DNA from: a virus
IMG/VR virus record: IMGVR_UViG_3300003690_000155
Coordinates: 1,216-38,938 of that record
Length of the DNA stretch: 37,723 nt
Direction: 5' to 3' (one strand)
In this document: piece by piece, positions 1 through 37,723 of the stretch
How the letters are laid out: every line of letters begins with the position of its first letter
Position numbering within the stretch: the first letter of the stretch is position 1
Notes under the pieces: generated by a model
Told to the model about the DNA's origin: nothing
What the model saw: the letters and a program-made list of their open reading frames with translations, nothing else
The model's database searches: none
Program-made: the position numbers and the translations under genes

Positions 1-741
1 TCTGTCGAGTTCGTTCTGGAGACGATTGAGGAGCTTCTTGGGGCAACCGATGAAAAGCTTGTTTTCATCTGGGACTCTCTAGCTTTAACACCAGCTATTT
101 CAGATATTGAGGGCGATTTTAATCCTCAGTCTTCGATGGCCGTAAAGGCGAGAATTCTGGCAAAGGGTATGTCAAAGTTGACTATTCCAATTGCTGATCA
201 ACAAGCTACTTTCTTAGTTCTAAATCAATTGAAAACGAACATTCCACAAGGACCCATGGCCCGTCAAATTGCAATGATCTCGCCTTACACCACTCCAGGC
301 GGAAAAGCTATGCATTATGCTTATTCTTTGCGTATCTGGCTGACCGGTCGCAAGTCGAAGAGTTCCTTTGTTGTTGATGATAAAGGGTTCCGTATTGGCT
401 CTGAGGTTAAGTGTAAGCTAGAAAAGTCTCGCTTTGGGACACAAGGTAGAAACTGTGCCTTTCGCATTATGTGGGGTACACGGGATATTGGGATTCGAGA
501 TGAAGAAAGTTGGTTTGATGCCATCAAGAGTTCTGATTATTTGACGAGTGCTGGAGCCTGGTATACGCTTACAATGCCCGATGGCTATACAAAAAAGTTT
601 CAACCATCTAAGTGGAGCGAACTAATCCGCAACGATTCAGAATTTAGAGAAAAGATTCTTCAACTTATGGATGAAGAGGTTGTGAGAAAGTTTGATGAAA
701 GATTGGGAAATGCGAAAGATTTTTACGAAAAAAATGAATAA
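1..741 (+). CDS. RecA/UvsX-type recombinase, C-terminal part (5' end outside window)
   Basis: The frame is open from the first base and runs to the stop at 741, so the gene enters from the left. The visible part starts just before the Walker B strand (VFIWDSLALTP), followed by the DNA-binding-loop region with NQLKTN and the segment YTTPGGKAMHYAYSLRIWL, which matches the RecA pattern NQxR...TTxGGxALKFYAS. The Walker A motif must lie outside the window. RecA-family proteins form ATP-dependent filaments on ssDNA for strand exchange and recombination-dependent replication. It sits upstream of other replication genes. The sequence looks closer to bacterial RecA than to T4 UvsX, but with half the protein missing this is a weak distinction. 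An internal ATG at 136 is in frame but lies after Walker B, so it is not the real start. Confidence 0.85.
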   Translation, partial: SVEFVLETIEELLGATDEKLVFIWDSLALTPAISDIEGDFNPQSSMAVKARILAKGMSKLTIPIADQQATFLVLNQLKTNIPQGPMARQIAMISPYTTPGGKAMHYAYSLRIWLTGRKSKSSFVVDDKGFRIGSEVKCKLEKSRFGTQGRNCAFRIMWGTRDIGIRDEESWFDAIKSSDYLTSAGAWYTLTMPDGYTKKFQPSKWSELIRNDSEFREKILQLMDEEVVRKFDERLGNAKDFYEKNE

Positions 742-784
742 AAGTTATGGGTCATACGTCTAAATATTAGAAAGGAGGAACACT

Positions 785-1129
785 ATGTTCAAAAGATTAA
801 TTCCAGTTATTTTGATGAGTCTGTTAGGCTCTAACACTGCTCTGGCGGGTACCACATTTGATGTGGCAAAGCACGGGCCGTTAGCAACTCTATCAGTGGC
901 GACTGGACACCATCACAAGCCACGCCCACATCCAAGCCCGAAGCCGCAGCCGATGCCACGCCCACCAACTAAGACACAAGTGATTGTTGGCGGAATTGTG
1001 ACAGGCGTGATTGTAATAGCGGTAGTAACGGTTGTGTTGGCAAGCAATCGCACACACGACAGAGACGTTTATCACACCGATATGGAGGATGATACAACAC
1101 CAGAAAAGAAACCACAAAAAAATGAATAA
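785..1129 (+). CDS. Small secreted/membrane protein with Pro/His-rich linker
   Basis: 114 residues with no recognised family. An N-terminal signal peptide is evident: a basic start (MFKRL), a hydrophobic core and a possible cleavage site after ALA near residue 21. A His/Pro-rich stretch follows (HHHKPRPHPSPKPQPMPRPP, about residues 42-61). A clear transmembrane segment is at about residues 66-87 (VIVGGIVTGVIVIAVVTVV). The tail is charged. The start is supported by AAGGAGG eight bases before the ATG. It is probably an envelope-inserted phage protein; a lysis, exclusion or host-takeover role would be a guess. It shares leader sequence with the next gene. Confidence 0.7.
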   Translation: MFKRLIPVILMSLLGSNTALAGTTFDVAKHGPLATLSVATGHHHKPRPHPSPKPQPMPRPPTKTQVIVGGIVTGVIVIAVVTVVLASNRTHDRDVYHTDMEDDTTPEKKPQKNE

Positions 1130-1177
1130 ATGTGATTTTTACCCGTCTAACAAATAAGTACTAAGGAGGAACTTAAC

Positions 1178-1438
1178 ATGTTAAATATTTTTATCCTAAT
1201 GCTGGCACTTGCAAGTAATCCAGCAGAAGCAAAGAAGAGCCACAAGCACGATGCTCGTCCAAAGGCGACTTCTAGTGTCCACGTAACAAAGCGTACACCG
1301 GCGCCGACTGCTCATGGTGTAAAACACCACGAACATCGCCATCACGCTAGTTATGTTTGGGCTTGGAAGTGGAGCATCGGTTATTATGATGTTCATGGAC
1401 ACTGGATCCATGGAACGTGGGTTTGGACTCGAAGATAA
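1178..1438 (+). CDS. Small His-rich secreted protein
   Basis: 86 residues, unknown family. A short hydrophobic N-terminus (MLNIFILMLALASNPAEA) looks like a signal peptide cleaved after AEA. The mature part is rich in His and Lys (for example VKHHEHRHH), with a Trp/Tyr-rich C-terminus (VWAWKWSIGYYDVHGHWIHG). The His content suggests possible metal binding, but no known motif is present. A strong AAGGAGG lies upstream. Its leader and that of the preceding gene share a repeated block, so the two form a pair of exported small proteins. Confidence 0.65.
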   Translation: MLNIFILMLALASNPAEAKKSHKHDARPKATSSVHVTKRTPAPTAHGVKHHEHRHHASYVWAWKWSIGYYDVHGHWIHGTWVWTRR

Positions 1439-1455
1439 TAATTTTATAAAACTAC

Positions 1456-1484
1456 TTGACTTTGATCTCCTAAGCGGATATAAT
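1456..1484 (+). promoter_or_regulatory. Sigma-70-type promoter for the deaminase/exonuclease genes
   Basis: TTGACT at 1456-1461 and TATAAT at 1479-1484 are separated by 17 bp. This is a near-consensus promoter about 24 nt before the TTG-started deaminase gene. Confidence 0.75.
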
Positions 1485-1507
1485 TGATATACGTTTAGGA
1501 GGTTTTC

Positions 1508-1957
1508 TTGTCTGAGCCCAAACAATGTGCAGAATACAATACACAATCGGCTGATCGATACCACAAATACAAAGGTAAGGTTAGCCGATATATGGTTTTG
1601 GCTAAAAGAATAGCAAATCAATCAGCTTATCCAGAATATAAACATGGTGCTGTTCTAGTCAAGGGTAGCTCCATTAGAAATACTGCACATAACAAAAACA
1701 ACTTTTCTTCTTTCGGGAAGAGGTTTCAAAAAGATCATAAAGGAAGGTCTACTGTACATGCTGAATTGGGTGTCATCTTGGGACTTGATCGCAATATTAC
1801 TACTGGCGCTACTGTATATGTTGCGAGAATTGGCAAGTGTGGAGAATACAGGCTTAGTAAGCCGTGTTCGATGTGCCACGCTGCCATGAAGCACGTAGGC
1901 ATTAAGAAGGTGGTGTATACCATTGATGATAAGATTGTGGGGAGTTATAAACTATGA
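1508..1957 (+). CDS. Zinc-dependent cytidine/deoxycytidylate deaminase-like protein
   Basis: 149 residues. The family signature is visible: HAE (Zn-ligand His and proton-shuttle Glu, in TVHAELGVILGL) and PCSMC (two Zn-ligand Cys) about 35 residues later. These enzymes deaminate cytosine-containing nucleosides or nucleotides. In a phage with its own dUTPase and ribonucleotide reductase, dCMP to dUMP for dTTP supply is the likely role, but the substrate is not readable from sequence. The start is TTG, set by AGGAGG at 1498-1503 and spacing of about 5. The stop overlaps the next gene by 4 nt (ATGA), so the two are translationally coupled. Confidence 0.75.
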   Translation: MSEPKQCAEYNTQSADRYHKYKGKVSRYMVLAKRIANQSAYPEYKHGAVLVKGSSIRNTAHNKNNFSSFGKRFQKDHKGRSTVHAELGVILGLDRNITTGATVYVARIGKCGEYRLSKPCSMCHAAMKHVGIKKVVYTIDDKIVGSYKL

Positions 1958-3015
1958 AATATAAAGTAGGGCAATTAGTAAGAATAATAGACGACGTATC
2001 CCCTCCCATTGTATACTATATAGGACTTATTGTGGGCATCCAGCCGACAGACACCTATGACATTTTATGCGTAGGAGATAAGGAATCAGACGTATTTTTT
2101 GAAAGCGAAATTAACCCATCCATATCCACCCATGGACAGCCCATAGGTGGCTTAAAGGGCTCTATTGGAATCCTCCAGAAATTGGTTAGAGATACCAAAC
2201 CTGATAATGTTGTTATATGTTGGGATGGGCCCAATGGCTCTATGAAACGCAAGATCATGGACAAGAATTACAAAGCGGGTCGCAAACCTATTCGATTGAA
2301 TCGCGCCTTTCATAACTTATCAGAAGATGAGGAAACCACAAATAAGGTTTGGCAACAAAGTAGGCTTATTGAGTACTTAAATGAAATGCCTATCATTCAA
2401 ACTATGATAGCAGAGATTGAGGCAGATGATGTTATTTCATACGTGACACAAATGCCGCATTATAAGGGATGGCAAAAAATTATCGTTTCAAATGATAAAG
2501 ACTTCTTTCAGCTATGTGATGATGAAACTGTACTTATGCGCCCAGTGAAGAAAGAATTGTTGAACAAGAAAAGAATTATTGAACAAACAGGCGTACACCC
2601 AACAAATATGGCACTAGCGAGAGCGATTATTGGTGATGTATCTGACAACCTTCCAGGCATCAAAGGTGCTGGTTTTGCGACGGTTGCAAAACGGCTTGAA
2701 TTTTTATCGGAAGAAAAAGCCTATACAATTGAAGAGGTTATAGAACACTGTGAATACGCAGAAAGCAAACTTAAGTTTTTTCCCAATATCGTAGAGGGAA
2801 AGGGATTGATTGAGCATAATTATAAAATGATGCAGTTATATGTTCCTCAGATGTCCTTTCAATCAAAAATGGTAGTCAAAGAGGCTGTTGAGAACTTTGA
2901 TTTTACGTTTAATAAAACAGAGATTATTCGGATGATGCGTGATGATGGATTCGGAGAACTAAACTTGGAAGATTTGAAAACACATATGAATAAAATCGTT
3001 AGAGAGTGCAGTTGA
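1954..3015 (+). CDS. 5'-3' exonuclease/flap endonuclease homologue with N-terminal MKxGxLV module
   Basis: 353 residues. From about residue 54 the sequence matches the FEN/Pol I 5'-nuclease family: NPSISTHGQPIGGLKG, CWDG (D91), EIEADD (E154, D158, D159), SNDKDF (D181, D183) and GDVSDNLPGIKGAG (D228, D231, helix-hairpin-helix). Family members remove RNA primers and flaps. The usual N-terminal strand carrying the first metal-binding Asp (DGxN) is absent. Residues 1-53 instead resemble the MKVGDLV small proteins at the right end of this window (MKYKVGQLVRI...VFFESEI). No other frame supplies the missing strand. The protein may therefore have altered or no nuclease activity. The start is fixed by an ATGA overlap with the deaminase gene and a GGGGAG upstream. 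Confidence 0.8.
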   Translation: MKYKVGQLVRIIDDVSPPIVYYIGLIVGIQPTDTYDILCVGDKESDVFFESEINPSISTHGQPIGGLKGSIGILQKLVRDTKPDNVVICWDGPNGSMKRKIMDKNYKAGRKPIRLNRAFHNLSEDEETTNKVWQQSRLIEYLNEMPIIQTMIAEIEADDVISYVTQMPHYKGWQKIIVSNDKDFFQLCDDETVLMRPVKKELLNKKRIIEQTGVHPTNMALARAIIGDVSDNLPGIKGAGFATVAKRLEFLSEEKAYTIEEVIEHCEYAESKLKFFPNIVEGKGLIEHNYKMMQLYVPQMSFQSKMVVKEAVENFDFTFNKTEIIRMMRDDGFGELNLEDLKTHMNKIVRECS

Positions 3016-3039
3016 CTTTTATAGTTAACATGTTATACT
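3012..3039 (+). promoter_or_regulatory. Sigma-70-type promoter before the helicase
   Basis: TTGACT (3012-3017) overlaps the stop codon of the exonuclease gene; TATACT (3034-3039) follows after 16 bp. An overlapping TATAAT is at 3040-3045. It would drive the helicase and reductase genes. Confidence 0.65.
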
Positions 3040-3062
3040 TATAATATTTAAAGAGGACATAA

Positions 3063-4433
3063 ATGACAAGAGAAGACGCAAGTTTTGGAAAGTATGGCAA
3101 GGCTTTCCAAGAAGGGCTGGTACAATTAATTTTTGAAGATCGTCCGTTTGCGGATCAGATAATGGAAGTCTTCAATGTTAATTTTTTAGAACTAGAATAT
3201 TTGAGAATTTTTGTACAGAAAATTACAAATTATAGAGAAAAGTATAATAAACACCCCTCTGTGGATGCCATTATAAGCATTTTACGCACTGAGCTAGAAA
3301 AAGAAGACAAAATAGTCCAGAAGCAAGTGCGCGATTATTTTGCCAAAATACACACAAGAGAGCTTACAGATATAGAATATATCAAAGAAGCATCTTTGGA
3401 TTTTTGCAGAAAACAAAATTTGAAAGAGGCAATGATGAAGTCTGTTGGCTTATTACAAACATGTTCTTTTGATGAAATTTCAAAAGTTATTAATGATTCA
3501 CTAAGATTGGGCTCTGAGACAGATTTCGGACACGATTTTATTCTGGATTTTGAAGATCGATATAAGCCCAAGCACCGTCGTCCCGTTACCACTGGTTGGA
3601 AAGACATCGATGGCCTATGCGGTGGCGGATTGGGGCAAAAAGAAATGGGTGTAGTGATCGCTCCCACTGGCGCAGGTAAATCGATGGTGCTGGTCCATCT
3701 CGGCGTCCAGGCGATTAAAGAAAAAAAGGTAGTAGTTCATTACACCCTTGAGTTACCCGACACTGTTATTGGTAATAGATATGATAGCTGTATCACTGGA
3801 TATCCTCTCTCAAATTTACCTAATTTTAAAGAAGATATTTATAAACAAATTAGTCAGATTGATGGTAAACTAATTGTTAAGGAATACGCCACTAAATCGG
3901 CGTCAACCAATACAATTCGTGCTCATCTTTCTCGGTTAATTAAAAGAGGAATAAAGCCTGGTATGATTATTGTGGATTACGCTGATTTATTAAGACCCGT
4001 TGTTGTTAGAAAAGAGAAAAGAAACGAATTGGAATCTATTTATGAAGAGCTTAGAGCGATTGCTTCTGAATTTAAGTGTGCGCTATGGACAGCTTCTCAG
4101 ACAAATAGATCTGGGCTAAACGCAGAAGTGATTACAATGGAACAAATTTCGGAAGCTTTCAATAAATGTTTTGTAGCCGATTTTATTTTTTCTGTTTCTC
4201 GTACAGTTGAAGACAAACAAAAGAAGCAGGGAAAGCTTTTTATCGCCAAAAACAGAAATGGTCCAGATGGTATTGTATACAATCTTTTTATGGACACTTC
4301 TAACGTGAGTATTAAGATCGTCCCAAAGCTTGCAACGTCACAGATTCCATTGAATCCTGTGGCTCTTGAGCCTAAAAAACAACAGCAAATATTACAACAA
4401 AGATATGAAAAGTTCAGAAAAGGGAGAAAATAA
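3063..4433 (+). CDS. dnaB: Replicative DNA helicase, DnaB/T4 gp41-like (SF4)
   Basis: 456 residues, the usual length for DnaB-family helicases. The N-terminal ~170 residues are a helical domain. The RecA-like motor begins around RPVTTGWKDIDGLCGGGL, with Walker A APTGAGKS at about 200-207, a conserved catalytic Glu region (HYTLELP), Walker B IIVDYADLL at about 300, and a motif-3 Gln (TASQTNR). The C-terminal GKLFIAKNRNGPDG matches the family pattern KNRxG. It would form a hexamer unwinding DNA 5' to 3' ahead of the phage polymerase. No primase domain is fused and none was recognised nearby. Its own promoter lies just upstream, and the reductase gene follows after 3 nt. Confidence 0.9.
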   Translation: MTREDASFGKYGKAFQEGLVQLIFEDRPFADQIMEVFNVNFLELEYLRIFVQKITNYREKYNKHPSVDAIISILRTELEKEDKIVQKQVRDYFAKIHTRELTDIEYIKEASLDFCRKQNLKEAMMKSVGLLQTCSFDEISKVINDSLRLGSETDFGHDFILDFEDRYKPKHRRPVTTGWKDIDGLCGGGLGQKEMGVVIAPTGAGKSMVLVHLGVQAIKEKKVVVHYTLELPDTVIGNRYDSCITGYPLSNLPNFKEDIYKQISQIDGKLIVKEYATKSASTNTIRAHLSRLIKRGIKPGMIIVDYADLLRPVVVRKEKRNELESIYEELRAIASEFKCALWTASQTNRSGLNAEVITMEQISEAFNKCFVADFIFSVSRTVEDKQKKQGKLFIAKNRNGPDGIVYNLFMDTSNVSIKIVPKLATSQIPLNPVALEPKKQQQILQQRYEKFRKGRK

Positions 4434-4436
4434 TTT

Positions 4437-6404
4437 ATGAGAACTTCGCAAAACATTCGTAGATTTCGTTTATCAGATGTGTTCATTGATCCATACCGGA
4501 CACAGAAGGTGCCGTGGGGGCCTTTGGGATATGTTACTTTTAAGCGTACTTACGCTAGACGTTTAAATGAATTTGATTCAGACGCTACGGGCACAGAAGA
4601 ATGGTGGCAAACATGTCGCCGTGTTGTTGAGGGTATGTTTAATATGCAGAAACAACACGTGGTGGACAGTGGTTTGGAATGGAACGACTCGAAAGCACAG
4701 AGAACCGCCAAAGAAGCGTATGATCGTTTATTTAGCCTTAAGTGGACACCTCCAGGCCGGGGCTTGTGGATGATGGGAACTAAGTTTGTGGAGGAAAAGA
4801 CTGGCGCTGGACTTTTTAATTGTGCTTTTCGTTCCACCAAAGAACTTTCTTCCAAGGGAGGGTATTTATTCTCTTGGATGATGGACGCTTTAATGGTTGG
4901 AATTGGTGTAGGGTTTGATACTGCCGGCGCCGGAACCGTGATTATTGAAGAGCCACATTATACAAATGATACGTTAGTGATTGATGATTCTCGCGAAGGC
5001 TGGGTTGATTCTGTTCACCTTCTTTTGGACGGGTTCTTTTTTGGCGGAAAAGTACCGAAATTTGACTATTCGGCAATTCGTCCGGAAGGGGCCCTTATTA
5101 AGGGTTTTGGAGGCACGTCTAGCGGGTCTGCTCCACTTAAGGAATTACACGAAAATCTTAATGAATTGTTTTCAGATAAAATAGGAGAATCTATTACTTC
5201 AGTTGACATCGTTGATGTTGAGAATTTAATTGGTCGTTGCGTTGTGGCGGGAAACGTTCGTCGCTCAGCGGCGTTAGCAATGGGTACTCACGATGATATG
5301 CATTATCTTCAAATGAAAAATGATCAAGAAAAACTTTATCACCATCGGTGGGGCTCTAATAACTCTTTTGTTGCAGAAGTAGGAATGGATTATACATGGC
5401 ACGCAGAGCAAAGCCAGAAGAATGGCGAGCCAGGATATATTTGGCTTAATAATGCTCGTACCCGTGGCAGATTCAAAGATCCTGAAAGATATGATGATAT
5501 TAATGTTGCTGGTTTTAATCCTTGTGTTGAACAACAGTTAGAAGATGGAGAACTGTGTTGTTTAGTTGAAACTTATCCAGCTAAACATGATTCTTATGAA
5601 GATTATTTAAAAACTCTTAAAATTGCATATCTTTACGGCAAGACTGTCACACTTGCAAACACACAATGGCCAGAGACAAATGCAAAGATGCTGAAGAACA
5701 GAAGGATTGGACTTTCTCAATCGGGAGTTATTCAAGCTTTTAATAAATTTGGAAGGAGAACAATATATAAGTGGTGCGATAGCGCATATAAACATGTTGG
5801 CGAATTAGATGAAGAATACTCTAACTGGCTTTGTATTCCAAAATCGATTAGAACAACGTCTATTAAGCCTTCCGGAACGGTTTCGTTGCTGAACGGCTCT
5901 ACACCGGGAATACACTTTCCAGAGAGTGAGTATTATATTCGTCGTATTCGTTTTTCTGATCAATCAGGCTTGTTAAATGCACTAGAAAAAGCCGGCTATA
6001 ATATTGAAGATGATGAATATTCTCCTAAGACTAAAGTGGTGGAATTTCCAATTCACGAGCCGTATTTTTTGAAAGGCAAGAAAGGAGTAAGTATGTGGGA
6101 ACAGCTGGAAATTGCTGCTCAGTACCAGCATTATTGGGCGGATAATTCTGTTTCTATTACTGTAACTTTTAATGACGACGAGGCTCATCAAATTAAAGAT
6201 GCTTTAGAGATGTACGAGACACGTCTCAAGGCTGTGTCGTTTTTGAGGTACAAAGAAACTGGTTATACGCAGGCTCCCTACGAAGCAATTGATAAAAAGA
6301 CTTATAAAAAAATGATAAAAAATATAAAACCGATTCAACGCATCCAAGACGAAGAGGGTGGAAGTGGAACAAAGTTTTGTACAAATGATTCATGTACTAT
6401 TTAA
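4437..6404 (+). CDS. nrdJ: Class II (adenosylcobalamin-dependent) ribonucleotide reductase
   Basis: 655 residues, resembling the monomeric Lactobacillus-type triphosphate reductase (about 740 residues). The cysteines needed for catalysis are present: one in the N-terminal FNCAFR, the radical Cys and Glu in NPCVEQ, its partner 11 residues later in GELCCLVE, and a C-terminal redox pair CTNDSC five residues apart. The barrel segment with RTTSIKPSGTVSLLNGSTPG is also typical. The enzyme makes dNTPs without oxygen but needs vitamin B12 coenzyme, which the host must supply. Thioredoxin and glutaredoxin encoded downstream could re-reduce the C-terminal pair. Translation is coupled to the helicase gene. 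Confidence 0.93.
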   Translation: MRTSQNIRRFRLSDVFIDPYRTQKVPWGPLGYVTFKRTYARRLNEFDSDATGTEEWWQTCRRVVEGMFNMQKQHVVDSGLEWNDSKAQRTAKEAYDRLFSLKWTPPGRGLWMMGTKFVEEKTGAGLFNCAFRSTKELSSKGGYLFSWMMDALMVGIGVGFDTAGAGTVIIEEPHYTNDTLVIDDSREGWVDSVHLLLDGFFFGGKVPKFDYSAIRPEGALIKGFGGTSSGSAPLKELHENLNELFSDKIGESITSVDIVDVENLIGRCVVAGNVRRSAALAMGTHDDMHYLQMKNDQEKLYHHRWGSNNSFVAEVGMDYTWHAEQSQKNGEPGYIWLNNARTRGRFKDPERYDDINVAGFNPCVEQQLEDGELCCLVETYPAKHDSYEDYLKTLKIAYLYGKTVTLANTQWPETNAKMLKNRRIGLSQSGVIQAFNKFGRRTIYKWCDSAYKHVGELDEEYSNWLCIPKSIRTTSIKPSGTVSLLNGSTPGIHFPESEYYIRRIRFSDQSGLLNALEKAGYNIEDDEYSPKTKVVEFPIHEPYFLKGKKGVSMWEQLEIAAQYQHYWADNSVSITVTFNDDEAHQIKDALEMYETRLKAVSFLRYKETGYTQAPYEAIDKKTYKKMIKNIKPIQRIQDEEGGSGTKFCTNDSCTI

Positions 6405-6416
6405 TAGGAGGTATAG

Positions 6417-6641
6417 ATGAATTTCAATCATCTCTTTGATCAAAAGAGAATAAAAACAATAGGCGATTGTCAACAGGAATGCTATTGGGCGCCCACAGGC
6501 AACATTCGAGCACTCGTTGGCGGAAAAGTAAATATTACAATGTATTGCAAGCATTGCACTTGCCGCGAAGATCTTTTCTTAACAGAAAGCGAGTTCAAGG
6601 TACACAAGAAGCTCTTAGAAGGTGAGGTGGGTATTGTTTAA
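6417..6641 (+). CDS. Small Cys-rich protein of unknown function
   Basis: 74 residues; no family recognised. Cysteines lie as DCQQEC and YCKHCTC, a spacing that could bind zinc or an iron-sulphur cluster, but no named motif fits. AGGAGG precedes the ATG by about 6 nt. Its 3' end overlaps the start of the GroES-like gene by 8 nt, so the two are probably translated together. It is placed between ribonucleotide reductase and a co-chaperonin. Confidence 0.6.
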   Translation: MNFNHLFDQKRIKTIGDCQQECYWAPTGNIRALVGGKVNITMYCKHCTCREDLFLTESEFKVHKKLLEGEVGIV

Positions 6642-6906
6642 GCCTGTTAATCGATACGTACTAGTGGAAACACAGCAAAAACAAGCAGAAATTGCTAGTG
6701 GTATTGTACTCCCAGAGAGTTTTAAGCCAGCTGAAGAAAGACACGCTATTGTGACTGTTTTGGATTGGGCTGACGATGTTAGATTTAAAAATATGTTGCT
6801 TATGGATTCAAAAATTATTATTGATAAATCTATGATGGAAGAAATAAACGTGGATGGAAGTAGATATAATGTAATCCTAGATAATTACATTATAGGAATA
6901 TTATAA
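6634..6906 (+). CDS. groES: GroES-like co-chaperonin
   Basis: About 90 residues, close to the usual 95. The N-terminal strand FKPVNRYVLVE, the mobile loop ending ASGIVLPES (compare ASGIVLPD in GroES) and the C-terminal ILDNYIIGIL are family hallmarks. It would cap a GroEL ring during folding of phage proteins; the partner GroEL gene is about 15 kb downstream in the same window. I chose the TTG at 6634 because GGTGAGG lies just before it and because family proteins start a few residues before this strand. A longer frame from GTG 6622 is possible. Confidence 0.8.
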   Translation: MFKPVNRYVLVETQQKQAEIASGIVLPESFKPAEERHAIVTVLDWADDVRFKNMLLMDSKIIIDKSMMEEINVDGSRYNVILDNYIIGIL

Positions 6907-6917
6907 GGAATATATTA

Positions 6918-7826
6918 ATGGACAAAGATTTTTATAACGAATCATCAGCCAAGAAGCTTGGATGGGATCCAACTTGGTTTGGTGAGAAATATTTTGACGA
7001 TAAGCTAGTTAGAGCTATCAAAAAGTGGCAAAAGGACCGAGAACTATCGGCCGATGGTTTATGTGGCCCAATGACATTTCGTCGTTTATGGACAGAAAGA
7101 CAATCAGAAATTGATGAACACAAACCAGATGACCCAAAGTACTCTAACTATATTGTTTACAATGGCAATTGTTTTCCCATTGAGTGGGATAGAGTTGTTT
7201 TGTGGTCAGAAAGAGGCGGCTTTAAAGCTGATATGGGTCACTATTATGATTATACTGGAAGGCCATTACGAAAAATTCGTTACTTTGTAAATCATTGGGA
7301 TGTTTGTTTGTCCGCTGCCTCTTGCGCAAGAGTGCTTGACAAACGTGGTATCTCGATTCATTTTTTAATTGATAACGATGGTACTATTTATCAGACCTTA
7401 GATATGCAACACGCAGCATTTCATGCTGGTTCATCGCGAACAAACCGTGCATCTGTTGGTGTCGAGATCTCAAATGCATATTACCCCAAATACCAGGAAA
7501 CTTATGTAAAGAGAGGATTTGGAGAACGACCAACGGTAGATGGCGCCTGGGTTCATGGGAGCAAACTTAAGCCATTTTTAGATTTTTATCCAGCACAGAT
7601 TGAAGCATTAAAGGCGCTATGGAAAGCTATTCACGGCGCCACAGAAATACCTTATGAAACACCGCTAGGACAATTTGGAAAGACATCAACAAAATATGAA
7701 CAAGATGTCCCATACGGTAAATTCAGCGGATTTGTAAGCCATTATCATGTTAGCAAGAGAAAAATAGACTGCGCAGGCTTAGACATTAAGGCGCTTTTGG
7801 ACGAGGTGAAGAACGAAGAAGAATAA
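6918..7826 (+). CDS. Endolysin: N-acetylmuramoyl-L-alanine amidase with peptidoglycan-binding domain
   Basis: 302 residues. Residues ~8-58 resemble a PG_binding_1 domain (AIKKWQKDRELSADGLCGPMT). A zinc amidase (Amidase_2/PGRP fold) follows: FVNHWDV carries the first Zn His, then HFLIDNDGTIYQTLD, HAAFHAG and SVGVEISN, and HYHVSKRKIDCAG carries the second Zn His and a Cys ligand. It cleaves the bond between MurNAc and the stem peptide to lyse the host. No signal peptide is visible, so a holin or similar is expected; a 23-residue membrane peptide and other small membrane proteins occur in the window but none is proven. Confidence 0.88.
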   Translation: MDKDFYNESSAKKLGWDPTWFGEKYFDDKLVRAIKKWQKDRELSADGLCGPMTFRRLWTERQSEIDEHKPDDPKYSNYIVYNGNCFPIEWDRVVLWSERGGFKADMGHYYDYTGRPLRKIRYFVNHWDVCLSAASCARVLDKRGISIHFLIDNDGTIYQTLDMQHAAFHAGSSRTNRASVGVEISNAYYPKYQETYVKRGFGERPTVDGAWVHGSKLKPFLDFYPAQIEALKALWKAIHGATEIPYETPLGQFGKTSTKYEQDVPYGKFSGFVSHYHVSKRKIDCAGLDIKALLDEVKNEEE

Positions 7827-7838
7827 CTATGTACTAAT

Positions 7839-8375
7839 ATGTTATTCGTATTATTATTGTTTTCTTGTTTGGACACTACAGGAGATTCCTTACATTTTTT
7901 AACTGCCAATACTTACGAAGTATTTGCACTTGGGAAACCGAAACAAACAGGCACATGGAGATTACCACCCTTGGTAAAGATTTGCAAAGAATTAAAGATT
8001 TCTCATACTAGAGTTCAAATAGCTATTGCTTATTGGCGCAACAGTGGTTATGAGTTTCATGATATAATATATAATTATGATTCTCCCGAATGTCTTGGAG
8101 CGGATTACGGGAGTGGAATAATAATAACTGGGGGAAACCAGGATTTAGCGGAAGATTTATTGGCAGTAACGCGCACTTCGGTCAACACCGCTACTAAATA
8201 TATTGTGAGAGCAAAAATCTTTATAAGACAAAAACATGTGAACCGTCCCCGAGTATTAGAGCACGAAATAGGCCATGCTTTGGGATGGAAACATTATCCA
8301 CAGAATATGCATATAATGCATCCAGAGTGGGAAAAAGGCGGCCATTACAATAATGGCATGATAAAAAAAGACTAA
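7839..8375 (+). CDS. Metzincin/matrixin-like zinc metalloprotease, predicted lipoprotein
   Basis: 178 residues. The C-terminal part has the full metzincin zinc motif HEIGHALGWKH (HExxHxxGxxH) followed after a few residues by NMHIMHP, a good candidate for the Met-turn. The N-terminus MLFVLLLFSC has a hydrophobic run ending in a lipobox-like LFSC, suggesting export and lipid anchoring, though the signal is short and lacks a basic start. It follows the endolysin, so a role in envelope breakdown or cleaving a surface or virion protein is plausible but inferred. The ribosome-binding site is weak. A perfect 7-bp inverted repeat lies inside its 3' end. Confidence 0.7.
   Translation: MLFVLLLFSCLDTTGDSLHFLTANTYEVFALGKPKQTGTWRLPPLVKICKELKISHTRVQIAIAYWRNSGYEFHDIIYNYDSPECLGADYGSGIIITGGNQDLAEDLLAVTRTSVNTATKYIVRAKIFIRQKHVNRPRVLEHEIGHALGWKHYPQNMHIMHPEWEKGGHYNNGMIKKD
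8341..8357 (+). repeat. Perfect inverted repeat upstream of iscU
   Basis: GCCATTA-CAA-TAATGGC can form a 7-bp hairpin within the last codons of the metalloprotease gene, about 43 nt before iscU. No T-run follows, so it is not a standard terminator; a role in mRNA processing or iscU control is possible. Confidence 0.4.
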
Positions 8376-8399
8376 AAGGATATATATAAAGGAGAAATT

Positions 8400-8786
8400 A
8401 TGGCGTATTCAAATAAAGTTGTAGATCATTTTCAAAACCCACAGAATGTGGGCTCTATGGATAAGAGCGATCCCTCTGTTGGCACAGGATTGGTAGGTGC
8501 TCCAGCATGTGGGGATGTAATGAAACTACAATTAAAAATTAATGATGATGGTATTATTGAAGATGCGAAGTTTAAAACATTTGGATGTGGTTCCGCAATT
8601 GCATCTAGTTCGTTAATTACAACTTTGGTTAAGGGGAAGAATATCACAGAAGCAGAGATCCTTACTAACGCAGATATTGCAGTAGAACTGTGCCTACCCC
8701 CTGTTAAAATACACTGCTCCGTGCTGGCGGAAGATGCCGTTAAGGCAGCAATTAAGGATTATAGGGAAAAAAATGACAAAAAATGA
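8400..8786 (+). CDS. iscU: Iron-sulphur cluster scaffold IscU
   Basis: 128 residues, the same length as bacterial IscU and alignable without gaps from memory (MAYSNKVVDHFQNPQNVGSM at the start). The three cluster Cys (C37 in APACGD, C63 in FGCGSA, C106 in IHC), the conserved D39 and H105, and the chaperone-binding LPPVK at 99-103 are all present. IscU builds [2Fe-2S] clusters using sulphur from IscS; no IscS is seen here, so the host enzyme would be used. AAAGGAG precedes the ATG. It overlaps the Nfu gene by 14 nt. The close likeness to cellular IscU points to capture from a bacterium. Confidence 0.95.
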   Translation: MAYSNKVVDHFQNPQNVGSMDKSDPSVGTGLVGAPACGDVMKLQLKINDDGIIEDAKFKTFGCGSAIASSSLITTLVKGKNITEAEILTNADIAVELCLPPVKIHCSVLAEDAVKAAIKDYREKNDKK

Positions 8787-9039
8787 TATTCAAGAAATTA
8801 TTGATGAAGAAATTAATCCTGGGTTAGCAATGCACGGTGGTTATATTTCAATTCATAATTTTGATGAAAAGCATAAATCTTTAAAGCTGCAGATGGGCGG
8901 AGGGTGCCATGGCTGCGCATCATCAAAAGCAACGATGATGCTTGGAGTTGAAAGACATTTTAGGGAAATATTCCCAGATATTGGAGAAATTGAAGATGTC
9001 ACAGATCATATGACAGGTGAAACTCCATACTTCGTTTGA
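8773..9039 (+). CDS. Nfu-type (NifU C-terminal domain) iron-sulphur carrier
   Basis: 88 residues from the ATG at 8773, which overlaps the end of iscU by 14 nt. It is a stand-alone Nfu domain: helix DIQEIIDEEINPGLAMHGGY, then GGGCHGCASS with the CxxC pair (C45, C48) that holds a [4Fe-4S] cluster between two monomers. Nfu proteins deliver clusters from the scaffold to target enzymes. The NfuA N-terminal degenerate A-type domain is absent. It is clustered with iscU and an A-type carrier remnant. Confidence 0.88.
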   Translation: MTKNDIQEIIDEEINPGLAMHGGYISIHNFDEKHKSLKLQMGGGCHGCASSKATMMLGVERHFREIFPDIGEIEDVTDHMTGETPYFV

Positions 9040-9049
9040 GGAACAACAG

Positions 9050-9327
9050 ATGGCGATAACAATAACAGAAAAAGCAAAAACTAAAATTAAATCTTTGCTC
9101 ACTCAGCGTCAAACTCCACATCATTATCTTCGTATAGGATTGGAAGGAGGAGGATGTTCGGGCTTTATGTATAAGTATGAATTTGCCGAACAGCAGATAT
9201 AAAATCTTATTTATTTCTAAATGGGATGGAAATAGATTATGAAGAAGATCTATTAAAATCTGGGTTGGTGTTTAATGCTCCAAAGGCCAAGAGAGCATGC
9301 GGTTGCGGTGAATCAATTTCATTTTAA
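9050..9327 (+). pseudogene. iscA: A-type Fe-S carrier (IscA/HesB-like), frameshifted and internally shortened
   Basis: The first frame from ATG 9050 encodes MAITITEKAKTKIKSLL... up to GGGCSGFMYKYEF, carrying the first conserved Cys of the family, and stops at 9202 after 50 residues. The missing C-terminus appears in the -1 frame: LNGMEIDYEEDLLKSG (from about 9217), then the CGCG pair and ESISF, ending at 9327. Relative to the usual ~105 residues, about 14 codons of the middle are also missing. No slippery heptamer is visible at the junction, so this looks like a damaged gene or a sequence error rather than programmed frameshifting. Confidence 0.75.
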
Positions 9328-10205
9328 TGATATTTGAATATGATAAAATAGTTATTGGAAGTAATTTGAAAGCAGTTTTGTTTGCTTTTAATAACCAGAT
9401 GCCGCTAATATTCTCTCATCCTGAGCGTCCATTTCGGTTCGATTACTTCAAGCCTGATTTAGATTTTTCTTCCTTAAAACTAGAGAACACCGAAAAAAAT
9501 TTCCAGGCCTTTGGCGAGATTTTGACTTTTGGAATAGCGAAGGAAGAGCTATGGGAGCGTCTTCTTTTTTTCTTGTCTCTTGATGGAAAAGTCCCTTTTT
9601 CTAACTTATGTAAAAGCATGAGATTAGAGGAGAATAAAGTTATATGTTCGAACGAGTACTCAAAAATCGCCCAAATAAATTTTAATACGTGCTATTATTT
9701 TGGTGATGAAAATTGTTTTGGTCTAAAAAAGAAAACACTTGCGAACGATGATTATATATGTTATGATTGGATAGCATTCAATCGAGGAGGGAAGCACGAC
9801 ATTGATTATATTCGACTGGAAGACGACTTCGTTAACGAAGTATGGTTCTATCCATCTGATAGAATTGATGGCAACACTCCCGTGAAGGATGCATGCGTTG
9901 TCTCAAGAATTAAAGAAGAAGATATCTTAGACTTTGATTTTTCTGAGACAATGGCAAGATTTAAACTAATTTCCGAAATGGAAACCAGAGGAATGAAAGG
10001 AGTATTTAATGGTTATGGACCAAATGGAAAACCCAAATATTATAAATTTAGAACAACATCTATCTCCAGAACAAAACGTAAGGAGAAAGGTGCGTCGTGG
10101 GAGAAACAGGATGACATCAAGATACCAGAAGTTGAAGAAGAAGATTTACTCAGAGATTTACATCCGGCTAGTTTGGCCTACGATAGATTTTTGAGGCATT
10201 TTTGA
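9327..10205 (+). CDS. Conserved-looking phage protein of unknown function
   Basis: 292 residues; family not recognised. The N-terminus (EYDKIVIGSNLKAVLFAFNN) is hydrophobic in a beta-alpha pattern that superficially resembles a nucleotide-binding start, but the GxGxxG signature is absent. A basic stretch at residues ~240-260 (SRTKRKEKGASW) precedes an acidic C-terminus. It overlaps the iscA remnant by 1 nt and the next gene by 4 nt and runs directly into the polymerase genes, so a replication-associated role is possible but not shown. Confidence 0.6.
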   Translation: MIFEYDKIVIGSNLKAVLFAFNNQMPLIFSHPERPFRFDYFKPDLDFSSLKLENTEKNFQAFGEILTFGIAKEELWERLLFFLSLDGKVPFSNLCKSMRLEENKVICSNEYSKIAQINFNTCYYFGDENCFGLKKKTLANDDYICYDWIAFNRGGKHDIDYIRLEDDFVNEVWFYPSDRIDGNTPVKDACVVSRIKEEDILDFDFSETMARFKLISEMETRGMKGVFNGYGPNGKPKYYKFRTTSISRTKRKEKGASWEKQDDIKIPEVEEEDLLRDLHPASLAYDRFLRHF

Positions 10206-11092
10206 CAGCTATTCCCCGCCATTCTCACTTGGCCGGCATTATTCCAGTAGCAAATCTTAAGACAGATTTCGATATGGATATTCCGGCCATCATGATGCCT
10301 GTGGATGCTGGCTATACAGCTATTCAAAAGGCAGTTTTTGAATGTGCTATAGCCGGCTGTCAAACTATCTGGATTGTGGCAAATGATGATCTGGCACCCA
10401 TCGTCAGAAAGAGAGTGGGGGAGTGGGTATACGACCCTGTTTATTATTCTCGAAAATTCACCAAATTTTATCAGGGCGTAAGAAAGGAAATTCCTATTTA
10501 CTATATGCCGGTTCATCCAAAAGATCGCGACCGTCGCGACTCTTATGGGTGGGGGGCTTTATATGGTATTCTGGCTGCTTGGAAGGTAGCCTATAAAATA
10601 TCTAAGTGGCTGTTGCCTGATAAGTATTATATTACTTTCCCCATGTCAGCGTATGACATTTATAGCTTGAGAGAGCACAGGATTGAAATCTCCAGTATGA
10701 AAGAAAACTTTTTCCTAACACACGATGACAAAACAGTAAAAGACAACGTACCGCTTGCCTTTACTATGTTTGGAAAAGACTTTAAAGCCTGTCGCAACGC
10801 AGTAAACAAAAAGACAACCAGAACATTTGTTAATCCCCCGCCGGGCGAAATGCCGTCAGAGAAGCTACCGCTGGAAGAACGATGGTCAGCACGGCATTTT
10901 GACTTTAAAGACGTATTCGGAGAGGTGGAGGAAAAGGGTGCGACACGCCTTGAATTGGAGTGGTTCTATGATCTCTCTAAGTGGCGAGAATACTGTAGCT
11001 TTTTAGGTTCAGAAAATATTATAAAAAAGCCAGAAGAAGGCTTGACACAGACACATAAACATAGTAAAATAGCATATGAGGTTGAGGAATGA
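10202..11092 (+). CDS. Putative nucleotidyltransferase-fold protein of unknown function
   Basis: 296 residues from a TTG start that overlaps the previous stop. The first 120 residues (PAIMMPVDAGYTAIQKAVFE, then CQTIWIVANDDL) have the strand-helix-strand order of GT-A-type sugar nucleotidyltransferases, and GWGALYGILAAWKVAY could be the nucleotide-binding helix region. The canonical GGxGTR-type loop is absent, so the call is tentative. It overlaps the polymerase gene by 4 nt, so the two are coupled. Function in DNA modification or replication is only a guess. Confidence 0.45.
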   Translation: MTAIPRHSHLAGIIPVANLKTDFDMDIPAIMMPVDAGYTAIQKAVFECAIAGCQTIWIVANDDLAPIVRKRVGEWVYDPVYYSRKFTKFYQGVRKEIPIYYMPVHPKDRDRRDSYGWGALYGILAAWKVAYKISKWLLPDKYYITFPMSAYDIYSLREHRIEISSMKENFFLTHDDKTVKDNVPLAFTMFGKDFKACRNAVNKKTTRTFVNPPPGEMPSEKLPLEERWSARHFDFKDVFGEVEEKGATRLELEWFYDLSKWREYCSFLGSENIIKKPEEGLTQTHKHSKIAYEVEE

Positions 11093-11529
11093 AAGAAATT
11101 AAATTTGTTGGGCTGCATGCCCATAGTGTTGCGGGTTCTATTTTTGATGCCATTGGGTATCCACAAGCGCATATGGACTTCGCGTATGAGAATGGCAGTG
11201 ATGCCTTGGCGCTCACAGATCATGGCAATATGAATGGGCTAGCGTATCAGGTATTACACGCCAAAAAGATGCAGGCGGAAGGTAAAGACTTCAAACCTAT
11301 CTTTGGTTGTGAGGCATATTTTATCCCATCCATCTCAGAATGGCGCGAAGAGTACACCAAGGCGATGGAAGACAAGAAGAAGGCTCGTGCCATTAAGGCA
11401 GACAAGGCGTCAGGCGCCACTGTAGAGGACGAGGGCGCGAGCAAAAGGACACAAGATGTCCTGCGTAGGCGTAGACATTTGATCCTGTTAGGAGGGCGCG
11501 AGCAAAAGGACACAAGATGTCCTGCGTAG
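11089..11529 (+). CDS. dnaE: DNA polymerase III alpha (DnaE-type), N-terminal PHP fragment
   Basis: The first 127 or so residues are the PHP domain of a C-family polymerase: FVGLHAHSVAGSIFDAIG, LTDHGNMNG and FGCEAYF hold the PHP metal ligands. Translation then enters a duplicated 61-bp block and goes out of frame (tail GREQKDTRCPA) to stop at 11529. Removing one copy of the block joins it in frame to the large downstream reading frame. As it stands this would be a 146-residue fragment without polymerase activity. An alternative is that the duplication is an assembly artefact and the gene is intact (11089-14566). Confidence 0.8.
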   Translation: MKEIKFVGLHAHSVAGSIFDAIGYPQAHMDFAYENGSDALALTDHGNMNGLAYQVLHAKKMQAEGKDFKPIFGCEAYFIPSISEWREEYTKAMEDKKKARAIKADKASGATVEDEGASKRTQDVLRRRRHLILLGGREQKDTRCPA

Positions 11530-11552
11530 GCGTAGACATTTGATCCTGTTAG
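11431..11552 (+). repeat. Exact 61-bp tandem duplication inside dnaE
   Basis: Bases 11431-11491 and 11492-11552 are identical (both begin GAGGGCGCGAGCAAAAGG and end GATCCTGTTAG). Since 61 is not a multiple of three, the second copy shifts the reading frame. One copy alone gives the continuous DnaE sequence HLILLAMNQEGLNNLFKL. Confidence 0.95.
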
Positions 11553-14500
11553 CGATGAACCAGGAGGGCTTAAATAACCTCTTTAAATTGATCTCCGAGA
11601 GCTATAAATCCGAGAATTTTTATCGGTATCCTCGCGTGGATTACGCGCTGCTGGAGAAGTATGGAGAAGGCATCATTGCTGCCTCTGCTTGTCTGGGCGG
11701 CGTCTATGCGGGTAACTTCTGGGAGAACCGTGAGGAAGGCGATGAAGCTGTGTTAGGCGCAATGCGCGAGACAAGTAGGCGTATGACTGAGATCTTTGGA
11801 GATCGCTGGTACGCAGAGCTTCAATGGAACAACATTAAGGAACAACACCAACTGAATCAATATATTATTCAGACTGCTAAAGAGTTTGACATTGGACTGA
11901 TTTCGACAGCCGATAGTCATTACCCCAACCCTGACGCTTGGAAGGATCGCGAGCTTTACAAGCGTCTTGGTTGGCTTGGCAAGGGAACCCCAAAGTGGGC
12001 GGACAGTACGGATCTGCCTGCGGGCGTAGAAGAGATTGGTTATGAACTGTATCCAAAGAACGGAAATCAAATGTGGGATTCTTATAAACAATACTCTGAA
12101 GAGTACGATTACGATGATGAGTTGGTTTTAAATTCTATTACAGAAACGCATCGGATTGCCCATGAGCGCATTGATGCGTTTTTGCCGGATAATACTGTTA
12201 GATTGCCTGATTTTGTGGTGCCAGCAGGGATGACAGCCACTCAGGCGTTGGTAAAGCTTTCTATGGACGGCATCAAGGAGTTAGGTTTCCTTTACAATAA
12301 CGAGTACCTCAGCCGGCTTAAGTACGAACTCAAGGTTATTGATGATCGCGGCTTCTCTAAGTACTTCCTTACCATGAAGGCGATTTCTGATCGTGCGCTT
12401 AGTTCGATGCTCACGAGCCCAGGACGAGGATCCGCTGCAGGTTCGTTGGTAGCCTACGTATTGAACATCACACAGATCGATCCTATTAAATATGATTTGC
12501 TGTTCTCTCGTTTCCTTCGAGCAGATGCGACAGACTACCCAGACATCGATTATGACGTAGCAGATCCGATGGCCTTGAAGGAAGCGCTGATTGAAGAGTG
12601 GGGCGAGGATACCGTTGCGCCCATCTCTAACTGGAACACGCTGCAGTTACGTTCACTAATTAAAGACATTTCAAAGTTGTACGGTATTCCTTTCACTGAA
12701 GTTAATAATGTAACAGGCAAGATGATCTACGAGGCTACGCCCGAAGCTAAACGCCGTCATGGGATTAAGTCTGGTGTATACGCTCCTACGTGGCAAGAGG
12801 TAATGGAGTTTAGTTCATCTCTACAGGAGTTTTTAAATGCCTACCCGGAAGTTAAGACGCATGTTGAGGCCCTAGTTGGGCAGGTACGTAGTTGCTCGCG
12901 TCACGCTGGTGGCGTGGTGGTTGCGGAGAATCTAGATCGATATATGCCGCTGATTAACTCTGGTGGTGTGCGACAGACACCGTGGAGCGAAGGACAGAAC
13001 GTTCGACACTTGGAGCCGATGGGGTTCATTAAGTTTGATATCTTGGGGCTCTCCACTCTTAAGATGATTGAGGAGTGCATCCGACATATTTTGAAGCGTC
13101 ATGAAGGCATAGCAGATCCTACGTTTGAAGACGTAAAGGCATATTATAACAACAACCTGCATCCAGATGTTATTAACTTGGACGATCAGAAAGTGTATGA
13201 AGATATCTTTCACGCAGGCAAGTGGGCTGGTATCTTCCAGTTCACAGAGCCAGGATCGCAGAAGTTCTGTAAGAGAGTAAAGCCGAGAAACATTATTGAC
13301 ATCTCCGCTGTTACTTCCATCTTCCGTCCTGGCCCGCTAGCGGCTAACGTACATGACGACTTTATGGAAGCACGAGAGCACCCACACCGCATCACCTATC
13401 TTACGGATGAGGTGCGGGAGATTACGGAGGAAACATATGGTTTCCTGATCTTCCAGGAACAGATCGCCAAGATCGCCCATACGTTGGGTAAGGATCTGTC
13501 TTTGGACGAGGGAAATAAACTACGCAAACTTTTAACCAAGAAGGGAACAGGAAAGGGAAGCGAAGCAAAGAGAAAGATTTATGACAAGTTCATCGCAGGA
13601 TGCGAAGAAAAAGGAATTAGCAAGGATAGCACGCAAACTTTATGGAATAACTTTGAATACTTTTCAGGTTACGGTTTTAACAAGTCTCATGCTGTTTCCT
13701 ATAGTATGTTGTCTTATCAGTGCGCTTTCCTATTTGCATATTATCCAGTAGAATGGTTAGCAGCGTTCTTGGATAAAGAACCAGAGAGCAGAAAAGAAAA
13801 GGCAATCAACATTGCTAAGAAGTACGGATATAACATTGAGCCGCTGGACATTAATAAGTCGGGCGTTATCTGGGAGATCAGTGAGGATGGCAAGACTCTG
13901 ATTCAGCCGCTTACCTCTATCAAGGGGCTGGGGATGGCAGCGATTGAACAGATACTCAATAACCGTCCTTTTACAAACGCAGAAGATCTTCTCTTTAAAG
14001 AAGGGGTGGCATATGGTAAGTTAAACAAGAAGTCCTTGGACGCTTTGTGTCGAGGGGGAGCGCTAGATAACTTGATTGATGATAGGTTCACTGGCATGAA
14101 GCATTTTTGGTCTGCTTGTATCGTAGAGCGCCCAAAGAACACAAAGAAGCTAGCCGAGAATATGGAACTGTATCGTCCCGAGGGACATTTTAGCGAAGAA
14201 GAAATTATTCAATTTAGAACAGAGCTTACTGGAGTTTTCCCTTTGAATCTCGTGGTAAATGATGATATGCTGAAGAGATTGAGCGACAAATATATTCCGC
14301 CGATTTCAGAATTCGATAGTTTGTTGAATGTGTGTTGGTTTATTCCACGCAAGATTACGCCGAAGAAGACCAAGAACGGTAAAGATTACTGGATTGTAGA
14401 AGTTATCGATAGCAACAATGAACAGACAAGAATCCGTTGTTGGGGAGTTAAACCAGAGAAGGATAAGATCTCGCTTAATAAGCCATACATGGCAAAGCTT

Positions 14501-14566
14501 AAATATGACGAACAGTGGGGGTTTTCTACTTATGCGATTGGGAGAACATTCAAATTATTAGGATAA
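11540..14566 (+). CDS. dnaE: DNA polymerase III alpha (DnaE-type), polymerase body
   Basis: 1008 residues carrying the rest of the C-family polymerase. Visible are the end of the PHP domain (STADSHYP), the nucleotide-binding loop (SPGRGSAAGSLVAYVLNIT), the catalytic palm Asp pair (YPDIDYDV), the third Asp region (IKFDILGLSTL), SRHAGGVVVAE, FRPGPLA, GYGFNKSHAVSYSMLSYQ, a helix-hairpin-helix (LTSIKGLGMAAIEQI) and a C-terminal OB-fold (YWIVEVIDSNNEQTRIRCWG). All polymerase residues look intact. The start here is nominal: a TTG in the duplicated block with no convincing ribosome-binding site. In an undamaged gene it would be fused to the PHP fragment upstream (about 1137 residues). It would be the phage replicative polymerase. 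Confidence 0.92.
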   Translation: MILLAMNQEGLNNLFKLISESYKSENFYRYPRVDYALLEKYGEGIIAASACLGGVYAGNFWENREEGDEAVLGAMRETSRRMTEIFGDRWYAELQWNNIKEQHQLNQYIIQTAKEFDIGLISTADSHYPNPDAWKDRELYKRLGWLGKGTPKWADSTDLPAGVEEIGYELYPKNGNQMWDSYKQYSEEYDYDDELVLNSITETHRIAHERIDAFLPDNTVRLPDFVVPAGMTATQALVKLSMDGIKELGFLYNNEYLSRLKYELKVIDDRGFSKYFLTMKAISDRALSSMLTSPGRGSAAGSLVAYVLNITQIDPIKYDLLFSRFLRADATDYPDIDYDVADPMALKEALIEEWGEDTVAPISNWNTLQLRSLIKDISKLYGIPFTEVNNVTGKMIYEATPEAKRRHGIKSGVYAPTWQEVMEFSSSLQEFLNAYPEVKTHVEALVGQVRSCSRHAGGVVVAENLDRYMPLINSGGVRQTPWSEGQNVRHLEPMGFIKFDILGLSTLKMIEECIRHILKRHEGIADPTFEDVKAYYNNNLHPDVINLDDQKVYEDIFHAGKWAGIFQFTEPGSQKFCKRVKPRNIIDISAVTSIFRPGPLAANVHDDFMEAREHPHRITYLTDEVREITEETYGFLIFQEQIAKIAHTLGKDLSLDEGNKLRKLLTKKGTGKGSEAKRKIYDKFIAGCEEKGISKDSTQTLWNNFEYFSGYGFNKSHAVSYSMLSYQCAFLFAYYPVEWLAAFLDKEPESRKEKAINIAKKYGYNIEPLDINKSGVIWEISEDGKTLIQPLTSIKGLGMAAIEQILNNRPFTNAEDLLFKEGVAYGKLNKKSLDALCRGGALDNLIDDRFTGMKHFWSACIVERPKNTKKLAENMELYRPEGHFSEEEIIQFRTELTGVFPLNLVVNDDMLKRLSDKYIPPISEFDSLLNVCWFIPRKITPKKTKNGKDYWIVEVIDSNNEQTRIRCWGVKPEKDKISLNKPYMAKLKYDEQWGFSTYAIGRTFKLLG

Positions 14567-14572
14567 AACAAA

Positions 14573-15178
14573 ATGAATATAATTAAATATTTTAGTCCAC
14601 TTTTAAAAGAACAGGAGTTGGTCGAAGACTTACCTGTTATTATTCGTGTAAGAAAGTTTGATGAGGATTCTGCCAATGAATTCTCTACGCAGATGAGCAA
14701 AGCACAAAACACAGGACAGCCAGTGATTCCGATTATAATTGATAGCTACGGTGGACAAGTATATTCATTGATGTCGATGATATCCGATGTTAGACATTCC
14801 AAAATACCAGTTGCCACTATTATACAAGGGAAGGCGATGTCTTGTGGTGCTGTACTTGCAAGCTTTGGAACCGAAGGTAAAAGGTATATGGATGCAGACG
14901 CCACCGTAATGATTCACGACGTTAGTTCAATGATGGAGGGCAAAGTTGAAGAGCTTAAAGCAGACGCAAACGAGGCAGAAAGATTAAACAAAAAGATTTT
15001 TTATATGATGGCAGAGAACTGCGGAAAAGAAGAAAATCATTTTTTAGATATTATTCATCAGAGAGGACACGCTGACTGGTACCTCGCGCCACATGAATGC
15101 AGGCGCCACAACTTAGTTAATCATTTACATGTTCCAACTTTAAACATTAACGTTAAAGTTGAATTTAAATTCGAATAA
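14573..15178 (+). CDS. clpP: ClpP-like ATP-dependent serine protease subunit (first copy)
   Basis: 201 residues, normal ClpP length. The catalytic triad can be seen: S90 in GKAMSCGAVLASFG, H115 in TVMIHDVSS and D168 in HADWYLAP. The hydrophobic-groove strand IPIIIDSYGGQVYSLMSMI is also typical. ClpP forms tetradecameric chambers fed by a Clp ATPase; no such ATPase is in this window. In phages it may process virion proteins or alter host proteolysis. It follows the polymerase after 6 nt. A second, divergent ClpP lies 5 kb downstream. Confidence 0.85.
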   Translation: MNIIKYFSPLLKEQELVEDLPVIIRVRKFDEDSANEFSTQMSKAQNTGQPVIPIIIDSYGGQVYSLMSMISDVRHSKIPVATIIQGKAMSCGAVLASFGTEGKRYMDADATVMIHDVSSMMEGKVEELKADANEAERLNKKIFYMMAENCGKEENHFLDIIHQRGHADWYLAPHECRRHNLVNHLHVPTLNINVKVEFKFE

Positions 15179-15181
15179 CAC

Positions 15182-15210
15182 TTGACACGGCCATCTCAGT
15201 CTGGTATATT
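15182..15210 (+). promoter_or_regulatory. Sigma-70-type promoter of the dut/dam/guaB-like operon
   Basis: TTGACA (15182-15187) and TATATT (15205-15210) with a 17-bp spacer, 22 nt before an AAAGGAGG-led ATG. The tightly overlapping genes from 15232 to 18665 could be one transcript from here. Confidence 0.75.
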
Positions 15211-15231
15211 AATAATACAAAAGGAGGCTAC

Positions 15232-15495
15232 ATGGCCACAACAAACAAGGAAAAAGATCGTTATATTTTGGAATATGTTCGATCACTAAACGCCATCGAA
15301 GAAGCGATGGAACCATATAAGGAGCAGAAGAGAGAACTTCGTAAGGAGTTCCGTGACAATGGGTGGTTGTCCACCGACGAGATCCGCACTGCCGTTAAGG
15401 CATATCGTTTTATGAAGAGCGAATTGAACGTCGATGAATTCTATGATGCTTATAATCTCATTCTGAATAAGAAGAGGAAGAGCAATGCTGCTTGA
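15232..15495 (+). CDS. Small helical protein of unknown function
   Basis: 87 residues, strongly charged and predicted mostly helical (YVRSLNAIEEAMEPYKEQKR, then RELRKEFRDNGWLSTDEI). A coiled coil followed by a short helical tail is reminiscent of GapR-like DNA-binding proteins, but the match is not strong enough to name. It has a strong AAGGAGG, is first in the operon behind a clear promoter, and overlaps the dUTPase start by 11 nt. Confidence 0.6.
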   Translation: MATTNKEKDRYILEYVRSLNAIEEAMEPYKEQKRELRKEFRDNGWLSTDEIRTAVKAYRFMKSELNVDEFYDAYNLILNKKRKSNAA

Positions 15496-15949
15496 GTATT
15501 CAATGGTTCATCCGTTGGCTATTCATCCTACGCGTGGTCACCCATCGGATGCCGGGTTGGATGTGTACTATTCACCGCCCCCTAATGGTGAACACTTACC
15601 AGCGTCTTTGGCACCAGGGGAGAGCAAGGTTCTCCCTACTGGCTTGAGATTTGGAGTACCGCACGGATACATGTTAGAGGTTAAAAACCGTTCTAGCGTG
15701 GCGGCAAAGCGAAGCTTGTTGGTGGGCGCGTGTGTCATTGATTCAGGTTATGATGGAGAAGTGTTTATTAATCTTCATAATGTAGGAAATGTGACACAAA
15801 CCGTTGAAGCAGGCACGAAGATTGCACAAGTCGTGATGGTGCCTGTAGTACATTTTAGAGCAGTAGAGCGAAAAGATGGCGAATTATATGAATATCCAAT
15901 TACAATGAGCACCAGAGGCGCGGCAACACTAGGGAGTACAAATGAATAA
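15485..15949 (+). CDS. dut: dUTP diphosphatase (trimeric dUTPase)
   Basis: 154 residues. All five family motifs appear in order: DAGLDVY, NRSSVA (PRSSxA in most), VIDSGYDGEV with the uracil-contacting Tyr, KIAQVVMVP, and the C-terminal phosphate loop STRGAATLGSTN. It hydrolyses dUTP to dUMP and PPi, keeping uracil out of DNA and feeding thymidylate synthesis; it pairs with the deaminase gene at 1508. It overlaps both neighbours (11 and 8 nt), which supports an operon. A longer insert after motif 1 (PPPNGEHLPASLAPGES) is unremarkable. Confidence 0.93.
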   Translation: MLLEYSMVHPLAIHPTRGHPSDAGLDVYYSPPPNGEHLPASLAPGESKVLPTGLRFGVPHGYMLEVKNRSSVAAKRSLLVGACVIDSGYDGEVFINLHNVGNVTQTVEAGTKIAQVVMVPVVHFRAVERKDGELYEYPITMSTRGAATLGSTNE

Positions 15950-16427
15950 GACAACACAAAAAACATTATTTAGCTCTAAAACAGGAGAATGGGAAACACC
16001 CATAGATTTTTTTAATAAGCTAGACTGGAGATTTGGAAGGTTTACTTTAGATCCCTGTGCCACATCAGAAAATCACAAGACTAAGAAGTATTACACTCTT
16101 GAAGATAATGGACTGGCGCAAGACTGGGAAGGGGAAACTGTTTTTGTTAATCCGCCGTATCGCAATCTTTCAGAGTGGGTCGAGAAGGCGTATAAAGAAA
16201 GCCAAAAACCAGGCACAAAGGTTGTAATGCTTGTCCCCTCAAGAACAGATACTAAATATTGGCACGACTATGTAATGAAGGCAAGAGAAATACACTTTAT
16301 TAAAGGACGTTTAAAGTTTGGCGATTCTAAGAATTCCGCCCCCTTCCCATCTGCGATAATTGTATTTAATGCCGGGGTATCATATGTTCAACAGTTGTAT
16401 CCGTCTGTATATACGATGGAGCGATGA
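15942..16427 (+). CDS. dam: Phage DNA N6-adenine methyltransferase (Dam family)
   Basis: 161 residues. The pattern GEWETPIDFFNKLD...FTLDPCAT, the catalytic VFVNPPY (NPPY motif) and MLVPSRTDTKYWHDYVM are characteristic of the small phage Dam-type methyltransferases (DNA_N-6-adenine_Mtase family). It transfers a methyl group from SAM to adenine N6, probably protecting phage DNA from host restriction. No cognate restriction enzyme is adjacent. It overlaps dut by 8 nt and the next gene by 4 nt. Confidence 0.88.
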   Translation: MNKTTQKTLFSSKTGEWETPIDFFNKLDWRFGRFTLDPCATSENHKTKKYYTLEDNGLAQDWEGETVFVNPPYRNLSEWVEKAYKESQKPGTKVVMLVPSRTDTKYWHDYVMKAREIHFIKGRLKFGDSKNSAPFPSAIIVFNAGVSYVQQLYPSVYTMER

Positions 16428-16681
16428 TGAATAGAAAACAAAGACGTGCTGCGGCCATGGCTTCGGACGCAGAGAAAGCACTAACCACCAAAGTCGCATT
16501 ATTTGGGCTTTTACCTGATAAATGTAATGCGTGTCGCGAACCTTTTGATAAAAAGAATAAAGAAATGGTTACATCTTGGTCGGTAGTGGTTCACCAGGAG
16601 GCGGAAAAGGTCCGCTTATTTTGCCCTCCCTGCATTGAAAAGGCAAAGAAAGTAGTTGAGGAGAGAGAAAATGTCGATTGA
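16424..16681 (+). CDS. Small zinc-ribbon-like protein
   Basis: 85 residues. It begins with a basic MMNRKQRRAAA motif and contains two Cys pairs, CNAC and CPPC, about 39 residues apart, as in zinc ribbons. The function is unknown; small proteins of this type in phages may bind nucleic acid or polymerase. ATG 16424 overlaps the methyltransferase stop; ATG 16427 is equally possible. It overlaps the thioredoxin gene by 11 nt. Confidence 0.65.
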   Translation: MMNRKQRRAAAMASDAEKALTTKVALFGLLPDKCNACREPFDKKNKEMVTSWSVVVHQEAEKVRLFCPPCIEKAKKVVEERENVD

Positions 16682-17036
16682 TAGACTATCAAAAACCGCA
16701 CTTCAAAAATTGTTGTCTGGCAATGTAAATGAATCCGCAACTTGTGTTGTTAAGTTTTATTCGAATAAGTGTCCGTTTTGTCATAAATTAAGTAATTCTT
16801 ATAAGGACATAGCAGAAAACGAGGAATATTCAGACTTACACTTTTTTGCTTTCAATATCGCGGATTATCCACAAGCGGAAAAGATTATAGGATTTAGTGG
16901 AGTACCCACGATTACTTTAATCAAAACAGGCTTCAAGGCGCCTAAAATAAGAGTGCTGAAGGATCCAGAAACACCAAACAGAGAAACTTGGTATCACTTA
17001 AAGGATATTAAAGATTTTATTGAGAGAGAGAAATAA
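16671..17036 (+). CDS. Thioredoxin-like protein
   Basis: 121 residues from ATG 16671. The thioredoxin fold is shown by CVVKFYSNKCPFCHKL with a CPFC active site (CGPC in classical thioredoxin) and the cis-Pro loop GFSGVPTITLI. It probably reduces disulphides, for example in ribonucleotide reductase NrdJ. The CPFC dipeptide makes the redox potential uncertain. The C-terminal half has an insertion (FKAPKIRVLKDPETPNRETW) before the last helix. It shares one base with the following IMPDH-like gene. Confidence 0.8.
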   Translation: MSIDRLSKTALQKLLSGNVNESATCVVKFYSNKCPFCHKLSNSYKDIAENEEYSDLHFFAFNIADYPQAEKIIGFSGVPTITLIKTGFKAPKIRVLKDPETPNRETWYHLKDIKDFIEREK

Positions 17037-18082
17037 TGCACGAAGTTTTATCATATGACGACGTGCTATTGGTGCCCCAGTACTCAGATATTCGCACGCG
17101 GAATGAAGTGGATATTTTTTCGAATTTGGGAAAGGGGGTGGCATTGAAGCTTCCAATTATTTCTGCACCGATGGACACCATTTCAGAAAACAATATGGCT
17201 GTTGCTATGACATCATGTGGTGGTACATCGATAATCCATCGTTACAACACAATTGATGAACAGGCTTCATTGGTCAGGGGTGTATGTAGCTTTATTAATT
17301 TAAAATTTATATCACGGATAGAAAATAATGTAGGAGCCGCCATTGGCATCACCGGTGATTATCTCGAAAGAGCCGTCGAACTATTAGATGCTGGCATTGA
17401 TTTTTTATGTATCGATGTTGCCCATGGCCATCACATTGTTATGAAAGAGGCGCTGCACAAACTAAGAAAGATGTGCTCTGATAACTTTCATATTATGGCA
17501 GGAAATGTAGCTACGCTTCAGGGCATTAACGATTTATCCGATTGGGGAGCAGACAGTGTTCGTTGTAACATCGGAGGAGGATCTATTTGCTCAACGCGTA
17601 TCCAGACGGGACACGGAATGCCAGGCCTCCAAACTATTATGGAGTGTGCAAAGACAGATAGAGATGTGATTATTATTGCTGATGGTGGCATTAGAAACTC
17701 AGGCGATATCGTAAAGGCCCTTGCCGCTGGAGCCCACGCTGTAATGTGTGGTTCGTTGTTGGCCGGCACTGACGAGACACCAGGAAAAATCCTTGAGGAT
17801 TCTGACGGCTTCCATTGGAAGTCGTATCGGGGCATGGCAAGCAAAGAAGCCCAAGTGAGTTGGCGAGGAAAATACAGTTCTTTTGAGGGTGTTTCCACCA
17901 GGGTACCTTATCGTGGTTCTGTTAGATCGGTTCTAGAAGATTTGGAGAGAGGTATCCGGTCCGGGCTTTCGTACAGTGGTGTCAGATCAATAGTTGAGCT
18001 TCAAACAAAAGCACAGTTTGTTCGGCAAACACACTCTGGTTTGTCAGAGAGTCATACACATATTAAAACGAGGGAGTGGTAA
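17036..18082 (+). CDS. IMP dehydrogenase/GMP reductase family enzyme lacking CBS domains
   Basis: 348 residues, a single TIM barrel. Motifs: LSYDDVLLVPQYSDI at the start, ISAPMDTIS, FLCIDVAHGHH, the phosphate loop and catalytic Cys in NIGGGSICSTRIQTG, ADGGIRNSGDIVKALAAGA and YRGMASKEA. The C-terminal part (GIRSGLSYSGVRSI, then SESHTHIKTREW) resembles IMP dehydrogenase more than GMP reductase, but the usual RY pair of the IMPDH flap is not clear. IMPDH makes XMP for guanine synthesis; GMPR does the reverse salvage. The absence of the regulatory CBS pair would free it from nucleotide feedback. The exact reaction is uncertain. Confidence 0.82.
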   Translation: MHEVLSYDDVLLVPQYSDIRTRNEVDIFSNLGKGVALKLPIISAPMDTISENNMAVAMTSCGGTSIIHRYNTIDEQASLVRGVCSFINLKFISRIENNVGAAIGITGDYLERAVELLDAGIDFLCIDVAHGHHIVMKEALHKLRKMCSDNFHIMAGNVATLQGINDLSDWGADSVRCNIGGGSICSTRIQTGHGMPGLQTIMECAKTDRDVIIIADGGIRNSGDIVKALAAGAHAVMCGSLLAGTDETPGKILEDSDGFHWKSYRGMASKEAQVSWRGKYSSFEGVSTRVPYRGSVRSVLEDLERGIRSGLSYSGVRSIVELQTKAQFVRQTHSGLSESHTHIKTREW

Positions 18083-18408
18083 TGTCTACTGAAATAGATT
18101 ATGGTAACCTAACAAAAAGAATAATCTTTACAGACAACGATCACCGCCAAGCACAATTATTAGTCAGATTGAAGCAAGATGCGCTTACACAATCCGCTTT
18201 CTTTCGTCACATTGTAACAGGATATATTACAGGAGATGAAAGAATACAGGGATACATTGATGAAGTTAAACAACAATCTAAAAGCCGAAAAGTTAAATCT
18301 AAAAAACTACGATACAAAGGCAAAGAAACGCTTAAGGATTTTGCACTTAGCGAAGGTGAGATAGAAAACATTTTCGATTTGCTGGAAGAGGAGTATCCTG
18401 AACTATGA
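18082..18408 (+). CDS. Small basic protein, possible ribbon-helix-helix regulator
   Basis: 108 residues from ATG 18082, which overlaps the upstream TAA by one base. The segment KRIIFTDNDHRQAQLLVRLK then TQSAFFRHIVTGYITG has the strand-helix-helix order of ribbon-helix-helix DNA-binding proteins. A very basic patch (SKSRKVKSKKLRYKGK) and an acidic C-terminus follow. Its position beside a sigma region 4-like gene suggests a regulatory pair. The call rests on pattern only. Confidence 0.5.
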   Translation: MSTEIDYGNLTKRIIFTDNDHRQAQLLVRLKQDALTQSAFFRHIVTGYITGDERIQGYIDEVKQQSKSRKVKSKKLRYKGKETLKDFALSEGEIENIFDLLEEEYPEL

Positions 18409-18665
18409 AACAAAATGGATTATTAAAATGCTCCAAGTATTGTTTAAAAGAAGGAGTGTCATGCCCAGTGACGGAGTGTCGCCTTTGGATAGATTATGAA
18501 AAAGAACATAATTGTTGTTTAATATCTGTTTACGAGAATGGAAATATGACACTTAGAGAGTCTGCAGAGCGTTTAGGTATCTCCTTTGCAAGGGTAAAAC
18601 AAATAGAAGTTAAAGCATTAGAAAAGTTAAAAAAACGACTATCTGGCATGAGTTTGCTTTTTTAG
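18405..18665 (+). CDS. Small protein with sigma-70 region 4-like helix-turn-helix and N-terminal Cys cluster
   Basis: 86 residues. The C-terminal half MTLRESAERLGISFARVKQI then EVKALEKLKKRL fits sigma-70 region 4, the -35-recognising helix-turn-helix. The N-terminal half has Cys at CSKYC, SCP and ECRLW, then NCC, a likely metal site. No sigma region 2 is present, so this is not a full sigma factor. It might bind RNA polymerase or DNA to redirect transcription. It overlaps the previous gene by 4 nt and ends the operon that starts at 15232. Confidence 0.7.
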   Translation: MKQNGLLKCSKYCLKEGVSCPVTECRLWIDYEKEHNCCLISVYENGNMTLRESAERLGISFARVKQIEVKALEKLKKRLSGMSLLF

Positions 18666-18685
18666 GGAGTTTATTGAAATACAAC

Positions 18686-18697
18686 ACTATTTATATT
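18686..18697 (+). promoter_or_regulatory. Shared 12-mer ACTATTTATATT (copy 1)
   Basis: This exact 12-mer lies about 30 nt before the acidic-protein gene and again at 25503-25514 before the long gene. Its reverse complement contains TATAAATA, the T4-type late promoter core, but in the opposite orientation to the genes. It is a possible stage-specific promoter element; the function is unproven. Confidence 0.4.
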
Positions 18698-18727
18698 TGA
18701 GTTTGTGTATTTTAAGGAGATTTAATA

Positions 18728-19342
18728 ATGGCTCGAAAGACTTTGCTAACTGAATCAGAGATTCGGAGATTCATGACGCTGGCTAGTATGCCGGCCCTAG
18801 GCGCCCGAAGAGTGCGCACGCTTTCTGAGCAGCCTGAACTGGGAGGCGGGGAAGAAGAGATTCCGATGGGCGACGAAGGTGTACCCGAAGAAGACCCCAT
18901 GGCCGATGTGGGAGCGGACGAAGAGGCCGGCCTGGAAGATGAAGAAATGGGCCTGGAAGACGAAGAAGGTTTGGAAGATGAGGGAGCAGAAGAACTTGCA
19001 CCTGAAGCTGTAGAAGCTGTGGAAACCGCTCTAGAAACAATGCTTGATGCTATGGGTAGCGCGCTTGAGCCATATGGTATTGTAATGGATGCCGAACGCA
19101 CCGAAGGTGGCGAAGAAGAGGAAGAAGGGCTTGAAATGGAAGAGCCTGGTATGGAAGAGCCTGGAATGGAAGAAGTGCCCCCGGAAGGAGGTGAGGAAAT
19201 GGAAATGGAAATGGGCGATGAAGAAGAAATGATGCAAGAAGTCGCCCGTCGTGTAGCCGCTCGTCTGATGAAGGAATCTCGAAAAGAAAAGATGGCCGAT
19301 CAACTAGCCGAAAGAATTATGAAGAGGCTCTTGAAAAAGTAG
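18728..19342 (+). CDS. Highly acidic low-complexity protein, possible virion core/scaffold
   Basis: 204 residues. The N-terminus is MARKTLLTESEIRRFM, a basic helix. Residues ~35-85 and ~125-170 are low-complexity Glu/Asp/Gly/Met (for example MEEPGMEEPGMEEVPPEGG), separated by a helical part (AVEAVETALETMLDAMGSAL). The C-terminus is a basic helix (RRVAARLMKESRKEKMADQL). Acidic-centre, helical proteins of this kind are known as prohead core components in tailed phages, which is the basis of the suggestion; no direct match is claimed. A terminator directly follows, so it ends a transcript, and it has the shared 12-mer upstream. Confidence 0.6.
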   Translation: MARKTLLTESEIRRFMTLASMPALGARRVRTLSEQPELGGGEEEIPMGDEGVPEEDPMADVGADEEAGLEDEEMGLEDEEGLEDEGAEELAPEAVEAVETALETMLDAMGSALEPYGIVMDAERTEGGEEEEEGLEMEEPGMEEPGMEEVPPEGGEEMEMEMGDEEEMMQEVARRVAARLMKESRKEKMADQLAERIMKRLLKK

Positions 19343-19371
19343 TTGACAAAGAATTTACAAGCTGTTATAAT
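19343..19371 (+). promoter_or_regulatory. Consensus sigma-70 promoter interlocked with a terminator
   Basis: TTGACA (19343-19348), a 17-bp spacer and TATAAT (19366-19371): a perfect consensus. The expected start, near 19378, falls inside the first arm of the following hairpin. Confidence 0.8.
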
Positions 19372-19372
19372 A

Positions 19373-19406
19373 AACCACCGATAGAAATATTGGTGGTTAT
19401 TTTTTT
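19373..19406 (+). terminator. Rho-independent terminator
   Basis: AACCACC (19373-19379) pairs with GGTGGTT (19392-19398), extended inward by G-U, A-U and U-A pairs around a short loop, followed by seven T at 19400-19406. It would stop transcripts from the acidic-protein gene. Transcripts starting at the overlapping promoter would lack most of the 5' arm and pass through. Confidence 0.75.
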
Positions 19407-19420
19407 GAAAAGGATACTAT

Positions 19421-19819
19421 ATGGAGTGGCTTCAATATCTTCTAGTATTTGCGTTTGGTTATCTAACTTGTAAGACATTTTATTTTTTTCGCGCCACTAG
19501 AACTGGAATATTGATAGTAAAGAGTGCGCAGGTAATCAGTCTTGCTATTCTTGCAAAGTCATTAGAAAACTTTGCTTACTCTAAAACATATAAAATTCTC
19601 ACCTTGAAAGAGAATAACGCAAGCGAACAGAACATTAAGGCTTATGCTATTAATATTGATCTAGCAATTAATTCCTATAAAGAGAAAGCAGTCAAACATA
19701 TAGTTGAACAGCATTCTAAATTCTACAAAGAAATTTTAGATTTTGATGATTGGAAATCGGGAATGGAGTATCTTGAACAGAACAGAGAGGTTGCGCATGC
19801 GTTCTTTCTTGAAGAGTAA
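19421..19819 (+). CDS. Membrane-anchored protein of unknown function
   Basis: 132 residues. One N-terminal transmembrane segment (WLQYLLVFAFGYLTC) precedes a basic turn and a helical soluble part. A second, weaker hydrophobic stretch (TGILIVKSAQVISLAILAKS) could be amphipathic. The family is not recognised. It is the first gene after the promoter at 19343 and overlaps the second clpP by 23 nt, so the products may act together, for instance tethering the protease; that is inference only. Confidence 0.6.
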   Translation: MEWLQYLLVFAFGYLTCKTFYFFRATRTGILIVKSAQVISLAILAKSLENFAYSKTYKILTLKENNASEQNIKAYAINIDLAINSYKEKAVKHIVEQHSKFYKEILDFDDWKSGMEYLEQNREVAHAFFLEE

Positions 19820-20465
19820 TGTATTGGATAAGTTAAAAGAAAAGTTACGCAGCTTTCTTGAAGGCGTCGAAGAAATTATAGAAGAAAAAAAGGTTGTTTT
19901 GGTCGACCCTATCAAGCCACAAGAAGGAGAAGAACTTAACTTAAGAACCGTGGGCCTGTTTTGCGACATTCAAGAAGAACCAATAGCTGAAATCGTTCAT
20001 GCGCTCATGTATATGAATGAAACAAATAAAGATAAAAAAGAAGAAGACAAAGAGCCCATTGAGTTTTATCTCTCAACCTATGGCGGATCAGCTGACGATA
20101 TGTTTGCCTTATATGATATAATGAAAAACATTCAGAAAACAACAGAGATCCACACGATAGGAGTTGGAAAGGTGATGTCGGCTGGTGTGCCACTGCTTGC
20201 TTGCGGAACAAAGGGCAAGCGCAGGATTGCAAAGAACTGTCGTGTTATGATTCATTCAGTAAGTGCCGGTAACCAGGGCAATATTCACGATCTCGTTAAC
20301 GAACTAGAAGCAATTGAAGAACTGCAAAAAATGTATATAAATTGTTTAGTGTTAGAAACAAAAATGACAGAATCTCAACTTAAAAAAATGTTAAAACGTA
20401 AAGTGAATGTCTATTTATCTGCAGAGCAAGCAATTAAGTTAGGGATCGCTGACGAAATATTATGA
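19797..20465 (+). CDS. ClpP-like protein (second copy), catalytic Asp replaced by Asn
   Basis: 222 residues from ATG 19797, preceded by AGAGAGG; the start overlaps the upstream gene. The ClpP core is clear: IEFYLSTYGGSADDMFALYD, S128 in GKVMSAGVPLLACG, H153 in RVMIHSVSAG. The third triad position reads VNVYLSAEQA with N204 where ClpP normally has Asp (xRDxxxSA). About 40 extra N-terminal residues (LKEKLRSFLEGVEEIIEE) are predicted helical. It may be inactive or attenuated, perhaps forming mixed rings with the other phage ClpP or the host enzyme, as known for ClpR-type subunits elsewhere. Confidence 0.8.
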   Translation: MRSFLKSNVLDKLKEKLRSFLEGVEEIIEEKKVVLVDPIKPQEGEELNLRTVGLFCDIQEEPIAEIVHALMYMNETNKDKKEEDKEPIEFYLSTYGGSADDMFALYDIMKNIQKTTEIHTIGVGKVMSAGVPLLACGTKGKRRIAKNCRVMIHSVSAGNQGNIHDLVNELEAIEELQKMYINCLVLETKMTESQLKKMLKRKVNVYLSAEQAIKLGIADEIL

Positions 20466-20474
20466 GGTATATAA

Positions 20475-21824
20475 ATGTCTGAACTATCTGAGATTTTAAG
20501 AAAAGAATATAAAAAGAAGGAAGAGAAGAAGCCTATCGACTTTTCCATGTTAATGGAAATGGTTGAACAGTTGTATGATGCTATTGAGCCAGAGGTGATA
20601 GGGGAAGGAGAGAAGGAGGGCAAGGATGTGATCTCCACCGAAATGAAAGAGACAGAAACAGTTAATATTGCTTTGCCCTTTGTTCAGCTTAGTGAGGCGT
20701 GGGGAAAACCGGACTCAGCACAGCGCGAAGATATAGCCAAATTTGTTGAAAAAATAGGAGGCGCCTCTTCCGGCGATCCTGTTGCGACTTTGAGAAACAG
20801 ATTAGCACAGCTACAGAATTTTACCACTATGACTTTAGAGGGCAAAGGAGAACAACTACCCATATCTCAGGTTATCTCTAATCTTTTGCTATTAGATACA
20901 CTTGCCGCGATTGTTACAGGGGCACAATATAGCCCCTCACCGGCCGGCTTCCTTTTCGAGGCGTTTTTGGCTGCGATGGCAGGTGGGGACTCCAGGCAGA
21001 TATCTGCAGCGCAGTCTGGTCAAGAGAAAACAATTGCTGATTTTACTATCATACTACCCGGCGAGAAAGATGGCGTACCTGTTAGTTTAAAGTTGCTAGC
21101 GCGCCCCGGTGGGACTGTCAAAGGTAGCGTGAGCGATTTGCTTAATTCGTTTGCCAAAAAGATCCCTGAAGCTGCCGAGTTAAAAAAGGCATGGCTGGAA
21201 GCGTCCAAGGCAACCCGTGCCGAGCCCACCGCCCCCGCCGAGGAGGAATTCGAATTGGTGGACGAAGGATCTGTGCGCGCAGCCCAGATTTGGGATCCCA
21301 AATTAGGGAAATTCGTGCCGGTGGAAGAACCAGCACCAGGCGAGGAAGGGGAGCCTCTTCCATCCATCGTTGGTGATAATATTGTTGGTATGAAATATAT
21401 TATTGTGCTAAAAACGGCCGCCCAGGATGGTGTTAAGTTAGATTTTTATGAATTTGACTTCACTTGGGAAAAATTTAAGATATTCCAAGAACTTGGACGC
21501 GTACCAAAACCGGGCAGCGGAAAAACTCAATTTAAATTGAATAAGACAGACTACATTCAAGGGCCCAAGGGACATGCTGGCATGGGATCAGGACAGATAG
21601 TTAAATCGTTTACGCTTCCTAGTTCTAACCAAGTTCGTCTAAAAGCGCAGACGATTTTAAAAGAACTTTATAATGATTTTTATAAGATTTTGGAAGCGCT
21701 CAAGACAACCAGTGATAACTTAAATACTTATCTCGCCAACCCAGAGGATAAGCCAGCAGGAAACACGGCCGCAACTGCGGCCGATCACCTTGAACAAGAC
21801 ATCAAGAAGACAACAGAAATATAA
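20475..21824 (+). CDS. Unknown protein with a possible PD-(D/E)XK-like nuclease core
   Basis: 449 residues, family not recognised. The N-terminal ~35 residues are basic and helical. In the middle, SPAGFLFEAFLAAMAGG is followed by IADFTIIL and VPVSLKLLARPG. The order Glu helix, Asp strand, xxK strand is the layout of PD-(D/E)XK nucleases, with Ser in place of the usual acidic residue before LK. A Pro/Glu-rich linker (about 255-300) leads to a C-terminal alpha/beta part. It lies between clpP and groEL. It could be a nuclease or a virion protein; confidence in either is low. Confidence 0.45.
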   Translation: MSELSEILRKEYKKKEEKKPIDFSMLMEMVEQLYDAIEPEVIGEGEKEGKDVISTEMKETETVNIALPFVQLSEAWGKPDSAQREDIAKFVEKIGGASSGDPVATLRNRLAQLQNFTTMTLEGKGEQLPISQVISNLLLLDTLAAIVTGAQYSPSPAGFLFEAFLAAMAGGDSRQISAAQSGQEKTIADFTIILPGEKDGVPVSLKLLARPGGTVKGSVSDLLNSFAKKIPEAAELKKAWLEASKATRAEPTAPAEEEFELVDEGSVRAAQIWDPKLGKFVPVEEPAPGEEGEPLPSIVGDNIVGMKYIIVLKTAAQDGVKLDFYEFDFTWEKFKIFQELGRVPKPGSGKTQFKLNKTDYIQGPKGHAGMGSGQIVKSFTLPSSNQVRLKAQTILKELYNDFYKILEALKTTSDNLNTYLANPEDKPAGNTAATAADHLEQDIKKTTEI

Positions 21825-21830
21825 AATAAC

Positions 21831-21859
21831 TTGACATACAACCAAAAACAGATTATACT
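21831..21859 (+). promoter_or_regulatory. Sigma-70-type promoter of groEL
   Basis: TTGACA (21831-21836), a 17-bp spacer and TATACT (21854-21859), 17 nt before the TTG start of groEL. No CIRCE-like inverted repeat is seen in the leader. Confidence 0.75.
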
Positions 21860-21876
21860 ATTAATAGAGGTGATAT

Positions 21877-23448
21877 TTGAGTAGAGCGTATAACAGAGAA
21901 CAAACTCTGCAACAGAAAATTATGAAGGGAGTAAACATTCTCACAGATAATGTAGCTTCCACACTAGGCCCCAAGGGGCGCAACGTGCTCTTACAAGAAA
22001 AAGGTAAGACACCATTTATTACAAAAGACGGCGTAACTGTAGCACATTTTGTTGAGTTGGAGGATCCATTTGAAAATGCTGGTGTTCAGATTATTAAACA
22101 GGCGGCAATCGAAACTAATAATATCGCTGGAGATGGCACCACAACCTCCATTGTGTTGGCGAGAGCAATCCTAAGAGAAGCGCAGAAATATGTTACGTCG
22201 GGGGTCTCGCCCTATGATTTACAGAGAGGAATAGAACTTGCAACTAAAGAAATTACAGAGAAGCTTAAAGAACTGGCTGAGCCAGTTAGAAGCACGGATG
22301 AAATCACTCATATTGCAACCATCTCTGCAAACAATGATGAGTCAATCGGAAAACTTATCGCTCTTGCTGTTGATCGCGTGGGTCAAGATGGATCCATTAC
22401 TATTGAAGAGTCACGATCTCTGGAGACTTCACTAGATGTCACAGAGGGCTTTCGACTTGCCGCTGGTTATTGCGCTAATGCTTTTATCACTGATGAGCGT
22501 CGTGCTACTATGCACTACAATGATCCGCTACTTCTGGTAACAGATCATAAAATTTCTGCAGTAGAGCAAATTTTACCTTTATTAGAAATGATATCCAGAG
22601 AGAGCCGGCCCTTGATTGTAGTGGCCGAAGACATTGATGGCCAGGCTCTTGCTGCCATGATTATGAATGCAATGCGTGGAACTCTTAAGGTAGCAGCAAT
22701 TAAAGCGCCTCAATATGGCGAGGAACGTAGGAATATACTTTCTGATCTTGCTGTCTCTACCGGCGCAACTTTTATTACACGGGAAGGAGGCAAAAATCTT
22801 CGTGATGTAAAAATGGTTGATTTAGGTAGTGCAAAACTTATTGAGAGTAATAAATATAATACTACCGTAGTTGGTGGTAAGTGTGACTTTGAACTAGTAG
22901 AACAGCGCATAGAAACGCTTAAAAATTTGATTAAGGATACGGAATCTTTGAAGGAATGCAGTAGGATCCAAGAAAGAATCGTGCGTCTAGCATCTGGTGT
23001 GGCGGTTATTCGTGTTGGAGGAACAACCGAAGTTGAAATGACCGAAAAGAAACACAGAATAGAAGATGCTTTAGAGGCAGTACGTTCGGCCCAAGAAGAA
23101 GGAATTGTTGTTGGCGGTGGGTGCGCTTTGCTGCGCGTTTCTAACACATTAGTTGTGGGGACTAAAAACCGTGATGTCGCCATAGGTGCCGGAATTGTAC
23201 AAGCAGCATGCAGAGAACCGATTAGACAAATGGCCTTGAATGCTGGCGAATCTCCAGATTTAATTATTAACAAGATCGTGGAGTCTGCAGAACAAGAAGG
23301 ATGGGATTTTAAAAACGGCTGCTTAACTGATATGCTAGCTGACGGTATTATAGATCCCGTTAAAGTAACGCGCGTTGCTTTGCAAAATGCCGCGAGTTGT
23401 GCGGGTACTCTTATCACGACAAACTACGGGATTATACAAACAGGATAA
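21877..23448 (+). CDS. groEL: Chaperonin GroEL
   Basis: 523 residues, nearly full length (cellular GroEL about 545). Family signatures: LGPKGRNVLL, TKDGVTVAHFVELEDPFEN, the ATP-site GDGTTTS, RIEDALEAVRSAQEEGIVVGGG with the catalytic Asp of IEDA, and AGESPDLIINKI. The Gly/Met-rich C-terminal tail is missing. The start is TTG, set by GAGGTG upstream and conserved N-terminal spacing. It would fold phage proteins in ATP-driven rings with the phage GroES encoded at 6634, although the two genes are not adjacent as in bacteria. It has its own near-consensus promoter. Confidence 0.96.
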   Translation: MSRAYNREQTLQQKIMKGVNILTDNVASTLGPKGRNVLLQEKGKTPFITKDGVTVAHFVELEDPFENAGVQIIKQAAIETNNIAGDGTTTSIVLARAILREAQKYVTSGVSPYDLQRGIELATKEITEKLKELAEPVRSTDEITHIATISANNDESIGKLIALAVDRVGQDGSITIEESRSLETSLDVTEGFRLAAGYCANAFITDERRATMHYNDPLLLVTDHKISAVEQILPLLEMISRESRPLIVVAEDIDGQALAAMIMNAMRGTLKVAAIKAPQYGEERRNILSDLAVSTGATFITREGGKNLRDVKMVDLGSAKLIESNKYNTTVVGGKCDFELVEQRIETLKNLIKDTESLKECSRIQERIVRLASGVAVIRVGGTTEVEMTEKKHRIEDALEAVRSAQEEGIVVGGGCALLRVSNTLVVGTKNRDVAIGAGIVQAACREPIRQMALNAGESPDLIINKIVESAEQEGWDFKNGCLTDMLADGIIDPVKVTRVALQNAASCAGTLITTNYGIIQTG

Positions 23449-23453
23449 AAAAA

Positions 23454-23705
23454 ATGAAAATATTAAAAGGAGATTTATGTTACATCCCACAAGATGTTAC
23501 ATTACTTAATGAGCACGAAAAAGCTCCATCAGAATACATTAAAACTTTAAAGCCACAGGCGGCAGTTGTTATTGATGACTTCGCGCAGTCGAGCGCTTGG
23601 CTGAAGGTGTTTTTTCAAGGAGGAGAATGGTACGTTTCCAAAGAAGAGGTATATCCATTTAATGAGGAGGAAGTAAATGTTGATCAAGCTCACCGAAGTG
23701 TGTAG
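23454..23705 (+). CDS. Small SH3-like protein (MKxxxGDL family)
   Basis: 83 residues from ATG 23454. It starts MKILKGDLCYIPQDV and has the strand VFFQGGEWYVSKEEVYPF at the C-terminal end. This order, a basic GDL strand then a late aromatic strand, resembles the MKVGDLV proteins of the right-end array, so it is probably a divergent relative. The function is unknown. It follows groEL by 5 nt and overlaps the next gene by 29 nt. Confidence 0.6.
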   Translation: MKILKGDLCYIPQDVTLLNEHEKAPSEYIKTLKPQAAVVIDDFAQSSAWLKVFFQGGEWYVSKEEVYPFNEEEVNVDQAHRSV

Positions 23706-23973
23706 CGCTGGCGCCATTACAATGAAACAAACTTATACGTTACGTGAGGTTTTTGTTAATCCAGAGCACGTTGTAATTGTCCGCGAAGAATCAAGAATGA
23801 AGCAGTTAAATGAACAAGGAATGCTTCCATCAGAACTAAATAAGGATCATAGATTTTCTAAGTTAATTATTAATCGTGGCCATACCGGTTCTGAAATTGT
23901 GGTTGTCGGTGCTCCCGACATCATTGAGACCGCGTTAAACACAAATAAAACAAAACAACTATTAAAAGGATAA
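23677..23973 (+). CDS. Small beta-rich protein (FlbD-like pattern)
   Basis: 98 residues. Start ATG 23677 follows GAGGAGG. The pattern MLIKLTEVCSAGA, then REVFVNPEHVVIV and GSEIVVVGAPDIIETAL, resembles the small beta proteins of the FlbD type (IKLT...VNPxxI...V.E....), but they are too short and variable to assign function. It overlaps the preceding gene and is followed after 3 nt by another small gene. Confidence 0.55.
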   Translation: MLIKLTEVCSAGAITMKQTYTLREVFVNPEHVVIVREESRMKQLNEQGMLPSELNKDHRFSKLIINRGHTGSEIVVVGAPDIIETALNTNKTKQLLKG

Positions 23974-23976
23974 AAA

Positions 23977-24402
23977 ATGGGACAAAGAATAACAATTCAA
24001 TATTCTGTTGACTTGGAAGATTTAGAGTTAGAAGTTGGCAAAATGATAAAACATGCTGCTCAAAAACTAGAGGAGTGTGGGGAAGATTTGGGACACACCA
24101 TTGGTATGACGAGTAGTGGGCCTAATTTGACACTTAGAATGTTGAAAGAGTTGACAGATGCTCGCGAGCGCATTGGCAAGATTGAGTACACGTTGGTTGA
24201 TATAGGCAATATTATTTCTAGTTATGTTCAATATAAATCACAGCCGCCACAGCAACCAGAAGCACAGCTTTCGGAAGTATCGGAGAGTGATTTAGAAGCT
24301 GCTAGAGAAGAATTACAACAAAATCCAAAAATAGAACAGATACAAGAGGCGATTGACGACTTCAAACAGATGATTGCAGTAGAAGATGAAGTCACCGATT
24401 AG
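23977..24402 (+). CDS. Small helical protein of unknown function
   Basis: 141 residues, mostly helical. An N-terminal strand (RITIQYSVDLEDLELEVGKM) leads into long helices (LRMLKELTDARERIGKIEYT) and a Gln/Glu-rich linker (SQPPQQPEAQLSEVSESDLE). The family is not recognised. It overlaps the methyltransferase-like gene by 17 nt. Confidence 0.55.
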   Translation: MGQRITIQYSVDLEDLELEVGKMIKHAAQKLEECGEDLGHTIGMTSSGPNLTLRMLKELTDARERIGKIEYTLVDIGNIISSYVQYKSQPPQQPEAQLSEVSESDLEAAREELQQNPKIEQIQEAIDDFKQMIAVEDEVTD

Positions 24403-25150
24403 GGAAAGCACTAACAAGTTTAAAGCTCTTTCCGTTTTAAAAGCCCTCATCCCAAAGGGAGATGTTGTTGATTCTTTTTTGCTTTTTTCGGGAGAAATAG
24501 AGTTAAATTTAGCAGAGAGTGACCGTTTTGTTGTTGCGCATACAAATAAGTGCGTTATTTATGAATTTTGGAAGTGCGCTATGGAAGATCCGGCTAGGAT
24601 AGCAGAGCTAGCAGAGTCCCTTTATCCAATTGGAGATGAGAAAGCATTTCATCTTTTTCAAGAGAACTGGCCAAGTTATCAGGATCACTACACTCGTTCC
24701 GCTTTATTTTTCTTGCTCAACAGATGTTCAGAAAGCGGATGGATTTCAGCAGGAAAGTTTGATGATAAAAATTTTAATCCCATAGCGCTCTCTCATTTAA
24801 AAAAGTTTTCACCTAAAAATTTTTTTCTTACCCTAGACAAAGCCGATACTCTAAACGAAGCTGTCGCAAGCAGCAAAATGAAAGGCGATTATCTTTTACT
24901 GCCCATTGGCAAATTTGATCACAACTTTTTTGAATGCGGAAAGAGTAAAGGCTATGAAATGACAACGGTGCTGCATGAAGAACTGTTTAAACATCTAAAT
25001 GAAATTGATAAAAAATGGATATCGATATACAAACACCACCCACGCTTGTATAATCTATACAAAGACCACAATATCATTATGATTGATAAGTACGGTAAGA
25101 GAACAGAAGACAAAGATAATTGTGAAGAGGTCATTTTTGCCAACTTCTAG
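24386..25150 (+). CDS. D12-class adenine methyltransferase-like protein lacking the DPPY motif
   Basis: 254 residues. The segment VVDSFLLFSGEIELNLAESD resembles the SAM-binding motif I of D12-class (Dam/DpnM) methyltransferases (F-x-G-G-G-x-x-x-L), and VVAHTNKCVIYEFWKCAMED fits the following DxN region. SALFFLLNRCSESGWISAGK fits the conserved mid-part. At the place of the catalytic DPPY the protein reads GDYLLLPIGKFDHNFF, so catalysis by the usual route seems impossible. It may bind DNA or SAM without methylating. The call is by pattern only. Confidence 0.45.
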   Translation: MKSPIRESTNKFKALSVLKALIPKGDVVDSFLLFSGEIELNLAESDRFVVAHTNKCVIYEFWKCAMEDPARIAELAESLYPIGDEKAFHLFQENWPSYQDHYTRSALFFLLNRCSESGWISAGKFDDKNFNPIALSHLKKFSPKNFFLTLDKADTLNEAVASSKMKGDYLLLPIGKFDHNFFECGKSKGYEMTTVLHEELFKHLNEIDKKWISIYKHHPRLYNLYKDHNIIMIDKYGKRTEDKDNCEEVIFANF

Positions 25151-25487
25151 AATATTATTAGCATGTCTATTATTTACTACCGGACAATTGTTTGGATGGT
25201 TTCATCTTAACTCTCAGTTTGTGTGGGAATGGTGGAGAGATAAACCTTTTCTCCCCATATTTACGTTTGTTTTTCCCGCTTCATTGTGTTTTTGGTATGG
25301 AATGCGGCTAGCTTATGCAGAGATGGGAGAGATTTGGGGGCCAAGGTTTTTAATCTTTGCATTATCCTATTTAACTTTTCCGCTGCTCACGTGGCATTTT
25401 TTAAATGAAAGCATGTTTACAGCCAAAACGATGACGTGCGTATTTCTCGCGTTTATAATTGCGTCCATCCAACTGTTCTGGAGATGA
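25137..25487 (+). CDS. Four-helix integral membrane protein of unknown function
   Basis: About 117 residues. Four hydrophobic segments are visible: RILLACLLFTTGQLFGWF, FLPIFTFVFPASLCFWYG, FLIFALSYLTFPLLTWHF and MTCVFLAFIIASIQLFW. I chose TTG 25137, preceded by GAAGAGG at 6 nt; GTG 25122 is an alternative. It slightly overlaps the previous gene. No family is recognised; a holin role is conceivable from size and topology but nothing proves it. Confidence 0.6.
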   Translation: MPTSRILLACLLFTTGQLFGWFHLNSQFVWEWWRDKPFLPIFTFVFPASLCFWYGMRLAYAEMGEIWGPRFLIFALSYLTFPLLTWHFLNESMFTAKTMTCVFLAFIIASIQLFWR

Positions 25488-25502
25488 AATAGAAAATAAC
25501 TA

Positions 25503-25514
25503 ACTATTTATATT
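25503..25514 (+). promoter_or_regulatory. Shared 12-mer ACTATTTATATT (copy 2)
   Basis: Identical to 18686-18697 and placed about 18 nt before the start of the long gene. A TATAAT is also present at 25522-25527, but without a good -35. Confidence 0.4.
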
Positions 25515-25531
25515 GTTGGAGTATAATTTAA

Positions 25532-27622
25532 ATGGACATTGCTACTGGAACGTGGTTTAAATACCTTCGAGATGGCGAAGAAACGCCAAAAAAGCCAAAA
25601 TGCAAGGCTCTTCTCACCGAGATTTCACGAGGCGAGCATAAAAAGCCGCTTCTCACTGAGATTTCAGAAGAGGAACATGAAAAGCTAACGACCTGGATAA
25701 TGAACCAGGGAGATATTAACCCAGAGTTGGATGATGTCTTCGGCGGGCCCGGTAAAATGCGTATTGCGTTTCCTATGGGGGGTCAAGATGTACGCAACCT
25801 GGCACAAATTGTTACTGCGTTAATAGACGAGGGTTGGCGCCCTCCATATAAGGTCGCCGGATATGGTTCAAACCAGTTTGAAACAAAGACGGTCAAACAG
25901 AAGGGCAAGCGCCGAGTGGGAGATTTGCCCCCCGACTTTGGAATGCCTCATCCTGAAACTAACCCCGATCCTAGGCCCGTTGAAGAATACTATGAAGACA
26001 AAACAGTAGCAGCGTTAAACCTCGAAAAGACTTATGACTTTACTATTCCTGGTGGCCCGCGAAAAGGCGAGAATATTAAAAAGACAGACAAAAGCACAAT
26101 GTCTCGCGCCATCGGCAAGCTCGCAAAACAAGGCAAGCTAGACGAAGAGTTGTTAGAGTGGTGGAACCAGAAGCAGATCTATTACACTAACGATAAGAAG
26201 TGGGAAGATGTCCAAGAGTTGTTTGATATGACTTCCACAGAACATAAATACTCTATCATTGTCTCACGTGCGCCAATAGATATCCTACGGATGAGCGATA
26301 TCGGAAGGATTACTTCTTGTCACAGAGAGGGTGGCGAGTATTTTCAATGCGCCCGAGAAGAAGCCAGAGGTCACGGTATCGTTGCTTATCGTTTGTATAC
26401 TGATGAGTTGAATAAACTTTTAGGCGAGGACGGTCCGGCCAAAGAAAGAGCACAAACCATTGTTCGTAAACATATATTGGGAGATAAAAACGTTTTTGAT
26501 GTTTTACACAAGCATCTCAATGATGCTGATGCTTTCGAGTTTGGGGTGGATGCCAATAAGCGACAGTGGTACAGCGTAAACAAAGACGTAAAAGAAGCTA
26601 TAACCTATGATATGGTACGTGAGGCTATTCGAGCCAAGCTTGATGACGAGCCATGGCCAGCACCAGATATAACCCCCGACGCAGAGTTAAAACCTCTATC
26701 CGACTTTGATGATCAAGAAATATTCCATGACACAGATCGAGATGTCACTGGCATCATTGCCAATGAGCGTGTGCGCTTGAGAAAGTTTTATGATTCAGCA
26801 AACCATCAATACTTTGTGGTACCCGAGCATGCGACCTATGGCGCTAAACAGCCAGGGTATGCTAGCGTGGTAAGAGGTTGGGCATGGGACAACCAAAAAG
26901 ATCTATTTGTAGACGACGATGGTGAACTGCAGCCACCCCGCCCGCAAGACTTAACACGCTTTGGAGGATCTTGGGAAGATACGAGAGATGGAACAATATT
27001 AAATTCTTTCTTTAACGAGGCGCGCCCAGATGAAACTTATGAATTTAAAGAGTTCGGCGCCACCAATATGCGCCAAGAGACTGGAGAAGAAGAAGAGGAC
27101 GAAGCAGAACTTCTGGAGCATCAGCTTGAAGAGGCGCGAGACCGGATAGAGGAAATCGTACAGGCAGCGAGCAATCGCGGCCAACATGTGAGCGTTTATG
27201 GCGAAGCAGAAATAAATGATTATGGCGAAGATATTTATGTGATGGGCAACGGCGATGTTGCCTTTGTTTTTCCTATCGGGTGGAAAGGAAAAATGGAACC
27301 CGAAGAGGATGGATACTATTGGCCCGATGAAGAGCGCGACCAAACAACAATACCAAAGGGGTGGGGTAGCAATCTCCAACAAAGAAGACACCTTGAGACC
27401 ATTCTCGACAGACACATTAATGTTGGTATCAGTGAGACTGAGTGGAATGTTGAACCGGCGTCGGATTCGGGAAGAAAGGAGGTCGGGCCCGGATACTTCG
27501 AGTTGCGCGTACATATGAGCTTTAATTGTGAGGACTGTGGCGACGTAGATGATTTCGATAACTTTGTTGACTATCTTATGGAAGATGGTTTGATGATATC
27601 AAAGAATCCAACGAAGAACTAG
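25532..27622 (+). CDS. Large probable virion-associated protein, part 1
   Basis: 696 residues to the stop at 27622; function not recognised. The N-terminus has a tandem 13-residue duplication (LLTEISRGEHKKP, LLTEISEEEHEKL). A distinctive central segment reads SDIGRITSCHREGGEYFQCA then REEARGHGIVAYRL. A long acidic coiled region (ETGEEEEDEAELLEHQLEEA) precedes a further alpha/beta part. The frame appears to break near 27585-27592: the -1 frame continues without a start (DDIKESNEELENWRAYGIDE). Size, composition and position suggest a structural protein, but this is inference. Confidence 0.6.
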   Translation: MDIATGTWFKYLRDGEETPKKPKCKALLTEISRGEHKKPLLTEISEEEHEKLTTWIMNQGDINPELDDVFGGPGKMRIAFPMGGQDVRNLAQIVTALIDEGWRPPYKVAGYGSNQFETKTVKQKGKRRVGDLPPDFGMPHPETNPDPRPVEEYYEDKTVAALNLEKTYDFTIPGGPRKGENIKKTDKSTMSRAIGKLAKQGKLDEELLEWWNQKQIYYTNDKKWEDVQELFDMTSTEHKYSIIVSRAPIDILRMSDIGRITSCHREGGEYFQCAREEARGHGIVAYRLYTDELNKLLGEDGPAKERAQTIVRKHILGDKNVFDVLHKHLNDADAFEFGVDANKRQWYSVNKDVKEAITYDMVREAIRAKLDDEPWPAPDITPDAELKPLSDFDDQEIFHDTDRDVTGIIANERVRLRKFYDSANHQYFVVPEHATYGAKQPGYASVVRGWAWDNQKDLFVDDDGELQPPRPQDLTRFGGSWEDTRDGTILNSFFNEARPDETYEFKEFGATNMRQETGEEEEDEAELLEHQLEEARDRIEEIVQAASNRGQHVSVYGEAEINDYGEDIYVMGNGDVAFVFPIGWKGKMEPEEDGYYWPDEERDQTTIPKGWGSNLQQRRHLETILDRHINVGISETEWNVEPASDSGRKEVGPGYFELRVHMSFNCEDCGDVDDFDNFVDYLMEDGLMISKNPTKN
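25610..25687 (+). repeat. 39-bp imperfect tandem repeat in the long gene
   Basis: Copy 1 (25610-25648) and copy 2 (25649-25687) both begin CTTCTCAC(C/T)GAGATTTCA and encode LLTEIS-type 13-residue units. The reading frame is kept. Confidence 0.75.
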
Positions 27623-28596
27623 AAAACTGGCGCGCCTATGGGATTGATGAAGACGAATACGAAGGCGAGGTTACTTTTTACTTCGAGCCAGAAGGTAAAA
27701 GAATTGTTCCACTGGGCATTAGTTTCCCTAAAGAGATCGGCAACACTTTGTTTGCTATGGAGAAAATTTTTAAAGGCGAAGGGAGCGTAGTGGGTAGACT
27801 AGTAAATCCCGGTATGAAATTTAGGCAAAGGCTTGAAGTTGTTTTATCAGATTTACAAAAACAAGCAAATGGATACGCCAAAACCCAGCTAGATTTAAAC
27901 TTTGGCGATAAATATTCCCGTCCTACGTTTGAGGGTGTTAAATTCTCACACAACTCCCAACTTAGATTTGATCTAACTGGTGGTAATGTGGAAATGTATT
28001 TTAAAATTATCATAGATTCCAAGGAGTCTACAAAAGATTGGGGTGCAGAAGAAGTCGAAGGCGCCCTAACATTTATGAAATATGTGGATCAATATCCCGA
28101 TGAGATTATTAAAGGAGTCCGAGATAACTTTAAAGTATTTATGAATGAGTATTTAGAATATGCAGAAGTACGCTCACAAAAGATGGAAGATGGTACTACG
28201 TTTTGGGAAGTGTATGAACGTCTCCGCAGCAAGTTTGAAGCGCAGGCTGATACAGGAAACACTGACGCCGAACAAGCAATACTAGTCGCAATGTGGGGGC
28301 GCGATAACTGGGACGAGATGAGTAAAATAGAGAAGTATACCTTGATCAATAGCTACTTGCGTCCGTTAATAAGCGGTGGTTCGCACCCCCGGAACGCCTG
28401 GAGTGCTTTATCTGGTCTTCCCCTCAACTGGAACGGCTATGTACAGTCAATGGCGCGAGGCGCCGAGTTCAACGCGCCCCGACACGTTTGGGCGGACTAT
28501 TCGTGGGCAACACACCACCCTAATTCCGATCAAGCTGGGTTAAGTGATGAACAAAAAGAACGCGCAAAAGTCTTGGCTTGGTTGTACCGCTTATAA
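27592..28596 (+). CDS. Large probable virion-associated protein, part 2 (frameshifted continuation)
   Basis: This frame is open from before 27592 (DDIKESNEEL) to 28596. It has no start codon with a ribosome-binding site near its beginning; the first ATG, at 27748, would cut into a continuous alpha/beta domain (YEGEVTFYFEPEGKRIVPLG upstream of it). It therefore reads as the continuation of the preceding gene after loss of one base near 27590, for example an original D-W-F-D-D where the sequence now gives D-G-L-M. Content: KQANGYAKTQLDLNFGDKY, then a predicted helical stretch and a Trp-rich C-terminus. The family is unknown. Confidence 0.55.
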   Translation, partial: DDIKESNEELENWRAYGIDEDEYEGEVTFYFEPEGKRIVPLGISFPKEIGNTLFAMEKIFKGEGSVVGRLVNPGMKFRQRLEVVLSDLQKQANGYAKTQLDLNFGDKYSRPTFEGVKFSHNSQLRFDLTGGNVEMYFKIIIDSKESTKDWGAEEVEGALTFMKYVDQYPDEIIKGVRDNFKVFMNEYLEYAEVRSQKMEDGTTFWEVYERLRSKFEAQADTGNTDAEQAILVAMWGRDNWDEMSKIEKYTLINSYLRPLISGGSHPRNAWSALSGLPLNWNGYVQSMARGAEFNAPRHVWADYSWATHHPNSDQAGLSDEQKERAKVLAWLYRL

Positions 28597-29687
28597 CTGA
28601 GATCCCCGATCTAGAGCGGTTCGCTGATGAACCAGGACACCAGGGAGATCCCGGCGAGGATGTAGGGTATTATGATAGAGCACGGAGAGCGCGCGAGGCA
28701 GGAGGCGCACGTCAGGGCGAACCCATAATAGCCACCCTTGGCGAACCGCAACCAGTAGGCTGGCGACCGCCTCCGCCTGCCGAAGAAGAGGATCCACATG
28801 CTGATGTGTGGAGTCGTGGCGTCACAGGCGCCGAAGATGAGGAAGAAGACAAGCCTGGAGATGCCTATAAACGTGCAAAGGAAATAGCGAGAGCACGCAA
28901 AGCAGCGAGAGGCGGTGACCGTCCAATGGAAGAGCAGATTTTAAAAGTCGATAATATGATTAATGAAATATTTGATCTGAGATTATACAAAATGCAGATT
29001 CAGTTATTAGTTCGTAAACTAGAGGGACGAGAGATCGATGATCTTAAAAACGAAATTCGCGGCATCAAGCACGTTACAACTGTTAAGACTATTCGCAAAC
29101 GCAGAGTGGCTGACGCTTATCGAGTTGTATTAGAGCTTAAATATGAACAGTTGGGTGTTATCGCGAGAGATACGTTCATCCGATTCGAGTTGATTCCTGT
29201 TTTAAGAAAATTTCCAGCCATGGAAATTGAAGATTGGACTAGGCCTGAGAAAGCTGAAAGAACATCCGGGGAGACGATAAGAGAATCTGGAACATATGGA
29301 ACTGCACCCTCGATGCCTCCGCAATCACGAGACGTGCCAACTCCCAGAGTGTCACTTAAAAGTGTAGCACAAGATTGGATGGACGGGGGAGTGCAAGTAT
29401 ATGATGTCCCGATGAATACAAATGATATGCGTTATCACATCATGATGCCCGTGGAGGAGTTGTGGCCTTACGTTTCGCGTGAGTTTAGAGCGCCCAAGGA
29501 TGTCTTTGATGATAAAATGACAGCATATCAAGAGTTTATCAAGGATGGCACCGATGCGCCGGTATACGTGGCCATTGGCATGAATGGAAGAATCAGGATC
29601 ACCGGAAACGAAGACATCGTTTGGTTTGCCAAGAAAGCTGGCCAAAAAGAAGTGCCAGTATTTTTAAGTTATCAAAAGCAAGTTTAA
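28578..29687 (+). CDS. Large probable virion-associated protein, part 3, with ParB-like C-terminal domain
   Basis: 369 residues if started at TTG 28578, but no ribosome-binding site is present and no ATG occurs for over 100 codons. It may be a third piece of the same long gene, again one base out of frame. A Pro/Glu-rich low-complexity region (GWRPPPPAEEEDPHADVW) is followed by a helical domain and, at the C-terminus, PVYVAIGMNGRIRITGNEDI then VWFAKKAGQKEVPVFLSYQ. This resembles the ParB/sulfiredoxin fold (GxxxxxGNxR...A...G...VPV), with ED in place of the usual HR. Catalytic activity is doubtful. Confidence 0.55.
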   Translation: MVVPLITEIPDLERFADEPGHQGDPGEDVGYYDRARRAREAGGARQGEPIIATLGEPQPVGWRPPPPAEEEDPHADVWSRGVTGAEDEEEDKPGDAYKRAKEIARARKAARGGDRPMEEQILKVDNMINEIFDLRLYKMQIQLLVRKLEGREIDDLKNEIRGIKHVTTVKTIRKRRVADAYRVVLELKYEQLGVIARDTFIRFELIPVLRKFPAMEIEDWTRPEKAERTSGETIRESGTYGTAPSMPPQSRDVPTPRVSLKSVAQDWMDGGVQVYDVPMNTNDMRYHIMMPVEELWPYVSREFRAPKDVFDDKMTAYQEFIKDGTDAPVYVAIGMNGRIRITGNEDIVWFAKKAGQKEVPVFLSYQKQV

Positions 29688-29701
29688 AGGAGTAAACGAC
29701 T

Positions 29702-30466
29702 TTGAAGAAAATGTTTAAATATCTAGTGTTAATACTTTTTTCTATGCTCGTTGGTGCAGGGGTTGGTTTATACGTAATGTATAAAGTTCAATATGATGCA
29801 AAAATGCCAACACTCGCAGAAATAAACTCATTCGATAATATCTCTAGCTCATTATCGTCGGAAGCAAGAGAAACAATTTATAAATCTCGTTCGAGCACTG
29901 TAAAAGTTGTTTCATTAGAACCGGAACGAGGGCTGTTTGCTGTTGCTACAGGAACTTATTTTGTAGTAGGAGAGCGATATTTTGTTTTAACTGTTAATCA
30001 CGGTATTCCTGGCGAATGTCAATACACTAAAATAAATGTTGATGGTAAATTTTTTAGGTGTAAAGAGATCATTGAGTTGAACTTAGTTGCGGATTATGCT
30101 ATAATCGAAGTGAACAAAATTGATGGGAGGATTCCGTTGGATATTTTTTCTAGTATTCCGCATGGTCGTGAATGGAAAGATGCTCTTTCGACTATGAATA
30201 AAGTATATTTTACGGGGTACCCCAACAATGTTGGACCGTTTACTGTCAGTGGTGAGATAATTGGATACACTTATGGTGGATTGATATATATTCGTTCTTA
30301 TGCGTGGGCAGGATCGTCTGGCTCTGCGGTGTATACAGAAGATGGTTATTTAATAGGATATGTACTGGCGGTTGACGTTGGGGGAAGTGAGTTTGGAGGA
30401 GGCGTATTGGAAAATGTTTTAATTGTCGCCCCTGCCCATCAAATTGATTGGGACGTTGTTTTATAA
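29702..30466 (+). CDS. Membrane-anchored trypsin-like serine protease
   Basis: 254 residues from a TTG start with AAAGGAG at 6-10 nt. The N-terminus is a transmembrane anchor (YLVLILFSMLVGAGVGLYVM). The protease domain shows the triad: His in LTVNHGIP, Asp in VADYAIIEV and Ser in WAGSSGSAVYTEDG (GxSGS). It is a chymotrypsin-fold (S1/HtrA-type) protease without a PDZ domain. It probably acts outside the inner membrane on host or virion proteins. Together with two ClpP proteins and the metzincin it makes four protease-type genes in this window. Confidence 0.78.
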   Translation: MKKMFKYLVLILFSMLVGAGVGLYVMYKVQYDAKMPTLAEINSFDNISSSLSSEARETIYKSRSSTVKVVSLEPERGLFAVATGTYFVVGERYFVLTVNHGIPGECQYTKINVDGKFFRCKEIIELNLVADYAIIEVNKIDGRIPLDIFSSIPHGREWKDALSTMNKVYFTGYPNNVGPFTVSGEIIGYTYGGLIYIRSYAWAGSSGSAVYTEDGYLIGYVLAVDVGGSEFGGGVLENVLIVAPAHQIDWDVVL

Positions 30467-30480
30467 TTGGAGAAATAAAC

Positions 30481-30732
30481 ATGAAAACAAAGAAAGAAAG
30501 ATGTTATAATACATTGACGGAAAAATTGGATACAATGGAAACAAAAATTAGTAAAATATCTGAATCTTTAGATGATTTGAAAAAGACTATTTCGACGCCA
30601 GCACGAGATGAGGCGCCAGAAGAAGAGGAAGTGTGTCCTGATGAAATCGAGGCAGATGCAGCCGTCTTTGAAGTAATACGAGAGATCTGTTTGGACAGTT
30701 TATTTGATGTAGAATCAAAAGGCGAGGCATAA
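30481..30732 (+). CDS. Small acidic coiled-coil protein
   Basis: 83 residues from ATG 30481, preceded by TTGGAG. A heptad-like helix (LTEKLDTMETKISKISESLD) leads into a Glu-rich linker (APEEEEVCPDEIEAD) and a short helix. The family is not recognised. It directly abuts the next gene. Confidence 0.55.
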   Translation: MKTKKERCYNTLTEKLDTMETKISKISESLDDLKKTISTPARDEAPEEEEVCPDEIEADAAVFEVIREICLDSLFDVESKGEA

Positions 30733-31095
30733 ATGATTATGGTAGTGAAAACTGAGTCCGATGAAAAGATACAATTAGAGCCAATGGCTACGGAGCCAGA
30801 GGATTTAAAACCAAAAAAGATTTCTAACAAGGCACCAGAAGGCGTGAGAACTTTTACGGTTTGTCGGAAAAATGATGAAACTGGTGTTTCAGGCGAGGGA
30901 GTTGTAATTGAGGGTTGCATGTTTGCTACAGGACATACCGTTATCCACTGGCTAACACCGGCTCCGTTGGGGTCATTGGCTATTTTTAATAGTTTTAATG
31001 ATTTCATTAGTATTCACATTCAACCTCACCCTAAAAATAATACAATTATTACTTGGGATGACGGTGAGCAAACTATTTATGAGGATATGGGGTAA
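30733..31095 (+). CDS. Conserved-looking small phage protein of unknown function
   Basis: 120 residues. After a charged N-terminus, the sequence RTFTVCRKNDETGVSGEGVV, then ATGHTVIHWLTPAPLG and FISIHIQPHP form a compact beta-rich domain that reads like a conserved phage small protein. No catalytic motif is visible. Start ATG 30733; an in-frame ATG at 30739 is also possible. It ends just before the nucleotidyltransferase gene. Confidence 0.55.
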   Translation: MIMVVKTESDEKIQLEPMATEPEDLKPKKISNKAPEGVRTFTVCRKNDETGVSGEGVVIEGCMFATGHTVIHWLTPAPLGSLAIFNSFNDFISIHIQPHPKNNTIITWDDGEQTIYEDMG

Positions 31096-31099
31096 AATT

Positions 31100-32020
31100 A
31101 TGAGTTGGAACGAATACATATTAACACTAAGAGAAATAGAAAGCTACCAAAAAAAGGTTCGTCAGAGACATGTCAAGAATCGTGATACATATTTATTTGG
31201 CGGCCCAGAGGATCCTGGTGTGGCATATCCCAACAAGCCGAAACGAACACGATCAAAAAGTGCGTCTCCCCTTGGTGCTGCGATAGGTGAGGAAGTGGAA
31301 GCAAGTAGTTTTGATATCAAAGAAACACTAGAACCAGTAATTTGGCCCCGAGGAGAGTTAGAGCCTGATGTTGCGCGAAGATTAAAAGATATTGTTGATG
31401 ATTTTATCAATAACTTGGATATTGATTTGGCAGTGGAAGATGTAAGATTTACAGGCTCTCTCGCAAACTATAACTGGTCGAATTATTCTGATATTGACTT
31501 GCACATTGTTGTTGACTTCACTAGATTTAAATCACCCCGTGATATTGTAAAAGGATTTTTTGATGCAAAAAGAGCACTGTGGAACGATCTACACAACATT
31601 AAGATTCATGGCTATGAAGTTGAAATTTATGTGGAAGACATCAATGAAGCACATATCTCATCGGGTGTGTATTCTATTACAAATAATAGTTGGCTAGCCG
31701 AGCCAGTTCGGCATGAAGAAAATGTAGATGTTGCCACAGCAAGAAAGAAGAGTGATAATATCATCACCAGAGTTAATTTAATTGATCGTTATTTGTCGGA
31801 AGAGAATAATGAAAAAGTGCTTCGAAGTATTGATAGTTTAAAAAACAAAATTCGTAGAATGAGGATGGCGGGCCTTAAGAGCCCTCGACGCGAATATTCA
31901 CCAGAGAATATAGCATTTAAAATTTTAAGAAGAGAGAAAATCTTAGGGAAGATAAACAAGATGAAACGAAAAGCATATGATAAGGAGATGTCGTTAAATG
32001 GAGTTTCAAGAGATCAATGA
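31100..32020 (+). CDS. Polymerase-beta-type nucleotidyltransferase
   Basis: 306 residues from ATG 31100. The nucleotidyltransferase signature is clear: FTGSLANYNWSNYSDIDLHI (GS followed by SDIDL), with the third acidic residue probably in YEVEIYVED. The first ~75 residues are a basic extension (MSWNEYILTLREIESYQKKV); the C-terminal part is helical and basic. The family transfers NMPs to RNA, protein or small molecules; the substrate here is unknown. Proximity to tRNA genes makes RNA a candidate, but that is inference. It overlaps the next gene by 23 nt. Confidence 0.75.
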   Translation: MSWNEYILTLREIESYQKKVRQRHVKNRDTYLFGGPEDPGVAYPNKPKRTRSKSASPLGAAIGEEVEASSFDIKETLEPVIWPRGELEPDVARRLKDIVDDFINNLDIDLAVEDVRFTGSLANYNWSNYSDIDLHIVVDFTRFKSPRDIVKGFFDAKRALWNDLHNIKIHGYEVEIYVEDINEAHISSGVYSITNNSWLAEPVRHEENVDVATARKKSDNIITRVNLIDRYLSEENNEKVLRSIDSLKNKIRRMRMAGLKSPRREYSPENIAFKILRREKILGKINKMKRKAYDKEMSLNGVSRDQ

Positions 32021-32234
32021 GGATTTAGTAGTATATCCTGGCGAATATATTTTGCATAAACCTTCGCAACAAATTGTGCTTTGCGGTTCTTTTAAAAGAA
32101 GTGCCGGCGTAATCAAAGTTTTGGCCAATGGTAGATTGATGGAAGACAAAATTGAAAATTTTCAAAAAATAAATCTCAATTCAAAAGAACAAAGAGAAAA
32201 GGTAATTTCCCGCTGTAAGGGTTGTAAGAGGTAA
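31998..32234 (+). CDS. Small protein, possibly SH3-like
   Basis: 78 residues. AAGGAG precedes ATG 31998. It has short strands (DLVVYPGEYILHKPSQQIVL) and ends with a CKGCK pair. A faint resemblance to the MKxGDL proteins (DLV strand, later strands) is not enough to assign membership. Confidence 0.5.
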   Translation: MEFQEINEDLVVYPGEYILHKPSQQIVLCGSFKRSAGVIKVLANGRLMEDKIENFQKINLNSKEQREKVISRCKGCKR

Positions 32235-32275
32235 TACATCAGAGAACGATCTATTTAATATAGGAGAGTTAACTA

Positions 32276-32548
32276 ATGGCTCTTAAATCATCTGGAATAT
32301 TTTTCGACATTGGGCCCTTTGCCGAACATCAGGATTCAATAGCACAATTCGGCTCTAACATATATCTTTCGTATGCCATTTTAGAGTTATTTCAAAAGCA
32401 AAAAGATCTCGAAAAAATGTATCTCAATGCATTGGCCTTGGATGATGAGCAAAGTATGATTACTTATAAAGAAGAATTAGAATCACTTAGATCTTCTTTT
32501 AATGCTACTTTAGTAACAGCGTTTTCAGACATACCTGAAATATCATGA
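32276..32548 (+). CDS. Small helical protein of unknown function
   Basis: 90 residues; AGGAGAG precedes ATG 32276. It is mainly helical (LSYAILELFQKQKDLEKMYL, then TYKEELESLRSSFNATLV). The family is not recognised. It overlaps the following gene by 4 nt. Confidence 0.55.
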   Translation: MALKSSGIFFDIGPFAEHQDSIAQFGSNIYLSYAILELFQKQKDLEKMYLNALALDDEQSMITYKEELESLRSSFNATLVTAFSDIPEIS

Positions 32549-32814
32549 CCAAAATTTATATTTATTGTCTCTTCGATAGACAAGACACGTTTCACGGTGT
32601 ATACTCTTCTTTAAAGGCTGTTCATCGAGATGCGTTGAAAATAGCAAACAAAGGTAATTCAGAAGTTTTTTTGGTTGCACCTTTTGCTGACAAAACCGAT
32701 AAAGCATCGTTGGTAAACCTTCGCAATGTTTTTAAGGGAAAATGTGAGGTTAAAGCATATTACAAGTGCGGCATGAACGTAGCAAAGATTATTAAAATGA
32801 AACTCAAGGAATAG
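32545..32814 (+). CDS. Small alpha/beta protein of unknown function
   Basis: 89 residues. The pattern TKIYIYCLFDRQDTFHGVYS then SLKAVHRDALKIANKG suggests a short alpha/beta domain that responds to a ligand or partner, but I recognise no family. The ATGA overlap with the preceding gene indicates coupling. The glutaredoxin gene follows within 4 nt. Confidence 0.55.
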   Translation: MTKIYIYCLFDRQDTFHGVYSSLKAVHRDALKIANKGNSEVFLVAPFADKTDKASLVNLRNVFKGKCEVKAYYKCGMNVAKIIKMKLKE

Positions 32815-32818
32815 CATT

Positions 32819-33052
32819 GTGTTTTTAATTTATGGCGTGAGCGACTGTCCCTACTGTCTACGCGCATGCGCCGACCTAATGGAACAAGATAAACAATACG
32901 TATTTATTGATATGGATTTTGCTAAAGACTACCGCGAAATGATCACACAAAAATTTGACTGGACAACGTACCCAATTATTGTTATACTAATAGCAGGAGA
33001 AGAAAAAATTATTGGTGGCTATGATGAGCTACTAACGCATCTTGCTTCATAG
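32819..33052 (+). CDS. Glutaredoxin
   Basis: 77 residues with the glutaredoxin fold: active site DCPYC near residue 9, the cis-Pro loop WTTYPIIVILI and the GGYDEL glutathione-site motif. It uses glutathione to reduce disulphides, for example in ribonucleotide reductase. The start is GTG 32819, four bases after the upstream stop. A promoter-like sequence lies inside its 3' half. Confidence 0.82.
   Translation: MFLIYGVSDCPYCLRACADLMEQDKQYVFIDMDFAKDYREMITQKFDWTTYPIIVILIAGEEKIIGGYDELLTHLAS
32960..32988 (+). promoter_or_regulatory. Possible internal promoter in the glutaredoxin gene
   Basis: TGGACA (32960-32965), a 17-bp spacer and TATACT (32983-32988), preceded by TTGT as in other promoters here. 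It would feed the two SH3-like genes that follow. Confidence 0.35.
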
Positions 33053-33059
33053 TTACTAT

Positions 33060-33296
33060 ATGAGGCCAAAACGAGGGTGTTTAATTAGATGGGTCAGTGA
33101 TTACGAAACATACGCAGCATATCCCGATGGACTTGTTGGGTTTGATCCTGTATATCGTCACGGAATCGTTATGGAAATAGCGAGTGGTACTGATCCAGTT
33201 TCTATGATTGTGTTTTGCTACGATTGTAGTGGATGTAAATGGACACTGATAGATCTCAAAACCGAAGAGTATGAGGTATTAAGTAATGGAAAATAA
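33060..33296 (+). CDS. Small SH3-like protein (GCLIRW type)
   Basis: 78 residues from ATG 33060. The order RPKRGCLIRWVSDYE, then YRHGIVMEIA and a late strand ending EVLSNGK matches the plan of the right-end MKVGDLV proteins (basic GxLV strand, GIV strand, C-terminal EVxxES-like end). The C-terminal overlap with the next gene also starts at the same place: its end EVLSNGK contains the start of the following gene (11-nt overlap). The function is unknown. Confidence 0.6.
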   Translation: MRPKRGCLIRWVSDYETYAAYPDGLVGFDPVYRHGIVMEIASGTDPVSMIVFCYDCSGCKWTLIDLKTEEYEVLSNGK

Positions 33297-33666
33297 AACA
33301 AAGAAGATTAAGGTAGGTGATTTGGTGTGTATGCCACGCCGTCGCATACCAGGCATGGGAATTGTTGTAAGATATTCTGATGATTTAGCCAGAGAGAGTG
33401 GTGTTGATACGATGAAAATCTTGAAAGAAACCAGAGATATCATAGGCTACACAGACAGAGCACAGATATTTAAAAATGCTTATCATCGTTGTGGTGATAC
33501 CGAGTTTCTTGATCAAGCATTTTATTATAATGCTGCTGGGTGGGCAAGGAAGCCTAAGTTGAAGTTCGCATATGTAAAGTGGACGCGGAAGCCTTCTGAC
33601 TATACGATGAAAGCGGTATTCGCACCGGAGGCGTGGTATCCTGTCGAATGGCTAAAAAGTTATTGA
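33286..33666 (+). CDS. SH3-like protein with KVGDLV start and insert
   Basis: 126 residues. KKIKVGDLVCMPRRRIPGMG and IVVRYSDDL form the first two strands typical of the MKVGDLV family. A helical insert of about 50 residues follows, then LKFAYVKWTRKP and a final strand EAWYPVEWLKSY. It is probably a larger paralogue of the array proteins. A promoter for the tRNA cluster overlaps its stop. Confidence 0.62.
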   Translation: MENKTKKIKVGDLVCMPRRRIPGMGIVVRYSDDLARESGVDTMKILKETRDIIGYTDRAQIFKNAYHRCGDTEFLDQAFYYNAAGWARKPKLKFAYVKWTRKPSDYTMKAVFAPEAWYPVEWLKSY

Positions 33667-33691
33667 CTTTTCTGGTAGAGGCTGTTATACT
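33663..33691 (+). promoter_or_regulatory. Sigma-70-type promoter of the tRNA genes
   Basis: TTGACT (33663-33668), a 17-bp spacer and TATACT (33686-33691), ending 10 nt before the first tRNA. Confidence 0.8.
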
Positions 33692-33701
33692 GTATAACTA
33701 T

Positions 33702-33777
33702 GGGTCTATAGCTCAACTGGCAGAGCACCGGACTTTTAATCCGTAGGTTCTGGGTTCGAGTCCCAGTAGACCCACCA
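33702..33777 (+). tRNA. tRNA-Lys (UUU)
   Basis: 76-nt cloverleaf. Acceptor GGGTCTA pairs with TAGACCC; the D-arm is GCTC...GAGC; the anticodon loop CTTTTAA gives UUU; the T-arm CTGGG-TTCGAGT-CCCAG is perfect; CCA is encoded. The outermost anticodon-stem pair is a C-U mismatch. Confidence 0.93.
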
Positions 33778-33779
33778 AT

Positions 33780-33856
33780 GGGCTCTTAGCTCAGTTGGTC
33801 AGAGCACCCGGCTCATAACCGGATGGTCCTGGGTTCAAGTCCCAGAGAGCCCACCA
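33780..33856 (+). tRNA. tRNA-Met (CAU), elongator type or Ile2
   Basis: 77 nt. Acceptor GGGCTCT pairs with AGAGCCC; the D-arm is GCTC...GAGC; the anticodon loop CTCATAA gives CAU; the T-arm is CTGGG-TTCAAGT-CCCAG; CCA is encoded. A paired first base excludes initiator tRNA. A lysidine-modified Ile tRNA reading AUA cannot be excluded. Confidence 0.9.
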
Positions 33857-33914
33857 TTTTTGGCTCATCCTACCTGAGCCGCCACTAATAACTAACAATA
33901 AAAGGAGATAAATC

Positions 33915-33986
33915 ATGATGATATTTGGATGCGCCACTGCTATGGCATGTGCCATATTTTTTACCTACGTTCTTGCTACCGAATAA
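33915..33986 (+). CDS. 23-residue membrane micropeptide
   Basis: A tiny frame with a strong AAAGGAG eight bases before the ATG. The product is MMIFGCATAMACAIFFTYVL followed by ATE, almost all hydrophobic, long enough for one transmembrane helix. It stands alone between the tRNA pair and a structured segment. The strong ribosome-binding site argues that it is made; the role is unknown (lysis, exclusion or regulation of translation by a leader peptide are all possible). Confidence 0.5.
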   Translation: MMIFGCATAMACAIFFTYVLATE

Positions 33987-34051
33987 CTGGAAATAGCCTG
34001 CCTTCCGTTTCAGCGGCGAAGTGGCGTTCGCCTTAAGCTGCAAGCTACCAG
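33987..34051 (+). ncRNA. Candidate structured RNA downstream of the tRNAs
   Basis: Four nested complementary blocks occur in order: CTGG/CCAG (33987-33990 with 34048-34051), TAGC/GCTA (33994-33997 with 34044-34047), CAGC/GCTG (34011-34014 with 34037-34040) and GGCGAA/TTCGCC (34015-34020 with 34027-34032). Together they give a single long hairpin with internal loops. No reading frame spans it. The segment 33987-34142 has no gene. Confidence 0.45.
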
Positions 34052-34142
34052 TACGAAGAGTTATGTGGAGTAATTGTTAACACGATGAAGCATAATTATA
34101 CGAGATAGTGTTGGGAAGGTACCAGTTTTCTTAAAAAAGTTC

Positions 34143-34171
34143 TTGACTTCTCGAATTAGAGATGCTACTAT
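34143..34171 (+). promoter_or_regulatory. Sigma-70-type promoter
   Basis: TTGACT (34143-34148), a 17-bp spacer and TACTAT (34166-34171; weaker -10), 40 nt before a TTG-started gene led by GAGGAGG. Confidence 0.55.
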
Positions 34172-34211
34172 TGAGAAAGTTAGACAAAATAACAATTCTT
34201 GAGGAGGTAAC

Positions 34212-34685
34212 TTGTCTGTATATGATACTTTGAAACAGCTTAAGCTGTCAGAAGATGCCATGGCTATTCTTACATGTAGTGAGGGCACGGATGTGTTTAT
34301 TCACAACGAAACGGAGGTAGAAACTGCATTAGCGGAAACTGATGTGGTGAACAACTTAAGCACGCTACTTGCCACGCCTGGTTTAGATGTGCGTGACTGC
34401 TGGAGTGGAAGCAGCATCTTAAATACTTTGCGAGAGGATGGCTACCTCGATGACTATGGGCGAGATAATACATTCGCTGAATATCTTACCGAGACTATTA
34501 ACGAAAACTTCTATGATACTGAAATCGTTGAGAGTTCAACGGAGAAGTATGACCATAAACGGGGCTTCACTACGCTTACGGCAGTCGTGCAGATTCCGGT
34601 AACCAATCTTATTTATCACACCCCCCATCTGGGAGGATGGGAGATCGCCGTTAAGACACAACATGGCACCTTAAACCTGGAATAA
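34212..34685 (+). CDS. Conserved-looking phage protein of unknown function
   Basis: 157 residues from TTG 34212, with GAGGAGG at 5 nt. It is mixed alpha/beta (YDTLKQLKLSEDAMAILTCS at the start, then CWSGSSILNTLREDGYLDDY and FTTLTAVVQIPVTNLIYHTP). The family is not recognised. It ends 6 nt before tRNA-Arg and probably shares that transcript. Confidence 0.55.
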   Translation: MSVYDTLKQLKLSEDAMAILTCSEGTDVFIHNETEVETALAETDVVNNLSTLLATPGLDVRDCWSGSSILNTLREDGYLDDYGRDNTFAEYLTETINENFYDTEIVESSTEKYDHKRGFTTLTAVVQIPVTNLIYHTPHLGGWEIAVKTQHGTLNLE

Positions 34686-34691
34686 ATACAC

Positions 34692-34766
34692 GGGTCTATG
34701 GTGAAAGGGATATCACAAGAGACTTCTAATCTCTCGTTCCAGGTTCGAGTCCTGGTAGACCTACCA
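34692..34766 (+). tRNA. tRNA-Arg (UCU)
   Basis: 75 nt. Acceptor GGGTCTA pairs with TAGACCT (one G-U); anticodon stem AGAGA/TCTCT around loop CTTCTAA gives UCU, reading AGA; the T-arm is CCAGG-TTCGAGT-CCTGG; CCA is encoded. The D-arm is short and weakly paired. Confidence 0.85.
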
Positions 34767-34769
34767 AGT

Positions 34770-34854
34770 GGGGGCGTATCCCAGCCGTCTTATAAGCGGT
34801 GCATTAAACTTGGGTAACTGGTGCATATGGGTTCGAGTCCCATCGCCCCTACCA
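34770..34854 (+). tRNA. tRNA-like element, possibly tRNA-Ile (UAU) with abnormal D-arm and variable region
   Basis: 85 nt. Acceptor GGGGGCG pairs with CGCCCCT; the T-arm ATGGG-TTCGAGT-CCCAT is perfect; CCA is encoded. The only good anticodon-like hairpin is GCCGT-CTTATAA-GCGGT (two wobbles), giving UAU. Only seven bases (TATCCCA) separate it from the acceptor, leaving no D-arm, and 26 nt lie between it and the T-arm, where GCATT/GGTGC can pair. It could be a degenerate tRNA or an unusual tRNA mimic. Confidence 0.5.
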
Positions 34855-34874
34855 TTTTACAAAAGGAAAAAACA

Positions 34875-35120
34875 ATGACTTGGACAGCTATTTTATACAA
34901 CGGAGATACTCACTTTAAGCAGGTATTTTACGGTTCCCATGACAGTCGCGAGGCTATTAAGGAGGCACAAACAAAGTTTGGACAGTTTTGGCCCCCTGGC
35001 GTTGACGTTACATTAACGCGCGTTAACGTAGTGGCAGTGATACCGGGGGAAAATCCAGTATATATTAACGAACCAAAGACAATACCGAACAAACAAGAAG
35101 AGGAAAGGAGAGAACTTTAA
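34875..35120 (+). CDS. Small protein of unknown function
   Basis: 81 residues from ATG 34875 with AAAAGG upstream. It has a strand-rich start (TWTAILYNGDTHFKQVFYGS), a helix (SREAIKEAQTKFGQFW) and a charged tail. The family is not recognised. It overlaps the next gene by one base. Confidence 0.55.
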   Translation: MTWTAILYNGDTHFKQVFYGSHDSREAIKEAQTKFGQFWPPGVDVTLTRVNVVAVIPGENPVYINEPKTIPNKQEEERREL

Positions 35121-35416
35121 TGAGACTTAATAAACAGATTATCTGCAAGGATGGTTTTACTATGAGCGTCCAAGCTAATCAGGGTGCTTACTGTACGCCA
35201 CGTATTGACAGTGCAAGTAAGTACGTAGCGGTAGAGGTTGGATACCCGAGCGAGAAAGAGGATCTATTGTTGGAATGGGCGGAAAGCCCCCAAACACCTA
35301 CCCAATCGGTCTATGGTTGGGTACCCGCAACGCAGATCACCCTTGTGATCGCCAAACACGGAGGTATCGTATCAGGTAAACTGCCCCCAGGCATCCCATA
35401 CTTGACAGCAACTTGA
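35120..35416 (+). CDS. Conserved-looking small phage protein of unknown function
   Basis: 98 residues. CKDGFTMSVQANQGAYCTPR, then YVAVEVGYPSEKED and VYGWVPATQITLVIAKHGGI form a pattern typical of a small conserved phage protein with a metal- or ligand-like HGG end; no function can be assigned. AAAGGAG lies upstream of ATG 35120. Its last codons contain the first of two 17-bp TTGACA direct-repeat elements. Confidence 0.58.
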   Translation: MRLNKQIICKDGFTMSVQANQGAYCTPRIDSASKYVAVEVGYPSEKEDLLLEWAESPQTPTQSVYGWVPATQITLVIAKHGGIVSGKLPPGIPYLTAT

Positions 35417-35418
35417 CA
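35402..35418 (+). repeat. TTGACA-N5-TTGACA direct repeat (copy 1)
   Basis: TTGACA at 35402 and 35413, 11 bp apart, matching TTGACAnnnACTTGACA, which is also found at 36030-36046. Neither hexamer has a good -10 at 17 bp, so an operator-like or remnant role is possible. Confidence 0.4.
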
Positions 35419-35426
35419 TTTATTGC

Positions 35427-35455
35427 TTGCATCTTTTGTAAAAGAGTGGCATACT
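35427..35455 (+). promoter_or_regulatory. Weak promoter candidate
   Basis: TTGCAT (35427-35432), a 17-bp spacer and CATACT (35450-35455), 8 nt before the GTG/ATG of the next gene. That spacing is tight for a ribosome-binding site, so the call is low. Confidence 0.3.
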
Positions 35456-35463
35456 TATAAGTG

Positions 35464-35652
35464 ATGAAGACTTTTAAGCCCGGCGATTTGGTTGTCATTA
35501 CAGACGGCACCCATCAAGATCAGATCCCTGATCATCGCACCGGGCTTATTGTCCGAGAAGGGGAACACAGGAACAGTTATATCGTGTTGTTTCCTAATCG
35601 CGCAGAGCTAAAGTTTCACGCGATGTTCTTGGAAAAAACTACATCAACTTAG
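35464..35652 (+). CDS. Small MKxxxPGDLV protein (SH3-like)
   Basis: 62 residues from ATG 35464 (GTG 35461 in the same frame). MKTFKPGDLVVITDGTHQDQ and RTGLIVREGE, then YIVLFPNRAELKFHAMFLEK, follow the plan of the right-end array: first GDLV strand, GLIV strand, later strands. It lacks the C-terminal EVxxESR because no family gene follows directly. No strong ribosome-binding site is visible. Confidence 0.6.
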   Translation: MKTFKPGDLVVITDGTHQDQIPDHRTGLIVREGEHRNSYIVLFPNRAELKFHAMFLEKTTST

Positions 35653-35691
35653 GGTATACAAACCATTTTTACACACAAGGAATAACCATTT

Positions 35692-36033
35692 ATGCGCTAC
35701 GATTTCGATATTAAGATGACATGGACAAAAGACAACAAGAAAGAAGATAACGTAGTGAACCTGGGCGATTATCGCCAGCAAAAAGAGAAGGAAGAACTTA
35801 CCAAACTAATGAACTTGGTTACTGATCTTTTATACGAATGTCCGCCGGAAAGCAAGGCATTTTATGTTTCGTTAGAGGAAATGCGCGGCCAGGGCGATTG
35901 GGTACCACCGGAACCTGTAGGGGTAGTTATGATGATAGAAAACGTGCATGACATGTATCGTATCACGGTTTTATTCGGTTCTCTCCATCAGGTATACCTT
36001 TCACACGAACTTGTATTAGTCAGCGAGGCTTGA
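35692..36033 (+). CDS. Small protein with C-terminal SH3-like half
   Basis: 113 residues. The N-terminal part is charged and helical (NVVNLGDYRQQKEKEELTKL). The C-terminal part (PVGVVMMIENVHDMYRITVL, then GSLHQVYLSHELVLVSEA) matches the last three strands of the MKVGDLV family. Probably a diverged relative. Its stop lies inside the second TTGACA direct repeat. AAGGAAT is a weak ribosome-binding site. Confidence 0.5.
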   Translation: MRYDFDIKMTWTKDNKKEDNVVNLGDYRQQKEKEELTKLMNLVTDLLYECPPESKAFYVSLEEMRGQGDWVPPEPVGVVMMIENVHDMYRITVLFGSLHQVYLSHELVLVSEA

Positions 36034-36046
36034 CACTTACTTGACA
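36030..36046 (+). repeat. TTGACA-N5-TTGACA direct repeat (copy 2)
   Basis: TTGACA at 36030 and 36041; same 11-bp spacing and ACTTGACA second half as at 35402-35418. It lies directly upstream of the promoter at 36056. Confidence 0.4.
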
Positions 36047-36055
36047 ACTTTTCTC

Positions 36056-36084
36056 TTGACTTTGGTGCCATCCGGTGCTATATT
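36056..36084 (+). promoter_or_regulatory. Sigma-70-type promoter of the small-gene array
   Basis: TTGACT (36056-36061), a 17-bp spacer and TATATT (36079-36084), then AAGGAG before the ATG at 36105. It probably drives all genes to the window end. Confidence 0.75.
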
Positions 36085-36104
36085 TATAGAGTAAGGAGAA
36101 AAAA

Positions 36105-36269
36105 ATGAACCTGACAACTGATGAAATCATCGCGCTGATCGATTGTGTCAACAATCGGATCGATGATCTGGAAGACTGCGCCATGTATGGCGATGCCGAC
36201 GAGATCGAAAGCGAGATCAAATCGCTCAACGAACTGTTGACAAAACTTAATAAAGAAGCAGGGGCTTAA
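36105..36269 (+). CDS. 54-residue helical protein
   Basis: A short frame with AAGGAG 7 nt before ATG 36105. The product is acidic and helical (TTDEIIALIDCVNNRIDDLE, then EIESEIKSLNELLTKLNKEA), probably a helical hairpin or coiled coil. No known family. It is first behind a strong promoter and is followed after one base by the next gene. Confidence 0.6.
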   Translation: MNLTTDEIIALIDCVNNRIDDLEDCAMYGDADEIESEIKSLNELLTKLNKEAGA

Positions 36270-36270
36270 A

Positions 36271-36615
36271 ATGGGTTATCGTTCAGAAGTCGTTTTTATC
36301 GTCGCCAAAGAGGTGATGCCACAGTTTTTAGCCACAATGGCAAAGTCACCAGAGGCACGCAAGATGTGTTTTTCAGAGACAGACATGCGTATCAAAGACT
36401 TTCAAGGAGATGGTAATATCCTGTTCAACTGGTCATACGTTAAGTGGTATGAGGGTTACGAAGAGATCGACGCCATCACCGATTTTATGGACTGGTGCGA
36501 CGATGAAGACGAACATGGTTATCGTTTTTGTCGGGTAGGTGAGAATGATGATGATAACGTGGTGCGAGGCTGGGGCTTTGACGATGTTTATATTTCACGG
36601 AGTATTACGTTTTAA
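36271..36615 (+). CDS. Conserved-looking phage protein (MGYRSE type), unknown function
   Basis: 114 residues. It starts MGYRSEVVFIVAKEVMPQFL and has an acidic centre (DFMDWCDDEDEHGYRFCRVG) and a beta-rich end. The opening resembles small hypothetical proteins common in phages (MGYRSxV), with no established function. Its stop TAA shares a base with the next start. Confidence 0.6.
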   Translation: MGYRSEVVFIVAKEVMPQFLATMAKSPEARKMCFSETDMRIKDFQGDGNILFNWSYVKWYEGYEEIDAITDFMDWCDDEDEHGYRFCRVGENDDDNVVRGWGFDDVYISRSITF

Positions 36616-36737
36616 TGGAGCACTTGTTTGCTAACTGCCATCAGGAGCTATCGCTTCTCGTTATGTGGGCATCTTCGTTGCCTTTTCTGGGCGTGTACCT
36701 TAAATATCTATGGAGCGAGACAAATGAAAATCGGTGA
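36615..36737 (+). CDS. 40-residue membrane peptide feeding the array
   Basis: ATG 36615 overlaps the previous stop. The product MEHLFANCHQELSLLVMWAS, SLPFLGVYLKYLW then SETNENR has one likely transmembrane helix. Its last codons, ending ENR-stop, overlap the start of the first MKxGDLV gene by exactly 14 nt, the same overlap used between array members, so its C-terminus has been shaped by the array start sequence. Confidence 0.6.
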   Translation: MEHLFANCHQELSLLVMWASSLPFLGVYLKYLWSETNENR

Positions 36738-36924
36738 TTTGGTGGTACATTCTAATACAGGTGAATACAACTTTGGTGTTGGACTGGTGGTTAAGTTCCT
36801 TTTTCATGACGATTTTGGAGATGCTCGGTGGGGCGTCGTATGGAGTAACCCGCGTTGGACGCAGTCCGATGGTACGTCTGTGACATATGAAAGCGAAGTG
36901 AAGGTTATAAATGAAAGTCGGTGA
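36724..36924 (+). CDS. MKIGDLV array gene 1
   Basis: 66 residues: MKIGDLVVHSNTGEYNFGVG, strands LVVKFLF and WGVVWSN, ending KVINESR. It is predicted to be a small beta-barrel of SH3/KOW type. The first GDLV strand and the GxGLVV strand recur in all members, while the loops differ. The last 14 nt double as the start of the next copy. Confidence 0.72.
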   Translation: MKIGDLVVHSNTGEYNFGVGLVVKFLFHDDFGDARWGVVWSNPRWTQSDGTSVTYESEVKVINESR

Positions 36925-37025
36925 TTTGGTGAAACATAAATACTATCGTTTTACGGGTATTGCGTTCTGGTGAGTTACGTAACTGGTGGTCGTCGGATAT
37001 GGAGGTGATCAGTGAAAGCAGGTGA
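36911..37025 (+). pseudogene. MKVGDLV array gene 2, decayed copy
   Basis: From ATG 36911 the frame reads MKVGDLVKHKYYRFTGIAFW and stops at 36973. The expected family ending appears in the +1 frame (SSDMEVISESR, stop 37023-37025). The copy is about 85 bp shorter than its neighbours and shifted. The start overlap and the downstream ribosome-binding site are kept, so coupling to the next gene may still work by reinitiation. Confidence 0.65.
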
Positions 37026-37227
37026 TTTAGTAACATATAAGTCTGTGTTTAAACGGGCTGACCTCCTTAGAAAGCGGGGTCTTCGCCCCGCCTTGGGTGT
37101 AGTGGTCTATGTGCAGAACTGCCCTATTAGTGTAACTTATCCTGTCTGGATATCGTGGAACTTTTTAAATAACGACATTAGAGAACAAAACAGCTATGAG
37201 TTGGAGGTTATAAATGAAAGTCGGTGA
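37012..37227 (+). CDS. MKAGDLV array gene 3
   Basis: 71 residues from GTG 37012: MKAGDLVTYKSVFKRADLLR, GVVVYVQN, PVWISWNF, ending ELEVINESR. Same plan as gene 1, with a longer basic first loop. The GTG is preceded by GGAGGTG, which is part of the family C-terminal codons of the decayed copy. Confidence 0.72.
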   Translation: MKAGDLVTYKSVFKRADLLRKRGLRPALGVVVYVQNCPISVTYPVWISWNFLNNDIREQNSYELEVINESR

Positions 37228-37423
37228 CTTGGTGACGAAGGACAGAAGCCGCATGGACAAATCAAACTTTTTCTATGATGCGTGGTTACAGATAGGTATT
37301 GTTTTAAGTATCGAGTTCAACCCCCCGACCGCTCATGGCAGCGATATTGAAGTCTTTTGGTCTAAGATCGGCGTAAGCTGGGAAGACGAGATTGCATTAG
37401 AGGTGCTAAGTGAAAGTCGGTGA
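37214..37423 (+). CDS. MKVGDLV array gene 4
   Basis: 69 residues: MKVGDLVTKDRSRMDKSNFF, IGIVLSIEF, IEVFWSKIG, ending ALEVLSESR. The ATG overlaps the stop of gene 3 by 14 nt and is preceded by GGAGGT. It is conserved at the ends and in the strands; loops are unrelated to those of other copies. Confidence 0.72.
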   Translation: MKVGDLVTKDRSRMDKSNFFYDAWLQIGIVLSIEFNPPTAHGSDIEVFWSKIGVSWEDEIALEVLSESR

Positions 37424-37631
37424 TCTGGTGAGGTTCAAAAGAGCACACGTGTTGGACCCCGGTTTTGCGTATTGTAGCGACTGGGTAGGTCTTATAACAA
37501 AACGTGTAAAGCCACCCGCAGAGTTGAACGAGGTTATTACGATTCACTGGACTTGTCCCGATCACGGAACATTTCAAGCTGAATACACTTACGATGATGA
37601 ACTGCTGGAGATGATCAGTGAAGGTAGGTGA
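37410..37631 (+). CDS. MKVGDLV array gene 5
   Basis: 73 residues from GTG 37410: MKVGDLVRFKRAHVLDPGFA, WVGLITKRV, ITIHWTCP, ending LLEMISEGR. It has the same 14-nt overlap with gene 4, with GAGGTG as ribosome-binding site inside the upstream codons for EVL. Confidence 0.72.
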   Translation: MKVGDLVRFKRAHVLDPGFAYCSDWVGLITKRVKPPAELNEVITIHWTCPDHGTFQAEYTYDDELLEMISEGR

Positions 37632-37723
37632 TTTGATCAGGTACAAGGCTAACTTTCAGCCAGAACCATATGCTCTATGGGTTGGGCCTTGTCTGGTAAC
37701 GTATCAGTATCCACCGCCTGATG
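37618..37723 (+). CDS. MKVGDLI array gene 6 (3' end outside window)
   Basis: Starts at GTG 37618 with the same 14-nt overlap: MKVGDLIRYKANFQPEPYAL, then WVGPCLVTYQYPPPD to the window edge. It shows that the array continues beyond 37723. Confidence 0.68.
   Translation, partial: MKVGDLIRYKANFQPEPYALWVGPCLVTYQYPPPD

Follow-up and report, generated by a model that had tools for sequence, protein, structure and literature searches.

Overlapping KOW/SH3-like genes of marine phages form an array of cassettes that are probably exchanged by recombination in a start-codon repeat

The 3' end of the window, a 37,723-nt stretch of DNA covering bases 1216-38938 of a 38,938-base uncultured viral record, carries a row of small genes that begin with MKVGDLV or a similar motif and overlap their neighbors by exactly 14 nt. 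The locus raises the question of why successive genes should share the same overlap, and whether the junctions are sites at which genes are exchanged. A first-pass annotation had proposed six consecutive copies of small SH3-like genes, in an array that runs off the window and whose identical junctions could let copies be gained, lost or shuffled. All six starts, each with an exact 14-nt overlap, are present in the window, and the array does run off its end: the sixth gene is cut by the end of the 38,938-base record, that is, by the contig end itself. The count of copies stands for five reading frames and one decayed copy, but the upstream partner at position 36724 is an unrelated membrane-type ORF and not a copy of the family. 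The features of the region are listed below, with orthologs in contig L120 of a related virus.

36056 to 36084, + strand: putative sigma70-like promoter, TTGACT-17 bp-TATATT, read from the sequence, 5' of the leader genes
36615 to 36737, + strand: small non-family membrane-type ORF of 40 aa ending in ...SETNENR, directly 5' of the array and sharing the first 14-nt overlap
36724 to 36737, + strand: junction 1, 14-nt overlap in the sequence between the G1 start and the ENR-stop of the 36615 ORF
36724 to 36924, + strand: cassette G1, MKIGDLV...VINESR, predicted five-stranded SH3/KOW-like barrel, 67% ortholog in L120
36911 to 36924, + strand: junction 2, 14-nt overlap in the sequence
36911 to 37025, + strand: cassette G2, decayed by a frameshift, 115 nt, both junctions intact, absent from L120
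37012 to 37025, + strand: junction 3, 14-nt overlap in the sequence
37012 to 37227, + strand: cassette G3, MKAGDLV...VINESR, 58% ortholog in L120
37214 to 37227, + strand: junction 4, 14-nt overlap in the sequence
37214 to 37423, + strand: cassette G4, MKVGDLV...VLSESR, not represented in the L120 array, closest relative (51%) on contig L135
37410 to 37423, + strand: junction 5, 14-nt overlap in the sequence
37410 to 37631, + strand: cassette G5, MKVGDLV...MISEGR, 73% ortholog in L120
37618 to 37631, + strand: junction 6, 14-nt overlap in the sequence
37618 to 37723, + strand: cassette G6, MKVGDLI..., cut off by the contig end, with an intact ortholog at 9845-10066 of L120

The six starts (36724, 36911, 37012, 37214, 37410 and 37618) match a degenerate start pattern with zero mismatches, as compared to 0.18 matches expected by chance. 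A seventh match, with one mismatch, was found at 33307. The 126-aa protein encoded at 33286-33666 also starts with KVGDLV and has relatives at 28-35% in other contigs; judging from its sequence, it is a stable relative of the array family.

The constancy of the overlap follows from the way in which the junction is built. The start, ATG or GTG followed by AAA GTC GGT GA(T), holds a TGA in the +1 frame, and RTGAAAGTCGGTGA read out of frame gives ESR-stop. Because this TGA lies inside the next start, an upstream frame in the +1 phase ends in ...GAA AGT CGG TGA, that is, in ESR-stop. The TGA occupies bases 12-14 of the next gene and closes each upstream frame there, which makes the overlap exactly 14 nt. 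The six overlaps in the window are thus not independent events, since the shared start (...GG, then TGA) fixes the 14 nt mechanically. The base preceding the start is nearly always A, and position -4 of the upstream protein is therefore Ser before a GTG start and Asn before an ATG start. Further upstream, LEVI is the ribosome-binding site GGAGGT.. translated in the upstream frame, so that LEV-I-S/N-ESR is the Shine-Dalgarno (SD) sequence and start of the next gene seen out of frame. In the junction DNA, GGAGGT..TCARTGAAAGTCGGTGATTTGGT, the downstream gene has its ribosome-binding site and start, the upstream gene has the codons for its C-terminus (LEVI(S/N)ESR-stop), and the whole forms a direct repeat of 20-30 nt.

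The same junction recurs in many other contigs. The degenerate junction pattern (ribosome-binding site, start and MKVGDLV) was matched in at least 119 stretches of viral contigs and also in 6 MAG contigs, and stricter patterns added few loci. A profile built from the junction matches gave 1,291 members at 126 loci among the matches listed, some of them on near-identical contigs; the retrieval pattern picks loci with at least one strong junction, and family-wide frequencies apply to such loci. Of these members, 578 run exactly 14 nt into the next one, 83 share 4 nt with it, 15 share 11 nt and 7 share 8 nt; the recurrence of the exact 14-nt overlap across contigs is not due to chance. All listed members of any one locus are on a single strand, and the longest coupled run among them comprises 13 genes. 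A C-terminus of the type E/D/A/G-x-R/G was observed in 98% of the listed, profile-annotated genes with a 14-nt follower versus 13% of the rest, and most genes that have such an end without a 14-nt follower have a start codon there. The third codon of overlapped starts avoids GTT, which makes up 3 of 426 Val codons there versus 34 of 254 elsewhere. A GTT would put Trp in place of Arg or Gly at the upstream C-terminus, which hints at selection on the tail at the protein level.

All data are metagenome assemblies. Whole-contig searches of 17 contigs identified 7-34 members per contig of 146-293 kb, and a gp23-type (T4-type) major capsid gene was present in all 17 contigs of at least 146 kb; none was found in the incomplete 39-kb fragment that contains the window. 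The window array is part of something much larger that belongs to uncultured marine viruses of bacteria. In a collection of 50,697 phage records, tblastn with the family consensus, with a cassette from contig L041 and with a 979-aa string of 14 X-separated cassettes gave no match, a test that is limited by the shortness and divergence of the proteins. The consensus 37-nt junction yielded only chance matches of 19-22 nt in isolate phages, and no usable family was obtained from PHROGs, Pfam or PADLOC. A match of G5 to Cellulophaga phage phiST (E 0.6) was rejected, because the matching stretch belongs to a longer gene, unrelated to the family, that neighbors DNA polymerase III and a ligase. Arrays were also seen in CP070664.1 (L145), filed as a WOR-3 bacterial chromosome, and in NHDW01000006.1 (L144), a 306-kb Methylococcaceae MAG contig; these are either prophages or misbinned phage DNA. 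In a structure search of BFVD, many of the top viral matches (57-86 aa) came from one accession series (A0A516L.., A0A516M..), which suggests that a small number of deposited genomes each encode many of these proteins.

Elsewhere in the window, a DnaE-type DNA polymerase III alpha subunit seems to be split into a short PHP-like N-terminal ORF (11089-11529) and a 1008-aa ORF (11540-14566). The gene may be truly split or carry a frameshift, and identity of the 1008-aa ORF to phage DnaE does not exceed about 32% among its best matches. A GroEL-like chaperonin (21877-23448) is about 45% identical to phage and bacterial GroEL. By eye, we noted a small GroES-like ORF at 6622-6906, two ClpP-like ORFs at 14573 and 19743, and two adjoining ORFs at 8400-9039 that resemble the iron-sulfur scaffold proteins NifU/IscU and NFU and are possible auxiliary metabolic genes.

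Structure prediction agreed with the earlier proposal of small SH3-like proteins with a common fold. Two AlphaFold2 models gave five-stranded SH3-like barrels (mean pLDDT 92 and 89) that superpose on KOW domains, the best structural matches being archaeal Spt5 KOW domains with Z-scores of 9.1 (M. jannaschii Spt5) and 8.5; other SH3-like folds, such as PsaE, score nearly as high. The best solved-structure match of the family profile was NusG (E 0.0013). At the sequence level, no Pfam family matched the window copies above cut-off; the KOW motif family PF00467 was matched by none of them and by 1 of 80 family members, at an E-value of only 0.005. Identity to G1 ranges from 18% to 37% across the family alignment. 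Between orthologs, the pooled dN/dS is about 0.17, with pN below pS in 86 of 93 pairs, which indicates purifying selection. The array members thus appear to be real, functional proteins of about 50-75 aa with one domain.

The nearest relatives of the window are contigs L120, L121 and L123, in which a neighboring gene is 74% identical and the flanking genes are nearly colinear. The membrane-type ORF at 36615-36737 and its 14-nt overlap are both kept in L120. The window order G1-G2(decayed)-G3-G4-G5-G6 corresponds to G1'-x-x-G3'-x-G5'-x-G6' in the L120-type array; the order of G1, G3, G5 and G6 is kept, with other genes gained or lost in between, and the additional gene between G5' and G6' has a 14-nt overlap at either side. 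A length difference between L120 and L121 near the array was considered as a further cassette and rejected, since it is an insertion with a small ORF and a tRNA-like sequence. This 223-nt insertion (L120 10213-10435, with a 37-aa ORF) adjoins the array; both L120 and L123 have it, and L121 lacks it.

Among coupled ortholog pairs of at least 70% identity, the downstream neighbor differed in 56 of 72 and the upstream neighbor in 63 of 78, about 80%. Contigs L041 and L069 have 9 array cassettes in common but arrange them differently, and order can be no better than random, with a longest increasing run of 4 of 10 for L041/L069 (random 4.4) and 5 of 12 for L095/L039 (random 4.8). Fully colinear pairs were also found (L015/L122 and L042/L039, 9 of 9 each), and the rate of shuffling therefore varies. 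Homology breaks exactly at the junction, where DNA identity falls to the random level. If the upstream neighbor differs, identity is about 0.27 before the SD-start region and reaches about 0.9 by its end, and where the downstream neighbor differs, it drops to about 0.27 past position +24 or so of the next gene. Junction windows contained 75% of the 5' ends and 73% of the 3' ends of homology blocks, as compared to 18% and 13% in the nulls; since BLAST ends overshoot into the common junction, these values show whole-cassette blocks with a crossover somewhere within the repeat of about 20-30 nt. For non-array blocks of the same contigs, 14% and 18% of the ends lay near ordinary ORF starts (nulls 9% and 6%). 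At closer range, a single cassette distinguishes L015 from L018, two contigs with 99.5-100% identity along about 11 kb, and both ends of this cassette lie in the identical 20-mer ATGAAAGTCGGTGATTTGGT. In L101 and L108, one cassette is 98.7% identical between unrelated flanks, whereas other common sequence is only about 71-72% identical. Thus, single cassettes are gained and lost and arrays are reordered, as had been suggested from the window; instead of the same copies in the same order everywhere, we found reordered arrays whose members share an SH3-like fold.

The repeat could nevertheless be a passive by-product of an old tandem family, in which the ends of the fold and the ribosome-binding site happen to form a repeat, the arrays change by ordinary turnover and the junction was never selected for exchange. 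We regard this as somewhat improbable, although it accounts for several observations. The KOW fold itself conserves an N-terminal KVGDxV and the last strand, the conserved termini of a duplicated fold would likewise create a repeat, and GGT is used by 272 of 380 family starts without an overlapping upstream member, so that protein and SD constraints explain much of the repeat; the colinear arrays are also as expected. Order inversions and transfers of single cassettes between phages that are otherwise about 71% identical, however, go beyond duplication and loss in place. Unrelated genes carry the junction too. An ESR end that overlaps a family start by 14 nt was found in 72 candidate unrelated upstream ORFs, some probably spurious, and the junction also opens some genes that the profile does not cover. 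In L055, a membrane protein that by eye is DUF2061-like has a junction on either side, and L100 contains a diverged second copy of the region (79%) at a different place.

Expression of the arrays was examined through their start signals. An SD match of at least 5 nt was present at 72% of junction starts versus 31% of other starts, a difference that the retrieval pattern favors. GTG is the start codon at 300 of 504 overlapped junctions and ATG at 315 of 380 other starts. In the collected loci, a sigma70-like promoter motif occurs 191 times on the coding strand versus 8 times on the other; this type of promoter precedes only 2 of 610 inner starts and 17 of 431 other starts. We infer that the overlapping genes are probably translated in series by coupling. 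The 14-nt overlap might then exist mainly for translational coupling and dosage, in chains of termination and reinitiation, with exchange being secondary. The strong SD match inside the upstream gene and the prevalence of weak GTG starts at overlapped junctions are in favor of this explanation, which we consider unlikely as the principal one: coupling is compatible with exchange in the repeat, but leaves the end of homology at the junction and the shuffled order unexplained.

An assembly artefact, in which unrelated fragments were joined at the 20-30 nt repeats to give both the arrays and their apparent shuffling, is very unlikely. The breakpoints do coincide exactly with short repeats, every sequence comes from an assembly, and the sample sets of L015 and L018 have neighboring numbers. 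Against this, the three separate assemblies L120, L121 and L123 agree in the identity and order of their 24 members, order is likewise the same in L016/L058, L130/L131, L037/L070 and L085/L027 at 99-100% DNA identity, and the dN/dS values and intact frames argue for real genes. Movement of the cassettes by a dedicated enzyme system (a diversity-generating retroelement, an integron-type or another site-specific recombinase) is highly improbable. Single-gene cassettes with constant borders do look like an integron cassette array, but 23 contigs, many of them incomplete, yielded neither a reverse transcriptase nor a recombinase of the tyrosine or serine type, and the border is a coding, ribosome-binding repeat that functions in one orientation only.

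The explanation that we consider probable is a plug-in array of translation-coupled KOW/SH3-like cassettes, probably host-modulating, that are exchanged by general recombination in the start-codon repeat. As comparison of the arrays shows, general recombination between the repeats, or a process with the same outcome, appears to delete, insert, reorder and transfer whole cassettes. Crossovers would fall within the 20-30 nt direct repeat of the junction, in or beside the overlap, and because of this position every product would keep its frame, start and ribosome-binding site. Upstream promoters would provide for serial translation of the coupled genes, and the exchange could be performed by a UvsX/RecA-like recombinase of the phage or by annealing during replication. 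A RecA/UvsX-like gene was identified in all 19 contigs searched, including the window record, in which the open-ended first ORF (window 1-741) gives the RecA/UvsX-type match at record base 1222. The targets of the rapidly reassorted proteins may be transcription or translation of the host, or its defences. With regard to their role, we can only tentatively suggest, from the fold and the genomic setting, that they help to take over the host or to counter its defences through partners in transcription or translation; a shared fold in itself proves no function.

Taken one step further, a single sequence of 20-30 nt would be ribosome-binding site, start, both termini and recombination site at once, and a common pool of KOW effectors, occasionally with unrelated genes, would be reassorted across marine phage lineages without breaking expression; we lean slightly towards this broader view. 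The distinctive feature is a coding repeat with ribosome-binding site, start and both termini that serves a paralogous array of tens of genes. An exchange site inside the translated junction offers a sequence-level answer to the problem of reshuffling accessory genes without wrecking their expression, and provides an easily tested recombination unit. It also accounts for the small, uncharacterized MKVGDLV...LEVISESR proteins of marine phages, which make up a large class and whose C-termini are predicted from their neighbors and not from their function. Should the proteins turn out to target hosts or their defences, the arrays would amount to a natural combinatorial library of mini-proteins directed at the host.

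Several known systems resemble the arrays in part. Integrons hold exchangeable single-gene cassettes behind common expression signals, and the arrays are likewise rows of exchangeable single-gene cassettes with common expression signals. The integron tyrosine-recombinase integrase (PF00589) and the reverse transcriptase of diversity-generating retroelements (PF00078) were both absent from the 23 contigs, which may be incomplete. In contrast to integrons, the border is coding here, there is no intergenic space at the junctions, where integrons have their attC sites, because the genes overlap by 14 nt, and exchange looks like general recombination. Modules of lambdoid phages, such as those of the nin region, have conserved boundary sequences. 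In both cases, short border homology coincides with mosaic breakpoints. Relaxed homologous recombination between phages has been described (PMC3945230, PMC2327257). Lambdoid phages, however, carry different genes at few borders, whereas tens of paralogs per genome share one standard junction here and are reordered within the array. The ORFanage of cyanophage S-PM2, as part of the source describes it, is a block of small unknown genes that is lost spontaneously and rarely conserved in synteny (PMC4503421). It shares with the arrays the small unknown genes in a marine T4-like phage, but that part of the source contains no paralogous family, overlap junction or cassette repeats (PMC4503421). Hypervariable regions of pelagimyophages and cyanophages are described in the literature without an overlap-junction structure, and the MKVGDLV motif was found in no relevant paper of the literature searched. 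The KOW domain of NusG/Spt5 and ribosomal SH3-like proteins have a similar fold, which occurs here as a stand-alone single domain, very divergent and below recognition by Pfam. Mobile regulatory cassettes, or PeSLs, were reportedly described in T4-type phages by Arbiol et al. in 2010 and Comeau et al. in 2014, both of which are cited in PMC4503421. The likeness is that, in T4-type phages, a short repeat between small variable genes permits shuffling of modules. An early promoter between modules, as in PeSLs, was almost never found in the arrays in the search for sigma70-like motifs, the exceptions being the 2 inner starts noted above. PeSLs are non-coding promoter and stem-loop units between genes, whereas the repeat described here lies inside both coding sequences, with the ribosome-binding site, the start and both termini, and joins members of one paralogous fold.
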